From contig PSPG01000010.1 of NCBI GenBank assembly GCA_003193925.1, positions 1 through 59,705 of the forward strand: 59,705 nt of DNA, written 5' to 3'. This DNA comes from Candidatus Thalassarchaeum betae. Lineage in GTDB: Archaea; Thermoplasmatota; Poseidoniia; Poseidoniales; Thalassarchaeaceae. Shown in pieces: positions 1 to 59,705 of this stretch (position 1 is the first letter of the stretch; each line of letters opens with the position of its first letter). A program made the translations under genes and the position numbers. The notes beneath the pieces were generated by a model. The model searched no databases. It was not told where the DNA came from and was given only the letters and a program-made list of their open reading frames with translations.

Positions 1-7
1 TCGGCAT
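1..7 (-). CDS. Start of a further leftward gene, cut by the window edge
   Basis: An ATG on the minus strand at 7-5 lies 3 nt beyond the stop codon (13-11) of the 46-residue membrane protein gene, in the arrangement TGA-GTG-ATG. Only two codons (Met-Pro) are in the window, so no function can be given. The tight spacing suggests a third gene in the same leftward operon. Confidence 0.3.
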
Positions 8-10
8 CAC

Positions 11-151
11 TCAGTCCCCCAACACGAGATACACGCAGACTCCGACTATGATGAGGATGATGACGGGCCAGTAGCTGGTGCCGACGGGTCCCTCCCCCAA
101 ATCCTCAATTTGAAAGAACCATTCGAAAATCTTTCTCGCCCTTCCAGCCAT
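11..151 (-). CDS. 46-residue single-span membrane protein
   Basis: The ATG at 151-149 comes 3 nt after the stop of the HNH gene and opens a 46-codon frame ending in TGA at 13-11. The product has a short basic and aromatic N-terminus (MAGRARKIFEWFF), an acidic linker, and one strongly hydrophobic segment at about residues 29-44 (WPVIILIIVGVCVYLV), ending in LGD. This looks like a small inner-membrane protein with its N-terminus probably inside. I do not recognise a family. Being packed between an HNH gene and another start codon argues that it is real. Holin-like or membrane-anchor roles are only guesses. Confidence 0.5.
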   Translation of the reverse strand: MAGRARKIFEWFFQIEDLGEGPVGTSYWPVIILIIVGVCVYLVLGD

Positions 152-154
152 CGC

Positions 155-748
155 TCAGTCCCCCTCACAGTCGGTCCATTTATGTCCCGGCTTCCCACAT
201 CGCCCGCACTCGTACTTCTGCTGTCGGTGCGCCCCGCAGTAGTCGGTTCCACCAAGCTTCGAAGCGTGGCATCTCCCCGCTCGGCCCTTCCTCCGTTTGG
301 TGAAGCCCTCGCAACGCTTCTTCTGCCCCGGCCCCCACTTCTTCAGCAACCTCTCCCGCTTCTGCTTCCATGTCACCCGGGTGCGCTTGGCGGTCTTCGC
401 TCCCCGCGACATGATCCATCGGCGGAACAGGTGCGAGTCTGTCAGCTCGTGACACCTCGGGCAGACCTCCGCGATGTTCCCGGGGTTCTTCGAAGCGACG
501 AGTCGGCGGAGGCGGTCATCATCGAGGTTCTCGATCTGAACCGACCCGTCGATCCCGACAGCGAGCCACTCGAGGTCATCCCTCTCGAGCCTGTCGATCT
601 TGGCTTGGCTGATGAGGTGGTGCATCTCGGAGTCCGGGATCGCCCGAGTGCAGATCCGGCAGGTGTTCGAAGGCTCGACTCCGTATCTTGCGGCCATGTG
701 TCCGATGAGAAGAAATCGGGGGTGTTTAGACTTCGAGGAACTCACCAT
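155..748 (-). CDS. HNH-type protein with two extra zinc motifs, including a CCHC knuckle
   Basis: This 197-residue protein combines three putative metal sites. An HNH-like module holds C30-X2-C33, H43-H44, N91 and C96-X2-C99-H100. A middle motif has C146, C160, C171 and H174, in the style of the small C-x-x-TK-G-x-C...YC-x-x-H motifs common in phage proteins. A C-terminal zinc knuckle is C181-X2-C184-X4-H189-X4-C194. A basic linker (about 118-150) would suit nucleic-acid binding. The ATG at 748 is preferred over the GTG at 757 because GAGGTG lies 6 nt before it. It heads a leftward cluster next to tRNA-Glu, so a mobile-element origin is plausible. Cleavage activity is inferred from the fold, not shown. 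Confidence 0.65.
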   Translation of the reverse strand: MVSSSKSKHPRFLLIGHMAARYGVEPSNTCRICTRAIPDSEMHHLISQAKIDRLERDDLEWLAVGIDGSVQIENLDDDRLRRLVASKNPGNIAEVCPRCHELTDSHLFRRWIMSRGAKTAKRTRVTWKQKRERLLKKWGPGQKKRCEGFTKRRKGRAGRCHASKLGGTDYCGAHRQQKYECGRCGKPGHKWTDCEGD

Positions 749-759
749 TATGTTCACCT

Positions 760-859
760 CTATGGGAAAGTATTCTCGAGGATTCAGCAGGTCGCCCGCA
801 GTCCCTCGGTTTCGCTCTCTTCACCATATACGGCAACTTCCGGAAGAAAGGTGCTCGTG
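760..859. other. Possible attachment-side junction at the tRNA-Glu 3' end
   Basis: The 3' half of tRNA-Glu and the roughly 90 nt that follow separate core genes from the HNH cluster. The tRNA is intact, as expected if an integrating element restores the 3' end. No second copy of the 3' sequence can be seen because the window ends at 1. This is a hypothesis from position only. Confidence 0.25.
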
Positions 860-926
860 CCGGGATTTGAACCCGGGTCGCCGCCTCGAAAGGGCGGCAT
901 GATGGACCGAACTACACCACACAAGC
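852..926 (-). tRNA. tRNA-Glu (anticodon UUC)
   Basis: The acceptor arms GCTTGTG (926-920) and CACGAGC (859-853) pair with one G-U. The anticodon loop CTTTCGA sits on a CCGCC/GGCGG stem and gives UUC. The T arm carries GGTTCAAATCC. The discriminator is A at 852 and the genome continues CCT, so the terminal CCA is not encoded. The 3' end points toward the HNH cluster, the usual side for tRNA-targeted integration. Confidence 0.93.
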
Positions 927-965
927 GCTGGGCTGACGACAGCCGGCCCCCCCAATAACGATTCG

Positions 966-3944
966 TCACGGCGGGTTGCCCGTACTCCCAGTGGTGATGG
1001 TCACCGACTCTGGGGTGCCGTCCTGGTTGGAATCGATGGTGATCACGGTCACGATGAGCCCCTGCACGGTGTTGGTGACGTAGTCGACGTGGAAGGCGAT
1101 CCAGGTGTTGTTGGTGTGGTAGGCGTGGCCCTGTGGGTTGATGTTCCACTCGAATACTCTGTGCGAGAGGTAGGCCTCCTGCAGCACCTCGATGTTGCCG
1201 CCGGACGACAGGGAGAGGTTCCTCGCGTGCCAGATGTTGGAGTTGACCGCGAAGGTCACATTGCCGTCCGCGTTGTCGTCCCTCGCCGCCATGTAGTGAC
1301 GGTGGAACACCCTGCGCTCGAGGAAGCCGTCGTGGTCGTAGTCGGCCGCCAGCCAGGATCTGCTCAGGTAGTCGTAGGTGTCCTGGCTGCCGTCTGAGTT
1401 GTTGTCCCATGAACTCAGGCCGATGACGACCACGCGCATGGCGTGCAGGTTGTGGTTCGAGTCGCGCCAGATCTCCAGCGAATGCGTGGACACCGAATGA
1501 TGTGACCATCCGTGGGCGTGCTGGTCAAGTTGAGTGGTCTCAGTGACCCTCCTGAAGATGTGCTCCTCATGACCGTCCTCGTCGGCATCGGACCATGTCA
1601 AGGTGGCGGTGTATGACTCGTGCTGCTCGAGATATGGGTCGAAGTCCCAGTCGGTCGCGTTGGCCATGTGGATGATGCGCTGCTTCCACTCAGGGATGCC
1701 GTCGGCGTCATCGTCGACCGTTCGAGTCAGGGCGAAGCGGTGGATGTGGTACTCGACCATGCCCCAGTCCCAATGCTGGTTCCAGCCGCGCATCCGAGCA
1801 GTGTAGTCGAGGTCGCCGTCGTGGTCAGTGTCGACCTTCAGGACCCCAGCCCGCCAAGTCCACTGCAGCTCTATGACGCCGTTCGAGTCGTTGTCGAACT
1901 GAACGGTGTTCTGGTGAAGGGCCCTGATCACATCGACGCTGCCGTCTTGGTTGGTGTCCTTTCTAACGACCGCGCGCAGGTTGTCGCGGTGGCGGTCGAC
2001 GTTGCCGTCCTCGGTGGGGTCCCAGACCCAAGAGGTGTGGTCTATGGCCATCCAGAGCTCGGGGGTGCCGTCGTCATTGGCGTCAATCCTCAGTATCAGC
2101 CGAGTGTGCGAGAAGTACGCGGTGAGCACCGCGCCTATGCCTTGGTCGACCATCCGCTGTTGGCGGTTCAAGACCACTCGGCGCTCGAGGTTGCCGTCTT
2201 GGTCGGCGTCGGTGCGGGCGTGCACGAAGAGGTGGATGTTGACGTCCTCGTAGGTGCCGTTGTCCCAGGTCCAGACGGTTCTGGTGAGCACATCGTGGCG
2301 CTCTGGAATTCCATCAGAGTTCTGATCGACGAGGTCGAGCCCCCTGAAGCGTGTGAAGAAGAAATCGTCGTGGCCGTCCCCGTCGCGGTCTTGGGAGCAA
2401 TGTAGGGTGCGAATCAGGATGATTCGCTCTGGTCCGGGGATGCCGTCCGAGTCGAACCAGAAGACTCCCACTGAGCGATGACAGAGGGTCTCGGCGACGC
2501 CGTCGCCGTCCCAGTCCTCCCAGAAGGAGTCGTTCCACCATGTGGCTGTGACCTGTGAGATGGAGCGACTGTAGGTCTGTTGGTCCAGCGAGTCATCGCT
2601 GACATCGCCCCACGCGTCGTCGAAAATCGGGTTGACAACTTCCGCGTCAGCTGCATTGGCGGGGGGAAGGGGCTCGAGCTCACTCTCGGAGGGGCCCTCA
2701 TCGGACTCGACTACTGAATCCTCGTGCAGAAGCGAGTTCTGCGGCATCTGGTCGGTCTCCTCCTCGTCGCCGACCTCATCGCGCACCGACTGCTCGTCGG
2801 TGGCGACCCAGTCGTCGACCTCCTGGTCGTCGTCATAGTAGCCGTCCCCGTCCGGATCGAAGTCGGACTGCCAGTCGTAATCCGCCTCCTGCTGGGCCTC
2901 AGTGACCTCATCGACCGTGCCGTCCCCGTCCGAGTCGAGTTGCTCCTCGACCTCGGTCTCGAGCTGCTCCTCGGCCTCGGCCTCGAGCTGCTCCTGCAGC
3001 TGTGCTGCCTCGAGGTCGTCGGCCACGGAGACCACCTCGACGTGGAAGACGCGCTCAGTGGTGATACCGGTCGGGCCGGTCGCGGTCACGCGAACCACGA
3101 ACACGTCCTCCTCAGTGTACTGGTGGGATTCCTCGGTGAACGCCGGGTCGACCATTGAACCGTCACCCCATTCGATGCTGACCGAGACGGGACCGAGTGG
3201 GTCCTCGGTGCTGGTGGTGATGGTCAGCTGCCCGGCCAGATTGAGGTGTATGCGGCCCTGAGGCGAAGGGTTGGTGGATACTGTGAGCGAGGGCGCGTCG
3301 GCGTGCTCGATTCTGATTGCCTCCTGGGCGTTGGCCAAGAATCCCGAGGTGTCAGTGGCTGAGACGCGAACGGCATAGGTACCGGGCTCGCCCCAGATGT
3401 GCTGCCCGGAGAGGTCCCTCTGGGTGGTGCCATCGGAGAAGTCGACTTCGACGACCAGGTCATCGCCGTCAGGGTCCGAGGCATCTACCGACCACGCCAC
3501 GGGGACGCCTGCAATCCCCTCGTCGGGAAGCTCTAGGGAGACCGTCGGAGCTCGGTTGGGCTCCTGCAGAGTGAAGATGACCGCAGACACCCCTGTCACG
3601 CCCATCGAGTCTGTTATCTCGGCCTCGATGGTGTGCGTGCCGACGGAGAGGAAACCAGCGTCATAGACGAGGCTGGGCGAGGTCTGAACCAGTACGCCGT
3701 CGAGGCGCCAGTTCACGATGTATGGGCCTGTGCCCTCCTCGATCACGGCGTTGGCGACAATCAGGTCGTTGGCTGTGGTCGGCGAGCCCTCGAGTTGGAC
3801 ATCGGCTGTGACCACCGAGGGCTCGGGCTGCTCGACTATCTCGTCCGTCGCTCCGAGGCATCCCGAACCCACCATCAGGGCCACTAGGAGGAGTCCGGTA
3901 TGGATTCGGTGTCGGGCGATTCTGTCGTAAGTCATCTCGGTCAT
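966..3944 (-). CDS. Secreted PKD-domain lipoprotein with about 18 calcium-type DxDxDG loops
   Basis: The N-terminus is a lipoprotein signal (hydrophobic stretch, then lipobox VGSGCLG, lipidated Cys at about residue 29), so the mature protein should sit on the outer face of the membrane. Three PKD or Ig-like domains follow (about 40-300; motifs SDPDGDD, EWGDGS). Next comes an acidic Glu/Gln-rich coiled stretch, then about 18 loops of the DSDGDG/DANDDGTPE kind, as in thrombospondin-3 or EF-hand-like calcium sites, spaced roughly 30-45 residues apart with aromatic beta segments between. The ATG at 3944 is chosen because a TATA-like TTTAAGG lies about 30 nt upstream, giving a leaderless start; a GTG at 3968 is the longer alternative. 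It lies just downstream of the membrane-tethered regulator gene. Substrate or ligand is unknown. Confidence 0.8.
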   Translation of the reverse strand: MTEMTYDRIARHRIHTGLLLVALMVGSGCLGATDEIVEQPEPSVVTADVQLEGSPTTANDLIVANAVIEEGTGPYIVNWRLDGVLVQTSPSLVYDAGFLSVGTHTIEAEITDSMGVTGVSAVIFTLQEPNRAPTVSLELPDEGIAGVPVAWSVDASDPDGDDLVVEVDFSDGTTQRDLSGQHIWGEPGTYAVRVSATDTSGFLANAQEAIRIEHADAPSLTVSTNPSPQGRIHLNLAGQLTITTSTEDPLGPVSVSIEWGDGSMVDPAFTEESHQYTEEDVFVVRVTATGPTGITTERVFHVEVVSVADDLEAAQLQEQLEAEAEEQLETEVEEQLDSDGDGTVDEVTEAQQEADYDWQSDFDPDGDGYYDDDQEVDDWVATDEQSVRDEVGDEEETDQMPQNSLLHEDSVVESDEGPSESELEPLPPANAADAEVVNPIFDDAWGDVSDDSLDQQTYSRSISQVTATWWNDSFWEDWDGDGVAETLCHRSVGVFWFDSDGIPGPERIILIRTLHCSQDRDGDGHDDFFFTRFRGLDLVDQNSDGIPERHDVLTRTVWTWDNGTYEDVNIHLFVHARTDADQDGNLERRVVLNRQQRMVDQGIGAVLTAYFSHTRLILRIDANDDGTPELWMAIDHTSWVWDPTEDGNVDRHRDNLRAVVRKDTNQDGSVDVIRALHQNTVQFDNDSNGVIELQWTWRAGVLKVDTDHDGDLDYTARMRGWNQHWDWGMVEYHIHRFALTRTVDDDADGIPEWKQRIIHMANATDWDFDPYLEQHESYTATLTWSDADEDGHEEHIFRRVTETTQLDQHAHGWSHHSVSTHSLEIWRDSNHNLHAMRVVVIGLSSWDNNSDGSQDTYDYLSRSWLAADYDHDGFLERRVFHRHYMAARDDNADGNVTFAVNSNIWHARNLSLSSGGNIEVLQEAYLSHRVFEWNINPQGHAYHTNNTWIAFHVDYVTNTVQGLIVTVITIDSNQDGTPESVTITTGSTGNPP

Positions 3945-3967
3945 TGGCCGTAGGGCGTCCTTTACCA

Positions 3968-3976
3968 CCTTAAAGG
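3968..3976 (-). promoter_or_regulatory. TATA-like box for the PKD lipoprotein gene
   Basis: CCTTTAAGG on the minus strand, read 3976 to 3968, lies about 24-32 nt before the ATG at 3944. That is the spacing of an archaeal TATA box for a leaderless transcript. Confidence 0.4.
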
Positions 3977-3996
3977 AAAGTGGGTCATTGGATTTG

Positions 3997-4992
3997 TCAA
4001 GGCCTCGAAGAGACGGGTTCGACGAGAGCCGTCCACAGTCTCCTGCCTTCCTCAGTGAGCACTCGATTGGTTCGCAGTCCGCTCCTTCTCCGGGTGATTA
4101 GGCCCTGGGACTCGAGACGCTTCAGATGGTGGCTTACCAACTGCTGGCTCGTATCCAATCGGAATGCCAACTCCCTTTGCGTCGGAGAGGGCTGGCCCTC
4201 CTCCTGCTCGACTACCGACCGCAGCACCATCAGGGCCACGTCGCTGAGTTGATTGGCATCGACCGGACGAGGTAGATTGGAGAGTTCGGCCGCACGGTCG
4301 ACGGCTGAGGTATAGTAGCGCAGCAGACGCCCGTCGCGCCTGCACCAGACGCGCCCCTCGTGCTCGAGGATCCTCAGGTGGTGCACGGCCTGGTGGTTAC
4401 CCAAATTCAGAGCGCGGATGATGCCAGACAGGTGGCAGCCCGGGTGAGCAGTGAGGAAACCCTCGAGTCGGCCGCGCTGGTAGGTCCCTGCGAGTGTGCC
4501 TGTGCCCTCAGTGACCCGAAGTTGCGAGAAGCGGCCCATCGACCGGGAGATCTTGGCCCTCGTCGGCTCATCGCCGGCTGAAACCAGAGCAAGTGCGAGG
4601 AAAGTCACAGCGATGAAGGTAGAAGCGAAGGACATCGCGGGCAGAGAGAGGACGAATTGGGAGTCTTCAGTCTGCTGTCCGAGATCAGCGGGGGACTGCC
4701 CCTCTGATTCAGCCACGAACCACATATCCGCTATGGACCACATTCCTGACAGAACGTCAGTCAGTTCCACACCCACGGCGCGGCCCTCCATCGGGCTAAG
4801 GAACAGGCCGGGCTCGGGTTGGGGCTCGTGCAGCAGTCCCTGAGCGTCCTCGAGCATCCAGACTCCGGGCGAGGTGCGCACCCAGGTTGCCTCCTGGTCA
4901 GCCGCTACAGAGGGGGCCGCCAAGATGACCAGAATCGCCAGCGTAAGGCACAGTGAGGCAGCCTGTCGCGCATGCGCTGGCGCCCTCTCCAT
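3997..4992 (-). CDS. Membrane-tethered transcription regulator with two winged helices
   Basis: The 331-residue product has an N-terminal signal peptide (about 11-31), an external domain of about 85 residues with several Trp, one transmembrane segment (about 118-139), and a cytoplasmic part with two winged-helix domains (about 175-232 and 250-322; the second, MarR/ArsR-like, reads TQRELAFRLDTSQQLVSHHL). This layout is that of a one-component sensor-regulator that binds DNA while anchored in the membrane. It lies 52 nt upstream of the calcium-loop lipoprotein gene on the same strand, suggesting a shared surface-related regulon. A TATA-like sequence about 28 nt upstream supports this start. The target genes are unknown. 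Confidence 0.8.
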   Translation of the reverse strand: MERAPAHARQAASLCLTLAILVILAAPSVAADQEATWVRTSPGVWMLEDAQGLLHEPQPEPGLFLSPMEGRAVGVELTDVLSGMWSIADMWFVAESEGQSPADLGQQTEDSQFVLSLPAMSFASTFIAVTFLALALVSAGDEPTRAKISRSMGRFSQLRVTEGTGTLAGTYQRGRLEGFLTAHPGCHLSGIIRALNLGNHQAVHHLRILEHEGRVWCRRDGRLLRYYTSAVDRAAELSNLPRPVDANQLSDVALMVLRSVVEQEEGQPSPTQRELAFRLDTSQQLVSHHLKRLESQGLITRRRSGLRTNRVLTEEGRRLWTALVEPVSSRP

Positions 4993-5015
4993 GCGATATC
5001 GGAGATGCTTGGATG

Positions 5016-5024
5016 GGTTAAGGG
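5016..5024 (-). promoter_or_regulatory. TATA-like box overlapping the DedA stop codon
   Basis: The minus-strand sequence CCTTAACC contains the TAA stop of the upstream DedA-like gene and sits 24-32 nt before the ATG at 4992. The spacing fits a leaderless promoter of the regulator gene, placed inside the end of its neighbour. Confidence 0.35.
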
Positions 5025-5659
5025 TCGTGGGTCGTCGTGTTTGTCGGACCTGAGTCCTCCCCTGGAATCAGTCCGGACCACCAACGGTTGAGCGGGATGA
5101 AGAGCATCAGGGCGAGCAGTCCCCCGGTCAGCCATGCCCAGGGGTTCCCCAGAAGACCCAGGAACTCCTCACCCCATAATCCCAGCACTAGGCCTTCCAT
5201 GCCGAATCTGAATCCACGGCCCACGAGACCTGCCGCGACGAACAGCCTGAGGTCCATCCTCCCGGCACCGGCAGTCCAGGCCATGGCCACATAGGGGATT
5301 GGTGAGATAGCTGCGAGGAACACACCTGCAGATCCATATCTGAGAGTCATTGACTCCAGTCTGGAGACGGTGGTGCCGCTGACTATTCGCTCGAAGGCCG
5401 GTCTGCCCGCGTGCGCGCCGAAGGCGTATCCCAACATCGATCCGAATACGCTCGAGATGGTCGCAGTGAGAACTATTGCCAGTATTGCCAGAAATCCCTG
5501 TGCCCCCAGGACAAGGGGCAGCACGAGTAGGTCTGGTGGGACGAACGGCAGAGCAGCCTCGATTGCTGCCACCACCGCCAGGCCGAGCAGGCCGAAGCCC
5601 TCGGCCCAGCCGATAATCGAGTCGGTGATGCCCTCGAACACGTACCTTCGTCCCTCCAT
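5018..5659 (-). CDS. DedA/VTT-family membrane protein
   Basis: The 213-residue protein is mostly hydrophobic. It has an N-terminal segment with ALPFVPPDLLVLPLVL, a Gly-rich re-entrant stretch (SSVFGSMLGYAFGAHAGRP) and the later GSAGVFLAAISPIPYVAMAWTAG, which match the VTT/SNARE-associated (YqaA/DedA) family. The PIP-containing loop is the usual conserved element. These proteins are proposed lipid scramblases or flippases in bacteria and eukaryotes; the archaeal role is uncertain. The gene is divergent from nob1 and lies upstream of the regulator gene. Confidence 0.75.
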   Translation of the reverse strand: MEGRRYVFEGITDSIIGWAEGFGLLGLAVVAAIEAALPFVPPDLLVLPLVLGAQGFLAILAIVLTATISSVFGSMLGYAFGAHAGRPAFERIVSGTTVSRLESMTLRYGSAGVFLAAISPIPYVAMAWTAGAGRMDLRLFVAAGLVGRGFRFGMEGLVLGLWGEEFLGLLGNPWAWLTGGLLALMLFIPLNRWWSGLIPGEDSGPTNTTTHDP

Positions 5660-5740
5660 TTCGGGATGAACGTTGCTTCCCCCGGACAGCGCGCGAGCGC
5701 CGACCCTACCCTAGATAGCGCAGCGGGCCTACGGATTGGC

Positions 5741-6241
5741 ATGGCTGCGGGTGAGGTCCTCGACACCGCTGCGCTCATCGCGTGGCCGATGGAGAGGATG
5801 CGGGGCAGTCTCGTCGTGCCCTCGCAGAGAGCGGAGTTGGGCCGCATCTCGCCCGAGAGGGAGATGCTGCTTGATTCCATCGGCCTTGAATGGGCGACTC
5901 CTGGAGGTGCTGCACTCGCACAGGCCAGCGAACTAGCGACCCGGACGGGGGACATGTCTGGCCTGTCGCCTGTCGACCTCGAGTTACTCGCGCTCTCGCT
6001 CGAGAGGAGCGCGACCCTCGTGACGGACGACTACAGGCTGCAGAACCTGTGTGAGTTGGGAGGCATCCGATGGCTCTCGGTCACCATGGAGGGAATTCGG
6101 GCCCTGTGGACATGGGAGTTGCGCTGCCCCGGCTGTGGAGCAGTTCAGCCCCCTCCAGACGCACCTCAGGCTAGGCGAGGAGGACTAGGGAGCTGCCCGG
6201 ATTGCGGAACTGCGCTGAGACTCAGGCGCGGCAGGGAGTGA
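5741..6241 (+). CDS. nob1: Nob1-like rRNA maturation endonuclease (PIN domain plus zinc ribbon)
   Basis: The protein opens with VLDTAALIAWP, the first PIN-domain acidic motif. It continues with LSPVDLELLALSLERSATLVTDDYRLQNL, containing further conserved acids, and ends in a zinc ribbon CPGCG...CPDCG. This order is typical of Nob1, which cuts the 3' end of pre-16S rRNA in the small-subunit precursor. The ATG at 5741 puts the PIN motif close to the N-terminus; an in-frame ATG at 5666 would add 25 residues without resemblance to the family. The gene converges on tatA with 1 nt between them. Confidence 0.85.
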   Translation: MAAGEVLDTAALIAWPMERMRGSLVVPSQRAELGRISPEREMLLDSIGLEWATPGGAALAQASELATRTGDMSGLSPVDLELLALSLERSATLVTDDYRLQNLCELGGIRWLSVTMEGIRALWTWELRCPGCGAVQPPPDAPQARRGGLGSCPDCGTALRLRRGRE

Positions 6242-6242
6242 C

Positions 6243-6452
6243 TCACTCCCTCTCGTTGGTGACTTCCTCTGTCATCCCGCCGCGATCCATGTCCTGCTCA
6301 GCAGCAGATGGCGCCATGCCCTCTTGCAGGCCCTGCTGGAACTCGCCCTTTGCGCGGCCCGCGCCGCGAGCCAGTTCGGGTATCTTCTTCGCCCCGAACA
6401 GGAAGATCGCTATTCCGACGAGGATTACTAACTCTACAGTGCCCAAGGCCAT
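6243..6452 (-). CDS. tatA: Twin-arginine translocase subunit TatA
   Basis: The 69-residue protein has one N-terminal transmembrane helix (VELVILVGIAIFLFG), the hinge motif FGAKKIPELARG, an amphipathic helix and a short acidic tail. This is the standard TatA/Hcf106 layout. It forms the pore-lining part of the Sec-independent export system for folded proteins. No tatC lies in the window. Confidence 0.92.
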   Translation of the reverse strand: MALGTVELVILVGIAIFLFGAKKIPELARGAGRAKGEFQQGLQEGMAPSAAEQDMDRGGMTEEVTNERE

Positions 6453-6507
6453 GTTATCGGCACTAGGTGAGAGCGTTCTCGTTCAAATGCTTCGGCCGAA
6501 TCGACTC

Positions 6508-6765
6508 TCATCCACCTGAAATCGGGGGGAGGAAGGCAACTTCGGACGAATCCCTCAGAGGGGCGTCGAGAGGAGCGCCGATCTGCCCGTCAATCGCAAC
6601 CCTGAGCCCCGAATTGAGAAGATCGGACAGGTCGAAGCGCTCAATCAGCTGAGTGCCTGTGGTCCCGTGCTCCAGCGCTACCTCGATCTCACGTTCGCCC
6701 AGCCTCTCGGCCAAGGGCCCGAAGAACAGCATCCTGACCTTCACAGCCTTGCCTTGGCCGACCAT
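6508..6765 (-). CDS. MoaD/ThiS-like beta-grasp sulfur carrier
   Basis: The 85-residue protein contains RMLFFGPLAERLGEREIEV and ends in PPISGG. The C-terminal Gly-Gly is the site that is adenylated and thiocarboxylated in MoaD, the small subunit of molybdopterin synthase. The FGPLAERLG segment resembles MoaD more than ThiS. A role as an archaeal ubiquitin-like modifier (SAMP) is also possible, since some archaeal MoaD proteins serve both purposes. Confidence 0.8.
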   Translation of the reverse strand: MVGQGKAVKVRMLFFGPLAERLGEREIEVALEHGTTGTQLIERFDLSDLLNSGLRVAIDGQIGAPLDAPLRDSSEVAFLPPISGG

Positions 6766-6844
6766 GCTGCGGCGAGTTCCCTGACAGCCATCAACCCATC
6801 TCCCTCGCAGGGACTATACCTCGTACACGCCGCGGCGAGGTTGC

Positions 6845-7537
6845 ATGAGCGAGGTCAAGGCGGTCGTCTTAGACTGCGACGGGGTCCTCACAGACAACGG
6901 CTCCTCGTGGCAGAACATCCACGAACACTTCGGTACCGAGAACCTAGAGACCCTCGAGCGCTTTCTCAATCACGAGATCAGCGATGACGAGTTCATGGCT
7001 GACGACATCCGTCTGTGGACTGAGGTCCAGCCCAAGATCCACCGAAACGACATCATACGCTGCTACTCTGGTATCGCGCTGATGCCCGGGGCCCGCGAGT
7101 TGGTCCACGAGTTGCAGTCCAGAGGAGTCTTCGTGACAATCGTGTCCGCTGGTGTGGACGTTTTCGTGGGTGCCATTGCGGGCATGCTCAAAGTAGACGA
7201 CTGGGCCGCCAACGGATTCGACTGGGACGAAGAGGGCTGGTTGCGTGGGCCTGCGCCCACGCGGGTCAACTCCCATGAGAAGGGGCTGATGGTCGAGAAG
7301 CTGGCGAGGATCAGGAAGTTGGATCCCGAGAGCATCGTCTCAGTCGGTGATTCCAGCACCGACCTCTCGATGATGATTCCCGGCTCGGGCTTCATCGGTT
7401 TCAACCCGGCCAGACAGAGGGCGGTCGATGCGTTCGAGGCAGCGGGAGTCCCCATCGTCCGAGAGGGTGACCTGCGTGCACTCTGGCCGCATATCTTCGA
7501 CGGTGAGCGGTTTCCCGACTCAGGCGAAGGGGATTGA
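6845..7537 (+). CDS. HAD-family phosphatase, SerB-like
   Basis: The 230-residue protein starts with the HAD nucleophile motif VVLDCDGVLTDNG (DxDx(V/T)). It has the second motif in TIVSAGVDVF, the Lys region near HEKGLMVEKL, and the acidic motif VSVGDSSTDLSMM. The order and cap position resemble phosphoserine phosphatase and related type IB HAD enzymes. Because serC and a SerK-like gene are elsewhere in the window, serine metabolism is a reasonable guess, but substrates in this family cannot be read from sequence. Its 3' end overlaps the PolD small-subunit gene by 18 nt tail to tail. Confidence 0.75.
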   Translation: MSEVKAVVLDCDGVLTDNGSSWQNIHEHFGTENLETLERFLNHEISDDEFMADDIRLWTEVQPKIHRNDIIRCYSGIALMPGARELVHELQSRGVFVTIVSAGVDVFVGAIAGMLKVDDWAANGFDWDEEGWLRGPAPTRVNSHEKGLMVEKLARIRKLDPESIVSVGDSSTDLSMMIPGSGFIGFNPARQRAVDAFEAAGVPIVREGDLRALWPHIFDGERFPDSGEGD

Positions 7538-9142
7538 AGCCGTCGCGTGAGTGTGCAGGTTGACTATAGTCAGGATGCAGGGCTTGGGCTGGAAGCCCAG
7601 CATGCGCTGGTAGTCGGTCTGGTCCTGCCAGGTAGAACTGTGTACCATCGTCGTGCCCTTGTAGTTGCCAGCGTAGTGACCGTGGACGTGGCCAGTGACG
7701 AATATATCGGGCACGGTCGAGATGACCATCCGGTCCTCAGGCTCTGGTGACAGTGGGGTCTTGCCTCCCCACGACGGTGCGAGGTGCCTGCGCTCCAGCA
7801 TCGACCTCATTGCCAGTTCGGGGGCCGAGTAGGTAACAGAGCGCAGCCCAGCGACGAAGTCGTCAATGCTCTTGCCGTGGTAGGATAGGATGCGGACGCC
7901 GTGCAGGCTGAAGTCGCAGGGGTTTCCTACGAACAAGGCGTTCGAGTAGTCCTGCTGGACCTCGGGGTCCAATGCTGGCTGGGGCTCCGCTGGACGGACT
8001 GCGTCGTGGTTGCCGGGCAGAATCATCAGGTCGACCCAATCGGGAAGGCCCTCGAGCAGCCTAGCTAATTCCCCATACTGGTTGAACAGGTCGGTGATGG
8101 CCAGATGGCGTTCCTGCCCGGGATATATCCCCACCCCGTCAACGCCGTCACCACTCAGTACGAAGTACTTCACAGTCCGAGCCAGGGGGTCGGTCCTGAA
8201 CCACTCGATCATCTTCTCCCATTGCGGAGCTAGGAAGGTCTTGCTACCGACGTGGACATCGGACAAGAAGGCCGCCGAGACCGCCTCGTCCTCGCTGGCA
8301 GTGGCCTTGGAGTGCCGGCCCAAGGGAGGCATGTGAATGTCGCTGATCCAGAACAGCGGGCTCCTCTCCCCAATCAGGAAGTACCCGCTGACTCCGACTG
8401 TGTCGTCGTTCATCAAGCCGTCCAAAGCAGGATGGAGGTTCGAGGCTCCGGACGGGGCCTTGAGGGAGCAGCGGATCTGCATCGTCTCGTCCTCGATGAC
8501 GAAGTTGAGGTTGCCGGCCCTCGACCATCTCGACTCGCTCACGAGGCCCACCAAAGTGACCTCGTACTCGCTGCTGGAGTAGCGCTGCCTGTTGCGCCAC
8601 GCCTCGGAGTTGCTGATAGGACGGCGCGGCAGGGCTCGACCGGCAATCATCATCTGGCGAATCTGGCGCAAGCGATCGGAGAAGCAAGACTGCATATCGT
8701 GCATCTTCCCCTCTGTAGTCGAGTGCCCGGTGATGTCGAAGTGGATCTCGATTTCGGCGTCGACGTCCCTAGCTTCCATCGGGAAGTCGTCGAGGCTGTA
8801 CTGCGCCAACCCGTGTCTGCGTGGTGCGGGGGTATAGTCAGGAGTGGCCACCGGAGCCAGTGTGCGGCCGATGGGATAGTGGCTCTCTGGGTCGGCCAAA
8901 GTGGCCTGTGCGGTTCTGATGGCAACTGGCGGAGCCTCGATGGTCTGCTCGGTCGGAACCAGTGTCAGCATCTCGTCGATTGCCCTCTCGCTGAGCATCA
9001 CGACGTTGGAACTCTGAGCCGCCTCGATCAGCGGCGCTAGGTCCTGCAGGCTCTGGACCTTCTCCTGGGCGGCCCTGCCGATTACCAGCAGTCCGGCGGC
9101 AGCGAGCGTTCGCTGCCGTTCTGCCCAATCCTCGCCAGCCAT
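7520..9142 (-). CDS. polB: DNA polymerase D small subunit (DP1), exonuclease subunit
   Basis: The 540-residue protein has an OB-fold region in the middle (about 195-280) and a C-terminal calcineurin-like phosphoesterase domain. All the metal motifs are visible: SDVHVGSKTF, GDGVDGVG, LPGNHDAVRPAEPQPA, SYHG and VTGHVHGHY. This is the Mre11-like 3'-5' proofreading exonuclease subunit of the archaeal replicative polymerase PolD. The intact metal ligands suggest it is active. No intein is seen. The large subunit is not in the window. Confidence 0.95.
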   Translation of the reverse strand: MAGEDWAERQRTLAAAGLLVIGRAAQEKVQSLQDLAPLIEAAQSSNVVMLSERAIDEMLTLVPTEQTIEAPPVAIRTAQATLADPESHYPIGRTLAPVATPDYTPAPRRHGLAQYSLDDFPMEARDVDAEIEIHFDITGHSTTEGKMHDMQSCFSDRLRQIRQMMIAGRALPRRPISNSEAWRNRQRYSSSEYEVTLVGLVSESRWSRAGNLNFVIEDETMQIRCSLKAPSGASNLHPALDGLMNDDTVGVSGYFLIGERSPLFWISDIHMPPLGRHSKATASEDEAVSAAFLSDVHVGSKTFLAPQWEKMIEWFRTDPLARTVKYFVLSGDGVDGVGIYPGQERHLAITDLFNQYGELARLLEGLPDWVDLMILPGNHDAVRPAEPQPALDPEVQQDYSNALFVGNPCDFSLHGVRILSYHGKSIDDFVAGLRSVTYSAPELAMRSMLERRHLAPSWGGKTPLSPEPEDRMVISTVPDIFVTGHVHGHYAGNYKGTTMVHSSTWQDQTDYQRMLGFQPKPCILTIVNLHTHATASIPFA

Positions 9143-9214
9143 CCGCCTGAGCAGTGCTCGGGACGCTCATGATGATATCGCCTGAAACCGGCCACCGGTG
9201 CCGTAGGCACCGTT

Positions 9215-9904
9215 TCACTCGTCCCAGTCTGTGAGCGAAGCGAGGTCGACCTTGGAGATCTCCTCTGCGACCGTCTTCTTCGAGCCCTGCCAGCTCATGC
9301 TACCCTCCCACTCCTTGTCTGAGGGGTCGAGCTCGGAAGTGTCTATGGGGGACGGCTCCGCCTCGCTGCTAGAGGCCTTGGAAGCCTTTGCCTCGGTTTC
9401 CGCCACCCTATCTAGGGCCTCGAGGACGAGTCGGAACGCGAAGGCCACGAATGAGCGCTTGTTGTCGAGTCGGTCGTTCTCCCCGAAGTCCATCCGGCGG
9501 ACCAGGAAGTAATCTCCGGTCACCACCGCTACGTGGACCCTGCCGACCTCCTTCTCGGGTGTGGCCCCTCCAGGCCCGGCTATCCCCGTGATGGAGATAG
9601 CCATGTCGGAGTCCGACTGGTAGCGAGCGCCTCTGGCCATCTGAACCGCGACCTCGTGGGAGACCGCACCGGCCTCGCCCTCATCGAAGGCGGTCTTCTC
9701 GACTCCGAGCTCGCGCATCTTGGACTCGTTGCAGTACACCACCCACCCCTGCTTGAACCACTCAGAGGCCCCGGAAATGTCGGTAATCAGCGAAGCGAGC
9801 AGTCCGCCGGTGCAGGACTCGGCCGTAGAGACGGTCCATCCGCGCTTGCGCAGGCGGCGGGTCACTCGGGAGGCCAGTCCCGCAGTCTCTTCGACCACGT
9901 TCAC
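9215..9904 (-). CDS. pncC: PncC/CinA-type nicotinamide-nucleotide amidase with acidic tail
   Basis: Residues 1-160 match the CinA C-terminal domain: STAESCTGGLLASLITDISG, then GAVSHEVAVQMA and SITGIAGPGGATPEKEVG. These hold the catalytic Ser/Thr and Lys region of NMN deamidase, which recycles NMN to NaMN for NAD synthesis. The last 65 residues are an unusual low-complexity acidic extension ending SLTDWDE, not part of the family. The start is a GTG at 9904. It lies upstream of the PolD small-subunit gene on the same strand. Confidence 0.85.
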   Translation of the reverse strand: MNVVEETAGLASRVTRRLRKRGWTVSTAESCTGGLLASLITDISGASEWFKQGWVVYCNESKMRELGVEKTAFDEGEAGAVSHEVAVQMARGARYQSDSDMAISITGIAGPGGATPEKEVGRVHVAVVTGDYFLVRRMDFGENDRLDNKRSFVAFAFRLVLEALDRVAETEAKASKASSSEAEPSPIDTSELDPSDKEWEGSMSWQGSKKTVAEEISKVDLASLTDWDE

Positions 9905-10001
9905 CGGCCATAGCCGACACTCTTGAGAGTTTCAGTCGCCATCTTGCTGCCAATCGGCCCCGAGCATAGCGAAATGCTGCTTTGGGCCGGATATCGTGGA
10001 T

Positions 10002-10077
10002 TGGTGGGTCCGGCAGGAATCGAACCTGCGATCTTCGCTTTGTAAGAGCGATGTCATAACCCCTAGACCACGGACCC
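10002..10077 (-). tRNA. tRNA-Val (anticodon UAC), CCA encoded
   Basis: The acceptor arms GGGTCCG (10077-10071) and CGGACCC (10012-10006) pair fully. The anticodon loop CTTACAA on a TCGCT/AGCGA stem gives UAC. The T arm is GCAGGTTCGATTCCTGC. The discriminator A is followed by a genomic CCA at 10004-10002. The gene lies between pncC and the PCMT-like gene. Confidence 0.95.
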
Positions 10078-10143
10078 TAGGAGAGCGGACAAGCGTTGTG
10101 TTCAAATCCTCTGCGGCCGAACGGTTGGTACAGGGGAGTGCGG

Positions 10144-11136
10144 ATGAAGGATATTTCGGACTTGATTGGGCGGCTGAAGGCCGCAGGAGTCCCCCTCGAT
10201 GAGAGCATCGAGGAGGCGATGGTCTCTGTGGACCCGGCATGCTTCACCGACCACCATCTGGAGCCGTTCTTGAGGGACAGCCCTGTCCCGTTCCTAGTGA
10301 CTGAGGGCGGTGCCGCCAAGACGATCTCGGCCCCGCACATGGTGGCCACGCTGCTGCACCACCTCGAAGTGAGAGAGGGCCAGCACGTCCTGCTGTTGGG
10401 CTCCAAGGGAGGCTACCTCGCTGCCCTGCTGGACCGTATGCTAGGCCCGGACGGCGCGGTGACCATCATCGAGCCGCATGCCGAGGTCCTGCTCCATACC
10501 ACCGAGAGGCTGGAGATGCACGACTCGATGGGGCTCCTGAGAGTCCTCCCTCCCGAGGCACTTGAGGGCTGGGACGGGTTGAACAGGCGTGTCGACAGGG
10601 TCCTGGTGACCGGGGCCGTGCGAATGCTTCCCCCCGAGATCGAAGCTATGGTCGAAGACGGCGGATTCGTTCTCGGGCCCTTCGGGGGGCCGGTGCACCA
10701 GAGGCTGCTCAAGCGCGAGAAGCAGGGGGACGAGTGGTTCGACACCGACCTCGGGGCTGTGGTTTTCGGGCCGATGGACCTCAACGAGTCCGAGCGCTCC
10801 CCACTGGACCCGCACTCGCTCGCCGACCACCTTGAGGACATACTGGGGCTGATGTCCGGGGTCATCGATATCGAGGATGAAGCGCTCGATCGCCTCGAAG
10901 GCCTCATCACCTCTCTCAGGGAACTGCCTCCCGACCTGCCCCCGCTCGATGAAGACTCGACTGAGGACGAGATCCTCGAGCACCCTGTGATGGAGTTGCT
11001 TCTGATGGAGATGGAGTGGCTCGGCCCGATGTGGCCGCTCTTCGGCGAGTACCTGCCGATCGAGTTGGCCAATCCGGGCTCTCCGGACGACGAGGAGCCG
11101 GGAATGACTGGTGGGCACGAGGACCTCGTCCCGTGA
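10144..11136 (+). CDS. PCMT-like methyltransferase with acidic C-terminal extension
   Basis: The first 210 residues follow the protein-L-isoaspartate O-methyltransferase pattern: AKTISAPHMVATLLHHLEV, then the SAM-binding loop VLLLGSKGGYLAALL, then TIIEPHAEV. In usual PCMT the loop is E-I-G-T-G-S-G-Y, so SKGGY is a variation. About 120 further residues are acidic (DSTEDEILEHPVMELLLMEMEW) and not part of the family. The ATG at 10144 has GGGAG just upstream; a longer start at 10096 would overlap the tRNA-Val region's flank and is not favoured. Repair of isoaspartyl residues is the family role, but the substrate here may differ. Confidence 0.7.
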   Translation: MKDISDLIGRLKAAGVPLDESIEEAMVSVDPACFTDHHLEPFLRDSPVPFLVTEGGAAKTISAPHMVATLLHHLEVREGQHVLLLGSKGGYLAALLDRMLGPDGAVTIIEPHAEVLLHTTERLEMHDSMGLLRVLPPEALEGWDGLNRRVDRVLVTGAVRMLPPEIEAMVEDGGFVLGPFGGPVHQRLLKREKQGDEWFDTDLGAVVFGPMDLNESERSPLDPHSLADHLEDILGLMSGVIDIEDEALDRLEGLITSLRELPPDLPPLDEDSTEDEILEHPVMELLLMEMEWLGPMWPLFGEYLPIELANPGSPDDEEPGMTGGHEDLVP

Positions 11137-11160
11137 CCCTGAAATCGAAGGCGAAAGGGG

Positions 11161-11586
11161 CTAATTCACCTCGGTATCTCCAGTTGCCGCCTCTGCCAGA
11201 CGGGACAGCGGGACGGATATCGGCGGCAGGTGGTCAGAGAGCAGGTGCCTGGAGGTCTTAGGGGGGAATAACTCGCCTGAGAGTGCGGCTTCGATGACTT
11301 CTGATTTCTCCAGGGACTCCCTGCCACTCTTGGGCCATATAGCGAGGATGATGCCGTCGTCATCGAGATAGTCGACCAATACGCAAGGCAAGCACTTCAA
11401 TTCCAGTCGCAGTGCCACCTCGGTGCGATGGTGGCCATCTAGTATGGTGCCCGTCTTCCGGTCAATCAGGAGTGGTTTTGTGTAAGCCCTCCAGCGCAGG
11501 GTCATCCTCTCCAACTGGTCCACTTTGTCCGGCATTATCTGCTCGTGCGGCCGCAGGACCTCGATAGGCACCAGTTCTACCTTCAC
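11161..11586 (-). CDS. ParB/Srx-fold protein, SerK-like free-serine kinase candidate
   Basis: The 141-residue protein has the ParB/sulfiredoxin-fold signature TILDGHHRTEVALRLELKCL, followed by a strand CVLVDYLDDDG and a C-terminal GELFPPKTSRHLL. The DGHHR motif with FPPKTSRH near the C-terminus is what I remember from SerK/SbnI-type kinases that phosphorylate free serine. True plasmid-partition ParB would carry a helix-turn-helix domain, which is missing here. The start is GTG at 11586. Function is inferred from motif memory and not confirmed. Confidence 0.55.
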   Translation of the reverse strand: MKVELVPIEVLRPHEQIMPDKVDQLERMTLRWRAYTKPLLIDRKTGTILDGHHRTEVALRLELKCLPCVLVDYLDDDGIILAIWPKSGRESLEKSEVIEAALSGELFPPKTSRHLLSDHLPPISVPLSRLAEAATGDTEVN

Positions 11587-11659
11587 AGCGGTGAGACAGG
11601 CCGTCGACCAATATGCCTAACGCCCGAAGCAATCATGTCCGATAGTCCGTCGGCGCACC

Positions 11660-12901
11660 ATGGAGCGCGCCCTCGGGCACCTCAGCGAAGCCGATTGTCA
11701 GGTCCTTGCTAGGCTACGCTCCGCAGGCGAGGCGTGGATAGTCGGCGGCTGGGTCAGAGAAGCTGTCGCCGGGGATCGGGCGGATGAGCTCGATATCGCT
11801 ACCAGCCTTCACCCCGCCGAGGTCAAGGAGCTGTTCCCACGCTCGCTGATGGTGGGCGAGAAGTACGGGACCGTGATAGTGAGGCTGGACGAGGGGAGTG
11901 CCGGTGAGCCAATCTGGGAGGTCACCACCCTGCGCAGCGAAGGGAACTACGGCGATGGCAGGAGGCCTGACGAGGTCGAGTTCGGGAACAACATCGAGGA
12001 TGACTTGGCTCGCCGTGACTTCACCATCAACGCTATGGCAATCGATGCTGAGGGCTCGCTGATCGACCCCTACAGCGGGGTCGCTGACCTCCAAGTTGGG
12101 ATTCTGCGCTCCGTCGGAGACCCCAGCGAGAGGCTCGGGGAAGACGGTCTTCGCATCATGCGCGCCTTCCGGTTCCTCGACTCCGAGAGTGGCACGCGTC
12201 ATATGGACCCCGGACTCAGAGCTGCGGTCAGCGAGAACTCGGAGATGCTGGATATGGTCTCCCGAGAGAGAATTGGGGCGGAGATGGAACGGATTCTCTC
12301 CGGCAGGAGTCTCCGAGATATACTCTCGCAGATGAGTGGTGATGGGGTGTTGGAGAGAGTCCTGCCGGGAATCGGCACGACCACTGAGCCTGCATTCGGC
12401 GGGAACTGTATCGTCAACCTCGCTCTGCTGTGCAGCGCCGAGGCCGATGACGGCGGTGCGCTCGCTGAGAAGTTACGTGCCTCGTTGGTCTTGGCGAAGG
12501 AGCCCCTGCGGGCAATCTCCTTCCTGCATGACAGGAGAGGCGCCTCGCTATCAGTCGAAATCGGCAGCCTGAGGCGCTTCAGGGCAGCCCTACCAGAGAC
12601 CTGGCAGGAGCTCTTCATTTCCTATTCCGAGGGATTGGGGCGCGATGTCGGCGAGTTCAGAGGCGCATTGGCCTCGCTGGAGTCGCTCAAGGCCGGGAAC
12701 GGCCCTCTGGTCGACGGTAAGATGCTGATGGAGGCGACCGGGCTCGGGCCGGGTCCGCGAATGGGGAGGCTCAAGGGCCGGTTGCACAGGATGCAGGTCG
12801 AGCGCGACCTCTCGTCTAGCGATGATGTGCTCTCCTTGCTTGAGGAACTGGACTGGGTCGATTCGGAGCACGAGGAGTGGCCGGCCCTGTCTTGGCCCTA
12901 A
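11660..12901 (+). CDS. cca: Class II (bacterial-type) tRNA nucleotidyltransferase, CCA-adding
   Basis: The 413-residue protein follows the class II nucleotidyltransferase order. Motif A is WIVGGWVREAVAG followed by ELDIAT (residues 43-48). Motif B is RRDFTINAMAIDAEG, motif C is GEDGLRIMRAFRFLDS and motif D is RERIGAEMERIL. Archaea normally use class I CCA enzymes, so a class II enzyme points to transfer from bacteria. The usual DxD pair reads E43-L-D45, a conservative change in a metal ligand. CCA-adding, A-adding and poly(A) polymerase activities are not separable by eye. The tRNA-Glu gene in this window needs CCA addition. The gene converges on the H-protein homologue with a 4-nt overlap. 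Confidence 0.85.
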   Translation: MERALGHLSEADCQVLARLRSAGEAWIVGGWVREAVAGDRADELDIATSLHPAEVKELFPRSLMVGEKYGTVIVRLDEGSAGEPIWEVTTLRSEGNYGDGRRPDEVEFGNNIEDDLARRDFTINAMAIDAEGSLIDPYSGVADLQVGILRSVGDPSERLGEDGLRIMRAFRFLDSESGTRHMDPGLRAAVSENSEMLDMVSRERIGAEMERILSGRSLRDILSQMSGDGVLERVLPGIGTTTEPAFGGNCIVNLALLCSAEADDGGALAEKLRASLVLAKEPLRAISFLHDRRGASLSVEIGSLRRFRAALPETWQELFISYSEGLGRDVGEFRGALASLESLKAGNGPLVDGKMLMEATGLGPGPRMGRLKGRLHRMQVERDLSSSDDVLSLLEELDWVDSEHEEWPALSWP

Positions 12902-13407
12902 GGCAGCTCGTTGAGCATCTCGATGTACTCTGCCTGGTCGAGGAACTGGTCCTCGTCGAAATCATGCGGCTTGACTATCATGCACCAACCGTCGCCGTAG
13001 GCATCGTCGTTGACCAGATCAGGGCTGTCCTCGACCTCGCCGTTCAGTTCCAGAATCTTACACGGGAACGGGGAGTTGATCAGAAGGGTCTCCACATCCC
13101 CGTCGAGGTTGGCTAAGACAGTGATCAGCAGGTCCTCCACCCCCACCTCGTCACCACTGCCCATCATGCCCGGGGAGTCATCGTCGGGACTCTCCGAATC
13201 TGAATCTAATTCGAACTTGAACTCGCTATCGTCCTCCGGACGAGTCAGCACCACTCGGACGATGTCACCGTATTCGGCACGCACGAACTCGCTGATGCCG
13301 ACCTTGACCGTCCCGTCCCTGTCATCCAACGCCTGGAGCCACAGATGCTCCAGCGTGTACTTACGGTCATGAGCGACGCTAAACTCGAAATAATCGCCGT
13401 CTGCCAT
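12898..13407 (-). CDS. Glycine-cleavage H-protein homologue lacking the lipoyl lysine
   Basis: The 169-residue protein aligns along the H-protein fold: YTLEHLWLQAL, VKVGISEFVRAEYGDIVRVVL, then INSPFPCKILELNGEV and NDDAYGDGWCMIVKP. Two things are odd. An acidic insert of about 40 residues (DSDSESPDDDSPG region) sits before the lipoyl hairpin. The stretch that should be ESVKA, with the lipoylated Lys, reads NLDGD, so there is no attachment residue. It may have lost the carrier role or work as a structural or regulatory lipoyl-fold protein. The ATG at 13407 is chosen over the 25-residue longer start because it puts YTLEHLW at the usual distance. Confidence 0.7.
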   Translation of the reverse strand: MADGDYFEFSVAHDRKYTLEHLWLQALDDRDGTVKVGISEFVRAEYGDIVRVVLTRPEDDSEFKFELDSDSESPDDDSPGMMGSGDEVGVEDLLITVLANLDGDVETLLINSPFPCKILELNGEVEDSPDLVNDDAYGDGWCMIVKPHDFDEDQFLDQAEYIEMLNELP

Positions 13408-13526
13408 GTTGATTCCGCATCGGCGGCTCAGATATCCAATTTGAACTATTCGATTGGGCATGCGTCCCACAGGGACGACCAAGAGGGATTAACAACAGAA
13501 CCCGTCTCGGTCGAGCGGGGAGAGAG

Positions 13527-14702
13527 ATGGACTTCCGCGAGACCGAGGAACAGGGCATGATTCGCGCTATGGTGCGGGACTTCGCCGAGGAAGTTCTGGC
13601 ACCCACATGCCTTGAGAGAGACAGGGCGCAGGCAGCCCCCTTGGACGAGTGGAGTGTGTTCTGCGGCTACGGCCTGCAGGGGATCACGATCCCCGAGGAT
13701 TACGGCGGCAGTCCGGTCGACGACGTCTCCGAGGCCATCATCGTCGAGGAACTCGCACGGGTCGATGCATCGTTCTCAGTGATGTTCTGCGTTCACGTCG
13801 GACTGTGCTCGAAGACCATCGCCCTGCACGGCAACGAGCAGCAGAAGAAGGAGTACCTGCCGCGGCTTGCTGGAAGTGAGATCGGCGCCTACTCGCTGTC
13901 CGAAGCCGGCGCCGGCACAGATGCGGCTGCCCTGAGTTGCAGGGCTAAATTGAGCGACGACGGCAGCCACTACTTGCTCAACGGCGAGAAGATGTGGGTG
14001 ACCAACGGCGTCAGCGCGGACATCTACGTGCTGTTCGCCAAGGATGTCGACCACCCTGACTACGGCGAGAAGAAGCACGGGGGGACCACCGCTTTCATCA
14101 TCGAGAGGTCGTTCGAGGGCTTCTCGGTCGGCAAGAAGGAGGACAAGCTGGGCATTCGCTCCAGCGACACCTGCTCGCTGCTGCTGGAAAACTGCAAGGT
14201 CCCGGTGGAGAACGTCCTCAAAGCACCGGGCGAGGGCTTTCCCATCGCTATGAACGCCCTCGACAACTCCAGAATCGGCATCGCGGCTCAGGCACTGGGC
14301 ATCGCTCAGGGCGCCTTCGAGGCAGCGCTGAACTACGCTCACGAGAGGGTCTCCTTCGGCAAGCCCATCGCCCACCATCAGAGTGTGGGCAACTACCTCG
14401 CCGACATGGCCACCCGCACCGAGGCTGCTCGGATGATGGTATACAAGGCCGCCTGGGCCAAGCAGAGACACTACGAGGAGGGGGCTGCGAGACACACCAA
14501 GGAGGCGAGCATGGCCAAGCTGTTCGCCGGGGACACGGCGATGTGGGTCTCAGAGAGGGCCGTGCAGGTGCTGGGCGGTTACGGATACACCACGGACTTC
14601 CCAGTCGAGCGCTTCTTCCGCGACGCCAAGATCACCCAAATCTACGAGGGCACTCAAGAGGTTCAGAGAATCGTCATCAACCGCTCCATAGCACCAGAAT
14701 GA
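13527..14702 (+). CDS. Acyl-CoA dehydrogenase
   Basis: The 391-residue FAD enzyme has the family motifs YSLSEAGAGTDAAAL (flavin/substrate loop), NGEKMWVTNG, and near the C-terminus GGYGYTTDFPVERFFRDAKI and QIYEGTQEVQRIVI. The Glu in YEGT is the position of the catalytic base of short/medium-chain enzymes. It removes two hydrogens from an acyl-CoA and passes electrons to ETF, whose genes lie at 21881-23581. Chain-length or branched-chain preference cannot be read. A cysteine-desulfurase-like gene follows within 10 nt. Confidence 0.92.
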   Translation: MDFRETEEQGMIRAMVRDFAEEVLAPTCLERDRAQAAPLDEWSVFCGYGLQGITIPEDYGGSPVDDVSEAIIVEELARVDASFSVMFCVHVGLCSKTIALHGNEQQKKEYLPRLAGSEIGAYSLSEAGAGTDAAALSCRAKLSDDGSHYLLNGEKMWVTNGVSADIYVLFAKDVDHPDYGEKKHGGTTAFIIERSFEGFSVGKKEDKLGIRSSDTCSLLLENCKVPVENVLKAPGEGFPIAMNALDNSRIGIAAQALGIAQGAFEAALNYAHERVSFGKPIAHHQSVGNYLADMATRTEAARMMVYKAAWAKQRHYEEGAARHTKEASMAKLFAGDTAMWVSERAVQVLGGYGYTTDFPVERFFRDAKITQIYEGTQEVQRIVINRSIAPE

Positions 14703-14710
14703 GGTGTTCC

Positions 14711-15961
14711 ATGGCCGCTTTCCCGATCGACGAGGTGCGCTCGAGGTTCCCTGGCCTGCAACGCATGGTCGATGGCCGTCAGGCAATCTTCTTCGACGGA
14801 CCGGGAGGCAGTCAGGCGCCCGATTCGGTCGGCGACGCCGTCAGGCACTACCTGATGCACCAGAACGCGAACGTCGGTATGTCGTTCGCGACCTCCGTGG
14901 AGACGGACCGCCTGATCGACGACGCATTGCGGGCCTGCGCCGACTTCGTCGGTTGCGATGACCACAGGGAGATAGTGTTCGGCCATAACATGACCAGTCT
15001 CACCATACAGCTGGCGGGCGCCCTGAGCAGAACCTGGGGTCCGGGCGACGAAGTCGTGGTCACCAGACTCGACCACGATGCAAACGTGCGCCCGTGGATG
15101 CTGGCTGCAGAGTGGTCGGGTGCTACCCTGCGTCGAGTCGACATAAACCCGGACGACTGCACGCACGACCAAGCCTCACTCAAGGACTCGATCAACGAGA
15201 ACACCGTCCTCGTCGCCATCGGTGCGGCCTCGAACCTGTCTGGTACCATCAACGACGTATCCGTAATCGCCGAGAAGGTTCACGCCGTGGGCGCTGAGGT
15301 CTTCGTCGACGCAGTTCACTTCGCGCCTCACTGCCTCATCGACGTAGGGGCGATGGGCTGCGATTACCTCGCCTGCTCCTCGTACAAGTTCTTCGGGACC
15401 CACCAGGGGGTGCTTTGGGGCCGGGCGAACAGGCTCGCCGAATTGCCGGTGGCCAAGCTCCGGGTCGCCTCAGAGGAGATTCCGTTCCGATGGATGACCG
15501 GCACCCAGAACCACGAGGCGATGGCCGGCACCATCGCCGCTATCGAGCACATCGCCTGGATAGGGCGCAGCGTCGCAGGAGCTGGTTTGGGTAGGAGGGA
15601 CGCGCTGCGCTGCGCCTTCGATGCCATCGAGGAGTACGAACGAACTCTGTGCTGGAGGATCATCGATGGACTGCGAGCCATCGATGGCATTATGATATGG
15701 GGGATCACCGACTCAGGACGCAATGCCGAGAGGGCGCCTACGGTCTCTTTCACCCACGACTCGATGAGCCCGCGCCAGATTGCTGACGAATTGGCGGGCC
15801 GCGGGATCTTCGTCTGGGCAGGGAACTTCTACGCCCTAGAACTCACCGAGGCGCTCGACCTCGAGCCCGATGGCGTGCTGCGAGTCGGCGTGCTGCACTA
15901 CAACACGATGGATGAGGTCGAGAGTTTCCTCCATGAGTTGGCAGACATACTCTCGTGTTGA
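14711..15961 (+). CDS. Cysteine-desulfurase-like PLP enzyme (class V aminotransferase fold)
   Basis: The 416-residue protein starts MAAFPIDEVRSRFPGL and has FFDGPGGSQAP, the cofactor region FGHNMTSLTIQLA, and the PLP lysine motif CSSYKFFGTHQGVLWG. The last motif and the N-terminal region match the VC1184-like subfamily of cysteine-desulfurase-like proteins better than true SufS or IscS. I see no clear Cys-bearing loop like that of NifS-type enzymes, so sulfur release is not certain. The start at 14711 follows GAGGTG; an ATG at 14699 overlapping the previous stop is possible. Confidence 0.8.
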   Translation: MAAFPIDEVRSRFPGLQRMVDGRQAIFFDGPGGSQAPDSVGDAVRHYLMHQNANVGMSFATSVETDRLIDDALRACADFVGCDDHREIVFGHNMTSLTIQLAGALSRTWGPGDEVVVTRLDHDANVRPWMLAAEWSGATLRRVDINPDDCTHDQASLKDSINENTVLVAIGAASNLSGTINDVSVIAEKVHAVGAEVFVDAVHFAPHCLIDVGAMGCDYLACSSYKFFGTHQGVLWGRANRLAELPVAKLRVASEEIPFRWMTGTQNHEAMAGTIAAIEHIAWIGRSVAGAGLGRRDALRCAFDAIEEYERTLCWRIIDGLRAIDGIMIWGITDSGRNAERAPTVSFTHDSMSPRQIADELAGRGIFVWAGNFYALELTEALDLEPDGVLRVGVLHYNTMDEVESFLHELADILSC

Positions 15962-15966
15962 GAGCG

Positions 15967-17517
15967 CTACTCGACCCAGCGGTACTCGCGCTGCCCCTCG
16001 AGCTGCCCCTCGCCGCCGATGCCGACGAGGGCGAATTCCTCGCTGGGCTTGACGACCGAGCGCTTGCGCGAGCCGCGGTGCAGCGCCTCGTACACCGTCT
16101 TGTTAATCGGATGACGGGTGGAAAGGCGCTCGAAAAGGTGGAATCGCGAGACGATCTCGCGCCACTGTGACTGTACCACGCCCTCGAACACCTTGGCCTT
16201 AGCACCTGAGCCGTAGCCGCACAGTCCGACCTTCTCTCCGGCCATCTCCACGTTCTCGATGTAGTCGGACTCCATCGTTGACATCAGTGCGAGGAAGATG
16301 GAGCCGGTGTATTGGTTCCCAATGAGGCTAGATGCCCTCGTGGTTTTCTCGATGCGCTCGTCGACGAACTGCTTGAACTCGTCAGTCTTTGATATCAGCC
16401 GGCGGTAGGAGTCGTTGGCCTTCTCGAACTCCTCGATCCCATCGGGGGTGTCGGGGAAGTCATCTGGAAACGGTTCGGGGCCAATCTTCGACACGATGGC
16501 CTCCCATATCGGCAGGTGTCTGCGGTCGTGGCGGAAGACGTCGGGGAACATCCTCTTGCCCTGGAAGGCGTAGGGCAGGTGGACGATAATACGACTCCAC
16601 TGGTTGGTCAGTATCTCGTCTGTCTCGGGGTCGTACCTGCCTTCGCGAATCGCCTTGGCGCGGAAGTTGATGAAGGCCTGTTTGACCGCCTCGGAGTAGC
16701 AGCGATTCGAGTACTGGCCGTCGAACACCGGGGTGTCCTTGTGAATCTGCAGCTTGGAGTTCTCAAACATCACATCGTTCTTCTTCGAAGACCTCGGAAG
16801 ATACTTGAGGATGCGCTCGGCGAGACCTTCCTTGACCGTCTCGCCGCTCTCTCTGGCGAGGTCGAGCACGTTCTCGACGATGGTTCTGGTATCGATCTCG
16901 CGTCGGGGCTTGAAGAAGTCGTGAACTGGCATAGTGGAGACGCCCCATATGTCGGGAATCTCCAGCAGTCGCGGGTTGTGGCGAATCAGGATGGCGCCGC
17001 CGCCGGCGCCCTGTGTGTACTCACCGGAGGAGCCCATGTCATACTTCGCGTTGTCAGCGAAGACGACGATGCCGACTCGGTCCTTCTCCTCGCCGCCCCG
17101 GGCGACCCAGTCGAGCGTGTTGTGCATGGCGTCCACAGCGCCGATGCAGGCGAATAACAGGTCGACGACGTCGCAGTTGCGGAAGCACTCATCCCCGTGG
17201 ATGGGCGTGTAGCGCTGCTCGAGCATGTCCATGATGTACGTAGCCGTGGGCTTGGACCCATCAAGGGCAGACTCAGTGCCAAGGTAGATCCTCCCGATCG
17301 AGGACGGGTCCAGACCATTGCGGTCGATGAGCCTGCGAACGGCATTGGCCCCCATGGTAGCGGTGTCTTCGTGGACATCTGGAATCGCCATGGCGGCCAG
17401 CCCGAGGCCGCGATTCAGCTTGCCGAAATCGGCGCCTCGCAGCTTGGCGAAGTCCTCCATGTCGAAGTAGAGGCGAGGGAAGTGAATCGCGATGTCATCG
17501 ATTCCCACTGAAGCCAC
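15967..17517 (-). CDS. Hydroxymethylglutaryl-CoA synthase
   Basis: The 516-residue thiolase-fold protein matches the HMG-CoA synthase family. It has the catalytic Cys at about 124 (DLLFACIGAVDAMHN), the GEYTQGAGGGAILI glycine loop and a His in MPVHDFFKPR. The enzyme condenses acetyl-CoA and acetoacetyl-CoA in the mevalonate route to archaeal isoprenoid lipids. It is longer than the roughly 350-residue typical archaeal enzyme and closer to the 450-520 residues of eukaryotic and some bacterial forms. The start is GTG at 17517, with GAGGGTGAG 4 nt upstream. It is convergent with the preceding gene, 5 nt apart. Confidence 0.82.
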   Translation of the reverse strand: MASVGIDDIAIHFPRLYFDMEDFAKLRGADFGKLNRGLGLAAMAIPDVHEDTATMGANAVRRLIDRNGLDPSSIGRIYLGTESALDGSKPTATYIMDMLEQRYTPIHGDECFRNCDVVDLLFACIGAVDAMHNTLDWVARGGEEKDRVGIVVFADNAKYDMGSSGEYTQGAGGGAILIRHNPRLLEIPDIWGVSTMPVHDFFKPRREIDTRTIVENVLDLARESGETVKEGLAERILKYLPRSSKKNDVMFENSKLQIHKDTPVFDGQYSNRCYSEAVKQAFINFRAKAIREGRYDPETDEILTNQWSRIIVHLPYAFQGKRMFPDVFRHDRRHLPIWEAIVSKIGPEPFPDDFPDTPDGIEEFEKANDSYRRLISKTDEFKQFVDERIEKTTRASSLIGNQYTGSIFLALMSTMESDYIENVEMAGEKVGLCGYGSGAKAKVFEGVVQSQWREIVSRFHLFERLSTRHPINKTVYEALHRGSRKRSVVKPSEEFALVGIGGEGQLEGQREYRWVE

Positions 17518-17602
17518 GCGCTCACCCTCTGGTCCCGCCCGGTATGGTTCAGGTTATGAGGGCTCGCCCTACCCATCCAATGGAAATATCAACTCAAACG
17601 CT

Positions 17603-18721
17603 TTACTGAGAGTTGGTTAGCTGATCCATTGCAGAAAGTAATTCGGGCTTATCGGCGAAGTGCTCCGAAACCGGTGCCAGAGCCTCTGCGAGGCCGTCTG
17701 CGACGGCCATCTTCGCATCGAGAGGGTGTACCGATCCATCTGCGACCGCGTCGATGAACGATTGCAGATCACCCCAGATTGAAGGCTCACCGTACTCGGG
17801 ATTGGGATTGACCTGGATGGAGCCGCTGTTCGGCAACACGATGTGCCGTGCAATCTCGAACACCGGGGAGTCGGGATTGCCGATCTCGAGGAAGGCCTCG
17901 CCCATCTTCTCGCGCAGTGACTCGGGCGAGTCGTGCAGGAGGATGGCGTTGCCCGGGTCCGACTTCGACATCTTGTGGTCGAATGAGTCCATCCTACCAC
18001 CGGTGCCCTTGAGCCCCGAGAGCATGGGGGTGTGGATGCAGGTTGCCTTGGTCCAGCCGTACTTGTCAGCGACATCGCGCATGTACATGTGCGCCTTGCG
18101 CTGGTCCATGCCTCCGAAGGCGATGTCGACCTCGAGCTCGAAGATGTCAGCGGCCTGCAGGGCCGGGTAGTAGAACGCGGCGAGGTCGTGCTCCGAGGAG
18201 TCCTCGTGCCGACCCATGATGCTGAATGTCCTCCTCACCCTCGAGAGGCTCATGTTCTTCGAGCAGCGCAGGACCCTCTCCCAGTACTTGCCGGAGTCCA
18301 TCAACTCGGATGCACTGAGGAACCTCAACTGGCCCGAGCCCTCGCCTTCCTCCGGATTCCCGAGTAGGGCTCGGAAGACCTCTGTCATGTACTCGCCCGC
18401 GAGCGTGATCTTGTCCATGTCGCGGTCGAACTTGTCGTTGACCCATGCGTGCCAGTCTGCGAGTAGGATGATGACATTGACGCCTTCATCAAGCATGTTT
18501 CGAATGGTGTCGGCAAGGAGAATGTATGCTAGATGCGCCTTGCCGCTCGGCTCGAGACCGATGTAGGCGACAAGTTGGCTATCCCCCGAGTGGGTCGAGC
18601 CGCCGGCAATCACGGAGGCCACGTGGTCAACCCCTACGACCTCGGCGCATCCGGAGAACATCCTCGCAATGCTGGCGCGGCCCTCCTCGTCGAGCGACGA
18701 GGGGGGGTCGTCCTGACTCAT
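17603..18721 (-). CDS. tyrS: Tyrosyl-tRNA synthetase
   Basis: The 372-residue class I synthetase has the HIGH-like motif GLEPSGKAHLAY and the KMSKS motif DHKMSKSDPG, which bind ATP. YYPALQAADIFELEVDIAFGGMDQRKAHM is typical of TyrRS/TrpRS of the archaeal/eukaryotic type. The short C-terminal domain fits archaeal TyrRS rather than the bacterial S4-containing form. It is 8 nt downstream of the 171-residue gene, so both are probably cotranscribed. Confidence 0.95.
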   Translation of the reverse strand: MSQDDPPSSLDEEGRASIARMFSGCAEVVGVDHVASVIAGGSTHSGDSQLVAYIGLEPSGKAHLAYILLADTIRNMLDEGVNVIILLADWHAWVNDKFDRDMDKITLAGEYMTEVFRALLGNPEEGEGSGQLRFLSASELMDSGKYWERVLRCSKNMSLSRVRRTFSIMGRHEDSSEHDLAAFYYPALQAADIFELEVDIAFGGMDQRKAHMYMRDVADKYGWTKATCIHTPMLSGLKGTGGRMDSFDHKMSKSDPGNAILLHDSPESLREKMGEAFLEIGNPDSPVFEIARHIVLPNSGSIQVNPNPEYGEPSIWGDLQSFIDAVADGSVHPLDAKMAVADGLAEALAPVSEHFADKPELLSAMDQLTNSQ

Positions 18722-18729
18722 GCTTCACC

Positions 18730-19245
18730 TCATTCGAGCGATTTCGTCAACTTCTTCGCGCGTCCCGCTGCTCCGGTGTTGTCACCTTGAGTTAGCGCGG
18801 CCTCGATTCCCTCAATCATAGACTCTGCCTGCGCTCGCACCTCGTCGGATAGGTTTTCGGACAACCCCATGAAATGGCGCGCACTTGAGATCGCCGACTT
18901 GGCTTTGCTCGCCTTCTTGGCCCATTCCTTGCCCTTGTCGCCCCTCTGCTTGGAGTTGTATCCGGTGGCTTCGTCGAGGAATATCGTCCACTTCCTACGG
19001 ACATCCATCGCGGCCTTCACCGCTTCCGGGTCGTCGAAATTCGGGGCCTCGTTGGTCACGTCCACCAGCAGCGCTCCCTGCTCGTTGTAGCTCGCCGCTA
19101 TCGAGGTCATGATGCCGTGCGAGCCGCTGAACGAGTTCCCGCCGGTGTCCTCGACATTCTCGAAGTACTTGCCGGCCAGACCGGCTAATCCCCCGTCTGC
19201 AGTGACCTGTTTTACCAGTCCGCGCTTGACATCGAATCTCTCCAT
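18730..19245 (-). CDS. Conserved-looking protein of unknown function, possibly DUF5611
   Basis: The 171-residue soluble protein begins MERFDVKRGLVKQV. It has a mixed alpha/beta N-terminal half and a Lys-rich helical second half (KGKEWAKKASKAKSAISSARHFMG). The start YDVKRG-like pattern recalls a domain of unknown function (DUF5611) in Thermoplasmata, but I am not sure. No catalytic motif is visible. It shares an operon with tyrS, 8 nt apart, and is divergent from the beta-propeller gene. Confidence 0.55.
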   Translation of the reverse strand: MERFDVKRGLVKQVTADGGLAGLAGKYFENVEDTGGNSFSGSHGIMTSIAASYNEQGALLVDVTNEAPNFDDPEAVKAAMDVRRKWTIFLDEATGYNSKQRGDKGKEWAKKASKAKSAISSARHFMGLSENLSDEVRAQAESMIEGIEAALTQGDNTGAAGRAKKLTKSLE

Positions 19246-19345
19246 GGCCGAGCGCTGTCTGTGACCTTCTTGAATGCTGTTGCGAGCCAGTCTGCGTCGG
19301 GGTGTGTGTCGAACGGGCTAAACCGGCATCGCCTGTCGGGCGAGC

Positions 19346-20563
19346 ATGCGTCGAGGCATCACCAGAGCATTGGCTGTGGCCTGCGTCTTGCTGCTGACGG
19401 TCCCGGGAGCGAGCGCTGGTTCGGCCGTGAAAATGTATGATGTAGTCAGCCTCGCGGAGGAGGATCTGGGATTGAATGGAGCGGCACTCGACCCCTCCGG
19501 CGAATGGGCGATAGTATTCGGTGCGGATGCGTATCTGGAACTAGTCAGTACTTCGGATCCGGCAACTCGGATAGAGTTGCTCTGGAACAGCGATGTGGAT
19601 TTGAACGATGGTGACTTTCACCCGGGAGGTCAGACAGCATTCATCGTCGGTAGAGAAGGGCAGGTACTCAGGTACGCCCGGGAGGACCACTCGATTACCA
19701 ATGCTGGCGGTCAGCTTGAGTTCGGACAGACGAAGTTGACTGCTGTAGCATGGAACACCGGAGGCTCCTGGGCTTATGTCGGAGGGGAAGACGGCTGGCT
19801 CTGGAGAATGAGGGCGGCTGAAGACGGAGGCGCAGAGGTACACCAGATTCTGGGACGGGGGGCCAGTGACATCTCAGGCATCGACTGTCATCCATCGCTG
19901 ATGCTCTGCGTAGTATCGAGTGTAGTGGACGGAATCGGAGTCATCGACCGGGATCACACTCTGTATTGGATAGGCGGGACGGGTTACCCATGGTCGGACG
20001 TCCAGTGTCCGACAGGGGAGCATGATGAGTGCGTAGCAGTCTCCAGCGACCGGAACATCGCCACGATCGCCCTAGATGATGAACAACCATCGACATCGGG
20101 TGTCGAAATCATTCAACTTAGCGATGCCGAGGGTTATTTCACAGGGCTGTCGCATCAGCAGGGAGACCGCTCTCTCATCATCGTGACTCCCTTCAGCCTG
20201 ATAGAGCACGACCTCAGCCAGAGCGCGGCGTTCCCATGGCTGGAGTTTCCCGATGCCGTCGACTTCGACGTATCGATCGCAGGCGAGAGGATAGTCGCCA
20301 CTTGGAGCACGGACAGGGACAGTGGCTGGATCCTCACCGATAGGGGTACAATAGTGCAATTCCATCCACCGCTTTCGAACTCGGTCGGAGGAATTCTCGG
20401 TGCTTGGATTCTGATTGCTATTCCACTCGCCACCCTTCTAGTGATACTCAGCCTCACGTTTGGCCTGTCCCCGGGCCTCCGGCAGTGGTTCACTCTCCGA
20501 TTCGGCAGCGATGAGGAGAAGCGGGCCGCCCGCGGGGCGGCACGCAGGAAGAAGAGGGGCTGA
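19346..20563 (+). CDS. Surface beta-propeller protein with C-terminal anchor
   Basis: The 405-residue protein has a signal peptide (about 1-24, ending GASAG), then about 300 residues in repeating blocks such as LTAVAWNTGGSWAYVGGEDGWLWRMRA and ISGIDCHPSLMLCVVSS. These are WD40/YVTN-like propeller blades. A transmembrane helix (about 350-375, AWILIAIPLATLLVILSLTFG) and a basic tail (KRAARGAARRKKRG) complete a type I topology with the propeller outside. Two Cys pairs (IDCHPSLMLC, QCPTGEHDEC) may form disulfides. Its ligand is unknown. Confidence 0.75.
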   Translation: MRRGITRALAVACVLLLTVPGASAGSAVKMYDVVSLAEEDLGLNGAALDPSGEWAIVFGADAYLELVSTSDPATRIELLWNSDVDLNDGDFHPGGQTAFIVGREGQVLRYAREDHSITNAGGQLEFGQTKLTAVAWNTGGSWAYVGGEDGWLWRMRAAEDGGAEVHQILGRGASDISGIDCHPSLMLCVVSSVVDGIGVIDRDHTLYWIGGTGYPWSDVQCPTGEHDECVAVSSDRNIATIALDDEQPSTSGVEIIQLSDAEGYFTGLSHQQGDRSLIIVTPFSLIEHDLSQSAAFPWLEFPDAVDFDVSIAGERIVATWSTDRDSGWILTDRGTIVQFHPPLSNSVGGILGAWILIAIPLATLLVILSLTFGLSPGLRQWFTLRFGSDEEKRAARGAARRKKRG

Positions 20564-20633
20564 GGGGAATTCGGCCCCCTGGGCCGCGAAGCAACGTTCA
20601 TGTGGGCTACACTGTCGGGACCGGTTGAGAGCG

Positions 20634-21806
20634 ATGGCGTACGAGGCACTGGACTTCTACGATGTCGATTCGCTGCTGACCGACGAGGAGCGGATGATCC
20701 GCGACGCCGTCCGGGACTGGGTCGAGGAGAACGTCATACCCAACATCGAGAAGGCCTGCAGAGACGAGGTATTTCCCGACCAGTGGCGCGTCGATCTGGG
20801 CGAGATGGGTGTGCTAGGAGCCCCTCTCAAGGGCTACGGCTGCCCCGGACTGTCATACATGGCATACGGCCTGATCTGCCAGGAACTCGAGCGCGGCGAC
20901 AGCGGCGTGCGCTCGTTCGCGAGCGTACAGGGCTCGCTCGCCATGTACCCAATCTGGGACTTCGGCAGCGAGGAACAGAAGAACCACTACCTGCCTAAGA
21001 TGCACGCTGGCGAGTGGATTGGCTGCTTCGGCCTCACGGAGCCAGACTACGGCTCCAACCCAGGCGACATGATCACCCGAGCCGAGGACAAGGGCGACCA
21101 CTACCTGCTCAACGGCGCCAAGATGTGGATCACCAACGGCACCATAGCCGATCTGGCCATCGTCTGGGCCAAGCTCGACGGCGTCATCCGCGGCTTCATC
21201 GTCGAGGAAGACGATCCCGGCTTCACCGCCCCCGAGATGACCGGTAAGCACTCCCTCAAGGCCAGCGTCACCAGCGAGCTGGTGTTTCAGGACTGCAGAA
21301 TCCCCAAGGACAGGATCCTGCCCGGTGTGGAGGGGCTGAAGGGGCCGTTCAGCTGTCTCAACAACGCGCGCTACGGAATCTCATGGGGAGCCGTCGGCGC
21401 GGCCCAGTCCTGTTTCAGCTCGGCCAAGGAGTACGCCCTCAGCCGAATCCAGTTCGACCACCCCATCGCTTCGTTCCAACTGGTGCAGAACAAACTGGCG
21501 TGGATGCTGAGGGAGATTACCAAGGGTCAGCTGCTGGCATACCACCTCGGCAAGAAGAAGGACGACGGGACCTGGACGTCCGAACAGATCTCGCTGGCCA
21601 AGATGAACAACGTCGACATGGCACTAGAGATTGCTCGAATGGCGCGCGACATCCACGGCGCCAACGGTATACTCGACGAATACCCGATAATGCGCCACAT
21701 GGCGAACCTAGAGTCTGTAAAGACCTACGAGGGAACCCACGACATACACAACCTCATTCTCGGCCATCACATCACCGGAATACAGGCCTTCAGGCGAGAG
21801 CTCTGA
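20634..21806 (+). CDS. gcdH: Glutaryl-CoA-type acyl-CoA dehydrogenase
   Basis: The 390-residue FAD enzyme resembles glutaryl-CoA dehydrogenase. It has DSGVRSFASVQGSLAMYPIW with the Arg used for the glutaryl carboxylate, GCFGLTEPDYGSNPGDM, and TYEGTHDIHNLILGHHITG with the catalytic Glu. The reaction oxidises and decarboxylates glutaryl-CoA to crotonyl-CoA in lysine and tryptophan breakdown. The ATG at 20634 begins the conserved MAYEALDFYDVDSLLT; a frame running upstream overlaps the propeller gene and is not used. It lies just before etfBA, its likely electron acceptor. Confidence 0.88.
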   Translation: MAYEALDFYDVDSLLTDEERMIRDAVRDWVEENVIPNIEKACRDEVFPDQWRVDLGEMGVLGAPLKGYGCPGLSYMAYGLICQELERGDSGVRSFASVQGSLAMYPIWDFGSEEQKNHYLPKMHAGEWIGCFGLTEPDYGSNPGDMITRAEDKGDHYLLNGAKMWITNGTIADLAIVWAKLDGVIRGFIVEEDDPGFTAPEMTGKHSLKASVTSELVFQDCRIPKDRILPGVEGLKGPFSCLNNARYGISWGAVGAAQSCFSSAKEYALSRIQFDHPIASFQLVQNKLAWMLREITKGQLLAYHLGKKKDDGTWTSEQISLAKMNNVDMALEIARMARDIHGANGILDEYPIMRHMANLESVKTYEGTHDIHNLILGHHITGIQAFRREL

Positions 21807-21880
21807 ATGCACAGGTGGGCTATGCAGAGCCCATTGCTCCTTCCCAATATTCTTAGAGGCAACATCGGTCCCCGAAAGCC

Positions 21881-22651
21881 ATGGTTCTCAGGGGGATCGC
21901 AGTACTAATGAAGCAGGTCCCAGACACCACCGCCAAGATCACGGTCTCAGGCGGCAGGGTCGATGAGTCCGCTATCAGCAAGTGGTCGTTCAGCCCGTAC
22001 GACGAGTACGCGCTGGAATCCGCGCTCCAGATCAAGGAGGCGGGAGGTGTCGATCTGATTGCGGTGACTTGCGGGCCGGCCCGCGCTGCGAAGATGCTGA
22101 CAGATGCCGCGGCGGTCGGAGCCGACGCCCTGGTTCATGTCCTTGTGGAAGACCTCAGCGCACTCGATTCCACACAGGTGCAGGCGATTCTCGCAGCCGC
22201 CGTCAAGCACACGGGGGCGGATGTAGTGTTCTGCGGCAAGCAGGCCGCTGACACCAACGCCGGCTCGACTGGTCCGGGTGTCGCGCACCTTCTGGGCGCA
22301 TCCTGCGTCACCATGGTCTCGGAGATCGCAGTGGACGGCGACTCGTTCACCGCGATGCGCGCCACCGCGGATGGCAACGAGAGAATCGCTGTATCCAGTC
22401 CGTGCGTCTTCGCCTTCGACAAGGGCACTACGGAGCTGCGCCGACCCAACGTCCGAGGCATCATGATGGCCAAGAAGAAAGTCATCGAGACGATGAGCCC
22501 GGCCGACCTAGGCGTCGATATGGGCGGCTCATCCGTTTCCATAGACGGGCACTCGCCGCCTCCCGAGAAGCCCCCCGGGCAGAAGTTCGAGGGTGCCGAG
22601 TCGGTCGCGACCGTCGTCGGCAAACTGCGCGACGAGGCGAATGTAATCTGA
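21881..22651 (+). CDS. etfB: Electron transfer flavoprotein beta subunit
   Basis: The 256-residue protein starts with IAVLMKQVPDTTAKI, has LIAVTCGPARAAKML, VVFCGKQAADTNAGSTGPGV and a C-terminal KKKVIETMSPADLGV. All are ETF-beta signatures. With EtfA it accepts electrons from acyl-CoA dehydrogenases. It is followed by etfA after 9 nt. A TATA-like AATATTCTTA lies about 35 nt upstream. The quinone reductase partner is not in the window. Confidence 0.95.
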   Translation: MVLRGIAVLMKQVPDTTAKITVSGGRVDESAISKWSFSPYDEYALESALQIKEAGGVDLIAVTCGPARAAKMLTDAAAVGADALVHVLVEDLSALDSTQVQAILAAAVKHTGADVVFCGKQAADTNAGSTGPGVAHLLGASCVTMVSEIAVDGDSFTAMRATADGNERIAVSSPCVFAFDKGTTELRRPNVRGIMMAKKKVIETMSPADLGVDMGGSSVSIDGHSPPPEKPPGQKFEGAESVATVVGKLRDEANVI

Positions 22652-22660
22652 GGTGAGGGG

Positions 22661-23581
22661 ATGGACATCACAGTGATAGCGGAGACGACCGGCGACGGGC
22701 TCCACCCCGTCACCGCTCAACTGGTCGGCGCTGCATCATCCATCGGTGGGACCTCGACGGTACTGTGCCCCGGAGGCGTGGGCGCGGCTGAAGCGGCTTC
22801 CATCGCAGGGGTCACCAAAGTCATCTCTGTCAAGGGAGACTGCTTCAGCTCGTTCGACGGCGGCGCTTGGGCCGAAGCCCTGAATTCAGTGGCCGGTGGC
22901 GACGTCATCATGGCGGCTGCCTCGCCCTCCGGCCGTGAGATAGCGGCCACTATGGCCGCGATGCGCGAGATCCCGATCGTGCAGGACGCGACGGCGCTCG
23001 GCCCGGGAATCTCGGTCACCCGACCAATCTACTCGGGCAAGGCCATCGAGACCTCGACCATCTCTACGCCTTGCGTGATCACCCTGCGAGCTAATGCGTT
23101 CGACGCCGCAGGCGGCGGCGGCAATGCCGACGTCAGCACGGTCAACCGGAGCGCTGACGTCGCAGTCGCAGTCAGGGAGGCCATCGCCAAGGCCAGCGAG
23201 AGGCTTGACGTGGCGGAGGCCGACATCATCATCTCCGGTGGGAGAGGCATGGGTGACCCGGCCAACTTCTCACACCTCAATGAGGTCGCCGACATAATCG
23301 GGGCTGCGGTCGGAGCCAGCAGAGCCGCTGTGGACACCTGGGACGAGATACCCCACAGCATGCAAGTCGGCCAGACCGGCAAGACGGTGACTCCGAGACT
23401 GTACATCGCGGTGGGAATCAGCGGCGCCATCCAGCATCTGGCGGGAATGAGAACGAGCAAGTACATCGTCGCTATCAACAAGGACCCAGATGCACCGATC
23501 TTCGGTGTGGCTGACTACGGGATAGTGGCTACTTGGGAGGAGGCGCTTCCCGCGCTGAAGGCCGAGCTGAGAAAACTGTAA
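22661..23581 (+). CDS. etfA: Electron transfer flavoprotein alpha subunit
   Basis: The 306-residue protein has an N-terminal Rossmann half and the C-terminal FAD domain with IIISGGRGMGDPANF, ASRAAVDTWDEIPHSMQVGQTGKTV, YIAVGISGAIQHLAGM and VAINKDPDAPIF. These bind FAD and match EtfA closely. It forms an operon with etfB and probably with the glutaryl-CoA-type dehydrogenase. The stop codon abuts the end of the next, convergent gene with no spacer. Confidence 0.95.
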   Translation: MDITVIAETTGDGLHPVTAQLVGAASSIGGTSTVLCPGGVGAAEAASIAGVTKVISVKGDCFSSFDGGAWAEALNSVAGGDVIMAAASPSGREIAATMAAMREIPIVQDATALGPGISVTRPIYSGKAIETSTISTPCVITLRANAFDAAGGGGNADVSTVNRSADVAVAVREAIAKASERLDVAEADIIISGGRGMGDPANFSHLNEVADIIGAAVGASRAAVDTWDEIPHSMQVGQTGKTVTPRLYIAVGISGAIQHLAGMRTSKYIVAINKDPDAPIFGVADYGIVATWEEALPALKAELRKL

Positions 23582-25072
23582 TCAGCGAACTTGGACGGTG
23601 ATCGTCGCCCTCGTCGACGCTCTCCTGTCGTCGGTCACAGTCAGATGAAAGGCGTGGACCCCGCTGGCTAGCCGGACGCGTATCTGGGGCGTGTCTCCGA
23701 TGACCCGTCCCCTGCCGTCCTCCCAAGCCCAGCCCTCGATGGTGCCGTCGGGGTCGTACGAGCGGCCACCGTCCAGAAGCACGGTGGCCTTGCCCTCCTC
23801 GTCTACTCCCACCGTGCGGTCGTCGCCGGCGTCGGCCACCGGAGGGAGGTTAATCGCACGGGCCGACTCCGATAGGTCCTCGAGCAGGTCGACCTCCACG
23901 ACCTGCTCGTCCACCTGTATCTCCATCTCCTCGTGCAGGGTGTCGAGGATGCCTCCGGCCTCCTCGGGAAGATTCGGTCTCTGTTCGACCAGTTGCTCCT
24001 CCTCCTCTGAGAGGGCGCCTGAGTACTCGCCCGAACCCGGTTCAGTCGGCTCCTCCTCGGTAGGAAGGCCATCATAGCGCGGCGGCGTGTCGGGGTCGAG
24101 GATGACCATAGGAGCCGGAGTGCGTCCCTTCCTGTCGTCACCCAGCACCGCAACCCGCTCACCGAGGTCAAGGACGTGCTCGACCATGCCGATGTGCTCG
24201 AACTGCCATACGACCTCGCCCTCAGGGGTAATTCGAAAGATGTCGAACCACGATGCGACAAGCATGTCGTCTCCCCAAGCGCAGACCCCAGAGACCTGGT
24301 AGTCCAACTTCGCAATCAGCCGCTCCTGGCTGTCACCGATGCCCAGGCTGAGGAGGCTGCCGTCGAAACAGCCTACAATCACGCCAGAGTCAGTGGCCAT
24401 CAGGGCAGTCGCTCTAGCCGGCAGTTCGGAGGTGTTGAGCAGCCCGCGCTCAGGGTGCCAGCACTCCAGCCTGTTCTCGGGTCGCTCGTCGACGGTCATA
24501 CCAAGGGAGTTGCGGGCAGCCGCGAGGACGCCGTCCGAGCGGAAGACCAGGCAGGAGATCGTCTCGACGTCGTCCTCTGCGGCCGGTGATTCATGCAGCA
24601 CCTCGAGCCCGGGGCCGAGAATGAGCAGCCCCCCGTCCTCGAGCGCGGCTGCGCAGGTCCCGTCCTCGGCGCAGGCAAGGCCGGTCAGGTGCCCGAGATG
24701 CGCTTTGGCGGTCTCGCTGCCGTCGGCGGCAAGCACCGTCAGGCAGCCGGAGCCGTCGGCCACGACCACGTGGCCGGCCGAGGCCGCCATCATCTCACAG
24801 CCCGAATCGACGGGGTGCTCCCAGCGGGGTTCGGTGTGGAAAGCCGATACACCGCCTGTGCTGGAGGCACCGACGACCAAGTCGCCCAGACGATCCAGTC
24901 CCACGACCATACTACCGAGGTCGACCGAGTCGATGACGACTCCGTCGCAGCCGAACACGTGCAAGGCACCGGAGTCGCATCCTATGGCGAAATTACCGTC
25001 CGAGAGAGTGCAGGTGCAGCGGGCGACTTCGTCGATGTCGATACTCGCGAGCGCGTCTATCGTGCCCCTCAT
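23582..25072 (-). CDS. Beta-propeller protein with C-terminal PKD domain and no signal peptide
   Basis: The 496-residue protein starts MRGTIDALASIDIDEVARCTC without a signal peptide. About 310 residues of propeller-like blades follow (for example LSDGNFAIGCDSGALHVFGCDG, VISCLVFRSDGVLAAARN type). Then comes a very acidic linker (LSEEEEQLVEQ, EMEIQVDEQVVEVDLLEDL) and a PKD domain (PPVADAGDDRTVG to TITVQVR, with SYDPDGTIEGWAWEDG). PKD domains are usually extracellular, so the absence of an export signal is odd. It lies downstream of purF on the same strand. Partners are unknown. Confidence 0.7.
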   Translation of the reverse strand: MRGTIDALASIDIDEVARCTCTLSDGNFAIGCDSGALHVFGCDGVVIDSVDLGSMVVGLDRLGDLVVGASSTGGVSAFHTEPRWEHPVDSGCEMMAASAGHVVVADGSGCLTVLAADGSETAKAHLGHLTGLACAEDGTCAAALEDGGLLILGPGLEVLHESPAAEDDVETISCLVFRSDGVLAAARNSLGMTVDERPENRLECWHPERGLLNTSELPARATALMATDSGVIVGCFDGSLLSLGIGDSQERLIAKLDYQVSGVCAWGDDMLVASWFDIFRITPEGEVVWQFEHIGMVEHVLDLGERVAVLGDDRKGRTPAPMVILDPDTPPRYDGLPTEEEPTEPGSGEYSGALSEEEEQLVEQRPNLPEEAGGILDTLHEEMEIQVDEQVVEVDLLEDLSESARAINLPPVADAGDDRTVGVDEEGKATVLLDGGRSYDPDGTIEGWAWEDGRGRVIGDTPQIRVRLASGVHAFHLTVTDDRRASTRATITVQVR

Positions 25073-25118
25073 GGTCTATTGAGAGATCGATTGAACTTCA
25101 TTCTGCCGCGTAGGCGTG

Positions 25119-26621
25119 TTAAACCGATGCCTTCCTCTTGGCAGCGTCGCTGCGCTTGCTCTCGACCTTCGCCAGATACTCCTCGGTGATGCCGCCGGTG
25201 ACGTACACGCCGTTGAAGCAAGAGCAGTCGAAATTGGCGAGGTCAGTGTCGCCTGCGCCGAGGCACGCCTCGACCAAGTCAGGCAACCCCTGGTAGAGCA
25301 GCCAGTCGGCGCCGATGGCCTCGCGAATCTGGTCTATGGTGCGGTTGTGGGCGATGTACTCGTCGCGTGCTGGCATGTCGATTCCATACACGTTAGGGTG
25401 CACGATAGGAGGGGCTGAGGAGGCGAAGAAGACCTGCTTAGCTCCGGCCTGCTTGGCCATCTCGACGATTCTGCGCGATGTGTTGCCCCGAACTATGCTG
25501 TCGTCCACGATCATCACGATCTTGCCTGCGAACTCCTCCTCGATGGTGTTGAGCTTCTTCTTGACCGAGTCCTTTCGCAGGGATTGTCCGGGCATGATGA
25601 ACGTCCTGCCGATGTAGCGGTTCTTGACGAAGCCCTCCCTGAAAGGCACATCTAGCTCCTTCGCCATTTCCACAGCGGCGATCCTCCCGCTGTCAGGTAC
25701 TGGCATGACCGCCTCGATGCGGTGGTCGGGCCTCTCCTGCTGGACCCTCCGGGCCAGCGCGGCGCCCATCCTAAGTCGGGCCCCGTGCACAGAGACCCCG
25801 TCGAGGACCGAGTCGGGCCTAGCGAAGTAGACGTGCTCGAAGATGCACGGCGTGTGAACAGGCTCAGAGTGGCACGCCTTCGATGAGAACGAGCCGTCCA
25901 TGCGCACGACCACCGCCTCACCGGGTGCCACGTCGCGGTCCATCTCAAAGCCGAGTGTCTTGCAGACGACGCTCTCGGAGGCGATCACGCGCTCCGTGAA
26001 GCCGTCGGCCTCATTGGTCCCCATGAACAGCGGCCGGATGCCGTTCGGGTCGCGGAAGGCCACAACGCCCCAGCCTGTGATCACAGTGACCACGCTGTAG
26101 CTGCCCTCGGCCCTCAGGTGAGTGCGGCCGACGGCTCGGAAGATGTCGTCCTCGGTGAGAGCGTCCAGGCCGCCGGGTCGGCCGTTGACCGAGCGCTGTA
26201 TCTCCGCTGCGAACAGGTTCAGCAGGGCCTCGGAGTCGGAACTGGTGTTGATCCTCCTGTGATCGTACTCCAGCAGTCCGTTGATGATATCGGTGGTGTT
26301 GTTCAGGTTGCCGTTGTGAGCGAGGCTGACGCCGAACGGAGTGTTGGTGTAAAACGGCTGGGCCTCGGCCGCCGAACTCGAGCCGGCCGTGGGGTAGCGG
26401 ACGTGGCCTATTCCCATCGAGCCTTTGAGGTTAGACATGTGCTTCGACCTGAAGACGTCGCGAACGAGGCCATTGGCTCGGCGGTGCGAGATGTTGTCAG
26501 AATCGCTAGTCACTATGCCGGCGGCGTCCTGTCCACGATGCTGCAGGACCAGTATGCCATCGTAGATGCAGCCTGCGACCTGGGAGTCCGGATGCCCCAC
26601 GATTCCGATGATACCGCACAT
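25119..26621 (-). CDS. purF: Amidophosphoribosyltransferase
   Basis: The 500-residue protein begins MCGIIGIVG, the N-terminal nucleophile Cys of the glutaminase domain. It has GHVRYPTAGSSSAAEAQPF and the PRPP-binding motif VMIVDDSIVRGNTSRRIVEM. It makes phosphoribosylamine from glutamine and PRPP, the first step of purine synthesis. There is no propeptide before the Cys. Cys residues in HTPCIFEHVYFARPDS and FDCSCFNG resemble the Fe-S ligand region of Bacillus-type enzymes, but a complete ligand set is not clear. It is 48 nt downstream of the L37e gene, likely in one operon. Confidence 0.95.
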   Translation of the reverse strand: MCGIIGIVGHPDSQVAGCIYDGILVLQHRGQDAAGIVTSDSDNISHRRANGLVRDVFRSKHMSNLKGSMGIGHVRYPTAGSSSAAEAQPFYTNTPFGVSLAHNGNLNNTTDIINGLLEYDHRRINTSSDSEALLNLFAAEIQRSVNGRPGGLDALTEDDIFRAVGRTHLRAEGSYSVVTVITGWGVVAFRDPNGIRPLFMGTNEADGFTERVIASESVVCKTLGFEMDRDVAPGEAVVVRMDGSFSSKACHSEPVHTPCIFEHVYFARPDSVLDGVSVHGARLRMGAALARRVQQERPDHRIEAVMPVPDSGRIAAVEMAKELDVPFREGFVKNRYIGRTFIMPGQSLRKDSVKKKLNTIEEEFAGKIVMIVDDSIVRGNTSRRIVEMAKQAGAKQVFFASSAPPIVHPNVYGIDMPARDEYIAHNRTIDQIREAIGADWLLYQGLPDLVEACLGAGDTDLANFDCSCFNGVYVTGGITEEYLAKVESKRSDAAKRKASV

Positions 26622-26669
26622 CGGATACCGTACGGGCCTGACGGTCCGGGCCTTAGCACTTTCCGGGAA

Positions 26670-26855
26670 TCACTTGCGCTCGGCCATCGAGCGGTTGCGC
26701 TTGCTCCACCTGTACTTGCGCATCCTAGCGGTGGCGCCGTAGCCGCAGTGGGCGCAGACGCCCTTGGTCTTGTGGTAGGAGTGCTTGCCGCAACGGCGAC
26801 AGCGGATGTGCGTCGACTTCTGTCGCTTGCCCATGCTCGGGGTTCCCTTCGACAT
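26670..26855 (-). CDS. rpl37e: Ribosomal protein L37e
   Basis: The 61-residue protein begins [19 protein letters not shown] and has a C4 zinc finger CRRCG...CAHCG with a basic tail, the standard archaeal L37e. The ATG at 26855 is preferred to a GTG at 26864. It is part of a leftward run with purF downstream and two membrane-protein genes upstream. Confidence 0.93.
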
Positions 26856-26923
26856 CGCTACCACCTATCTGGACAGCGCGGCGACCGGCCCCCGTGTTAT
26901 GAGAGTTACCTAGGGGAAATGAG

Positions 26924-27286
26924 TCACGCAGAGCCGGATTTGGCCTCCAGCAGTGCGAGCAAAGGGTCCTCGGGACGCTTTCTGAACGAAGCCCTGAGCA
27001 GCATCACTGTGAGAATCATGAAGGCCAGTGGGAGGATCCTGATGATCGCCAGTACCCCCTCGGCCATAGTCAGCCTCAGTGCATCCAGACCGAACTCGAC
27101 GTCGTGAGCCCCCGCCGTCGCATAGGTCGCGAGAACGATGACGGTGAAGGCGCCCAGCACCGGCACCGCGGGACGGTGGTATGGGTTGATGGTGCCGAGC
27201 AGCGCGAGCAGCACGCACAGCGAGGTCAGCGCTGCCGCCCCGGCAAAGGCGGTGATGGCAAACACCAGTTCAGGGCTCACCGCCAT
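26924..27286 (-). CDS. Small membrane protein of unknown function (three spans)
   Basis: About 120 residues with three predicted transmembrane segments (ELVFAITAFAGAAALTSLCV, VLGAFTVIVLATYATAGA, IIRILPLAFMILTVMLL) and a short basic/acidic C-terminal tail. It overlaps the upstream membrane-protein gene by 17 nt, which indicates translational coupling. I recognise no family. Both genes precede L37e and purF on the same strand. Confidence 0.6.
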   Translation of the reverse strand: MAVSPELVFAITAFAGAAALTSLCVLLALLGTINPYHRPAVPVLGAFTVIVLATYATAGAHDVEFGLDALRLTMAEGVLAIIRILPLAFMILTVMLLRASFRKRPEDPLLALLEAKSGSA

Positions 27287-27815
27287 CACCCCTCAAGTGT
27301 CGACTCAGCACGCTCTCGACGTAACGCCTCTCCCTCTCGGTGAGCGGCTCGGTCACCGGCTCGGGCGGTACCATCCTCTCGGCGGTCCTGACGCAGAGCG
27401 CGAAGACCAGCAGCGCCAGCGTCGCTCCCGGCAGCACGGCCAGGGACAGCAAAAAATCAGACGGGCTGATCCCCGCTGCGACTGCATAGACCTCGTACCA
27501 AGCCACGGCGATCAGCAGCCAGCCCGCCAGCAGGGCCGGCGGGCGGCTCTTCCAGTACAACGGGGCCCCCAACATGACCAGAGTGGCGCCGAAGACCCCG
27601 GGAACTACCCAGAACATCGAATCAACCATCGCCTGAACCAGCCCCGCCTCAGGCTCGGGGAGCTCTTGCGTGTGGACCAGCATGACGGCGAGGCCGAGCA
27701 GGGCCACCGGCGCGCCGAAGCGGTGGCGCTTGAATGCCGGGCCAGTCCTGTGCATCGCTATGCCGACGATAGACAGCGCGAGGCCGAGCCACACCTGCAG
27801 GGCCCAAGGGGACAT
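27270..27815 (-). CDS. Membrane protein of unknown function (about five spans)
   Basis: The 181-residue protein has about five hydrophobic helices (near 5-22, 33-47, 64-87, 93-116 and 120-143). Its soluble, charged C-terminal part contains EPLTERERRYVESVLSRHL. No family is evident. Coupled by overlap to the following three-span membrane gene, the two may form a complex. It is divergent from the L44e operon, sharing about 140 nt of upstream DNA. Confidence 0.6.
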   Translation of the reverse strand: MSPWALQVWLGLALSIVGIAMHRTGPAFKRHRFGAPVALLGLAVMLVHTQELPEPEAGLVQAMVDSMFWVVPGVFGATLVMLGAPLYWKSRPPALLAGWLLIAVAWYEVYAVAAGISPSDFLLSLAVLPGATLALLVFALCVRTAERMVPPEPVTEPLTERERRYVESVLSRHLRGDGGEP

Positions 27816-27957
27816 GGCCTGCGGCGTGCTTAGGCATTACATCGTATTTACGCAATCGGCCACTGGTGACTGCGCCTTCCTGCTGCGCAGGAGCCTCGAT
27901 AGAGTTCATAAACGGGCCATCGGTGGCCGCGTCGTCGCAAGACGCAGAGGTGAAGTC

Positions 27958-28239
27958 ATGGTGAAGATGCCACGTACGGTGAAGCGTTACAGCCCCGCTG
28001 CTGGAAAGCACACCGAGCACACCGTCGAACGCGTCAAGAAGCGACGTGCTAGCGAACTGAAGTGGGGTCAGCGCCGATTCCGTCGAGTCACTGCGGGTTA
28101 CCGCGGTTTCCCTCGGCCGAAGCCGTCCGGCGAGAAGCCGACCAAGCGCGTCAACCTGATTTACCGATGCAACGAGACCGGCAAGGCGCACTCGCCCGCC
28201 GGGAAGCGAGCTAGGAAGTTCGAGTTAATCGACAAGTGA
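27958..28239 (+). CDS. rpl44e: Ribosomal protein L44e, zinc-finger cysteines mostly lost
   Basis: The 93-residue protein is clear from ELKWGQRRFRRVTAGYRGFPRPKP and GEKPTKRVNLIYRC. The usual L44e has four zinc-binding Cys (CPYC near the N-terminus and CTEC near the C-terminus). Here the first pair reads SPAAG and the second RCNETG, so only one Cys remains. It heads a five-gene rightward operon (L44e, S27e, aIF2alpha, Nop10, PAC2). The ATG at 27958 follows a GAGGTG site. Confidence 0.93.
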   Translation: MVKMPRTVKRYSPAAGKHTEHTVERVKKRRASELKWGQRRFRRVTAGYRGFPRPKPSGEKPTKRVNLIYRCNETGKAHSPAGKRARKFELIDK

Positions 28240-28252
28240 TTGAGGTATTGGG

Positions 28253-28423
28253 ATGAGTGGAAGGTTCCTGCGTGTGAACTGCCGTGACTGCGGTCACGAG
28301 GCCATCATCTTCGACAGGGCGTCGACCTCGATCCCCTGCTCCATCTGCGGTGCGACTCTGGCTCGCCCCATCGGGGGCAAGGCAGATCTGTCCGGAAGCA
28401 CGATTGAAGACGTCCTCGAGTGA
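28253..28423 (+). CDS. rps27e: Ribosomal protein S27e
   Basis: This 56-codon gene reads MSGRFLRVNCRDCGHEAI...IPCSICGATLARPIGG, with an intact C4 zinc finger (CRDC and CSIC). It lies 13 nt after L44e and 13 nt before aIF2alpha, the classical archaeal order. GAGGT lies 7 nt before the ATG. Confidence 0.93.
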   Translation: MSGRFLRVNCRDCGHEAIIFDRASTSIPCSICGATLARPIGGKADLSGSTIEDVLE

Positions 28424-28436
28424 AGGGGGCGTGGTA

Positions 28437-29225
28437 ATGGACGGCGCGGACGACTGGCCCGAGGAGGGTGATCTCCTCGTCTGCACCGTCAAGGACGTCC
28501 GCGAGAACGGAGCCTACCTCAATCTGGACACTTATGAAGGCCGCCGTGGCTTCGTCTTCATCGGGGAAGTCGCCGCCGGGTGGGTCAAGAACATCAGGTC
28601 CCACCTCAGAGTGGGCCAGCGGGTCGTGGCTAGGGTAATCCAGATCAAGAAGGACAGGCAGAGGGTCGAGCTCTCCATCAAGTCCGTCTCCGAAGAGCGC
28701 AAGAGGGACACCCTGCAGGCTTGGAAGAACAAGAAGCGTGCCGAGCAGATCATGCGCGTCGCGGCCGAGCGGGTCGGATGGGGCGAGGACAAGTCGGCGG
28801 TCGTGTGTGATGAGATGGAGGAGATCTTCGGAACGCTGTATGGCGCGCTTGAGGAGTGCACCATCAGCGATACTGCTCTTGCCGACGCCGGCTTCTCAGG
28901 CGACGACTGGATGACCGTCGTCACCGAGTTGGCCGTCGAGAACATCGTACCCCCGTTCGTTGAGATTCGCGGCGAGTTCGACATCCAGGTCTGGGGGCCT
29001 GAGGGGGTCAACGCGATTCGTGAGGCTCTGCTCGCCGCCGAGGCCTGCGCGCTCGACCTCGAGGAAGTCACACTGACATGCCACTACGACGGGGCTCCCC
29101 ACTACCGGGTCGACATCCGAGCCCCAGACTATCAAGCAGCCGAGTCAGTCTGGGAGGCGGCCCAGAAGGCGGTCTCGGACAGCATGTCCTCGGTCGATGG
29201 CTCAATCACCGCCGAACGCGCCTGA
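28437..29225 (+). CDS. eif2a: Translation initiation factor aIF2 alpha subunit
   Basis: The 262-residue protein has an N-terminal S1 domain (EGDLLVCTVKDVRENGAYLNL, GFVFIGEVAAGWVKNI), a helical middle domain and a C-terminal alpha/beta domain. This is the aIF2alpha arrangement. Together with beta and gamma subunits it brings initiator tRNA to the ribosome. The start at 28437 (ATG GAC GGC) sits 13 nt after S27e. Confidence 0.95.
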   Translation: MDGADDWPEEGDLLVCTVKDVRENGAYLNLDTYEGRRGFVFIGEVAAGWVKNIRSHLRVGQRVVARVIQIKKDRQRVELSIKSVSEERKRDTLQAWKNKKRAEQIMRVAAERVGWGEDKSAVVCDEMEEIFGTLYGALEECTISDTALADAGFSGDDWMTVVTELAVENIVPPFVEIRGEFDIQVWGPEGVNAIREALLAAEACALDLEEVTLTCHYDGAPHYRVDIRAPDYQAAESVWEAAQKAVSDSMSSVDGSITAERA

Positions 29226-29288
29226 GTGATGCGTTCGAGGCATAGACTTCATTGACCCTTCCAAGCGGAAGCGGACTTCGGGGATTGG

Positions 29289-29510
29289 ATGGTCCGCACC
29301 AAGCTTCAGCGCTGCACCGCCTGCGGAGAGTACGGCCTAGAGGTCAGGTGCAAGGAGTGCGGTGCGGCTATGGTGGCAGTCTCTCCGATGAAGTACTCGC
29401 CCGAGGACCCGCAGGGCGCGAGGCGCAGGATGAGGCTGGACGTGGGCAGTAAGGAATGGTTGGAGTCGCTTCCGACCCCGCGCGAGGACGCAGGGGGCGA
29501 GGAGGAGTGA
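29289..29510 (+). CDS. nop10: Nop10-like H/ACA RNP protein
   Basis: The 73-residue protein has the compact zinc ribbon CTACGEYGLEVRCKECG and the conserved SPMKYSPEDPQGARRRMRLD, as in Nop10 (usual FSPEDPYGKYRRRLK). It binds the Cbf5 pseudouridine synthase in H/ACA particles. The acidic tail (PREDAGGEEE) is longer than in most archaeal forms. Its stop overlaps the GTG start of the PAC2 gene. Confidence 0.92.
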   Translation: MVRTKLQRCTACGEYGLEVRCKECGAAMVAVSPMKYSPEDPQGARRRMRLDVGSKEWLESLPTPREDAGGEEE

Positions 29511-30268
29511 GTCGCACGAAGATATACTGGCTGGTGGGCGACGGCCTTCCCGAACACGTCGCCATGATGGAGGCGGTGCCCGGAGTGGGCAACGTCGGTA
29601 AGCTGGTGATCGACTCGCTCGTCGAGAAGCACCCCTCTCGCATCATCGGCTGGATCCTGCACCCGGACTTCCCACCCCACTCGACTCTGGACGAGAACGG
29701 TCTAGTCGCCCCTCCCCGAATCAGCATCAACTCGGTCATCCTGCCCGACGGTAGAACCGTAATCACAGTTGGCGGCCCGCTGCAGCCGATGACGGCCGCC
29801 GGCCAGTACGAAGTCGCAGAGAGCATCCTCGCGCTCGCCGCCGAGTCCGAAACCCCTCAGCTCCTGGTACTAGCCGGACTCGCGGCGGGAACCGATGACA
29901 AGGGCGTCCACGTCATCTGCGCCGACGCCTCTGTCAGGGAGAATCTGGAGGCTAACGACATCCCGGTGAGCAGGGAGCACCCCGAGGCCGGGATGATAGG
30001 AATCGCAGGCCTGCTGGTCGCGCTTTCGCCGCTGCACGGCGTGCCCACCATCGGACTGGTCGCCGAGACCCTCGGCGCCAGTACCGATGTGCTGGCGGCA
30101 GACCGGCTGGCATCGTGGATCGAGGCAGGCCTCGACCTGCCCCTGGGCCTCGATCTTGACTCCACCGAGGAAACTGCGAGGAATCTCATGGCCACCGTGG
30201 AGATCGGCAGCTCGCTGGAGGACACGCTCACGGAAGAGTCAGAGGGCTCCAGCGACTTCTACGTCTGA
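29507..30268 (+). CDS. PAC2-family proteasome assembly chaperone homologue
   Basis: The 253-residue protein contains VPGVGNVGKLVIDSLVEKH, ILHPDFPPHSTLDENGL, VITVGGPLQPMTAAGQYEVAE and HPEAGMIGIAGLLVALSPLHGVPTIGLVAET. These are hallmarks of archaeal PAC2 proteins (COG2047 group). In eukaryotes the relatives help assemble proteasomes. The GTG at 29507 overlaps the Nop10 stop (GTGA), as expected for this conserved cluster. An acidic C-terminal tail follows the domain. Confidence 0.9.
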   Translation: MSRTKIYWLVGDGLPEHVAMMEAVPGVGNVGKLVIDSLVEKHPSRIIGWILHPDFPPHSTLDENGLVAPPRISINSVILPDGRTVITVGGPLQPMTAAGQYEVAESILALAAESETPQLLVLAGLAAGTDDKGVHVICADASVRENLEANDIPVSREHPEAGMIGIAGLLVALSPLHGVPTIGLVAETLGASTDVLAADRLASWIEAGLDLPLGLDLDSTEETARNLMATVEIGSSLEDTLTEESEGSSDFYV

Positions 30269-30278
30269 ATCATCGGGG

Positions 30279-30479
30279 TCAACCACCCGACGAGACCACG
30301 ATGAGCTCCAGCCGTATGTCCGACTCGATGAGGGAGGTGTGAGGCACAATCGCATCGCCGTGCACGGCCAGAACCGTGGAGGCAGGGATGTCCAGCCGCT
30401 CCAGCAACTCCAAGATGGTCAGTGGGGCCTTGGAATCCACTGACAGGAGCTCTCCGTCGTGCTCGACCTCCACCCTCAT
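30279..30479 (-). CDS. Ubiquitin-like small modifier / sulfur carrier (ThiS-like)
   Basis: The 66-residue protein MRVEVEHDGELLSVD... has the beta-grasp pattern with a helix (TILELLERLDI) and ends IVVSSGG. The C-terminal Gly-Gly is required for activation by an E1-like enzyme. It fits the ThiS/MoaD/SAMP/Urm1 group. Sequence does not tell whether it carries sulfur (thiamine, tRNA thiolation) or modifies proteins. It converges with the PAC2 gene, 10 nt apart. Confidence 0.85.
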   Translation of the reverse strand: MRVEVEHDGELLSVDSKAPLTILELLERLDIPASTVLAVHGDAIVPHTSLIESDIRLELIVVSSGG

Positions 30480-30534
30480 CGGGCCTGCGAGGGCTAGTCA
30501 GGCTTATCTCTAATCCGCAGGTGGCGGATTCGCT

Positions 30535-30620
30535 GCCGAGATCGCATAGCCCGGTATTGCGGTGGATTCGAAATCCACTGTCCATTGGACGCGGGGGTTC
30601 AAATCCCTCTCTCGGCGCCA
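30535..30620 (+). tRNA. tRNA-Ser (anticodon CGA), CCA encoded
   Basis: Acceptor arms GCCGAGA (30535-30541) and TCTCGGC (30610-30616) pair fully, with discriminator G and genomic CCA at 30618-30620. The loop TTCGAAA on a GTGGA/TCCAC stem gives CGA. A variable arm follows (CTGTCCATTGGACGC) as in class II tRNAs, and the T arm holds GGTTCAAATCC. The 3' end lies 1 nt from the stop of the nuclease gene. Confidence 0.94.
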
Positions 30621-30621
30621 T

Positions 30622-32472
30622 TCAGAACCCAGGTACTTCCGAGGCGTCGCGTAGCACCACGAGGCGCCCGCCCGGACCTATCCGGACCTGCGGCTGGCCG
30701 TTGAACTCGCCGATCTCCCCGTTGAGTATGGCTATCTCGTCGCCTCGCGATACGCCTGCAGCGGCAATCGGAATGAACTGCCTGAACGCGACCACCCCTG
30801 CAGAACCCGTCTGGTCGACCAAGGTAACCGACCACCTCGTGACGCCAACTCCGTCAGGGAAGGCATTGATCGACCAGACCCTGCCGATGGCGTTGACCTT
30901 GGTCTCGATGTCGACGATGGGAGCGGAGTCGGAGTCGTCTGCGATCGCCACAGATGACTTGGCGTCGAGATCGAGGACTATCTCGCCGCGCCAGACTGAC
31001 GCCATCGTGTTGTCGATCCTGACTCGGCTGCCGTTGGTTATCGCCCGCGTCACGTCGGTGGGACTGCCGTATCGCGACGGCTGGACCTTGGCGCGGTCGT
31101 AGCCCTCCTGCAGGGTAAACGACAGATCGACGGTGCCGTCGGCTGACAGATTCGGGCCACGCAGCCCCGAGACCTCTCCGACCGCGCTGACGCGGGTCAC
31201 TATCTCGCCCAATGGGGTCACCGGCCAGCGGTGTCCGAAGCGGTCGATGCTGCGCTCCAGCGGCAGCTCTAGTTCGTGCTCGCTGCCCTCGCACACGCCC
31301 CTCAGCTCGCAGTGGGTGCAGCGGGCCCTAGGGTCCGGGTCGACCGGTGTCGCAGAGGGCACACCCCCCTCGTCGAAGTAGCGCAACGGAGCAGGGTCGG
31401 CTGGGCACTCAGTGATCGACGGGTCGCGAGCGTGGATTTTCTGATAGAGCTCCTCGAGCTCCTCGGTGAGTGCCTCCATCTCCTCACCGCTGGGTCTGGG
31501 GACGTCCTTTACCGTGCCCGGGCCAAGATACCAAATCTCCAGCGACTCGACCTCGTCTGCCCGTCCGTGGGTCTCCCACCAAAGCCAACCGTAGAGGCGC
31601 AGTTGCTCGAGGTAGCCGCCTGAGCGGTCGCCCTTGCCGATTGAGGCTTTGAGGTCGACGATGCGAATCCTCCCGGTCCAGTCATACACCATGTCGTACT
31701 CGCCCTGGAACCACTCCTCGGGGTGTGAGGTGGTATGCTTCCACTGCCCCGCATCCGGATCGACGAACCACGGGCGCGCGACTTCCCAGGCCTCGCACCA
31801 CGTGATGTCGCCCGACCCGCGCGCGGCGGGGTGGACCTCGTTCCAGGTGCGCGGGAAGCCGTCGGGGGCGGGCCAATCGCCTCTCGGGCCGCCTTTGCGC
31901 CAATCGGCGAGCCCCGGGCCTCCGCCAGCCTTCATGCAGGCCTGAACCTGGTCGAGATGGAGGCGCAACCCAGCCCTGGTCATCTTGAGCGCCTCGTCGG
32001 GGTCGGCCTCACCGGCTGAGCCGACCCGGTTCGGAATCGACTCCCAGTCGAGCACGGCCGCGTCCCAGCAGGCCTCGAAGTGGGTCTCAGCTCTGGCCAT
32101 CGCCCACGCCTCGAGCGAGTCCCGATCCGTGGGCCACTGGTCCTCGGGCAGTTCGCCCAACGTGGGAGCGGGCCAAGCCAACGGGTTGTCGTAAGCGGGT
32201 GAGCCATCGTCGAGCAAAGGCGAGGTCATTACGTCGTCGGCGTCGTCGGCGACGAGCACAGGGGAGTCGCGGAGGACCCGGCAGATGCACTCCTCCACCG
32301 CGTTGCCACGTATGATCTGGGGCGGTAGGGGACTCTTCAGGCGCTCCATGTAGGTGTAGTACCAGAGTCTGTTGCAGGACTTCCAGAGGATGACCTGGGA
32401 GGCGGACAGCCTGCGGTAGGGATTCACCCCCACGCTCTCTGGATCGCCCCTCCTGACCGGCACGACAGGCAA
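30622..32472 (-). CDS. RecB/Cas4-like Fe-S PD-(D/E)XK nuclease with C-terminal OB-fold region
   Basis: The 616-residue protein looks like a DNA-repair nuclease. A cysteine at 33 (WKSCNRLWYY) with C385-X2-C388-X5-C394 (CTHCELRGVC) gives the 4Fe-4S arrangement of AddB and Cas4. Between them are EYDMVYD (D260), IVDLKAS (D273, K275) and EQLRLYGW, the PD-(D/E)XK active site. A C-terminal part (about 405-616) looks like two OB-fold-like domains (TRVSAVGEVSGLRG; VNAIGRVWSINAF, GDEIAILNGEIGEFNGQPQV), with patterns seen in RPA-type ssDNA-binding proteins. There is no helicase domain, so it may act alone or with a partner. It lies alone beside tRNA-Ser. Confidence 0.75.
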   Translation of the reverse strand: MPVVPVRRGDPESVGVNPYRRLSASQVILWKSCNRLWYYTYMERLKSPLPPQIIRGNAVEECICRVLRDSPVLVADDADDVMTSPLLDDGSPAYDNPLAWPAPTLGELPEDQWPTDRDSLEAWAMARAETHFEACWDAAVLDWESIPNRVGSAGEADPDEALKMTRAGLRLHLDQVQACMKAGGGPGLADWRKGGPRGDWPAPDGFPRTWNEVHPAARGSGDITWCEAWEVARPWFVDPDAGQWKHTTSHPEEWFQGEYDMVYDWTGRIRIVDLKASIGKGDRSGGYLEQLRLYGWLWWETHGRADEVESLEIWYLGPGTVKDVPRPSGEEMEALTEELEELYQKIHARDPSITECPADPAPLRYFDEGGVPSATPVDPDPRARCTHCELRGVCEGSEHELELPLERSIDRFGHRWPVTPLGEIVTRVSAVGEVSGLRGPNLSADGTVDLSFTLQEGYDRAKVQPSRYGSPTDVTRAITNGSRVRIDNTMASVWRGEIVLDLDAKSSVAIADDSDSAPIVDIETKVNAIGRVWSINAFPDGVGVTRWSVTLVDQTGSAGVVAFRQFIPIAAAGVSRGDEIAILNGEIGEFNGQPQVRIGPGGRLVVLRDASEVPGF

Positions 32473-32511
32473 CGAAAGTCGAGGCTCTATGAACCCAACG
32501 AGAAGTGCTCG

Positions 32512-33657
32512 CTACTGGTCATTGTCCTTGAGCCACACTAGGGTGACTTCCATCCTCTCGAAGGTCGGCGTCACCTCGACCATCGCCACCGCGGCTTCGA
32601 CGTCCTCGGCTATCGTCTCGGCCACCACCAGCGGCAGTTCGATGCGCCCGTTCTCGGCGTCCCAGAGCATGAACCGGCGCGGCAGGTCGGTCTGCTCGAT
32701 GATCTCATCAATCCAAGCGGCCTGGTCCTCCTCGGAGGAATAGACCGCGCCGAACATCAGCGTCGCGTCCTCAGTCAGCGTCTCGTGCGGCGCGATGGTC
32801 GCCTCCCCCCTCCTGAGGAAGCGCCTGCGAAGCTGCCCGGCGTCCTTGTAGACGGAAGTGCAGAACTTGAGGTGGTAGCCGTAGGGCTCACGCAGCTCGC
32901 CGTCAAGCGGGTCCGGCTCGCCGCGCTCGGCGGCCATGACTCGGTCGCGCAGCGCCAGTGCCAGTTCTGAGGAGCCCGCAGCGCCAGCGGTGATCTCTGT
33001 GGAGAGGTTGAATCCGCGCAGCTCCATGTTGTCGATGTTGCCCACGGTGATCTCGAGCTCGTTCAGATTGAGGAACGAGACTTCGAAGCCACGCAGCGTC
33101 TCGAGGAGCTCAAACAGCTCGGACTCCTTGTCCGGCTCGCACGGCAGCTCGACGCCGGTGGAGATGCCCGCGGCTGAGCAGGCTGCGATGGTCTGGCGGT
33201 ACTGCTCGGCCTCCAAGTCTAGGAAGTGGAAGCGGATCTCGTCAAGCCCGGCTTGGGCGAACTCGTTCGCTCCCTCGGGCCGGAACGGGATGCTAGTGTA
33301 CATGTGCAGGTGGAAGGAGGAGCCGAACTCGCCCTTCAGCCGCCTGATTCCCTCCAGAGTGCGCTCGCGCGCCATCAGCGGGTCGCCGCCGGTTATGCCA
33401 GCACCCGTCGCGCGCATAGCCCGCGCCTCCTCGATGACCTCGTCGAAGTTGTCGCATTGGCGCTCGTTGGCGAACATGTGGTCGATGTCGCGGCGGGTCT
33501 CGGAGAGCGGGCAGTAGTCGCAGCGCCAGTGGCAGTTTCCGGTGACGAAGAGCACCAGCTTGCTGCCCATCTGGCACTGGATGCAGCCCTCGGCATCGGC
33601 CTCCTCGGGTGGCTCGTGCAGGTCGGGGACCTGCGGTAGCCGCAGGCTGATGCTCAT
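32512..33657 (-). CDS. Radical SAM protein, COG2108-like
   Basis: The 381-residue protein has the radical SAM cysteine motif CHWRCDYC (C42-X3-C46-X2-C49), an N-terminal CIQC pair (C25, C28) and a GAGITGGDPL glycine motif that binds SAM. The TIM-barrel half is followed by a C-terminal domain of beta/alpha type. It resembles the uncharacterised COG2108 group, related to pyruvate formate-lyase activating enzyme; the substrate is unknown. Its start overlaps the pdxT stop by 4 nt (ATGA), so the two are translationally coupled. Confidence 0.75.
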   Translation of the reverse strand: MSISLRLPQVPDLHEPPEEADAEGCIQCQMGSKLVLFVTGNCHWRCDYCPLSETRRDIDHMFANERQCDNFDEVIEEARAMRATGAGITGGDPLMARERTLEGIRRLKGEFGSSFHLHMYTSIPFRPEGANEFAQAGLDEIRFHFLDLEAEQYRQTIAACSAAGISTGVELPCEPDKESELFELLETLRGFEVSFLNLNELEITVGNIDNMELRGFNLSTEITAGAAGSSELALALRDRVMAAERGEPDPLDGELREPYGYHLKFCTSVYKDAGQLRRRFLRRGEATIAPHETLTEDATLMFGAVYSSEEDQAAWIDEIIEQTDLPRRFMLWDAENGRIELPLVVAETIAEDVEAAVAMVEVTPTFERMEVTLVWLKDNDQ

Positions 33658-34277
33658 GCGCTACCCCCGTTCGCCGCCGTCTCCAACAGCCAGCGGTGGA
33701 AGCCAATATCGGTCGACAGCTCGGGGTGGAAGGTCAGGGCCAGCCTGTTGCCGGTCATGACTCCAACGACCTCATCGCCGTGGAGCACGGCCACCTCGGA
33801 CCCCTCGCCGTTGGACGAGAAGCGCGGGGCGCGGATGAAGACGCCTGGGAAGTCGCGCCCCAGCAGAGAGGCCTCGAGGGTGGCTTGGAACGAGTCGGCC
33901 TGGCGGCCGTACGCGTTGCGGTCGATCACAGCGTCGACCAGTGGGCCGCCGCCGTCCCGCGGGTCGGCTAGAAGGATTGCCCCCGCGCACGTGCCTAACA
34001 CTGGGCGCGTGTCGTTGCTGCGTATCCACTCGAAGAGAGCCGGAAGGAGGCCGGAGGCCGGGTCGGTGCCGGTGAGCCGCATGGTCGTGGACTCCCCTCC
34101 GGGTATGACTATGGCATCGGGGTCTGCGGCGGCGAGGTCAGAGGCCTTGCGCAGTTCGTGAATCTCGACCTCGATGTCGGACTCATCGGCCGCCAGTCGC
34201 AGCGCCGCAATGTGGACGTGGCGGGCGCCCTGCAGCATGACGAGGCCTACGCGAAGCACATCTCTCCGTCCGGCCAC
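33654..34277 (-). CDS. pdxT: Pyridoxal 5'-phosphate synthase glutaminase subunit PdxT
   Basis: The 207-residue class I amidotransferase has VIPGGESTTMRL, the nucleophile motif GTCAGAILLA and LTFHPELSTD for the His-Glu pair. This triad and the N-terminal VGLVMLQGARHVHIAAL are those of PdxT. It supplies ammonia to PdxS for vitamin B6 synthesis. pdxS is not in the window. The gene is divergent from serC, whose product needs PLP. Confidence 0.92.
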   Translation of the reverse strand: MAGRRDVLRVGLVMLQGARHVHIAALRLAADESDIEVEIHELRKASDLAAADPDAIVIPGGESTTMRLTGTDPASGLLPALFEWIRSNDTRPVLGTCAGAILLADPRDGGGPLVDAVIDRNAYGRQADSFQATLEASLLGRDFPGVFIRAPRFSSNGEGSEVAVLHGDEVVGVMTGNRLALTFHPELSTDIGFHRWLLETAANGGSA

Positions 34278-34340
34278 CCGAAAATTAACCCTGTCGTGGG
34301 CTCCGATGGGCTGAAAGACCCGAAGCGGGCGCGTCGGGCC

Positions 34341-35432
34341 GTGGAATCAGTCGGTCGCATCCACAACTTCGGCGCCGGCCCCGCCGTACTGCCCATTGAG
34401 GTGGTCGAAGAGGTAGCGGCCGCGCTGCCCAACCTGCTCGACAGCGGTTTCGGTCTGCTCGAGGTCTCGCACCGCAGCGCCACCTTCCAGAGCGTCATCG
34501 ACTCGGCGATGGAGCGAATCAGGAGGGTGCTGTCGGTACCAGACGACTACGAGGTCCTGTTTCTGCAAGGCGGCGCCTCGACCCAATTCTACATGACCGC
34601 CCTGAACCTGATCGGCGAGGGTGAGAAGGCAGACTTTCTAGTGACCGGCGGATGGTCGCAGAAGGCGCTCAGGGAGGCAGGGCGGGTAGGCGATGCTGCA
34701 GCTGCGTGGGACGACTCGGCCAACGGATTCAGGTCCGTTCCCCAAGACGGTGACTACTCCATCCGTGAGGATGCAGCCTATGTCCACTACACCTCGAACA
34801 ACACCCTCTACGGAACCCAGTACCACCACCTGCCCGACAGCGGCGGCAAGCCGAGGGTCGTCGATGCGAGCTCGGACATCTGCGGCGTGCCGATCGACGT
34901 CTCAGCGCACGACGTGATCTACGCAGGGGCGCAGAAGAACCTCGGGGCTAGTGGGGTGACCCTCGTCATCATCTCACCATGGGCGCTGTCAAGGGGCAAG
35001 GAGGGGCTGCCCACCATGCTGGACTACAACACCCACGTCTCCAAGGGCTCGATGTTCAACACCCCCAACACCTCTGGCATCTACATCCTAGACCGCGTCT
35101 TCGCTTGGATTGAGCAGAATGGCGGGCTCGAGGGCGCCATCGAGCGCAACCGGACCAAGGCCGCTTTGCTCTACGGCGAACTCGACCGCAGCGACTTCTG
35201 GCGGCCGCATGCACACGGCGGCTCTCGCTCAGTGATGAACGTCACTTGGCGGCTAGCCGACGAGGCGCTCGAGAGCGTCTTCCTCGCAGAGGCTGAGGCG
35301 GCAAGGATGGGCGGGCTCAAAGGTCACCAATGCATCGGAGGCATCCGCGCCAGCATGTACAACAGCTGCTCGATGGAGAGCGTCAAGGCTCTCGTCGGAT
35401 TCATGCGCGACTTCGAGTCGCGACACGGATGA
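34341..35432 (+). CDS. serC: Phosphoserine aminotransferase
   Basis: The protein opens with IHNFGAGPAVLP and has LLEVSHRSATFQSV, VLFLQGGASTQFYM and AGAQKNLGASGVTLVII with the PLP lysine. All are SerC signatures. It makes phosphoserine from phosphohydroxypyruvate and glutamate. The start GTG at 34341 gives 363 residues, the usual SerC size. A longer frame reaches back into pdxT and is not favoured. deoC follows directly. Confidence 0.93.
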   Translation: MESVGRIHNFGAGPAVLPIEVVEEVAAALPNLLDSGFGLLEVSHRSATFQSVIDSAMERIRRVLSVPDDYEVLFLQGGASTQFYMTALNLIGEGEKADFLVTGGWSQKALREAGRVGDAAAAWDDSANGFRSVPQDGDYSIREDAAYVHYTSNNTLYGTQYHHLPDSGGKPRVVDASSDICGVPIDVSAHDVIYAGAQKNLGASGVTLVIISPWALSRGKEGLPTMLDYNTHVSKGSMFNTPNTSGIYILDRVFAWIEQNGGLEGAIERNRTKAALLYGELDRSDFWRPHAHGGSRSVMNVTWRLADEALESVFLAEAEAARMGGLKGHQCIGGIRASMYNSCSMESVKALVGFMRDFESRHG

Positions 35433-36139
35433 GTGGGAGGATGGACGCGCGCAGCGTACTCGACTTGCTCGACCTGACCCTGCTCGATCACGATGCCACC
35501 GAGGCCGCCCTCGACGCGCTGTGCGAGCGAGCCAATGCTCACCGGCCAGCCGCAGTGTGTGTGTTCTCAGAGCACGTCCCCTATGTGAGGAGCCGTCTAG
35601 ACGATGGGATCGCGCTGGCGGCGGTTGCCGGCGGGTTCCCGATTGGCAGCTTCGATCCAGAGGTGATATCGGAAGCGGTACGCGCCGCCGTCGAGGCTGG
35701 CGCGGACGAGATAGACTGCGTGCTTGAGCCTCACGAGGCCGAGGGCTTCCCGGGCGAGCCCGAGCTTGCGATGCTCATAGCCATGCGCGAGGCATCTGCT
35801 GGCTACACGCTGAAGGTCATCATCGAAACGCCGCTGCTCGAGGAGAGGAGGATGCGCGCGGCCGCACGCATGGCGCTTGCAGCAGGAGCGGACTTCGTCA
35901 AGAGCTGCACCGGCAGGCGAGGAGGCTGCAGCGACGAGGCGGCTGGAATCCTCGCGTTCGAGGTGCGAAGGTACGGTGTTACCATGGGTCACAGGCGCGG
36001 CGTGAAGCTGTCCGGGGGCATCCGGACCAAGGAGGACGTCAAGCGTCTGCTTGGCCTCGTCCACTCGGAGGACTCCACCATCAACGGCCCTGCGAGGCTG
36101 AGAATCGGAGCCTCGTCGCTGCTTGACGACCTGCTGTGA
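35429..36139 (+). CDS. deoC: Deoxyribose-phosphate aldolase (DeoC)
   Basis: The product matches DeoC with DEIDCVLEP (catalytic Asp), GADFVKSCTGRRGG with the Schiff-base Lys, and GVKLSGGIRTKEDV with the second Lys. It cleaves 2-deoxyribose-5-phosphate to acetaldehyde and glyceraldehyde-3-phosphate in nucleoside breakdown. The ATG at 35429 overlaps the serC stop (ATGA); another ATG at 35441 with a GGGAGG directly before it is possible. The protein is about 235 residues, as usual. Confidence 0.9.
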   Translation: MSGRMDARSVLDLLDLTLLDHDATEAALDALCERANAHRPAAVCVFSEHVPYVRSRLDDGIALAAVAGGFPIGSFDPEVISEAVRAAVEAGADEIDCVLEPHEAEGFPGEPELAMLIAMREASAGYTLKVIIETPLLEERRMRAAARMALAAGADFVKSCTGRRGGCSDEAAGILAFEVRRYGVTMGHRRGVKLSGGIRTKEDVKRLLGLVHSEDSTINGPARLRIGASSLLDDLL

Positions 36140-36212
36140 GACTGAGAGCCGGAATAAGACACCAGGACCGACGACGGAAGCAGTCACACCCAGAACGATA
36201 GAGGGATGAGGC

Positions 36213-36866
36213 TCAGGATTCCGTCTCGCCGGTCGAGGATGCCTCGATTCCGTGGGCCTTCAGCATATGTGCCTCGACATTGCGAGGCCTCAATCTCGCC
36301 GAACACTCCGGGCAATCGACGAAACCGCCACTGCTTGAGTACGAGGTCACTATTTTCGATGCCTTCTGCTTGGGTTTCCTGATCTTGATGATGAGACCGA
36401 GCAGCCCCCCGAGCAGGACGCTGGCCAAGAGCAGAGAGGCGGCCAACGAGTGCCAGAATCCTGGGTCGACATCGAGTCTCAGATCGTGATTGACGAACCT
36501 GTCTTCCTCCAGAGGTTCGCCGTCCGGACCTATCAGATCCATCGTGTGCTCGAATCTCTGTCCGTCGACATTGAGGACGAGCAGCTTTCCGTCATCGGTC
36601 GAGTGGACGTGCAAAACGAGTTCGTAACTCCCGAAGAATCCTGTGCCGTCGCTGCGGTTCGCATTGTGATCACAGAGGGATTGATCGGTTGCACCGTCGG
36701 AGCAATCGATTTCGACGTTCATCCACCTTACTGCATTACCGTCGGGTGAGAGGATCTTCCCCTCGATGGTGTAGCGATGATCCCATTCATGTTCCGCCTG
36801 CACCGAGCCGGCCGCCAACACGAGAATAAGAGCCAGAACAGCTATCCAAGTGATCCTTTCACTCAT
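36213..36866 (-). CDS. Membrane protein with external domain and cytoplasmic C2H2-like zinc finger
   Basis: The 217-residue protein has a signal peptide (about 1-24), an external beta-rich domain of about 115 residues resembling carboxypeptidase-regulatory-like folds (YTIEGKILSPDGNAVRWMNVEI), a transmembrane helix (about 143-163), a basic stretch (KIRKPKQKASK) and a C-terminal CPECSARLRPRNVEAHMLKAHG. The last is a C-X2-C-X12-H-X4-H zinc site facing the cytoplasm. The layout suggests outside-to-inside signalling or anchoring to nucleic acids or protein. The family is not recognised. Confidence 0.65.
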   Translation of the reverse strand: MSERITWIAVLALILVLAAGSVQAEHEWDHRYTIEGKILSPDGNAVRWMNVEIDCSDGATDQSLCDHNANRSDGTGFFGSYELVLHVHSTDDGKLLVLNVDGQRFEHTMDLIGPDGEPLEEDRFVNHDLRLDVDPGFWHSLAASLLLASVLLGGLLGLIIKIRKPKQKASKIVTSYSSSGGFVDCPECSARLRPRNVEAHMLKAHGIEASSTGETES

Positions 36867-36994
36867 GAAACCGGTTCGGGCGAGGTTCTGTTAAAGATTG
36901 CTCGTCATAGATGTTCATCGATGATCGAGCCTGCAGAATCGATGTGTCAACATCCAGCATCGCACTTATCACCCAGTGAGGATGTTCAGCGTTC

Positions 36995-37243
36995 ATGGCA
37001 CAGCCGGTGGCGAGTCAGAACCGCCCCTACGTGATCGAGGTCGAGGAGGGTAAGAAGGTGGCCTGGTGCGCCTGTGGCAGGTCGGCCAACCAACCCTTCT
37101 GCGATGGCAGCCACTCACGTGAGAACACGGGGATCACCCCTATCGTCTTCACTGCCGAGAAGAGCGGGAAGGCTGCCCTGTGCGGCTGCCGCACCAGCGG
37201 GAACAAGCCCCACTGCGATGGCAGCCACAAGAACCTCGACTGA
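36995..37243 (+). CDS. Double CDGSH iron-sulfur protein
   Basis: The 82-residue protein holds two CDGSH motifs, CACGRSANQPFCDGSH and CGCRTSGNKPHCDGSH, each giving the 3Cys-1His ligand set for a labile 2Fe-2S cluster. It has no transmembrane anchor, unlike mitoNEET. Prokaryotic tandem forms are thought to act in iron or redox handling. A tRNA-Val gene follows. Confidence 0.92.
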   Translation: MAQPVASQNRPYVIEVEEGKKVAWCACGRSANQPFCDGSHSRENTGITPIVFTAEKSGKAALCGCRTSGNKPHCDGSHKNLD

Positions 37244-37307
37244 ACTCGACTCAGCCTCGGACATCTCGCGCGTGGCCCTCGAAGGCCTACGGCGTTCAAG
37301 GGATGAG

Positions 37308-37383
37308 TGGTGGGCTCGGCAGGATTTGAACCTGCGATCTTCGCCGTGTGAAGGCGACATCATAACCCCTAGACCACGAGCCC
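37308..37383 (-). tRNA. tRNA-Val (anticodon CAC), CCA encoded
   Basis: Acceptor arms GGGCTCG (37383-37377) and CGAGCCC (37318-37312) pair. The loop TTCACAC on a TCGCC/GGCGA stem gives CAC. The discriminator A and genomic CCA (37310-37308) follow. D-arm and T-arm sequences closely match the tRNA-Val(UAC) at 10002-10077. Confidence 0.94.
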
Positions 37384-37482
37384 GCGCCTCGATGCCAGCC
37401 GCGAGTCGGCAATAAGCGTGATGACTCGATTGGTGAGCAGGACTCCCGCCGGAATCAAAAGTCGGCTCTAGGTCGGCGGTCC

Positions 37483-38928
37483 GTGGTGGCTGGTCTGGAC
37501 TTCGACGTTCTGCGCCAGAGGGAGACCTGGCGGGCGTTCGGCATCGGCGTTGTCCTGTTCTGCATCATCGGGTACTCCTCTCTCAGCCTGTTCGGCCTCT
37601 CGTCCTCCGCGTACGGGGTCTCCGAAGACGTCGAGTTGGTGCCTGACTTCGAGGTCGCCTCGATGAACCGCACCGGCATCGATGATGCCATCGCGGACGA
37701 GAGTGGGATGGTGCGACTCTCGAGTCTGAGAGGAAGCGTCGTCGTCCTCGACTTCATGGCGGTGGACTGCGGAAGCTGCCACTACGTTCAGGAGCATATC
37801 GAGCGGAACATCGACGCTTGGGGCGAGCTGGGGGGCGACTACCCAGTGGTGGTCATCTCCATCGGCTCCTGGTACGGCTACGAGCCCTTCGAGCGCATCA
37901 ACGAGACCTTCGGCGATGCTGATTCCTCCAGGCACATGCGCTGGCCGGTGGTCATGGGGGCCACTGACTCGGTGCTGCTCGAGGACGGGGGCAGGGGAGA
38001 CCTCGTCGAGTACTACTCCGCTCAGAACCTGCCTCTCGCGCTGGTGATCGACCATGAGGGGTACGTCGTGACCAAGGAGGGCACAGGATTTCCGTTGGAT
38101 GGCTGGGATTCGTTCGACTCGGCGATACAGAGGGCGAATGCCGGTACCGCCGACTCACTGAGGTTCGGTATAGAGAAGGTGGACCGCTCGCTCACCGGGG
38201 TCTTCGTGATCGGCCTTTTCCTCGGGGTGCTGGTCTACTTCTCGCCGTGCGCCTTCCCGGTCCTCCCGTCCTACATCGCCTACTACCTCAACCTCGGGAT
38301 GAGGGAGGACGAGCTCCGCGAGGCCGGCAAGCTCGCCGGAAGCATGCCCAAGCCCGTCGAGGTCGGTGGCTACGCCGCCCTCGGCCAACTGACCTTCTTC
38401 GGGGCGGTCGGAGTCGTCATCTTCGGGCTCGCCGAGGTAATCGACCTCTCGGGCGTGCTGCACGACATCGCGGTGGCTATCGCCTGGCTGTTGGTCATCC
38501 TCGGCGCGCTGATGCTGCTCGGATGGGCCTCACACCTGCTGGCTTGGGTCCAGAGGGTGCTCGACCGCTACCAGACCACCGAGATGGACGAGCAGTTCTC
38601 TCCACGCCGCAACATGTACCTGTGGGGCATCGGCTACAGCGCGGCTTCAGTAGACTGCACAGCAGCCGCGGTCTTCCCGTTCGTAGCTTGGCTCGCAGTC
38701 GTGGGAGAGGGTGCCTTCGTGTTCGGGATGGCCGGGCTGATACTATCAGTCACACTGCTCATGATCACGATCACCGTGCTGGTGGGATTGGGTCGGCAGG
38801 CGACGATCGACTTCCTGCGCCGTTCGACCGGGATAGTCAAGGCGACCGGGGCTTGGATGATGATGTTCGCTGGAGTCGGCCTGCTCGTATACCTGACGCA
38901 GCCCGAAATTATCGCAAGTTTGCTCTGA
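37483..38928 (+). CDS. Thioredoxin-like domain fused to CcdA/DsbD-type membrane domain
   Basis: The 481-residue protein has an N-terminal anchor (about 18-40), an outside thioredoxin-like domain (about 50-220) with active site DCGSC (C96, C99), and six or so transmembrane helices of the CcdA/DsbD type. The latter hold the paired cysteines in FSPCAFPVLPSY and SVDCTAAAVFPF. It should carry reducing power across the membrane to the outer thioredoxin domain, for cytochrome c maturation or disulfide repair. The fusion is the reverse domain order of bacterial DsbD. Start is GTG at 37483. It may assist the CPPC surface protein at 53377. Confidence 0.82.
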   Translation: MVAGLDFDVLRQRETWRAFGIGVVLFCIIGYSSLSLFGLSSSAYGVSEDVELVPDFEVASMNRTGIDDAIADESGMVRLSSLRGSVVVLDFMAVDCGSCHYVQEHIERNIDAWGELGGDYPVVVISIGSWYGYEPFERINETFGDADSSRHMRWPVVMGATDSVLLEDGGRGDLVEYYSAQNLPLALVIDHEGYVVTKEGTGFPLDGWDSFDSAIQRANAGTADSLRFGIEKVDRSLTGVFVIGLFLGVLVYFSPCAFPVLPSYIAYYLNLGMREDELREAGKLAGSMPKPVEVGGYAALGQLTFFGAVGVVIFGLAEVIDLSGVLHDIAVAIAWLLVILGALMLLGWASHLLAWVQRVLDRYQTTEMDEQFSPRRNMYLWGIGYSAASVDCTAAAVFPFVAWLAVVGEGAFVFGMAGLILSVTLLMITITVLVGLGRQATIDFLRRSTGIVKATGAWMMMFAGVGLLVYLTQPEIIASLL

Positions 38929-38941
38929 GCAGTTATCAAGT

Positions 38942-38953
38942 ACCACTAGTGGT
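38942..38953 (+). promoter_or_regulatory. Perfect 12-bp palindrome at the phosphate transporter promoter
   Basis: ACCACTAGTGGT is perfectly self-complementary. It lies between a TATA-like TTATCA at 38933-38938 and the ATG at 38966, where RNA polymerase would start, so a repressor bound there would block initiation. It is a candidate phosphate-responsive operator. Confidence 0.45.
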
Positions 38954-38965
38954 GCGCGCGAATCA

Positions 38966-41086
38966 ATGGAACCACTGATGGGACTCGTCCTCTTGGTTTC
39001 GATAATCGTCTGCGCGTATCTAGCGTGGAACATCGGTGCCAACGATGTTGCGAATGCGATGGGGACTTCTGTCGGCTCTCGCGCTCTGACGCTCAAGCAA
39101 GCAGTAATCGTCGCTGCCATCTTCGAGTTCATAGGCGCTTTCTTCGCTGGTGATGCGGTCACAGACACTGTACGCAAGGGAATCCTGTCAGTTGACTTCG
39201 ATACCGTCACCGTTGGCTTCGCCAACGATCTGATGTATGCTTTCATCGCGGCCATGATGGCAGCCGCTGTCTGGCTTACGGTAGCCACGAGGTACGGCCT
39301 TCCAGTATCGACCACACACAGCATCATCGGTGGCATTATCGGCGTCGGGCTGGTCATGGAGGTCCAGTACGGTACCTCCCTGATTGACTGGGAGGTCGTC
39401 GAGAAGGTCGCCATCTCATGGGTTGTCAGCCCACTGATGGGAGGTTTGTTCGCATTCTTCACTTTCTGGGTAATCAGAGAGACCATTCTCGATGCCGCTG
39501 ACCCAGAGGCGCGCTCGCGCTGGGTGGCACCGATACTCGCCATCCCGACATTCTTCGTGCTTACTATCGCACTGCAGTTCAAGGCCCTGAAGGGGTTCTT
39601 CGCCAAGGCCCAGAGCAATGGCTGGATCGAAAACAAGTCCGACTGGCTGCCGGTCACGGAGAACGGAGTCTGGGACCCTCTAGCGGAGAACGCCTGGTTC
39701 CCCATCAACAGCCTCATCCTAGCCTGCGTCGTCGCCACAATCGCCGCAGCGGTCCTGGCTTACGTCCTGAGGAACTACGATTTCAAGGGCGAGGAGGACG
39801 GCTTCCACGGAGTCGAGAGGATCTTTGTCTGGTTGCAAGTCATCGCTGCCGCTTATGTCGCCTTCGCCCACGGTGCCAATGACCGGTCCAACGCAATCGG
39901 CCCTATGGCGACCGTCTACCAGGTTCTCTCAAGCGAGGGGGGGGAACTCGCAGCCACGGCCGATGTACCGACCTGGCTGGTATTGCTCGGAAGCGCTGGT
40001 ATCGCAATCGGTGTGATGACTTGGGGGTGGAGAGTGATGGAGACCATTGGAAGCAAGATCACCGACATCACCCCGACCCGTGGCTTCGCCGCTACGTTCG
40101 GTGCGGCGACGACTGTCCTCATCTTCTCCATGCCATTCCTTGCGATTCCCGTTTCCACCACGCACACACTCGTGGGTGGCGTAGTGGGTGTTGGGCTGGC
40201 GGGAGGTGCGAAGGCCGTCGACTTCAGGGTCTTCGGGAAGATCGTCGCGTCATGGCTGGCAAGCATTCCGGCCGCAGGATTCGGTTCGATAGTGATCTAC
40301 GTAGCCGCCGGCTCCGATCCGATCAATATGCTCATCGTCATACCCATCGCACTCGCCGCGGTAGCCTATGTAATCTGGTCAACTCGCGACAGCGAGGTGT
40401 ACGTAGACGAGGCGCTGGCGGATGCGGGTGGGGCAGAAATCGTGGGGCCGACATACTTCGAACTCTTCCACACCCACGCTGAGGTTGTCGAGGAGACAGT
40501 CAACCACATGCTCCTCGCTGTGCGCTGCGCTGCTGATGGCAAGGATACAAGCGAGGCCATCGAGGCGACTATCTCGGCTGAGTTGAGGGCTGACCATGTG
40601 AAGAACGAGCTGCGGCGAAAGGTTGGTTCGGGCAAGTGGAACCTGCTGATGAGGTCCGATGACTTCTACCACATGCTGGCTCGCCAGGACCGCATCGCCG
40701 ACTATGCTCAGAATGTTGCCGAACAACTGTCGTTCAGACCGCTCTACGACAATGCGGAGGCCAGGGCCATGCTCAAGGAGATGGCCGAAGCGGTCGCCAA
40801 GACCGCTGCCGTGTATGAGGATACAGTCGAGGCGCTGCGTGACCTCACGCTCTCTGGCTTCACCAAGACTGGTCGGGAGAAGCTAGGTGACCTGATTGAC
40901 GATGTCAACCTCGCAGAGCACGAGGCTGACCTGGTCGAGAGCCGGGCCGCAGGATTCGTGTTCAGCACTGGCGAGGACGACCCGTTGGCTGCTGTCCATA
41001 TGTACCGAGTTCTGCAGCGTCTGGACGATGTGGCCAACGCCTGCGAGACCGCCGCGAACGCCTTCCTGCCGATCGTGTACAACTGA
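38966..41086 (+). CDS. PiT phosphate transporter fused to PhoU/DUF47-like domain
   Basis: The 706-residue protein has two PiT signatures, NIGANDVANAMGTSVGSRAL near the N-terminus and AHGANDRSNAIGPMATV in the middle, each within membrane spans, about ten helices in all. The last 210 residues (about 490-706) are a helical PhoU-like/DUF47 domain (YFELFHTHAEVVEETVNHML; EHEADLVESRAAGF). In many archaea a separate DUF47 gene neighbours pit; here they are one chain, coupling transport and regulation. A second ATG at 38978 is possible. The gene ends with no spacer before the PAP2 gene. Confidence 0.88.
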   Translation: MEPLMGLVLLVSIIVCAYLAWNIGANDVANAMGTSVGSRALTLKQAVIVAAIFEFIGAFFAGDAVTDTVRKGILSVDFDTVTVGFANDLMYAFIAAMMAAAVWLTVATRYGLPVSTTHSIIGGIIGVGLVMEVQYGTSLIDWEVVEKVAISWVVSPLMGGLFAFFTFWVIRETILDAADPEARSRWVAPILAIPTFFVLTIALQFKALKGFFAKAQSNGWIENKSDWLPVTENGVWDPLAENAWFPINSLILACVVATIAAAVLAYVLRNYDFKGEEDGFHGVERIFVWLQVIAAAYVAFAHGANDRSNAIGPMATVYQVLSSEGGELAATADVPTWLVLLGSAGIAIGVMTWGWRVMETIGSKITDITPTRGFAATFGAATTVLIFSMPFLAIPVSTTHTLVGGVVGVGLAGGAKAVDFRVFGKIVASWLASIPAAGFGSIVIYVAAGSDPINMLIVIPIALAAVAYVIWSTRDSEVYVDEALADAGGAEIVGPTYFELFHTHAEVVEETVNHMLLAVRCAADGKDTSEAIEATISAELRADHVKNELRRKVGSGKWNLLMRSDDFYHMLARQDRIADYAQNVAEQLSFRPLYDNAEARAMLKEMAEAVAKTAAVYEDTVEALRDLTLSGFTKTGREKLGDLIDDVNLAEHEADLVESRAAGFVFSTGEDDPLAAVHMYRVLQRLDDVANACETAANAFLPIVYN

Positions 41087-41872
41087 TCAGGTCCAGCCGG
41101 CGTCCTCGGCGACCTGCCCGCCACCATCGCTCGCGACCAGTTCGAGCGCGGGCTGGAACAGCCTCCAAGCTACCATACCAACAGCGAGCCCGGTCACCAG
41201 ATCGAACAGGTAGTGCTGCTTGGTCGTCAGGATGCTGATGCACAGCAGGGCGTACTCGACCCACAGCAGGACGACGAAGGCCCTGGCCAGCGGCTTGCCC
41301 TCATGCTCGCGTGAGAGCCAGTGAGTCATCAGCCTCGCGAGGATGTACGAGTGCACGATGTGGAGGCTGGGCCATGCGTTCCACGGGTTGTCCGAGAAGT
41401 GGATGAACCCGAACAGGGAGGACTCCAAATCGGTCAGCGAGTCCAAGTCCAACTGGTCCCTGAGGTCGATCTCGGCAGGGAAGACGAGGAAGAAGAAGGA
41501 GCAGAACAGAGTCGCGAGAATCAGCGTCTGCATAGCGAGGACGAGCTCTGCGCGTCCCCTGTCGTGCCTCGGGCTGACCACGAGTGTGGCGGGGTAGAAC
41601 AGGTAGAGCGCGGCATAGGGGATGATCATCCAGTTAATCACTGGTATCTCGCGGTCGAGCCACATCTCGGGGTCCCACACGGTGCCGAGGTAGTGCGCGG
41701 CGATGTTGTTCGAGGCGAAATATGGAACTGCGACGAAGAGCAGGCCCAAAAGGAAGATCTCGAATCTGAACCAATGTCCATTGAGTAACTCCCTTCTGGA
41801 CCAAGTCGACCTCCAGAAGCCCCTCCAAGGCAGGACTAATCTGTGATGCAGGTCGGACTGCCCCCAATCCAT
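41087..41872 (-). CDS. PAP2-type membrane phosphatase/phosphotransferase
   Basis: The protein is a multi-span membrane enzyme with PAP2 motifs NAWPSLHIVHSYI and TTKQHYLFDLVTG, where the His residues form the phosphohistidine and acid-base sites. This order (SLH then HYLFD) matches PAP2_3/IPC-synthase-like enzymes that move or remove lipid head-group phosphates. The start at 41872 (MDWGQSDLHHR) avoids the overlap with the symporter gene; the longer start at 41929 would overlap it by 26 nt. It is convergent with the PiT gene. Confidence 0.7.
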   Translation of the reverse strand: MDWGQSDLHHRLVLPWRGFWRSTWSRRELLNGHWFRFEIFLLGLLFVAVPYFASNNIAAHYLGTVWDPEMWLDREIPVINWMIIPYAALYLFYPATLVVSPRHDRGRAELVLAMQTLILATLFCSFFFLVFPAEIDLRDQLDLDSLTDLESSLFGFIHFSDNPWNAWPSLHIVHSYILARLMTHWLSREHEGKPLARAFVVLLWVEYALLCISILTTKQHYLFDLVTGLAVGMVAWRLFQPALELVASDGGGQVAEDAGWT

Positions 41873-41903
41873 ATAGGGTGCCCATGCGAGTCCGGCAAAT
41901 GAA

Positions 41904-43328
41904 TCACACGACTTCGTCGGGCATCGCATACGAGCCTGCCACCGTCACCACGGCAGAGCCGATTACCGCTGAGAGGAACACCTCGAGGTTTGCCAGGCCC
42001 CACTCGTTTGTCGGTGAGGTCAGGTAGCCGATGCCGGTGGCTAAGTCGGCTGTCGCGGCTCCGTAAGCCACTACAGACAGGAGTCCTGCCACGGCTCCGA
42101 GCAGAGCCCCCTTGGAGGAGACCTTGTCCCAGAGAGTCAGCAGCACCGGAGCGACTGTTGCTGCGGCGAGTAGGTCTGCGAAGAGGAAAATCTCGAACAC
42201 GCTCAGAGCGTCGATCGTGGTCGCCAGATAGATTGCTATGGGTATCATCGCTATGGTGGCGATTCGTGCTTGACCGAGCTGCATCGAGCCGTTAGCGATG
42301 TCTCGTGAGATGGAGGCGACCACAGCGTTCTGCAGGGTATCAGTGCTCGAGCAGACGAGCGCGACTGCGAGAACGATGAAAGCGGCGATTAGCAGGATTC
42401 CAGCGTCCTCGATTAGGTAGAAGAAGGCTGCAGATGGGTCTCCCACGGCTCCCTGGCCCGCCACCACTGTGCCGAGCACACCCATAACGAAGACGAGAGG
42501 TAGGGCGAGGCCGGCCGCAAGGAAGGCCCCCTTCCTCAGGGCCTCGTCGCTCTCCGAGGCCCACGCACGCTGCCAGTTGCCCTGAGAGAACATCTCGGCC
42601 GCGGTTATAGCCACCACCAGAGCGAGTCCGGATCTGAACGAGTCCATGTACGACATGCTACCGATTGACCACTCGTCCTCGGGGTTGTACGCCTTGGCGT
42701 CCTCGATGAGAGTTCCGAAATCGGCACCGAACAGAATCAGCAGCAGCGCGATGACGAGCCATAGTATCATCCAGGCTTGCCAGCGATCCGTCTGCAGGGA
42801 TGCCGGCAGCCCGCCATACGCGGTGTATGCAGCCGTCACCGCTGCGACGGCGACCATTGGAACCAGAGGGTCCATGCCAGCGAGGGTGTCCATCGCCTTG
42901 CCGATTGCGGTGAACTCGGCGAACAGGAAGGTGAACATATAGAGCACCGAGATCAAGCCGACGTAGACCTGCATGGGGCGGCCCAGTCTCATGCTGACGT
43001 AGTCGGCCAGCGTGACACCGTAGGGCAGGCGCTCGCGGATCATCGGCCCGACGTAGGCCAGCAGCATGAAGGGGGTCGCGGAGGAGAGCGCGTAACCAAC
43101 GACGTCCCAGAAGCCGCCATAGTAGCCGACCTCAGAGGGTCCGAACAGTATCCAGATTCCCATGCCCGATGCGAACAGGCTCAGTCCGATTTGCAGCCAG
43201 CTCTGACTGCCTCGCGCGCTCAGGTAAGTGTCCGAGTCCATCTCGCGCTCGGCCGCAGCAGTGTAGCCGACGTAGCCGAAGAACCCAAGGGTCCCCAGAA
43301 GCAGGACGTAGGAGATCAATGGGTCCAT
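41904..43328 (-). CDS. Sodium/solute symporter (SSS family), probably for proline
   Basis: The 474-residue protein has 12-13 transmembrane helices and SSS family features. The N-terminal AEREMDSDTYLSARG is typical, as are GGFWDVVGYAL and TAAYTAYGGLPASLQTDRWQAW in the transporter core. It starts inside the stop codon of pruA (TGATG), so translation is coupled. A symporter linked to proline-derived P5C oxidation is best read as a proline transporter (PutP-like), but other amino acids are not excluded. Confidence 0.82.
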   Translation of the reverse strand: MDPLISYVLLLGTLGFFGYVGYTAAAEREMDSDTYLSARGSQSWLQIGLSLFASGMGIWILFGPSEVGYYGGFWDVVGYALSSATPFMLLAYVGPMIRERLPYGVTLADYVSMRLGRPMQVYVGLISVLYMFTFLFAEFTAIGKAMDTLAGMDPLVPMVAVAAVTAAYTAYGGLPASLQTDRWQAWMILWLVIALLLILFGADFGTLIEDAKAYNPEDEWSIGSMSYMDSFRSGLALVVAITAAEMFSQGNWQRAWASESDEALRKGAFLAAGLALPLVFVMGVLGTVVAGQGAVGDPSAAFFYLIEDAGILLIAAFIVLAVALVCSSTDTLQNAVVASISRDIANGSMQLGQARIATIAMIPIAIYLATTIDALSVFEIFLFADLLAAATVAPVLLTLWDKVSSKGALLGAVAGLLSVVAYGAATADLATGIGYLTSPTNEWGLANLEVFLSAVIGSAVVTVAGSYAMPDEVV

Positions 43329-44947
43329 CAGTCACCACCCATGAACGGATAGGTCCAGTCCTGAGGTATGTCCAACGTCCTCTTCACAGTCCTCGGTGAG
43401 ATCCAGCGAAGCAGGTTAAGGGGGCTACCGGCCTTGTCGTTGGTACCGCTGGCCCGCGCCCCGCCGAACGGCTGCTGAGCGACGACGGCCCCTGTCGGCT
43501 TGTCGTTGATGTAGAAGTTCCCGGCAGTGAAGCGAAGCGCGTCGAGGGCCTTCTGGATGTTCGCCTCGTCGCTGGCGAAGATGGAACCGGTGAGGGCGTA
43601 CGGGGAAGCCTCGTCGCACAGCGCGAGGACCTCCTCGAACTCACCGTCCTCGTAGACGTAGACGGTGAGCACTGGCCCGAATATCTCCTCGACCATCGAC
43701 TCGGAAGTGGGGTTGGTCGTTACTATGATGGTGGGCTCGATGAACCAGCCGGTGCTGTCATCGGACCCACCGCCGACGATGACCTCGCAGCAGTCACGGT
43801 CCCTGGCCCGTTCGATGTAGCCGGTGATCTTACGATAGGCGCGCTCGTCGATGACAGCGGTCACGAAGTTCGTGAAGTCGCGCGCATCGCCCATCTTGAT
43901 CTTGCCAATCTCGGCGCACAGATCGCTTGAGATGGCATCCCAGACCGAGCTCGGGATGTAGGCCCGGCTCGCAGCCGAGCACTTCTGGCCCTGGTACTCG
44001 AAGGAGCCGCGCAGCAGCGCGACCAGAAGCCCCTGCCGGTCGCAGTCCGGGTGAGCGACGACGAAGTCCTTTCCTCCGGTCTCACCCACTATACGCGGGT
44101 ACGAGCGCAGGTTGGGCAGTGCTATGCCGATCTCCTGCCACAGCCCCTGGAAGGTGGAGGTGGAGCCGGTGAAGTGCAGGCCGGCGAAGTCTGGGTTGGC
44201 GAGGGCGATCTCGGTGATCCCGGCGCCCGAGCCGGGCAGGAAGTTGATGACGCCGGCAGGCAAGCCGGCCTCCATCATCAGCCGCATCAGCATGTAGTTC
44301 GAGTGGTACGAGTTGCGGCTGGGCTTCCACACGCAGGTGCAGCCGACTATCGCGGGCGCGCTGGGCAGGTTGCCTGCAATGCTCGTGAAGTTGAACGGGG
44401 TGATGGCGAGGACGAAGCCCTCGAGCGGGCGGATCTCAGTCGAGTTCTCGACGCCGCTCGGCGATATCAGAGGCTGGAAGTCGTCGTGGAGGCCGCGCGC
44501 GTAGTGGCAGTTGAAGCGCCAGAAGTCGATGAGTTCGCAGGTTGCGTCTATCTCCGCCTGGAACGCCGTCTTCGACTGGTTCAGCATGGTGGAGGCATTC
44601 ACCCTCATGCGCCAGTCGCCTGCCAGCAGGTCGGCGCAGCGCTCGAAGACCGCACACCGACCCTCGAGCCCGAGGTCGACCCAGTCGGCCTGGGCGGAGA
44701 CCGCGGCCGCGCAAGCGGCCTCCATCTCCTCCCTGCCCGCTAGGTGGACGTTGGCGAGGACGTGGCCGTGGTCGTGCGGGATGACTTGGGTGGTGGTCGT
44801 GCCGGTGTAGACCTCCTCGCCGTTGATGATGCAGGGTATCTGGACGACCTCGGACATCTGGCGGTCCATCTCGGCCTGCAGCAGCGCGCTCTCCTCGGAA
44901 CCGGGGGCGTAGCCTAGAATCGGTTCGTTGCTCGGGTGCCCTGCCAC
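43328..44947 (-). CDS. pruA: 1-Pyrroline-5-carboxylate dehydrogenase
   Basis: The 539-residue aldehyde dehydrogenase has ITPFNFTSIAGNLPSAPAIVG, the Glu motif VGETGGKDFVVAHPDCDR, the catalytic Cys in YQGQKCSAASRAYI, and a C-terminal FYINDKPTGAVVAQQPFGGARASGTNDKAGS. These are features of the eukaryotic-like PruA group. It oxidises P5C to glutamate. The start is GTG at 44947. The symporter gene downstream shares its stop codon. Proline dehydrogenase is not in the window. Confidence 0.92.
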   Translation of the reverse strand: MAGHPSNEPILGYAPGSEESALLQAEMDRQMSEVVQIPCIINGEEVYTGTTTTQVIPHDHGHVLANVHLAGREEMEAACAAAVSAQADWVDLGLEGRCAVFERCADLLAGDWRMRVNASTMLNQSKTAFQAEIDATCELIDFWRFNCHYARGLHDDFQPLISPSGVENSTEIRPLEGFVLAITPFNFTSIAGNLPSAPAIVGCTCVWKPSRNSYHSNYMLMRLMMEAGLPAGVINFLPGSGAGITEIALANPDFAGLHFTGSTSTFQGLWQEIGIALPNLRSYPRIVGETGGKDFVVAHPDCDRQGLLVALLRGSFEYQGQKCSAASRAYIPSSVWDAISSDLCAEIGKIKMGDARDFTNFVTAVIDERAYRKITGYIERARDRDCCEVIVGGGSDDSTGWFIEPTIIVTTNPTSESMVEEIFGPVLTVYVYEDGEFEEVLALCDEASPYALTGSIFASDEANIQKALDALRFTAGNFYINDKPTGAVVAQQPFGGARASGTNDKAGSPLNLLRWISPRTVKRTLDIPQDWTYPFMGGD

Positions 44948-44996
44948 GCCTTTTCGAGAGGGGGCACAACTAACATTGTTGCGTTGGGTGAATCAC

Positions 44997-45284
44997 TCAG
45001 GTCCACTCGGTAGGTTCGTCCTTCTTGGCCTTCTTCCAAGCACGGTAACAAGCCTTGCATACCGTGACTCTGCGCGAGTCCTTGTTGAGCCCCGACTCGC
45101 CCCAGACCTCGGCGGCCCTGTCGAAGGCCAGCTTGCGACCTCCGATATTCTTGTCGGCCCAGTTGTCACAGCCGGCGACGTCGCACTTGGTCTCGCCGAC
45201 GAACTCCTCGGCCGCCTTCTCCTCGGGGCCTGCCGCTGCTGCCGCGGTCTGGCGCCTCTTGCGGGCATTGGACTTGAATCCCAT
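44997..45284 (-). CDS. Small zinc-ribbon-like protein of unknown function
   Basis: The 95-residue protein has a basic N-terminus (MGFKSNARKRRQTAAAAAG), C-X4-C (CDVAGCDNWAD) and C-X2-C (VCKACYRAWKKAKK), which could bind zinc. I know no family. It lies 24 nt downstream of the purA gene on the same strand. Confidence 0.6.
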   Translation of the reverse strand: MGFKSNARKRRQTAAAAAGPEEKAAEEFVGETKCDVAGCDNWADKNIGGRKLAFDRAAEVWGESGLNKDSRRVTVCKACYRAWKKAKKDEPTEWT

Positions 45285-45308
45285 GACGGGCCGGCCAAAG
45301 TGACCCGA

Positions 45309-46655
45309 TTAGAAGGTTGCCTCGACAGAAGGAAGGTCGAACGGACCTCCCGTCTTGGCTATGGACGCCCGGCGGTCGGGGCCGACACCGATGCTTACCA
45401 CAGGCACTCCTGCTAGGTGCTCGATGCGAGCTATGTACTCCCTGATCACATCTGGCATGGCATCGAATCCGGTGCCCTCGGAGCTCGCCCTGTCTGCCAT
45501 GGCTACCCACTCCTCGTCGGACAGGGCAGGGAAGCCCGGGTGAGTCTCGTAGATCGGAGAGCAACGGGCCAGATCCTCGCTCGTAGTCGGCATGACGTGC
45601 AGCGTCCTGCCGTCCATCTCGTAGCCGACGCATATCTTGAGCTCGTCCAAGCCCCCTAGGACGTCCAGCTTGGTGATGACCAGCCCCGTGTACCCGTTGA
45701 TCCGGTTGCTCTCGCGCAGGGCGACCATGTCGAGCCACCCGGTGCGCCTGGGCCGACCGGTGGTGGTGCCGTATTCGTTGCCTATCTGCGCCATGTGCAT
45801 GCCCGGACCCTCGTCGAGAGAGAGTTCGGAGGGGAAGGGTCCGTTGCCAACGCGCGTTGTGTACGCCTTCGAGATGCCGAAGCACTGGTCGACGTGTCCC
45901 GGGTGGATGCCGGCTCCGTGGGTCGCGTTGGCCCTGCTGGTGACTGAGGAGGTGACGAAGGGGTAGGTTCCATGGTCGATATCGAGCATGGCTCCTTGTG
46001 CCCCCTCGAGCAGGACCCTCTCGCCGTTCCTCAGAGCGAGGTCGACCATCAGCCCAGTGGGCTTGATCGCCTCGGAGAACCTGTTGAGTATCCACTGCAG
46101 ATCTGCCTGCAGAGCGTCAGGCTCGATGCTCTGCTCGACCCCCACGGTCGCCAGCTGCTTGCTCATGCGCTCGGAAGCGGCTTGGACCGCCTCGGCGTCG
46201 TCAACGATGTTAGCGAGATCCGCGAACCTGATTCCGACCCTCTCGATGCGGTCGCGGTAGGTCGGACCGATTCCACGGCCCGTGGTCCCGACGAGCTTGT
46301 CGGCACCGTCGTACAGCCTGTGGAAGGGTAGGATAATCGAGGCCCGCTCGCTGATGAACAAGCGCTTGCCCTCCGGCCTCTCGCCAGTGAGTGCATGCCA
46401 CGTGTCGAGCTCCTCCTCGAGCACCCATGGGTCAATCACCATGCCGTCGCCGAGGACGAGGTTGCAGTGCTCGTAGGACACTCCTGAGGGTATCTGGTGT
46501 AGTTTGAGCGTGGTCTCGCCGAGGACGATGGTGTGACCGGCATTGCTGCCGCCTTGGAAGCGAACAGCCCAGGTGGAATGGCTGGCCAGCTGGTCTATGG
46601 CCTTGCCCTTGCCCTCGTCACCCCACTGGGCTCCAAGCACGACGCTGGCAGGCAC
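45309..46655 (-). CDS. purA: Adenylosuccinate synthetase
   Basis: The 448-residue protein has VVLGAQWGDEGKGKAIDQLA (GTP-binding loop), QGGSNAGHTIV, TTGRGIGPTYRDRIERVGI, GAQGAMLDIDHGTYPFVTSS and a C-terminal VVSIGVGPDRRASI. It joins IMP and aspartate to adenylosuccinate for AMP synthesis. The start is GTG at 46655. It shares about 115 nt of upstream DNA with the divergent L40e gene. Confidence 0.96.
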   Translation of the reverse strand: MPASVVLGAQWGDEGKGKAIDQLASHSTWAVRFQGGSNAGHTIVLGETTLKLHQIPSGVSYEHCNLVLGDGMVIDPWVLEEELDTWHALTGERPEGKRLFISERASIILPFHRLYDGADKLVGTTGRGIGPTYRDRIERVGIRFADLANIVDDAEAVQAASERMSKQLATVGVEQSIEPDALQADLQWILNRFSEAIKPTGLMVDLALRNGERVLLEGAQGAMLDIDHGTYPFVTSSVTSRANATHGAGIHPGHVDQCFGISKAYTTRVGNGPFPSELSLDEGPGMHMAQIGNEYGTTTGRPRRTGWLDMVALRESNRINGYTGLVITKLDVLGGLDELKICVGYEMDGRTLHVMPTTSEDLARCSPIYETHPGFPALSDEEWVAMADRASSEGTGFDAMPDVIREYIARIEHLAGVPVVSIGVGPDRRASIAKTGGPFDLPSVEATF

Positions 46656-46770
46656 CGTAGCCTCGGGCAGTATGGAGAGTGGATGAATGCTTTGGCTAGA
46701 AGCAATCCGGTTTTCCAGCGATTTCGCGGTGGGAAGCGATTATGAATGGTTGGCAGGTCGGCCGGTCTGC

Positions 46771-46926
46771 ATGGCTCAGAGGCACCCGGAGGCAGAGGCT
46801 CGATTGCTGAAGAAGTGGATTTGCATGCGCTGCTCGGCGACCCACAGGGGACGTAAGCCGAAGGTGTGCCGCAAGTGCGGATACACAGGCCTGCGGCACA
46901 AGGCCATCGAGCGCAGGAAGACATGA
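46771..46926 (+). CDS. rpl40e: Ribosomal protein L40e
   Basis: The 51-residue protein [27 protein letters not shown]... has a complete C4 zinc finger (CMRC and CRKC) and the standard ending. A TATA-like TTATGAAT about 31 nt upstream suggests a leaderless start here. Its stop overlaps the ATG of the LysE gene (ATGA). Confidence 0.93.
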
Positions 46927-47543
46927 GCATGGGCATCGAGTCTGCGGGACTCGAAGGCTTCGCTCTGAGTCTCGGACTCATTCTGGCGCTGGGCCCTCAG
47001 AACGTGTTCGTGCTCAGACAGGGACTGCTTCACTCGCACGTCTTCGCCGTCTGCCTCGTCTGCTCTCTGGCCGATGCCACCCTGATTGCTGCCGGCGTCT
47101 TGGGCGTCGGCTCGGTCCTCTCGGGGATGGAGGACGCGGCGGTCTGGATTGCAGTCTTCGCAGCCGCCTTCCTAACCGGCTACGGATTGTTCCGTGTCAA
47201 ATCGGCGATGGACCCCGAGGGTATGGTCGCTGAAGGCGAGAGCGATAGCGAACTCGGGCCGACCATAGCCGCTGCACTCGCCTTCACTTTCCTCAATCCG
47301 CATGTGTACCTCGACACCCTGCTGCTGATCGGCGGCGCCTCCAGCCGCTATCTGGGGGATGAGCGGCTGGCCTTCGGGATTGGGGCTGCCACGGCCTCCT
47401 TCGTGTTCTTCTTCTCGCTAGGCTACGGGGCAAAAATGCTCTCGCCGGTGCTGAACAATCCCAAGGCGTGGAGAGTCATTGACCTGGGGGTAGCCTGCAT
47501 CATGTTCGCAATCGCCGGTGCGATACTCGCGCCTCACGTTTGA
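46923..47543 (+). CDS. LysE-family amino-acid exporter
   Basis: The 206-residue, six-span membrane protein has [20 protein letters not shown] and [19 protein letters not shown], the characteristic LysE/ArgO motifs for export of basic amino acids. The ATG at 46923 overlaps the L40e stop. It is convergent with a class V aminotransferase gene, overlapping by 10 nt. Substrate not determinable. Confidence 0.85.
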
Positions 47544-48661
47544 CCGAGTAGCTCGGCCAGTGCCTCGAACAGCATCTCGACGTCCTCAGCATCGTTGTCG
47601 ATATGAGGAGATACCCTGAGCAGACCCGCCCGGCTCGTAACCAGTATTCGATATTCGTCCCGCAGCCTCCGAGCTATTTCCTCACTGCTGGTGCCCTCAG
47701 GCAGTCGCAGACTCACTATGGCGCTGCGCTCGGCGTCCGAGAGGGGGGATACAACTCCGAGCCCGAGACTCGAGGCCCCCTCGACTACGATATCGGCGAG
47801 AGAGAGGTCGTGCCTCCATACCTCGTCCATGCCCCTCTCCACCAGTTCCTCTACCGCTGCGGCGAGGCCCAGAGCGGCACCGAAGTGGATGGTGGTGTAC
47901 TCGAACCGGCTAGCGTCATCGGGTAGCTCCAGTCGGTCGGCCCTCAAATCCCACAGGTCGGAGTGGCTGCGGAAGCCCAGCAACCCCGGCACCAAGTCGC
48001 CCCTCACCGAGGGCGAGATGTACCCGACTGCGGCACCAAAAGTGCCTCGGAGCCACTTGTACCCGGATGAGACCAGAGCATCAGCGCCTGTCGCCCGGGC
48101 GTCGATAGGCAGCATCCCCATAGACTGCGTTGCATCGACGATTAGCATCGCTCCGACAGAATGCGCTGCCTCGGCGAACCTAGACAGGTCATAGCGCTGG
48201 CCGTTGGAGTACTCGACGTGCGACAGGGAGACCACGGAGGTATCCTGGTCAATCAGTGCGAGTATCTCCCCGGGGTCTGTGTAGAAGTCCTCATCGTGGC
48301 CAGCGAGGCGGATTTCGGCCCCGCTCTCCTCAGCGACCCTGCGCCATGGGTAGACGGTGGACGGAAAGGAGGCGCGGGTAGAGACGATGTTGCTGTCACT
48401 GGGTGGAGAGATCGCCCATGCGAGCGAGCAGAGCAGCTCAGTCGCGCTCGAGCCGACGCACACATCCTCGATTCCGCATGACAGCATCCTCGCGGCGGCT
48501 CGGCGGAGGGGAATCATCACGTTCTTCTCGGCCTCGCCGTCGAATTCGGCAGCCCCCCCGCGCGCGAGCGCGTCGGACCACTCCGAGGCTATCCTGTGCG
48601 CGGCGGGGGATGTCGTAGCGACGTTTGCGTAGGACAGGTTGGTCCACGTATCTAGCGCCAC
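47534..48661 (-). CDS. Class V aminotransferase-fold PLP enzyme
   Basis: The 375-residue protein has VCVGSSATELLCSLAWAI, VVSLSHVEYSNGQRYDL, MLIVDATQSMGMLPID and the PLP lysine motif VSSGYKWLRGTFG. It belongs to the class V group (cysteine desulfurase, kynureninase, isopenicillin-N epimerase-like). I cannot tell which reaction it catalyses; no Cys in the desulfurase loop position is clear. GTG start at 48661. Confidence 0.75.
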   Translation of the reverse strand: MALDTWTNLSYANVATTSPAAHRIASEWSDALARGGAAEFDGEAEKNVMIPLRRAAARMLSCGIEDVCVGSSATELLCSLAWAISPPSDSNIVSTRASFPSTVYPWRRVAEESGAEIRLAGHDEDFYTDPGEILALIDQDTSVVSLSHVEYSNGQRYDLSRFAEAAHSVGAMLIVDATQSMGMLPIDARATGADALVSSGYKWLRGTFGAAVGYISPSVRGDLVPGLLGFRSHSDLWDLRADRLELPDDASRFEYTTIHFGAALGLAAAVEELVERGMDEVWRHDLSLADIVVEGASSLGLGVVSPLSDAERSAIVSLRLPEGTSSEEIARRLRDEYRILVTSRAGLLRVSPHIDNDAEDVEMLFEALAELLGQT

Positions 48662-48710
48662 AGTCGACCCCCTTCGGAGGCTGAACGACAGGAGTCCCGC
48701 ACTTCAAGGC

Positions 48711-48986
48711 TCAGGAGCGCCTGACTTCGGCCAGAAGCGTCTCGAGAGCGGTTTGCACCTGAAGGCACAGGGGGCCGTAGTAGATGGGTAGGTTGGCGTC
48801 GTTGAAGATGTCGTCTAGAATCGAGGCGGTCATGCCCAGCCTCAGGTCCATCTCCTTGTCCTTGTTGAGCAGATGCTGCTCGACCGCGTCCTTCGACAGG
48901 ATCCTGATGTTGCGTGGGACCTGACTGTCATCGAGCTGCTCGAGGACCTGGGCAATCTGCTGTATCCTGTCTTCGATGTCGGTCAC
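48711..48986 (-). CDS. UPF0147 family protein
   Basis: The 91-residue helical protein (VLEQLDDSQVPRNIRILSKDA, RLGMTASILDDIFNDANLP, TALETLLAEVRR) matches the archaeal UPF0147 family, which has no assigned function. The start is GTG at 48986. Confidence 0.85.
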   Translation of the reverse strand: MTDIEDRIQQIAQVLEQLDDSQVPRNIRILSKDAVEQHLLNKDKEMDLRLGMTASILDDIFNDANLPIYYGPLCLQVQTALETLLAEVRRS

Positions 48987-49060
48987 GCATATCCCTCTGA
49001 TGCGGCCACCCGAAAGGGCTCCTTAAGCGCATCCCCAGAACAATCCCGCATGGGTCGGGC

Positions 49061-49846
49061 TCAGCCCCTCCAAGTGGCCCAGGGCATGTCGGTGTTGGAG
49101 TGGCCCCGACCTTCGCCCTCGGCTCCCATCGAGATCAGTCCGACCGACACTCCATCGTCGATCAACTCGTCGATGCCCCATCGCATCGCTGCATCGAGCG
49201 AGCCACCTGTAGAGCGGATTCGCTCGTATACCCTATAGCTCAGCAGCGATCTGGTGATTGCCTCGCCCACGCCGGTGGCGGCCACGGCCAGATTGCCTTC
49301 GACCCAGAAGCCGGAGCCGGGCAGAGGGACGTCGCCGACCCTTCCGGCGGGTCGGAAGCTGGTCCCGCCAGTGCTGGTCGCGCAGGCGATTGAACCAGTG
49401 CTGTCTCGGGCGATGACGCCCACGGTGTCTCCCGACTCCTCCTTGGGGGGTCTGCCCACGACGGCGGCCTTGGGGTGACCCCTGGCATCCGCCCAGACCC
49501 TGCCCCCATCTCCGGCGAGGCCGTTGATCTCCTCGTCGAGCAGGTCGGCTGCGACACGTATCGGGTTGGGGGTGTCGCGAATCCCTATGACGAAGCCGAG
49601 GCGGCCGTCAGAGGTCTGCAGCGAGGCATCCAGCGAGACCGAGCCATCGTTTCGCAATACCCCCCCGGTGCCGGCGTTGAACACCGGGTCGTCCTCGAAG
49701 ATGACACATGCCTCGACGGCGGCCTCTACAGCCGAGCCGCCGGCTTGGAGGATCTCGGCGGCGCGCTGCACCCCAGCTTCGACGTTCGCCTTCCTGTCCG
49801 GCCCCGGGCCAGCGCCGCCGTGTGCCACTGCCGCCGGTGTCGCCAT
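49061..49846 (-). CDS. Isoaspartyl peptidase / L-asparaginase (Ntn hydrolase)
   Basis: The 261-residue protein has AVAHGGAGPGPD near the start, FNAGTGGVLRNDGSVSLDAS and the autoprocessing nucleophile GDTVGVIARD (T141), after which the chain should cut itself into alpha and beta parts. STGGTSFRPAGRVGDVPLPG binds substrate. It frees aspartate from isoaspartyl dipeptides or asparagine. The ATG at 49846 is used; a longer frame lies within the MFS gene. It is 8 nt downstream of the MFS gene. Confidence 0.88.
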   Translation of the reverse strand: MATPAAVAHGGAGPGPDRKANVEAGVQRAAEILQAGGSAVEAAVEACVIFEDDPVFNAGTGGVLRNDGSVSLDASLQTSDGRLGFVIGIRDTPNPIRVAADLLDEEINGLAGDGGRVWADARGHPKAAVVGRPPKEESGDTVGVIARDSTGSIACATSTGGTSFRPAGRVGDVPLPGSGFWVEGNLAVAATGVGEAITRSLLSYRVYERIRSTGGSLDAAMRWGIDELIDDGVSVGLISMGAEGEGRGHSNTDMPWATWRG

Positions 49847-49854
49847 CCAATCAC

Positions 49855-51186
49855 CTATGCTGCTCCCCGCGCCTGTGGCTCGCCGCTCAGTCGCAGCCTC
49901 AGTTGGAGGATAGTGGCGAGGACGAATATAATTCCTGCTACTCGGAAGCAGGTGTGGTAGGTCCACAGGCCCGTGCCCTGCACCGTCAGTGACCACAGAT
50001 AGGCTGCTAACAGAGGTCCAATGATGCGGGCCAGGGCTCCGAAGCCCTCCTGCGCTCCCATCACCATCCCCAGTTCGTAACCCCTGGACTTGGCCTCGAA
50101 AGTGAGCATCGACGACTGCGTCGGTGAGAACAGCCCGTTACCTATGGCGAGTCCCGCCGAGGATGCGAAGATGAGCCAACTGACGTCGGACGGGACGTAG
50201 GGTATGCTGGCTATGCCGAGGCCGCACAGCAGTGTGCCGACCAGCATCAGGCGCGGCATGCTGAACCTGTCAGTAAGAGGACCGATCAAGATGCCTTGAA
50301 TGACGACTCCGAGCAGCCCGATAAAGGCGAAAATCCAGCCGTTGTCCAGCTCGCTCCAGCCCAGCCCCCCGTCCGCGGGTGCCATCGAGGTGAACAAGAT
50401 GAACGTGCCGTGCATCATGCTGAACCCCATCAGGAAGAGGAAGTTGATCGAGACCAAGGTGGATACGATCGGGAACCTCAACACCTTGACGATGTTCGTC
50501 ATCATGCCCCCGATGCCGCTGAGCACGGAGCCCTCGGAGGACTTCCTAGCCTCTGGAGGCAGGCTCTCCGGGAGGCGGGTGATGGCTAAGAAGAGCGAGA
50601 GCAGCGACAGGGCGCTGGAGAACACACACGGGAGCAGGTACGGGTAATCGATCCACAGCTGTCCGTCGAACGGCGCGCCGATGCCGTGGGCCGGGTCGGA
50701 CAGAATGCCGCCGATGAACGGGCCGATCATGAAGCCCAGCCCGAAGGCCGCGCCGATCAACCCCATTCTCCGAGCGATCATCTCCGGCTCGCTGATGTCA
50801 CCGATGTAGGCCCTTGCTACGGCGATGTTTCCATTTCCTGCTCCTGCTAGGAAGCGGGCGGCTATCGCCATCCCGAGGCTACCGGACAGGCCGAAGACGG
50901 TGAAGAAGACCGTGTTCGAGGCCAGTCCGAACATCAGGATCGGCCTGCGGCCCACCCTGTCACTGAGCGAGCCCAGAACCGGGGTGAAGATGAACTGGGC
51001 CAGTGAGTAGACCGCGATCACGATGCCGACCCAGAGGTCGCGGCTCCCTACGTCGACGATTCCCTCGGCGACGGCCAGGTCCTGAACGTAGTAGGTCAGG
51101 AAGGGGATTACGATGGTGAACCCGATCATGTCCACCAACACGACGAGGAAGAGTACGCTCATCGGTGAGTGCTGCTTCTGGCTCAT
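49855..51186 (-). CDS. MFS transporter, TetA-like drug/H+ type
   Basis: The 443-residue protein has about 12 transmembrane helices and the MFS loop motif GSLSDRVGRRPILMFGL between helices 2 and 3, with further motifs RRMGLIGAAFGLGFMIGP and SPTQSSML. The group mainly exports drugs or small molecules. A strong hairpin lies just before its start codon. It is cotranscribed with the isoaspartyl peptidase. Confidence 0.85.
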   Translation of the reverse strand: MSQKQHSPMSVLFLVVLVDMIGFTIVIPFLTYYVQDLAVAEGIVDVGSRDLWVGIVIAVYSLAQFIFTPVLGSLSDRVGRRPILMFGLASNTVFFTVFGLSGSLGMAIAARFLAGAGNGNIAVARAYIGDISEPEMIARRMGLIGAAFGLGFMIGPFIGGILSDPAHGIGAPFDGQLWIDYPYLLPCVFSSALSLLSLFLAITRLPESLPPEARKSSEGSVLSGIGGMMTNIVKVLRFPIVSTLVSINFLFLMGFSMMHGTFILFTSMAPADGGLGWSELDNGWIFAFIGLLGVVIQGILIGPLTDRFSMPRLMLVGTLLCGLGIASIPYVPSDVSWLIFASSAGLAIGNGLFSPTQSSMLTFEAKSRGYELGMVMGAQEGFGALARIIGPLLAAYLWSLTVQGTGLWTYHTCFRVAGIIFVLATILQLRLRLSGEPQARGAA

Positions 51187-51188
51187 GG

Positions 51189-51209
51189 CATCCCCGCTTC
51201 GCGGGGATG
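51189..51209 (-). promoter_or_regulatory. Nine-bp hairpin just upstream of the MFS start codon
   Basis: Arms CATCCCCGC (51189-51197) and GCGGGGATG (51201-51209) pair perfectly around a 3-nt loop, ending 2 nt before the MFS ATG. In the leftward transcript this would fold next to the start codon, so it may hold back translation or act as a boundary after lonB. No T-run follows, so a classical terminator is less likely. Confidence 0.4.
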
Positions 51210-51243
51210 ATGCGGGACTTGAAGCATTACGGCGAGGCGCCGC

Positions 51244-53298
51244 TCAAGCAGAAGGTTGGGTGTCGGTTCCCTTGTGGATGGTGTCGATTACCTTGGCTAG
51301 GCGCTCGACGAGACTGACCTTCTCCTCGGCCCCTACGAGGGAGTGCTCAAGGACCTCATCGAGTGAGTCCACAGGTATGACTTCGACCATCTGCTCCCAC
51401 TTCTCGTCCATCAAGACGTCCTGCAGGTTCGCTCGCGGAATCACCACCTTCTCGATGCCGGACTTGGCAGCGGCCTCGATCTTGGCTGTGACGCCGCCGA
51501 CCGGGAGGATCTCGCCGCGCACCGAGAGAGATCCCGTCATCGCGAGATTCTGCTCGATCGGCACGCCCTCGAAGGCGCTGATGATGGCAGTTGCCATGGT
51601 GATGGAGGCACTGTCGCCGTCGACGTTATGAGTACCCGGGAACTGCACATGCAGGTCATAGTCCTTGATGTCCTTGCCAGTGAGCTTCTTGACGACGGCG
51701 GTGATGTTGCTCACGCTCTCGTTAGCCAAGTCGGACAGGCCCCCCGTCGCGATGACCCGTCCGGACATGCCTTGGGCGGGAGTCACCATCGCCTCGACGG
51801 GTATGACTACCCCTGAGTAGTCGGACAGGCCGCTGTCAGTACCTAGCACGGCAAGTCCGTTGACTCGTCCCACGCGGTGGCCACGGTTGACCAGCATCGC
51901 GTACTCAGATTGGCGCTCGAGGTAGCGGTCTGCAACTTGTTGCTCGAGCGGCTTGGCGATCTCCCTGGCTCGAGTAACGTGCACCGAGCGTGTCAGTTCG
52001 GCGCCCTCCTCAGCTGCGAGGTCACCGGCTATGCGCACCAGGCCGCCGAGCTCGCGCAGTCGCAGGGACAACTTACCTCGGCGGCCGCTGCGCCTCTGGG
52101 CCTCCTTGAGGATCAGTGCTATCGAACTTCGATCGAAGTGTGGAATCGGCTTTCCGGAGTCCTTGTCAGCCTCGTTTCGGACCTCTTGCGCGATGAAGCG
52201 GATGAGGCGTCGGCGGTTGAGCTCGGTGTCGGGCATGTCGGTGTTGACATAGACCTCGTAGCCGTAGCCTCGGATACGGCTTCGCAGGGCGGGGTGCATG
52301 TTCTGGACGCTGTCGAGGTTGCCGGCCGCGATGAGGATGAAGTCGGTGGGCACCGGCTCTGACTTGGTCAGAGCGCCCGAGGAGCGCTCGGAGCGGCCGC
52401 AGATGGAGAGCTCCTTCTCCTGCATCGCGATAAGCAGGGCCTGCTGTTCCTCCATCCTGAGCATGCGAATCTCGTCTATGTAGAGCACTCCCTTGTTGGC
52501 GCGATGGACCGCGCCGGGCTCGACCCTCTCGTGGGCCGGAGTCGCCAAGTCGGCGCCGGACTGGAACGGGTCGTGTCGGACATCTCCCAGCAGGGCTCCG
52601 GCGAGGGTGCCCGTCGCGTCGATGAACGGAGGCTCGTCGCTCCGCTCGTGCTTGATTAGCAGCTTCGGGATGTTCCCCTCGTCACCGGCTGTCAGGCGGG
52701 TTCGGAGGAAGAAGTAGCCGAAGACGAGGATGAAGGAGCCGAAGATGAAGGTCAGGATCTCACCGCTGGTGATGGTCGCCAGCAGGAGGGCGGCGCCGAT
52801 GACGAGGGCGACGAACAGCAGGGTGCGGTTAGTGCGCTCCCTCTGCAGGCGGATCTGAGCCCGGCGCTCGGAGATAATGCGGGAGCCGCGTCCGGCCGGG
52901 ACGGTGCGGATGATCGGCTCGTTCTCGTCCTCCGAGTTGCGGTAGACCATGACGTCCTCGAGACGCTCCCGCGGCAGGAACTCCGTCATCGAGCGGGCCA
53001 GCATCGACTTGCCGGTGCCGGGATCGCCGACCATGATGACGTGGCGTCGCTGCTCGGCGGCCTTACGGACCACGATTGAGGCGGCTTCCTGCCCGATGAC
53101 CTGATCGACCAGTTTCGGAGGAATCGGCACATCTGCGGTCGAGGTTATGTCGACGCCGTCGATCCACTCCTGAACATGGGTCTCGCAGACCGGATCCTTG
53201 TTGACAGAGACCCCGAACGCGGCGCCGTCTTCCCAGGATTCCAAGGGGTCCTGATCGGGCCGCTCGATGTCGTCCGACTGGTCTGTCTCATCGCTCAT
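51244..53298 (-). CDS. lonB: Membrane-bound archaeal Lon protease (LonB)
   Basis: The 684-residue protein has an AAA+ domain with Walker A VGDPGTGKSML and Walker B VLYIDEIRML. Two transmembrane spans sit inside the AAA+ module (about 160-200, RTNRTLLFVALVIGAALL), as usual for archaeal LonB. The C-terminal protease domain has Ser563 (VDGDSASI) and Lys606 (GGVTAKIEA). It degrades damaged and regulatory proteins at the membrane. The N-terminus is acidic. A 7-bp inverted repeat overlies its promoter. Confidence 0.96.
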   Translation of the reverse strand: MSDETDQSDDIERPDQDPLESWEDGAAFGVSVNKDPVCETHVQEWIDGVDITSTADVPIPPKLVDQVIGQEAASIVVRKAAEQRRHVIMVGDPGTGKSMLARSMTEFLPRERLEDVMVYRNSEDENEPIIRTVPAGRGSRIISERRAQIRLQRERTNRTLLFVALVIGAALLLATITSGEILTFIFGSFILVFGYFFLRTRLTAGDEGNIPKLLIKHERSDEPPFIDATGTLAGALLGDVRHDPFQSGADLATPAHERVEPGAVHRANKGVLYIDEIRMLRMEEQQALLIAMQEKELSICGRSERSSGALTKSEPVPTDFILIAAGNLDSVQNMHPALRSRIRGYGYEVYVNTDMPDTELNRRRLIRFIAQEVRNEADKDSGKPIPHFDRSSIALILKEAQRRSGRRGKLSLRLRELGGLVRIAGDLAAEEGAELTRSVHVTRAREIAKPLEQQVADRYLERQSEYAMLVNRGHRVGRVNGLAVLGTDSGLSDYSGVVIPVEAMVTPAQGMSGRVIATGGLSDLANESVSNITAVVKKLTGKDIKDYDLHVQFPGTHNVDGDSASITMATAIISAFEGVPIEQNLAMTGSLSVRGEILPVGGVTAKIEAAAKSGIEKVVIPRANLQDVLMDEKWEQMVEVIPVDSLDEVLEHSLVGAEEKVSLVERLAKVIDTIHKGTDTQPSA

Positions 53299-53329
53299 AG
53301 GCGCTCCCCCGAGGATGGTGCTGACGTTC

Positions 53330-53346
53330 GCACCTTCTTAAGGTGC
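53330..53346 (-). promoter_or_regulatory. Inverted repeat overlapping the lonB TATA region
   Basis: GCACCTT-CTT-AAGGTGC is a perfect 7-bp repeat with a 3-nt spacer. Read toward lonB it contains CTTAAG, a TATA-like element about 40 nt before the ATG at 53298, so a protein bound here would compete with TBP. It may be a stress-regulator site. Confidence 0.4.
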
Positions 53347-53376
53347 GTCAAAACTGGCAATCGCTGTTAAGGGCGA

Positions 53377-56300
53377 TTACTGGCGTCGGCGGAGGTACTC
53401 TGCACCGTAGTAGTGCCACTGTTCCATAGTCCAGCCTGGGGGCAGTCCCTCGGGTGGCAGGGGCGGTGTCATCGGAGGCGGCGGTGGTACTTCCCCCATC
53501 AGGTCCGACTCGCCCGTCTCGGAGTCATCGTAATCCTCCTCGCGGACCGCGCTGGCGTAGTCGATTGCCGACTCGGAAGCGAGGCCCTGGCGTCGCAGGA
53601 CTAGGGCGAGCGAGAGGACCAGTGCGATGGCCAGCAGGAGTCCGATTCCGATCAATCCCGCCGACATCATGGCGCTCATACCGCCGGAGTCGGTTTCAGT
53701 GTCATCATTTCCGGGTTCATCGATGATCTCCTGTGGCTCGATGGCGTATATCCTGAGCTGTTCCTCCGTGACACGGTCGAAGTCGTTCTGGTCAACGCCT
53801 TCCACTATGAGGGTGATGTAGTCGCCGACGCCTAGGCCGGCGCCGCTGGCGGGGTTCACGATGAACGGCCCGTAATTGTGCGAGACGCCAGAGGAGTGGC
53901 AGACTCCAGTGATGCTGTTGCAGACCGTCCAGCCGACCCTGATGTCGGTCAGCACGTACGGCCCCACATTCTGGATGGTGAATGTCGGATTGGTGCCGTA
54001 CTCGACAGTGTCGAAACTAGCCACAAAGTCGGTTTCCCAGTAGAGAGGCAGGTCGTCGACTACGTGGACAGTGATGATGGAGGCACTGGCATCTCCGTGC
54101 CTGTCCTCCAAGGTGATGGTTACGACCTCGTCTCCAGACTCTTCCCATGCCATGGTCAGTATGCCGGTTATCGGATTGAACTGGGCTGCGCCGGGAACGA
54201 AGGTCATCGCCGTGGCCCAGATCTCCTCGTCGGGGTCATCGATGTCGGTCATCCTGTCGAGCAGCTCAAGGGTGATCCTCTCGCCGATCTTGACCGTGAA
54301 CTCTTCGATTCCCGTCAGGTCGATGCGGGGGGCGTCGTTGACGTTGAGGACGTGGAAGGTGATTATGGTGTCCGAGAACTTGACGTCGTCACTGGCCCTG
54401 ACGGTGATTTCGGAGATCCCGGTCGAATCATCGTCGAGCGAGCTGACCGAGAGGGTGTGGCCGGAGATGCTGGCATCGACGAGAGCCGTGTTGGAGTTCG
54501 CGAGTAACTCTAGCGTGAGTCCCGAGACTGGAACGGGGTAGCCGTTGTCATCGGTGTCGGACAGGTACTCGGTCAGCCCGATGCTGGCCGAGCCGCCCTC
54601 GTCGAAGGACTGCGTCGGGATCGGTGCCCACCTCGGAGCGCCGTTCTCTACCACGTTGAACATCATCATGCCTGAGTTCACGTCGTCGCCGTCGTCGACG
54701 GAGACGAACATGCCCTGCGGGATCGGGTTGCCCTGGACGTCCCAGATGACCTCGTCGAACTCTACGACTATCTCGAGTGTCGAGGAGTCCCACTCCACGA
54801 ACTCAGGCGAGTTGCTGTCGACGCTGAGCATAGAGAGCGGTGTCTCGGCGTCGTAGACGAGACCGATTACGGACACTCTCTCCTGAGTCTCTACCTTCAC
54901 GGTCGGCATGCCGGCGTACTGAGAGTATCCGCTGTCCAGAACCAAGGGAAGCCCGTTGCGCAGCTCGAAAGCCTCGCCGAAAATCAGCCAGTCGCTGGTC
55001 TGGCCGCCAGAATCGGTCCACTTTACCCTGAGGTCGTAGTTCCCTACCTCAGCGTTGAGCGGAGCCCCGATAGTGTGGACGTAGCGGGCGTTGCCACCGC
55101 TCCCGATCATGTCGGCAGAGATGATCCAGGCATTGTCCCACATCTCGGTTCCAGCCTTGGCGTAGTGCAGGGTCGGAGTCATTGTGGACATATCGTCCAC
55201 CATGTCGTTTGACAGAGCGGTCGACTCGAACTGGATGGTGCCGCCCCTCTCGATCGAGGTCGAAGCTATGGCCGTCGGCTGGTTGGCGACGGGCGGCATG
55301 TCGTGCAGCGCGTTGTCGTCGGCGTAGTTGTTCGACGAGACGCGGTCGCCGGTCAGGCCGGTGATCCTAGCTCGGAAGGTCGTGGAGCCAGAGGCGTACG
55401 GCGTGATGTCGGACGTGTCGAAACCAATCGTCAGAGTCTGAGTGCCGGCGGCGGCGAGGTTCGTGATAGAAGCGCCGCCGATGTAGTTCTCGTTGAGTCC
55501 CTCGAGCTCGTAAATGGTTATCTCGCCACCGTCGTTGTAGGGGTCGACGCCGTAGTTCGTGACCTCGACGCTGACATCCATGATGTCTCCCGGAACGAAG
55601 CCGAGGTTGCCGTTCTGGTTGTCGACCCGGAAGTCCGAGACGCCCACGTCGATGAGCGGGATCATGTCGAGGTCGACGGCCGAGAGGAAGGTGTTGTACG
55701 AGGCGTGCGGGCCGTCCATCAGAGCGAGGACGGGCCAGAAGTTCTCGAACTGGGTGTTCCCGCCTGCCGCCCTGACGGTGTTCAACGGAACCGTCCAAGT
55801 CCTCTCGGCGACGTTGTTCGGGGCCAGGGTCAACTCCTCAAAGCCGTTGTCGTTGCTGTTCAGCAGCCAATCCATCCAGTTGTGGTGAGGCCTGTTGCCG
55901 TTGTCGTAGGCGTCGCCGCCGAACTGCTCCGTGACTGCTCCGTAGAGGTACACGACGACCAAGGGCGACGAGCCCAGGTAGGTCACCTCGACGGTGATGG
56001 TGACCTCGTCGCCGGCGCTGTTCAGGACTGTGGAGAGTTCCATCGCGTATTCAGATATCTCGGAGCCCATGCATCCGCCGGCCTCGTAGTCGGCGTCGTA
56101 GTAGTTGGTTCCCGAAGAGCCGACCTTGTAGCAGGACCCGCTCTGGGCGTCGGCGAAGGCGAATGTCGGGTAACCACTGGAGGATGCCATCACGTGGTCA
56201 GTCCTGTAGATCGGGCCGTCGGAGGGCCAGCCTCCGGACTCGGACTCAAAGAACGAGACGAAGGTGAAGTCCTCGCCGTTCGAATTCTTGAGGTTGACAA

Positions 56301-56529
56301 GCGAGGGGCCTGCGCTGTCCATGCACGGTGGGCACCAATGTGCTCCGACGTATTCGCCGAACACAGCGTGCCCCGGGCTGGTTGCATACAGAGGCATTTC
56401 CTTCTGCTTCAGTTGTTCGCGTTCCTCGACCTTCTCGTCCATCACCATGAAGCCCGTGAAGGACATCACGACCACCAAGGCCGCTAGGGCCACCGGTTGG
56501 ACTATTGACAGCATCCGCGCCGCAGTCAT
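53377..56529 (-). CDS. Large surface protein: CPPC thioredoxin-like head, beta-domain stalk, C-terminal anchor
   Basis: The 1050-residue protein has an N-terminal signal-anchor (about 8-30) and a thioredoxin-like or Omp28-like domain with VGAHWCPPCMDSAGP (C66, C69). A long stalk of Ig/cadherin-like beta domains follows (LNVNDAPRIDLTGIEEF, EDRHGDASASIITVHVVDD). Near the C-terminus is a transmembrane helix (about 960-985), then a cytoplasmic tail with poly-Pro (PPPPPMTPPLPPEGLPP) and GWTMEQWHYYGAEYLRRRQ. The redox motif suggests outside disulfide chemistry, perhaps fed by the CcdA-type protein at 37483. The last tail motif probably docks an inside partner. Confidence 0.75.
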   Translation of the reverse strand: MTAARMLSIVQPVALAALVVVMSFTGFMVMDEKVEEREQLKQKEMPLYATSPGHAVFGEYVGAHWCPPCMDSAGPSLVNLKNSNGEDFTFVSFFESESGGWPSDGPIYRTDHVMASSSGYPTFAFADAQSGSCYKVGSSGTNYYDADYEAGGCMGSEISEYAMELSTVLNSAGDEVTITVEVTYLGSSPLVVVYLYGAVTEQFGGDAYDNGNRPHHNWMDWLLNSNDNGFEELTLAPNNVAERTWTVPLNTVRAAGGNTQFENFWPVLALMDGPHASYNTFLSAVDLDMIPLIDVGVSDFRVDNQNGNLGFVPGDIMDVSVEVTNYGVDPYNDGGEITIYELEGLNENYIGGASITNLAAAGTQTLTIGFDTSDITPYASGSTTFRARITGLTGDRVSSNNYADDNALHDMPPVANQPTAIASTSIERGGTIQFESTALSNDMVDDMSTMTPTLHYAKAGTEMWDNAWIISADMIGSGGNARYVHTIGAPLNAEVGNYDLRVKWTDSGGQTSDWLIFGEAFELRNGLPLVLDSGYSQYAGMPTVKVETQERVSVIGLVYDAETPLSMLSVDSNSPEFVEWDSSTLEIVVEFDEVIWDVQGNPIPQGMFVSVDDGDDVNSGMMMFNVVENGAPRWAPIPTQSFDEGGSASIGLTEYLSDTDDNGYPVPVSGLTLELLANSNTALVDASISGHTLSVSSLDDDSTGISEITVRASDDVKFSDTIITFHVLNVNDAPRIDLTGIEEFTVKIGERITLELLDRMTDIDDPDEEIWATAMTFVPGAAQFNPITGILTMAWEESGDEVVTITLEDRHGDASASIITVHVVDDLPLYWETDFVASFDTVEYGTNPTFTIQNVGPYVLTDIRVGWTVCNSITGVCHSSGVSHNYGPFIVNPASGAGLGVGDYITLIVEGVDQNDFDRVTEEQLRIYAIEPQEIIDEPGNDDTETDSGGMSAMMSAGLIGIGLLLAIALVLSLALVLRRQGLASESAIDYASAVREEDYDDSETGESDLMGEVPPPPPMTPPLPPEGLPPGWTMEQWHYYGAEYLRRRQ

Positions 56530-56642
56530 CGTCCTTTCCGTGACGAGGCGCCGTATAACCGTGCTGTAGCCCGGGTAGGGGGGGATAATCGGCTCTATAG
56601 AGCCGCCGAAGCACTTGAAGCGTGAAGGCGAGCCGCGAGGCC

Positions 56643-57455
56643 ATGAGCGATGGCAGTGGGGGCGAGTGGGTCGCGCTGAGGGAGGACGACGGGCGAGCCT
56701 ACCTGCTCCGCCGGGCGCCCGGTGAGGTCAAGGTGAAGGGGCTCGGCAGGTTCGACGCCGAGCAGCTCTTGGACGGCTACTCGATCGGCGACAGGATCAG
56801 CGTCGGCCAGAAGTCCCTGACCATCGTCGACCCCGCGCTGCCCGAGGCTCGCCGGAACATGGCGCGGAGGGCTCAAGTCATCGGCGCGAAGGACTCGGGG
56901 TTCCTCGTTTCCTGGATGGGGATTGGGGTTGGATCCAGGGTGCTCGAGGGGGGACACGGCTCGGCCGGTCTCGCCATGCACCTAGCCAACGTGCTCGGCT
57001 CGGCTGGCACCCTCATCTCTGTCGAGTCACGGCCCGAGCACGCCGAGGTCGGCCGGGCCAACATGGAGCGCCTGTCCGAGGTGCTCCCCGAATTCCCCGA
57101 CTGGCACCTCATAGACGGCGACATGTCCGACATCGGCCAGACCGTCACCGAGATCTGCGGCTCGCTCGACGCAGCCATCATCGACATCGCCGAGCCGTGG
57201 CGGGTCGTCCCTGCGGTCGAGCCGCTCCTGCGGGCGGGCGGCAGGCTCGCTTGCTACTGCCCGACCACCTCCCAGCTCGAGAAGTCGTGGGAGGCGGCCG
57301 GGGAGCGGGGTCTGGTGATCGAGTGGGCCGGCGAGATAATCGAGCGCAGGTGGGTCAGGGCGAGCAAGGGCGGGGTTAGGCCCGGCAACCAGCCGATGGG
57401 GCACACCGCGTTCCTGCTCATCGCTGCCAAGGTGGCTCCGAGCGAGGAGGAATGA
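56643..57455 (+). CDS. trmI: tRNA (adenine-N1)-methyltransferase, TrmI-like
   Basis: The 270-residue protein starts MSDGSGGEWVALREDDGRAYL, has the N-terminal beta domain and a Rossmann-type SAM domain with VLEGGHGSAGLAMHLANVLG, then ISVESRPEHAEVGRANM, DAAIIDIAEPWRVVPAV and CYCPTTSQLEKSW. These match the archaeal TrmI family, which methylates A57/A58 in the T loop of tRNA. The SAM loop GHGSAGL differs slightly from GTGSGA. The ATG at 56643 is preferred to a GTG at 56622. Confidence 0.88.
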   Translation: MSDGSGGEWVALREDDGRAYLLRRAPGEVKVKGLGRFDAEQLLDGYSIGDRISVGQKSLTIVDPALPEARRNMARRAQVIGAKDSGFLVSWMGIGVGSRVLEGGHGSAGLAMHLANVLGSAGTLISVESRPEHAEVGRANMERLSEVLPEFPDWHLIDGDMSDIGQTVTEICGSLDAAIIDIAEPWRVVPAVEPLLRAGGRLACYCPTTSQLEKSWEAAGERGLVIEWAGEIIERRWVRASKGGVRPGNQPMGHTAFLLIAAKVAPSEEE

Positions 57456-57459
57456 CCAC

Positions 57460-57558
57460 ATGATTGTCACAGTCTTCCGTTCCCGACTCAATCCGGATAT
57501 CGGCGAGGAGTACACGGAGATGGCAGGCCGAATGAGCGGATACCTGAAATCGGACTGA
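57460..57558 (+). pseudogene. Truncated antibiotic-biosynthesis-monooxygenase-like remnant
   Basis: A 32-codon frame starts MIVTVFRSRLNPDIGEEYTE and ends GYLKSD before a stop. The first part matches the N-terminus of ABM-type small proteins, normally about 95-100 residues. GYLKSD looks like the segment after the usual MPGF turn, as if some codons between were deleted and the rest lost. It begins 4 nt after trmI. It could also be a short functional peptide, but this seems less likely. Confidence 0.5.
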
Positions 57559-57578
57559 TCGGCGCGGCTCGAGAAAGA

Positions 57579-58073
57579 GTGAGTGGTTTCCTCATGGGCT
57601 GGATCGGCGAATTCAAGGGCAGGGTCGCCGATGTCGGTTGGACCTCGGGGAAGATGCTGCGCGAGTTCATGAGATTCAACGTCACGGGTTGCTTTAACTC
57701 GGCATTCGCATTCATTCTGTACGAATTGCTCTACCGGGTCAACATCTGGGATGCTCACACGGCCGTGGCGGCTTGGGTGGTATCCAGCATCATAGGGAAC
57801 GTCGAAGCCCACTATATGCACTACAGATTCACATTCAAGTCGGTCTTCAATTACACCACCAGCCTGAATAGGGCATTCTGGTGCTACACTGCTCTACTCG
57901 TAGTGACCACGACCTCGGAGTACTTCATGATAGAGAGATGGCTCATCAACCACCACATTGCTTGGCTGATCAACACCTGTCTGTTCGGCTTCCTGAACTT
58001 CGTGCTCATCCGCTGGCTGGCCTTCCCTCCCGAACTCGACGTTGCCTATATCGAGCGATTGTCGGATGATTGA
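57579..58073 (+). CDS. GtrA-like small membrane protein
   Basis: The 164-residue protein has four predicted membrane spans, with FMRFNVTGCFNSAFAFILYELL, the first GtrA-type helix, and the WLINTCLFGFLNFVLIRWLAF region. GtrA-like proteins are thought to move lipid-linked sugars for glycan or polysaccharide synthesis. The start is GTG at 57579, with an ATG at 57594 as a shorter option. aspS follows. Confidence 0.8.
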   Translation: MSGFLMGWIGEFKGRVADVGWTSGKMLREFMRFNVTGCFNSAFAFILYELLYRVNIWDAHTAVAAWVVSSIIGNVEAHYMHYRFTFKSVFNYTTSLNRAFWCYTALLVVTTTSEYFMIERWLINHHIAWLINTCLFGFLNFVLIRWLAFPPELDVAYIERLSDD

Positions 58074-58122
58074 GCCTCCGAGCCCGATACCATTCAAAAC
58101 CCCGCCCCGACACGAGAGGGGC

Positions 58123-59532
58123 ATGAGGGACAGCAGCGGATGGAGGCCTACGGCCTACCGCTCCCACACCATCGGGCAGGTCGTTGCCAACGGCGCGGAC
58201 ATGGTCGGCTCTGAGGTCACCCTAGCGGGTTACGCCGAGACAGTGCGCGGGCGGGGCGCGATCTGCTTCCTGATGCTGCGCGATGGCACCGGCCGTATCC
58301 AGGCCTTCCTGAAGAAGGACAACATGGGCGAGGCGCTGTTCGACGCCATCCAGTCGGCCACCCGAGAGTCGACCGTCCAAGTCACTGGGACGGTAGCCCA
58401 GAAGCGCCCCCCCGAGGTCGCCGAGGGCGAGCCGTCCCCACCCCCGGAGTACGAGGTCAACGTTAGCACTGGCGCCATCCTAGCCGATGCCGCAGCCCCC
58501 CTGCCGGTGGGGGTCATCGACGAGGTCAACGTCGGCCTCGATGTGCGTCTAGACAATCGTCACCTCGACCTGCGGCGCGCGCATGTGAACGCCATGTTCC
58601 AGCTGCGCGCCAAGGTCCTGCAGTACGGCCGCGACCACCTGATTTCCGAGGGCTTCCAGGAGATCAACACCCCGAAGATCATCGTCGCTGCCGCCGAAGG
58701 CGGCACCAACCTGTTCTCGCTGCAGTACTTTGAGACCCCAGCATACCTCTCGCAGAGCCCGCAGCTGTACAAGCAGCTGGCAGTACTCGGAGGCCTCGAG
58801 CGCGTCTTCGAGATCGGTCCGGCCTTCCGTGCCGAGAAGCACGACACCTATCGTCACCTCAACGAGTTCATCTCCTTCGACATCGAGGGCGCGTGGATGG
58901 ACGACGAGGACGTGATGGGCGTTCTGGAGAGGATGATGTGCCACATCTGGAGCCAGGTCGCTGCCAACGACCTGGACCTGATTGACGCAGTCAACGTGTT
59001 CAGGGCGAGTCAGGGGCAGGATCCCGTGAGCGTGGAGGTCCCGAGCTTGCCCTTCCCCCGCATCCCCTACTGTGATGCCATCGATATCGTCCAGGCCGAG
59101 GGAGGCGAGATCGAGTGGGGCGAAGACATCGAAAGCCATCACTGCGACATCATCGCGACCCAATACCCGGGCTTCCACTTCATCTCGCGCTGGCCTATGT
59201 CGATGAAGCCGTTCTACATCCACCACAAGGAGGAGGAGAGGGGCTCGTCTGGCGGCCAGCTCAGCCGCGGCTTCGACCTGAACTACGGTCGTGACGAGAT
59301 GACCAGCGGCGGCCAGCGCGAGCACCGAGTGGATGTGCTAGAGCAGAATCTGCGCGATATGGGCCTCGAGCCTGCCGACTTCACCTTCTACACGGACGGC
59401 TTCCGCTACGGTGCGCCGCCGCACGCCGGCTGGGGGCTGGGTGTCGCCCGCTTGCTGATGGTGCTGACCGGGGCGAGCAATGTCCGCGAAGTCGTGCTTT
59501 TCCCACGTGATCGGTCCCGAGTGACCCCCTGA
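58123..59532 (+). CDS. aspS: Aspartyl-tRNA synthetase
   Basis: The 469-residue class IIb synthetase has an N-terminal anticodon-binding OB fold (VTLAGYAETVRGRGAICFLML), motif 2 RVFEIGPAFRAEKHDTYRHLNEF and motif 3 GWGLGVARLLMVLTGA. The flipping-loop region EGGTNLFSLQYF and SQSPQLYKQ fit AspRS of the archaeal/eukaryotic type rather than AsnRS. The position matching the discrimination Trp of Thermococcus AspRS reads Glu in AGYAE, so tRNA-Asn charging as well cannot be excluded. Confidence 0.9.
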   Translation: MRDSSGWRPTAYRSHTIGQVVANGADMVGSEVTLAGYAETVRGRGAICFLMLRDGTGRIQAFLKKDNMGEALFDAIQSATRESTVQVTGTVAQKRPPEVAEGEPSPPPEYEVNVSTGAILADAAAPLPVGVIDEVNVGLDVRLDNRHLDLRRAHVNAMFQLRAKVLQYGRDHLISEGFQEINTPKIIVAAAEGGTNLFSLQYFETPAYLSQSPQLYKQLAVLGGLERVFEIGPAFRAEKHDTYRHLNEFISFDIEGAWMDDEDVMGVLERMMCHIWSQVAANDLDLIDAVNVFRASQGQDPVSVEVPSLPFPRIPYCDAIDIVQAEGGEIEWGEDIESHHCDIIATQYPGFHFISRWPMSMKPFYIHHKEEERGSSGGQLSRGFDLNYGRDEMTSGGQREHRVDVLEQNLRDMGLEPADFTFYTDGFRYGAPPHAGWGLGVARLLMVLTGASNVREVVLFPRDRSRVTP

Positions 59533-59593
59533 GCTTCCGGACTCACGAGGATTCACCGACCTTAGACTGGCCTTTGAATATCAGCGACCGAGG

Positions 59594-59609
59594 TGTATAT
59601 TACTAGTAA
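59594..59609 (+). promoter_or_regulatory. TATA-like box and 10-bp palindrome before the last gene
   Basis: TGTATATTACTAGTAA holds a TATA-like TATATTA at 59596-59602 and the palindrome TTACTAGTAA at 59600-59609. The ATG of the last gene is at 59649, 40 nt downstream. The ACTAGT core also occurs in the palindrome at 38942-38953. Confidence 0.35.
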
Positions 59610-59648
59610 GCAGGGATTCAAATATGGGGCGCATGGCGCTCGCATTCT

Positions 59649-59705
59649 ATGGACCTTGGTACGCTGGTACTCGCAATCATCCCACTGCTGGTAGTCGTCG
59701 ACCCG
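59649..59705 (+). CDS. Start of a membrane protein gene cut by the right edge, possibly MarC-like
   Basis: An ATG at 59649 opens a frame reading MDLGTLVLAIIPLLVVVDP to the end of the window. A hydrophobic first helix ending in VVDP recalls MarC-family proteins (usually IVDPLG). Only 19 residues are visible, so the call is tentative. A TATA-like box lies about 50 nt upstream. Confidence 0.4.
   Translation, partial: MDLGTLVLAIIPLLVVVDP

Follow-up and report, generated by a model that had tools for sequence, protein, structure and literature searches.

A probable mobile element integrated at the 3' end of tRNA-Glu(UUC) in a Poseidoniales archaeon

The abundant Marine Group II archaea have yet to be cultured, and to our knowledge little is known of their mobile elements. 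In this study we focus on a 59,705-nucleotide stretch of Candidatus Thalassarchaeum betae (the window, G000:C6:1-59705), at the left end of which a tight cluster of small genes lies against the 3' end of a tRNA-Glu(UUC) gene. Is this cluster one end of an integrated mobile element, and if so, where is the other end and what kind of element is it? Position 1 of the window is the first base of contig C6 in a metagenome-assembled genome (MAG) of 1.48 Mb in 23 contigs, 91.8% complete; the window begins inside the integrated element, which continues leftward beyond the contig start.

The tRNA-Glu(UUC) gene, located by ARAGORN at positions 850-926 on the reverse strand, is intact, with its 3' end facing the cluster as the initial annotation had it. 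The first gene inside the boundary (155-757, reverse strand) is transcribed away from the tRNA and encodes a 200-residue HNH protein with a CxxC-HH-N-CxxCH core and a Cys/His-rich C-terminus, matching the Pfam HNH family PF01844 at 22.5 bits for a cut-off of 21.4. A 46-residue single-span membrane protein (11-151, reverse strand; peak Kyte-Doolittle value 2.47) without a family match starts 3 nt past the HNH stop, and 3 nt past its own stop lies a further ATG, at positions 7-5, which opens a third reading frame (1-7, reverse strand) running off the contig after ATG CCG A. The leftward cluster is thus present as first described, down to the 3-nt spacings.

Comparison with related genomes places a sharp boundary at the tRNA. 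Relatives are collinear with the window only from positions 847-850 rightwards and show no homology at this place to positions 1-849, the tRNA-side end of the element, so that the predicted drop in relatedness coincides with the tRNA 3' end. The G+C content of 1-849 (59.1%, against 62.4 +/- 2.2% in equal-size blocks) is not decisive on a foreign origin. Of 12 further genomes in the genus, 11 lack the cluster and have the tRNA directly abutting a SLOG gene of the YspA family; in the twelfth, G009, the assembly splits within the tRNA, between contigs C93 and C34. The gene order that follows in the genus is SLOG, SufS, SufE, SufT-like, FolD and PheS, where SLOG was assigned by scan and the other names are putative, given by sequence reading. 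The same empty arrangement of tRNA-Glu and SLOG is found in much of the family. The situation that the initial annotation named as contrary to an insertion, with the cluster beside tRNA-Glu in all relatives and no repeat of the tRNA 3' end, did not occur. On the other side of the tRNA, where everything had been read as chromosome, the DNA is indeed host flank, but it is not uniformly stable: the stretch from about 970 to 5000 is present in G005, G006 and G011 and absent here from G001, G003, G004, G009 and G010, in which homology to the window restarts near 5000-5160. A 1000-residue surface-type protein encoded at 966-3968 (reverse strand) is present in some relatives only.

The far junction was found on another contig. 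In G000 the SLOG block lies on C5, not beside tRNA-Glu(UUC) on C6, and there this gene, the neighbour of the tRNA in relatives, is followed by a second copy of the tRNA 3' end, as had been anticipated. This attachment core, GGTGCTCGTGCCGGGA, comprises 16 nt (window 850-865, reverse strand) and recurs at G000:C5:63433-63448 (L056:8434-8449) in the order GTCGACTGATGAT-GGTGCTCGTGCCGGGA-GATGAGCACGTTTCC, with the contig ending 129 nt past the core. The direct repeat is exact at both junctions, each of which then continues into unrelated DNA. Taken together, the tail copy on C5 and the intact tRNA on C6 indicate that the host join was opened exactly at the tRNA end. The element DNA recovered amounts to 978 bp, made up of window positions 1-849 on the tRNA side and the last 129 nt of C5 at the far end, with the interior unassembled. 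The putative attP of the circular form would read CTTCCGGAAGAAAGGTGCTCGTGCCGGGAGATGAGCACG. As a separate observation, G000 carries an additional 2-kb surface-protein-like gene between SufS and SLOG (L056 about 5900-7930), which is absent in G005.

The C6 start overlaps no other contig of the bin, while window positions 59615-59705 overlap the end of C13 by 91 nt, which makes C6 and C13 adjacent; the missing interior is therefore probably on unbinned contigs. The terminal stretch of C5 matches C20:1523-1637, a region with a scaffold gap, at 93% identity, and this shared repeat explains the break of C5. Apart from it, neither the C5 end nor the C6 end overlaps another contig in a way that would bridge the missing interior.

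Both junctions, the 16-nt repeat and the empty sites in relatives bear out an integrated mobile element ending at tRNA-Glu, and we consider it very probable that positions 1-849 are one end of it. Elements that target tRNA genes use a tyrosine recombinase to join attP to attB. Here a site-specific recombinase, most likely of the tyrosine type, would join the 16-bp core of a circular element with the tRNA-Glu 3' end. The tRNA would be kept whole because the element brings the same 16 bp, and the displaced tail would end up beside SLOG, which used to adjoin the tRNA. A conserved unit of about 45 nt with inverted repeats is found at the far end, and the genes recovered are small ones, for an HNH protein and single-span membrane proteins. 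The two junctions, the core, the empty sites and the repeated use of tRNA-Glu are observed directly; the enzyme, together with excision, transfer and what the cargo does, is inferred.

The far-end unit follows the core on C5, contains CGTTTCC-TCC-GGAAACG and, in a search of 318 Poseidoniales genomes, occurs five times, in four genomes from three genera. Two copies (G000 C5 and G303:C4) lie directly after SLOG at the tRNA-Glu(UUC) site. A third, on G309:C17, adjoins GuaB, which neighbours tRNA-Glu(CUC) in G000 and at seven loci in six relatives; in G000 the last 25 nt are shared by both tRNA-Glu genes. At these three occupied sites host DNA switches to element DNA after the same base, and tRNA-Glu has been used repeatedly, in both of its genes. 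A fourth copy (G303:C15), whose core measures 15 nt, is not flanked by a recognised tRNA. The fifth, in G228, is degraded, with two core changes; it lies past a gene for an FMN reductase and is separated by 16.4 kb from an intact tRNA-Glu(UUC). This interval is contiguous, although it includes a run of N. It encodes a sulfatase-like protein, a DUF899 protein, a mini-protein cassette and a 3,897-residue reading frame, with no integrase seen among its reading frames, and may be one insertion or several; in other species of the G228 genus, SLOG and the tRNA are separated by a different gene, of flavodoxin fold. Three unit copies have a contig end 0.6-1.3 kb away, which leaves those elements likewise unassembled. 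In GTDB r220 the exact unit was found in contigs of two MAGs only ('Euryarchaeota archaeon' records); IMG/VR has no exact copy, and no excised or circular form was observed. We rejected a mere dispersed chromosomal repeat, since the first part of the unit is single-copy in G000 and two of the five places come right after SLOG and one at GuaB, both neighbours of tRNA-Glu. A palindrome, CTTCCGGAAG, at window positions 837-846, 3 nt from the core, contains the word TCCGGAA, which appears again in the far-end unit on C5; TCCGGAA/TTCCGGA is found at four places in the window. This may be a recombinase arm site.

What the element carries was examined through its HNH protein. A distant homologue in another genus (G257) shares 34% identity over residues 9-180 with the HNH residues kept, and the gene is thus likely real. 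Further relatives are found in G185 (beside a serine recombinase gene), G247 and G006. A single-protein search of IMG/VR, GTDB contigs and phage and plasmid records returned no relatives, an alignment search recovered three distant viral HNH genes, and PHROGs and NCBIfam gave no match. An AlphaFold model built from four sequences reached a pLDDT of 40 and was set aside. The suggestion that the cluster might be a defence unit found no support: the best PADLOC E-value was 0.051 (DRT-associated model RTas337), and the 46-residue protein had no match. Our likeliest guess is that the HNH protein is a nuclease that helps to process the DNA of the element itself or to compete with other elements.

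No integrase is encoded in the 978 bp recovered, the interior being missing from the assembly, and no integrase fragments of the SSV-type split abut the att copies in window 1-849 or at the C5 end. The sole PF00589 protein of the G000 assembly (C4:23551, 378 residues) is Xer-like and of a type present in every relative searched. Additional, more divergent integrases were found in three of nine genomes searched, G308, G309 and G257, with genes overlapping tRNA-Arg, tRNA-Asn, and tRNA-Pro and tRNA-Ala, respectively. In G308 the gene belongs to a closed 6.6-kb element at tRNA-Arg(UCG) (G308:C15:9702-16380; L157, L178), bounded by 39-nt repeats; its 449-residue divergent tyrosine integrase overlaps the tRNA with its 3' end, and an HNH gene stands at the opposite boundary. 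The other integrase genes (L179 8265-9680, L180 9297-10712 and L180 17795-18973) likewise overlap the tRNA-Asn, tRNA-Pro and tRNA-Ala genes with their 3' ends, and no convincing second tRNA copy was found in the DNA around them.

These findings bear on a narrower version of the main reading, to which we give a little less than an even chance: the tRNA-Glu element would lack an integrase of its own, being either a small non-autonomous satellite or a decayed remnant, and would depend on a helper recombinase or the host Xer to move it in trans. An integrase-bearing element does exist in the family, no integrase was seen in the G228 island, and mini-protein genes are common to G000 copies and G228 with 91-100% DNA identity. 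Moreover, G000 harbours a complete 1,632-bp element at tRNA-Gly(GCC) on C21 (L164 2179-3837), flanked by 27-nt direct repeats, which has small reading frames only and no visible integrase. The closest relative, G005, is collinear on both flanks with a single 27-nt copy, and this insertion is therefore exact. Against this version, the interior of the tRNA-Glu element may hold an integrase, and remnants made by deletion would look alike. By analogy, the tRNA-Gly element makes an integrase-free small element at tRNA-Glu plausible. Its single-span mini-protein gene is 90.6% identical in DNA to a gene on C20, and aligning the element with a C18 stretch revealed no real similarity along its length. 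G009, with two tRNA-Gly tail copies around a scaffold gap (L194 1182-1577), is probably a second species with an occupied tRNA-Gly.

Tentatively, and as less likely than not, we propose that Poseidoniales carry an undescribed family of very small integrase-less elements, the tRNA-Glu element among them, which would use the 3' ends of tRNAs (Glu UUC, Glu CUC and Gly) as targets, with a borrowed recombinase, and exchange tiny single-span membrane protein genes across genera.

Two further kinds of short sequence were observed. A cassette for a 31-residue single-span protein (L106 3830-4085, L066 1552-1735) is 98-100% identical in DNA between two genera. A 38-bp repeat, CTCGTGAGTCCGGAAGCTCAGGGGTTTAGATCCACGAG, often right past a gene end, is found on C13 (three copies), C18 (two) and C20 (two) of G000, with a partial copy at window positions 59526-59549; exact or near copies occur in G228, G308 and G033, and in no other member of the G000 genus. 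These repeats prompted us to consider an integron-like cassette system, but no recombinase other than the Xer-like one was found, and Poseidoniales are not mentioned in the archaeal integron paper.

It is improbable that the tRNA-Glu element is of the Charybdis type. Charybdis are circular marine elements of about 4.6 kb, some of which integrate beside tRNAs in Poseidoniales (PMC12324425), and the host order, the tRNA-adjacent integration and the small genes agree. However, the hallmark Gp3 (double Greek-key) was not seen in the 978 bp recovered, with the interior missing; the accessory genes named for Charybdis include no HNH, integrated Charybdis are reported with an integrase, and the exact far-end unit is absent from IMG/VR, where Charybdis are abundant. 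An assembly or binning artefact, in which two chimeric contig ends mimic an insertion, is very unlikely. Both stretches do lie at contig ends of an incomplete MAG, one of them in the repeat shared with C20, but the breakpoints on the two contigs coincide at one tRNA boundary, and other MAGs also have this far-end unit beside neighbours of tRNA-Glu. That these are ordinary genes of the chromosome, which came to lie downstream of tRNA-Glu through non-specific rearrangement, is hardly credible: the locus is variable in the family, and genus g4 has another small gene between SLOG and the tRNA, but neither an exact 16-nt repeat nor a shared far-end unit would be expected, and the reading is already contradicted.

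Defined attachment sites at tRNA-Glu and tRNA-Gly, with empty and occupied alleles, are now available, and the specific far-end sequence can be used to screen metagenomes for circular forms and helper integrases. Assemblies break inside such tRNA-bounded elements, which are therefore easily lost from MAGs.

An integrative element at a tRNA 3' end is of a kind already known; the cargo (the HNH protein and the 46-residue membrane protein) and the element family are undescribed. With archaeal tRNA-targeted integrative elements, that is, proviruses and integrative plasmids with tyrosine integrases, the tRNA-Glu element shares the tRNA 3' end as target, the restored tRNA, the direct repeat at the far end and the sporadic presence; it differs in its short core of 16 bp, in having no integrase or integrase fragment at the recovered ends and in a cargo almost without family matches. 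Charybdis (PMC12324425) resemble it in Poseidoniales hosts, tRNA-adjacent integration and small genes, whereas the tRNA-Glu element has HNH as its first gene. The viral HNH genes, on marine contigs with a clamp loader and DNA polymerase (L073-L075), are 33-34% identical over the HNH core but have other N- and C-termini and a different neighbourhood. The 6.6-kb tRNA-Arg element of G308 belongs to the same archaeal family and also has an HNH gene as the first gene inside one att boundary, read inward; unlike the tRNA-Glu element, it has a 449-residue integrase, a 39-nt core and an HNH protein of another subfamily, placed at the tRNA-distal end.
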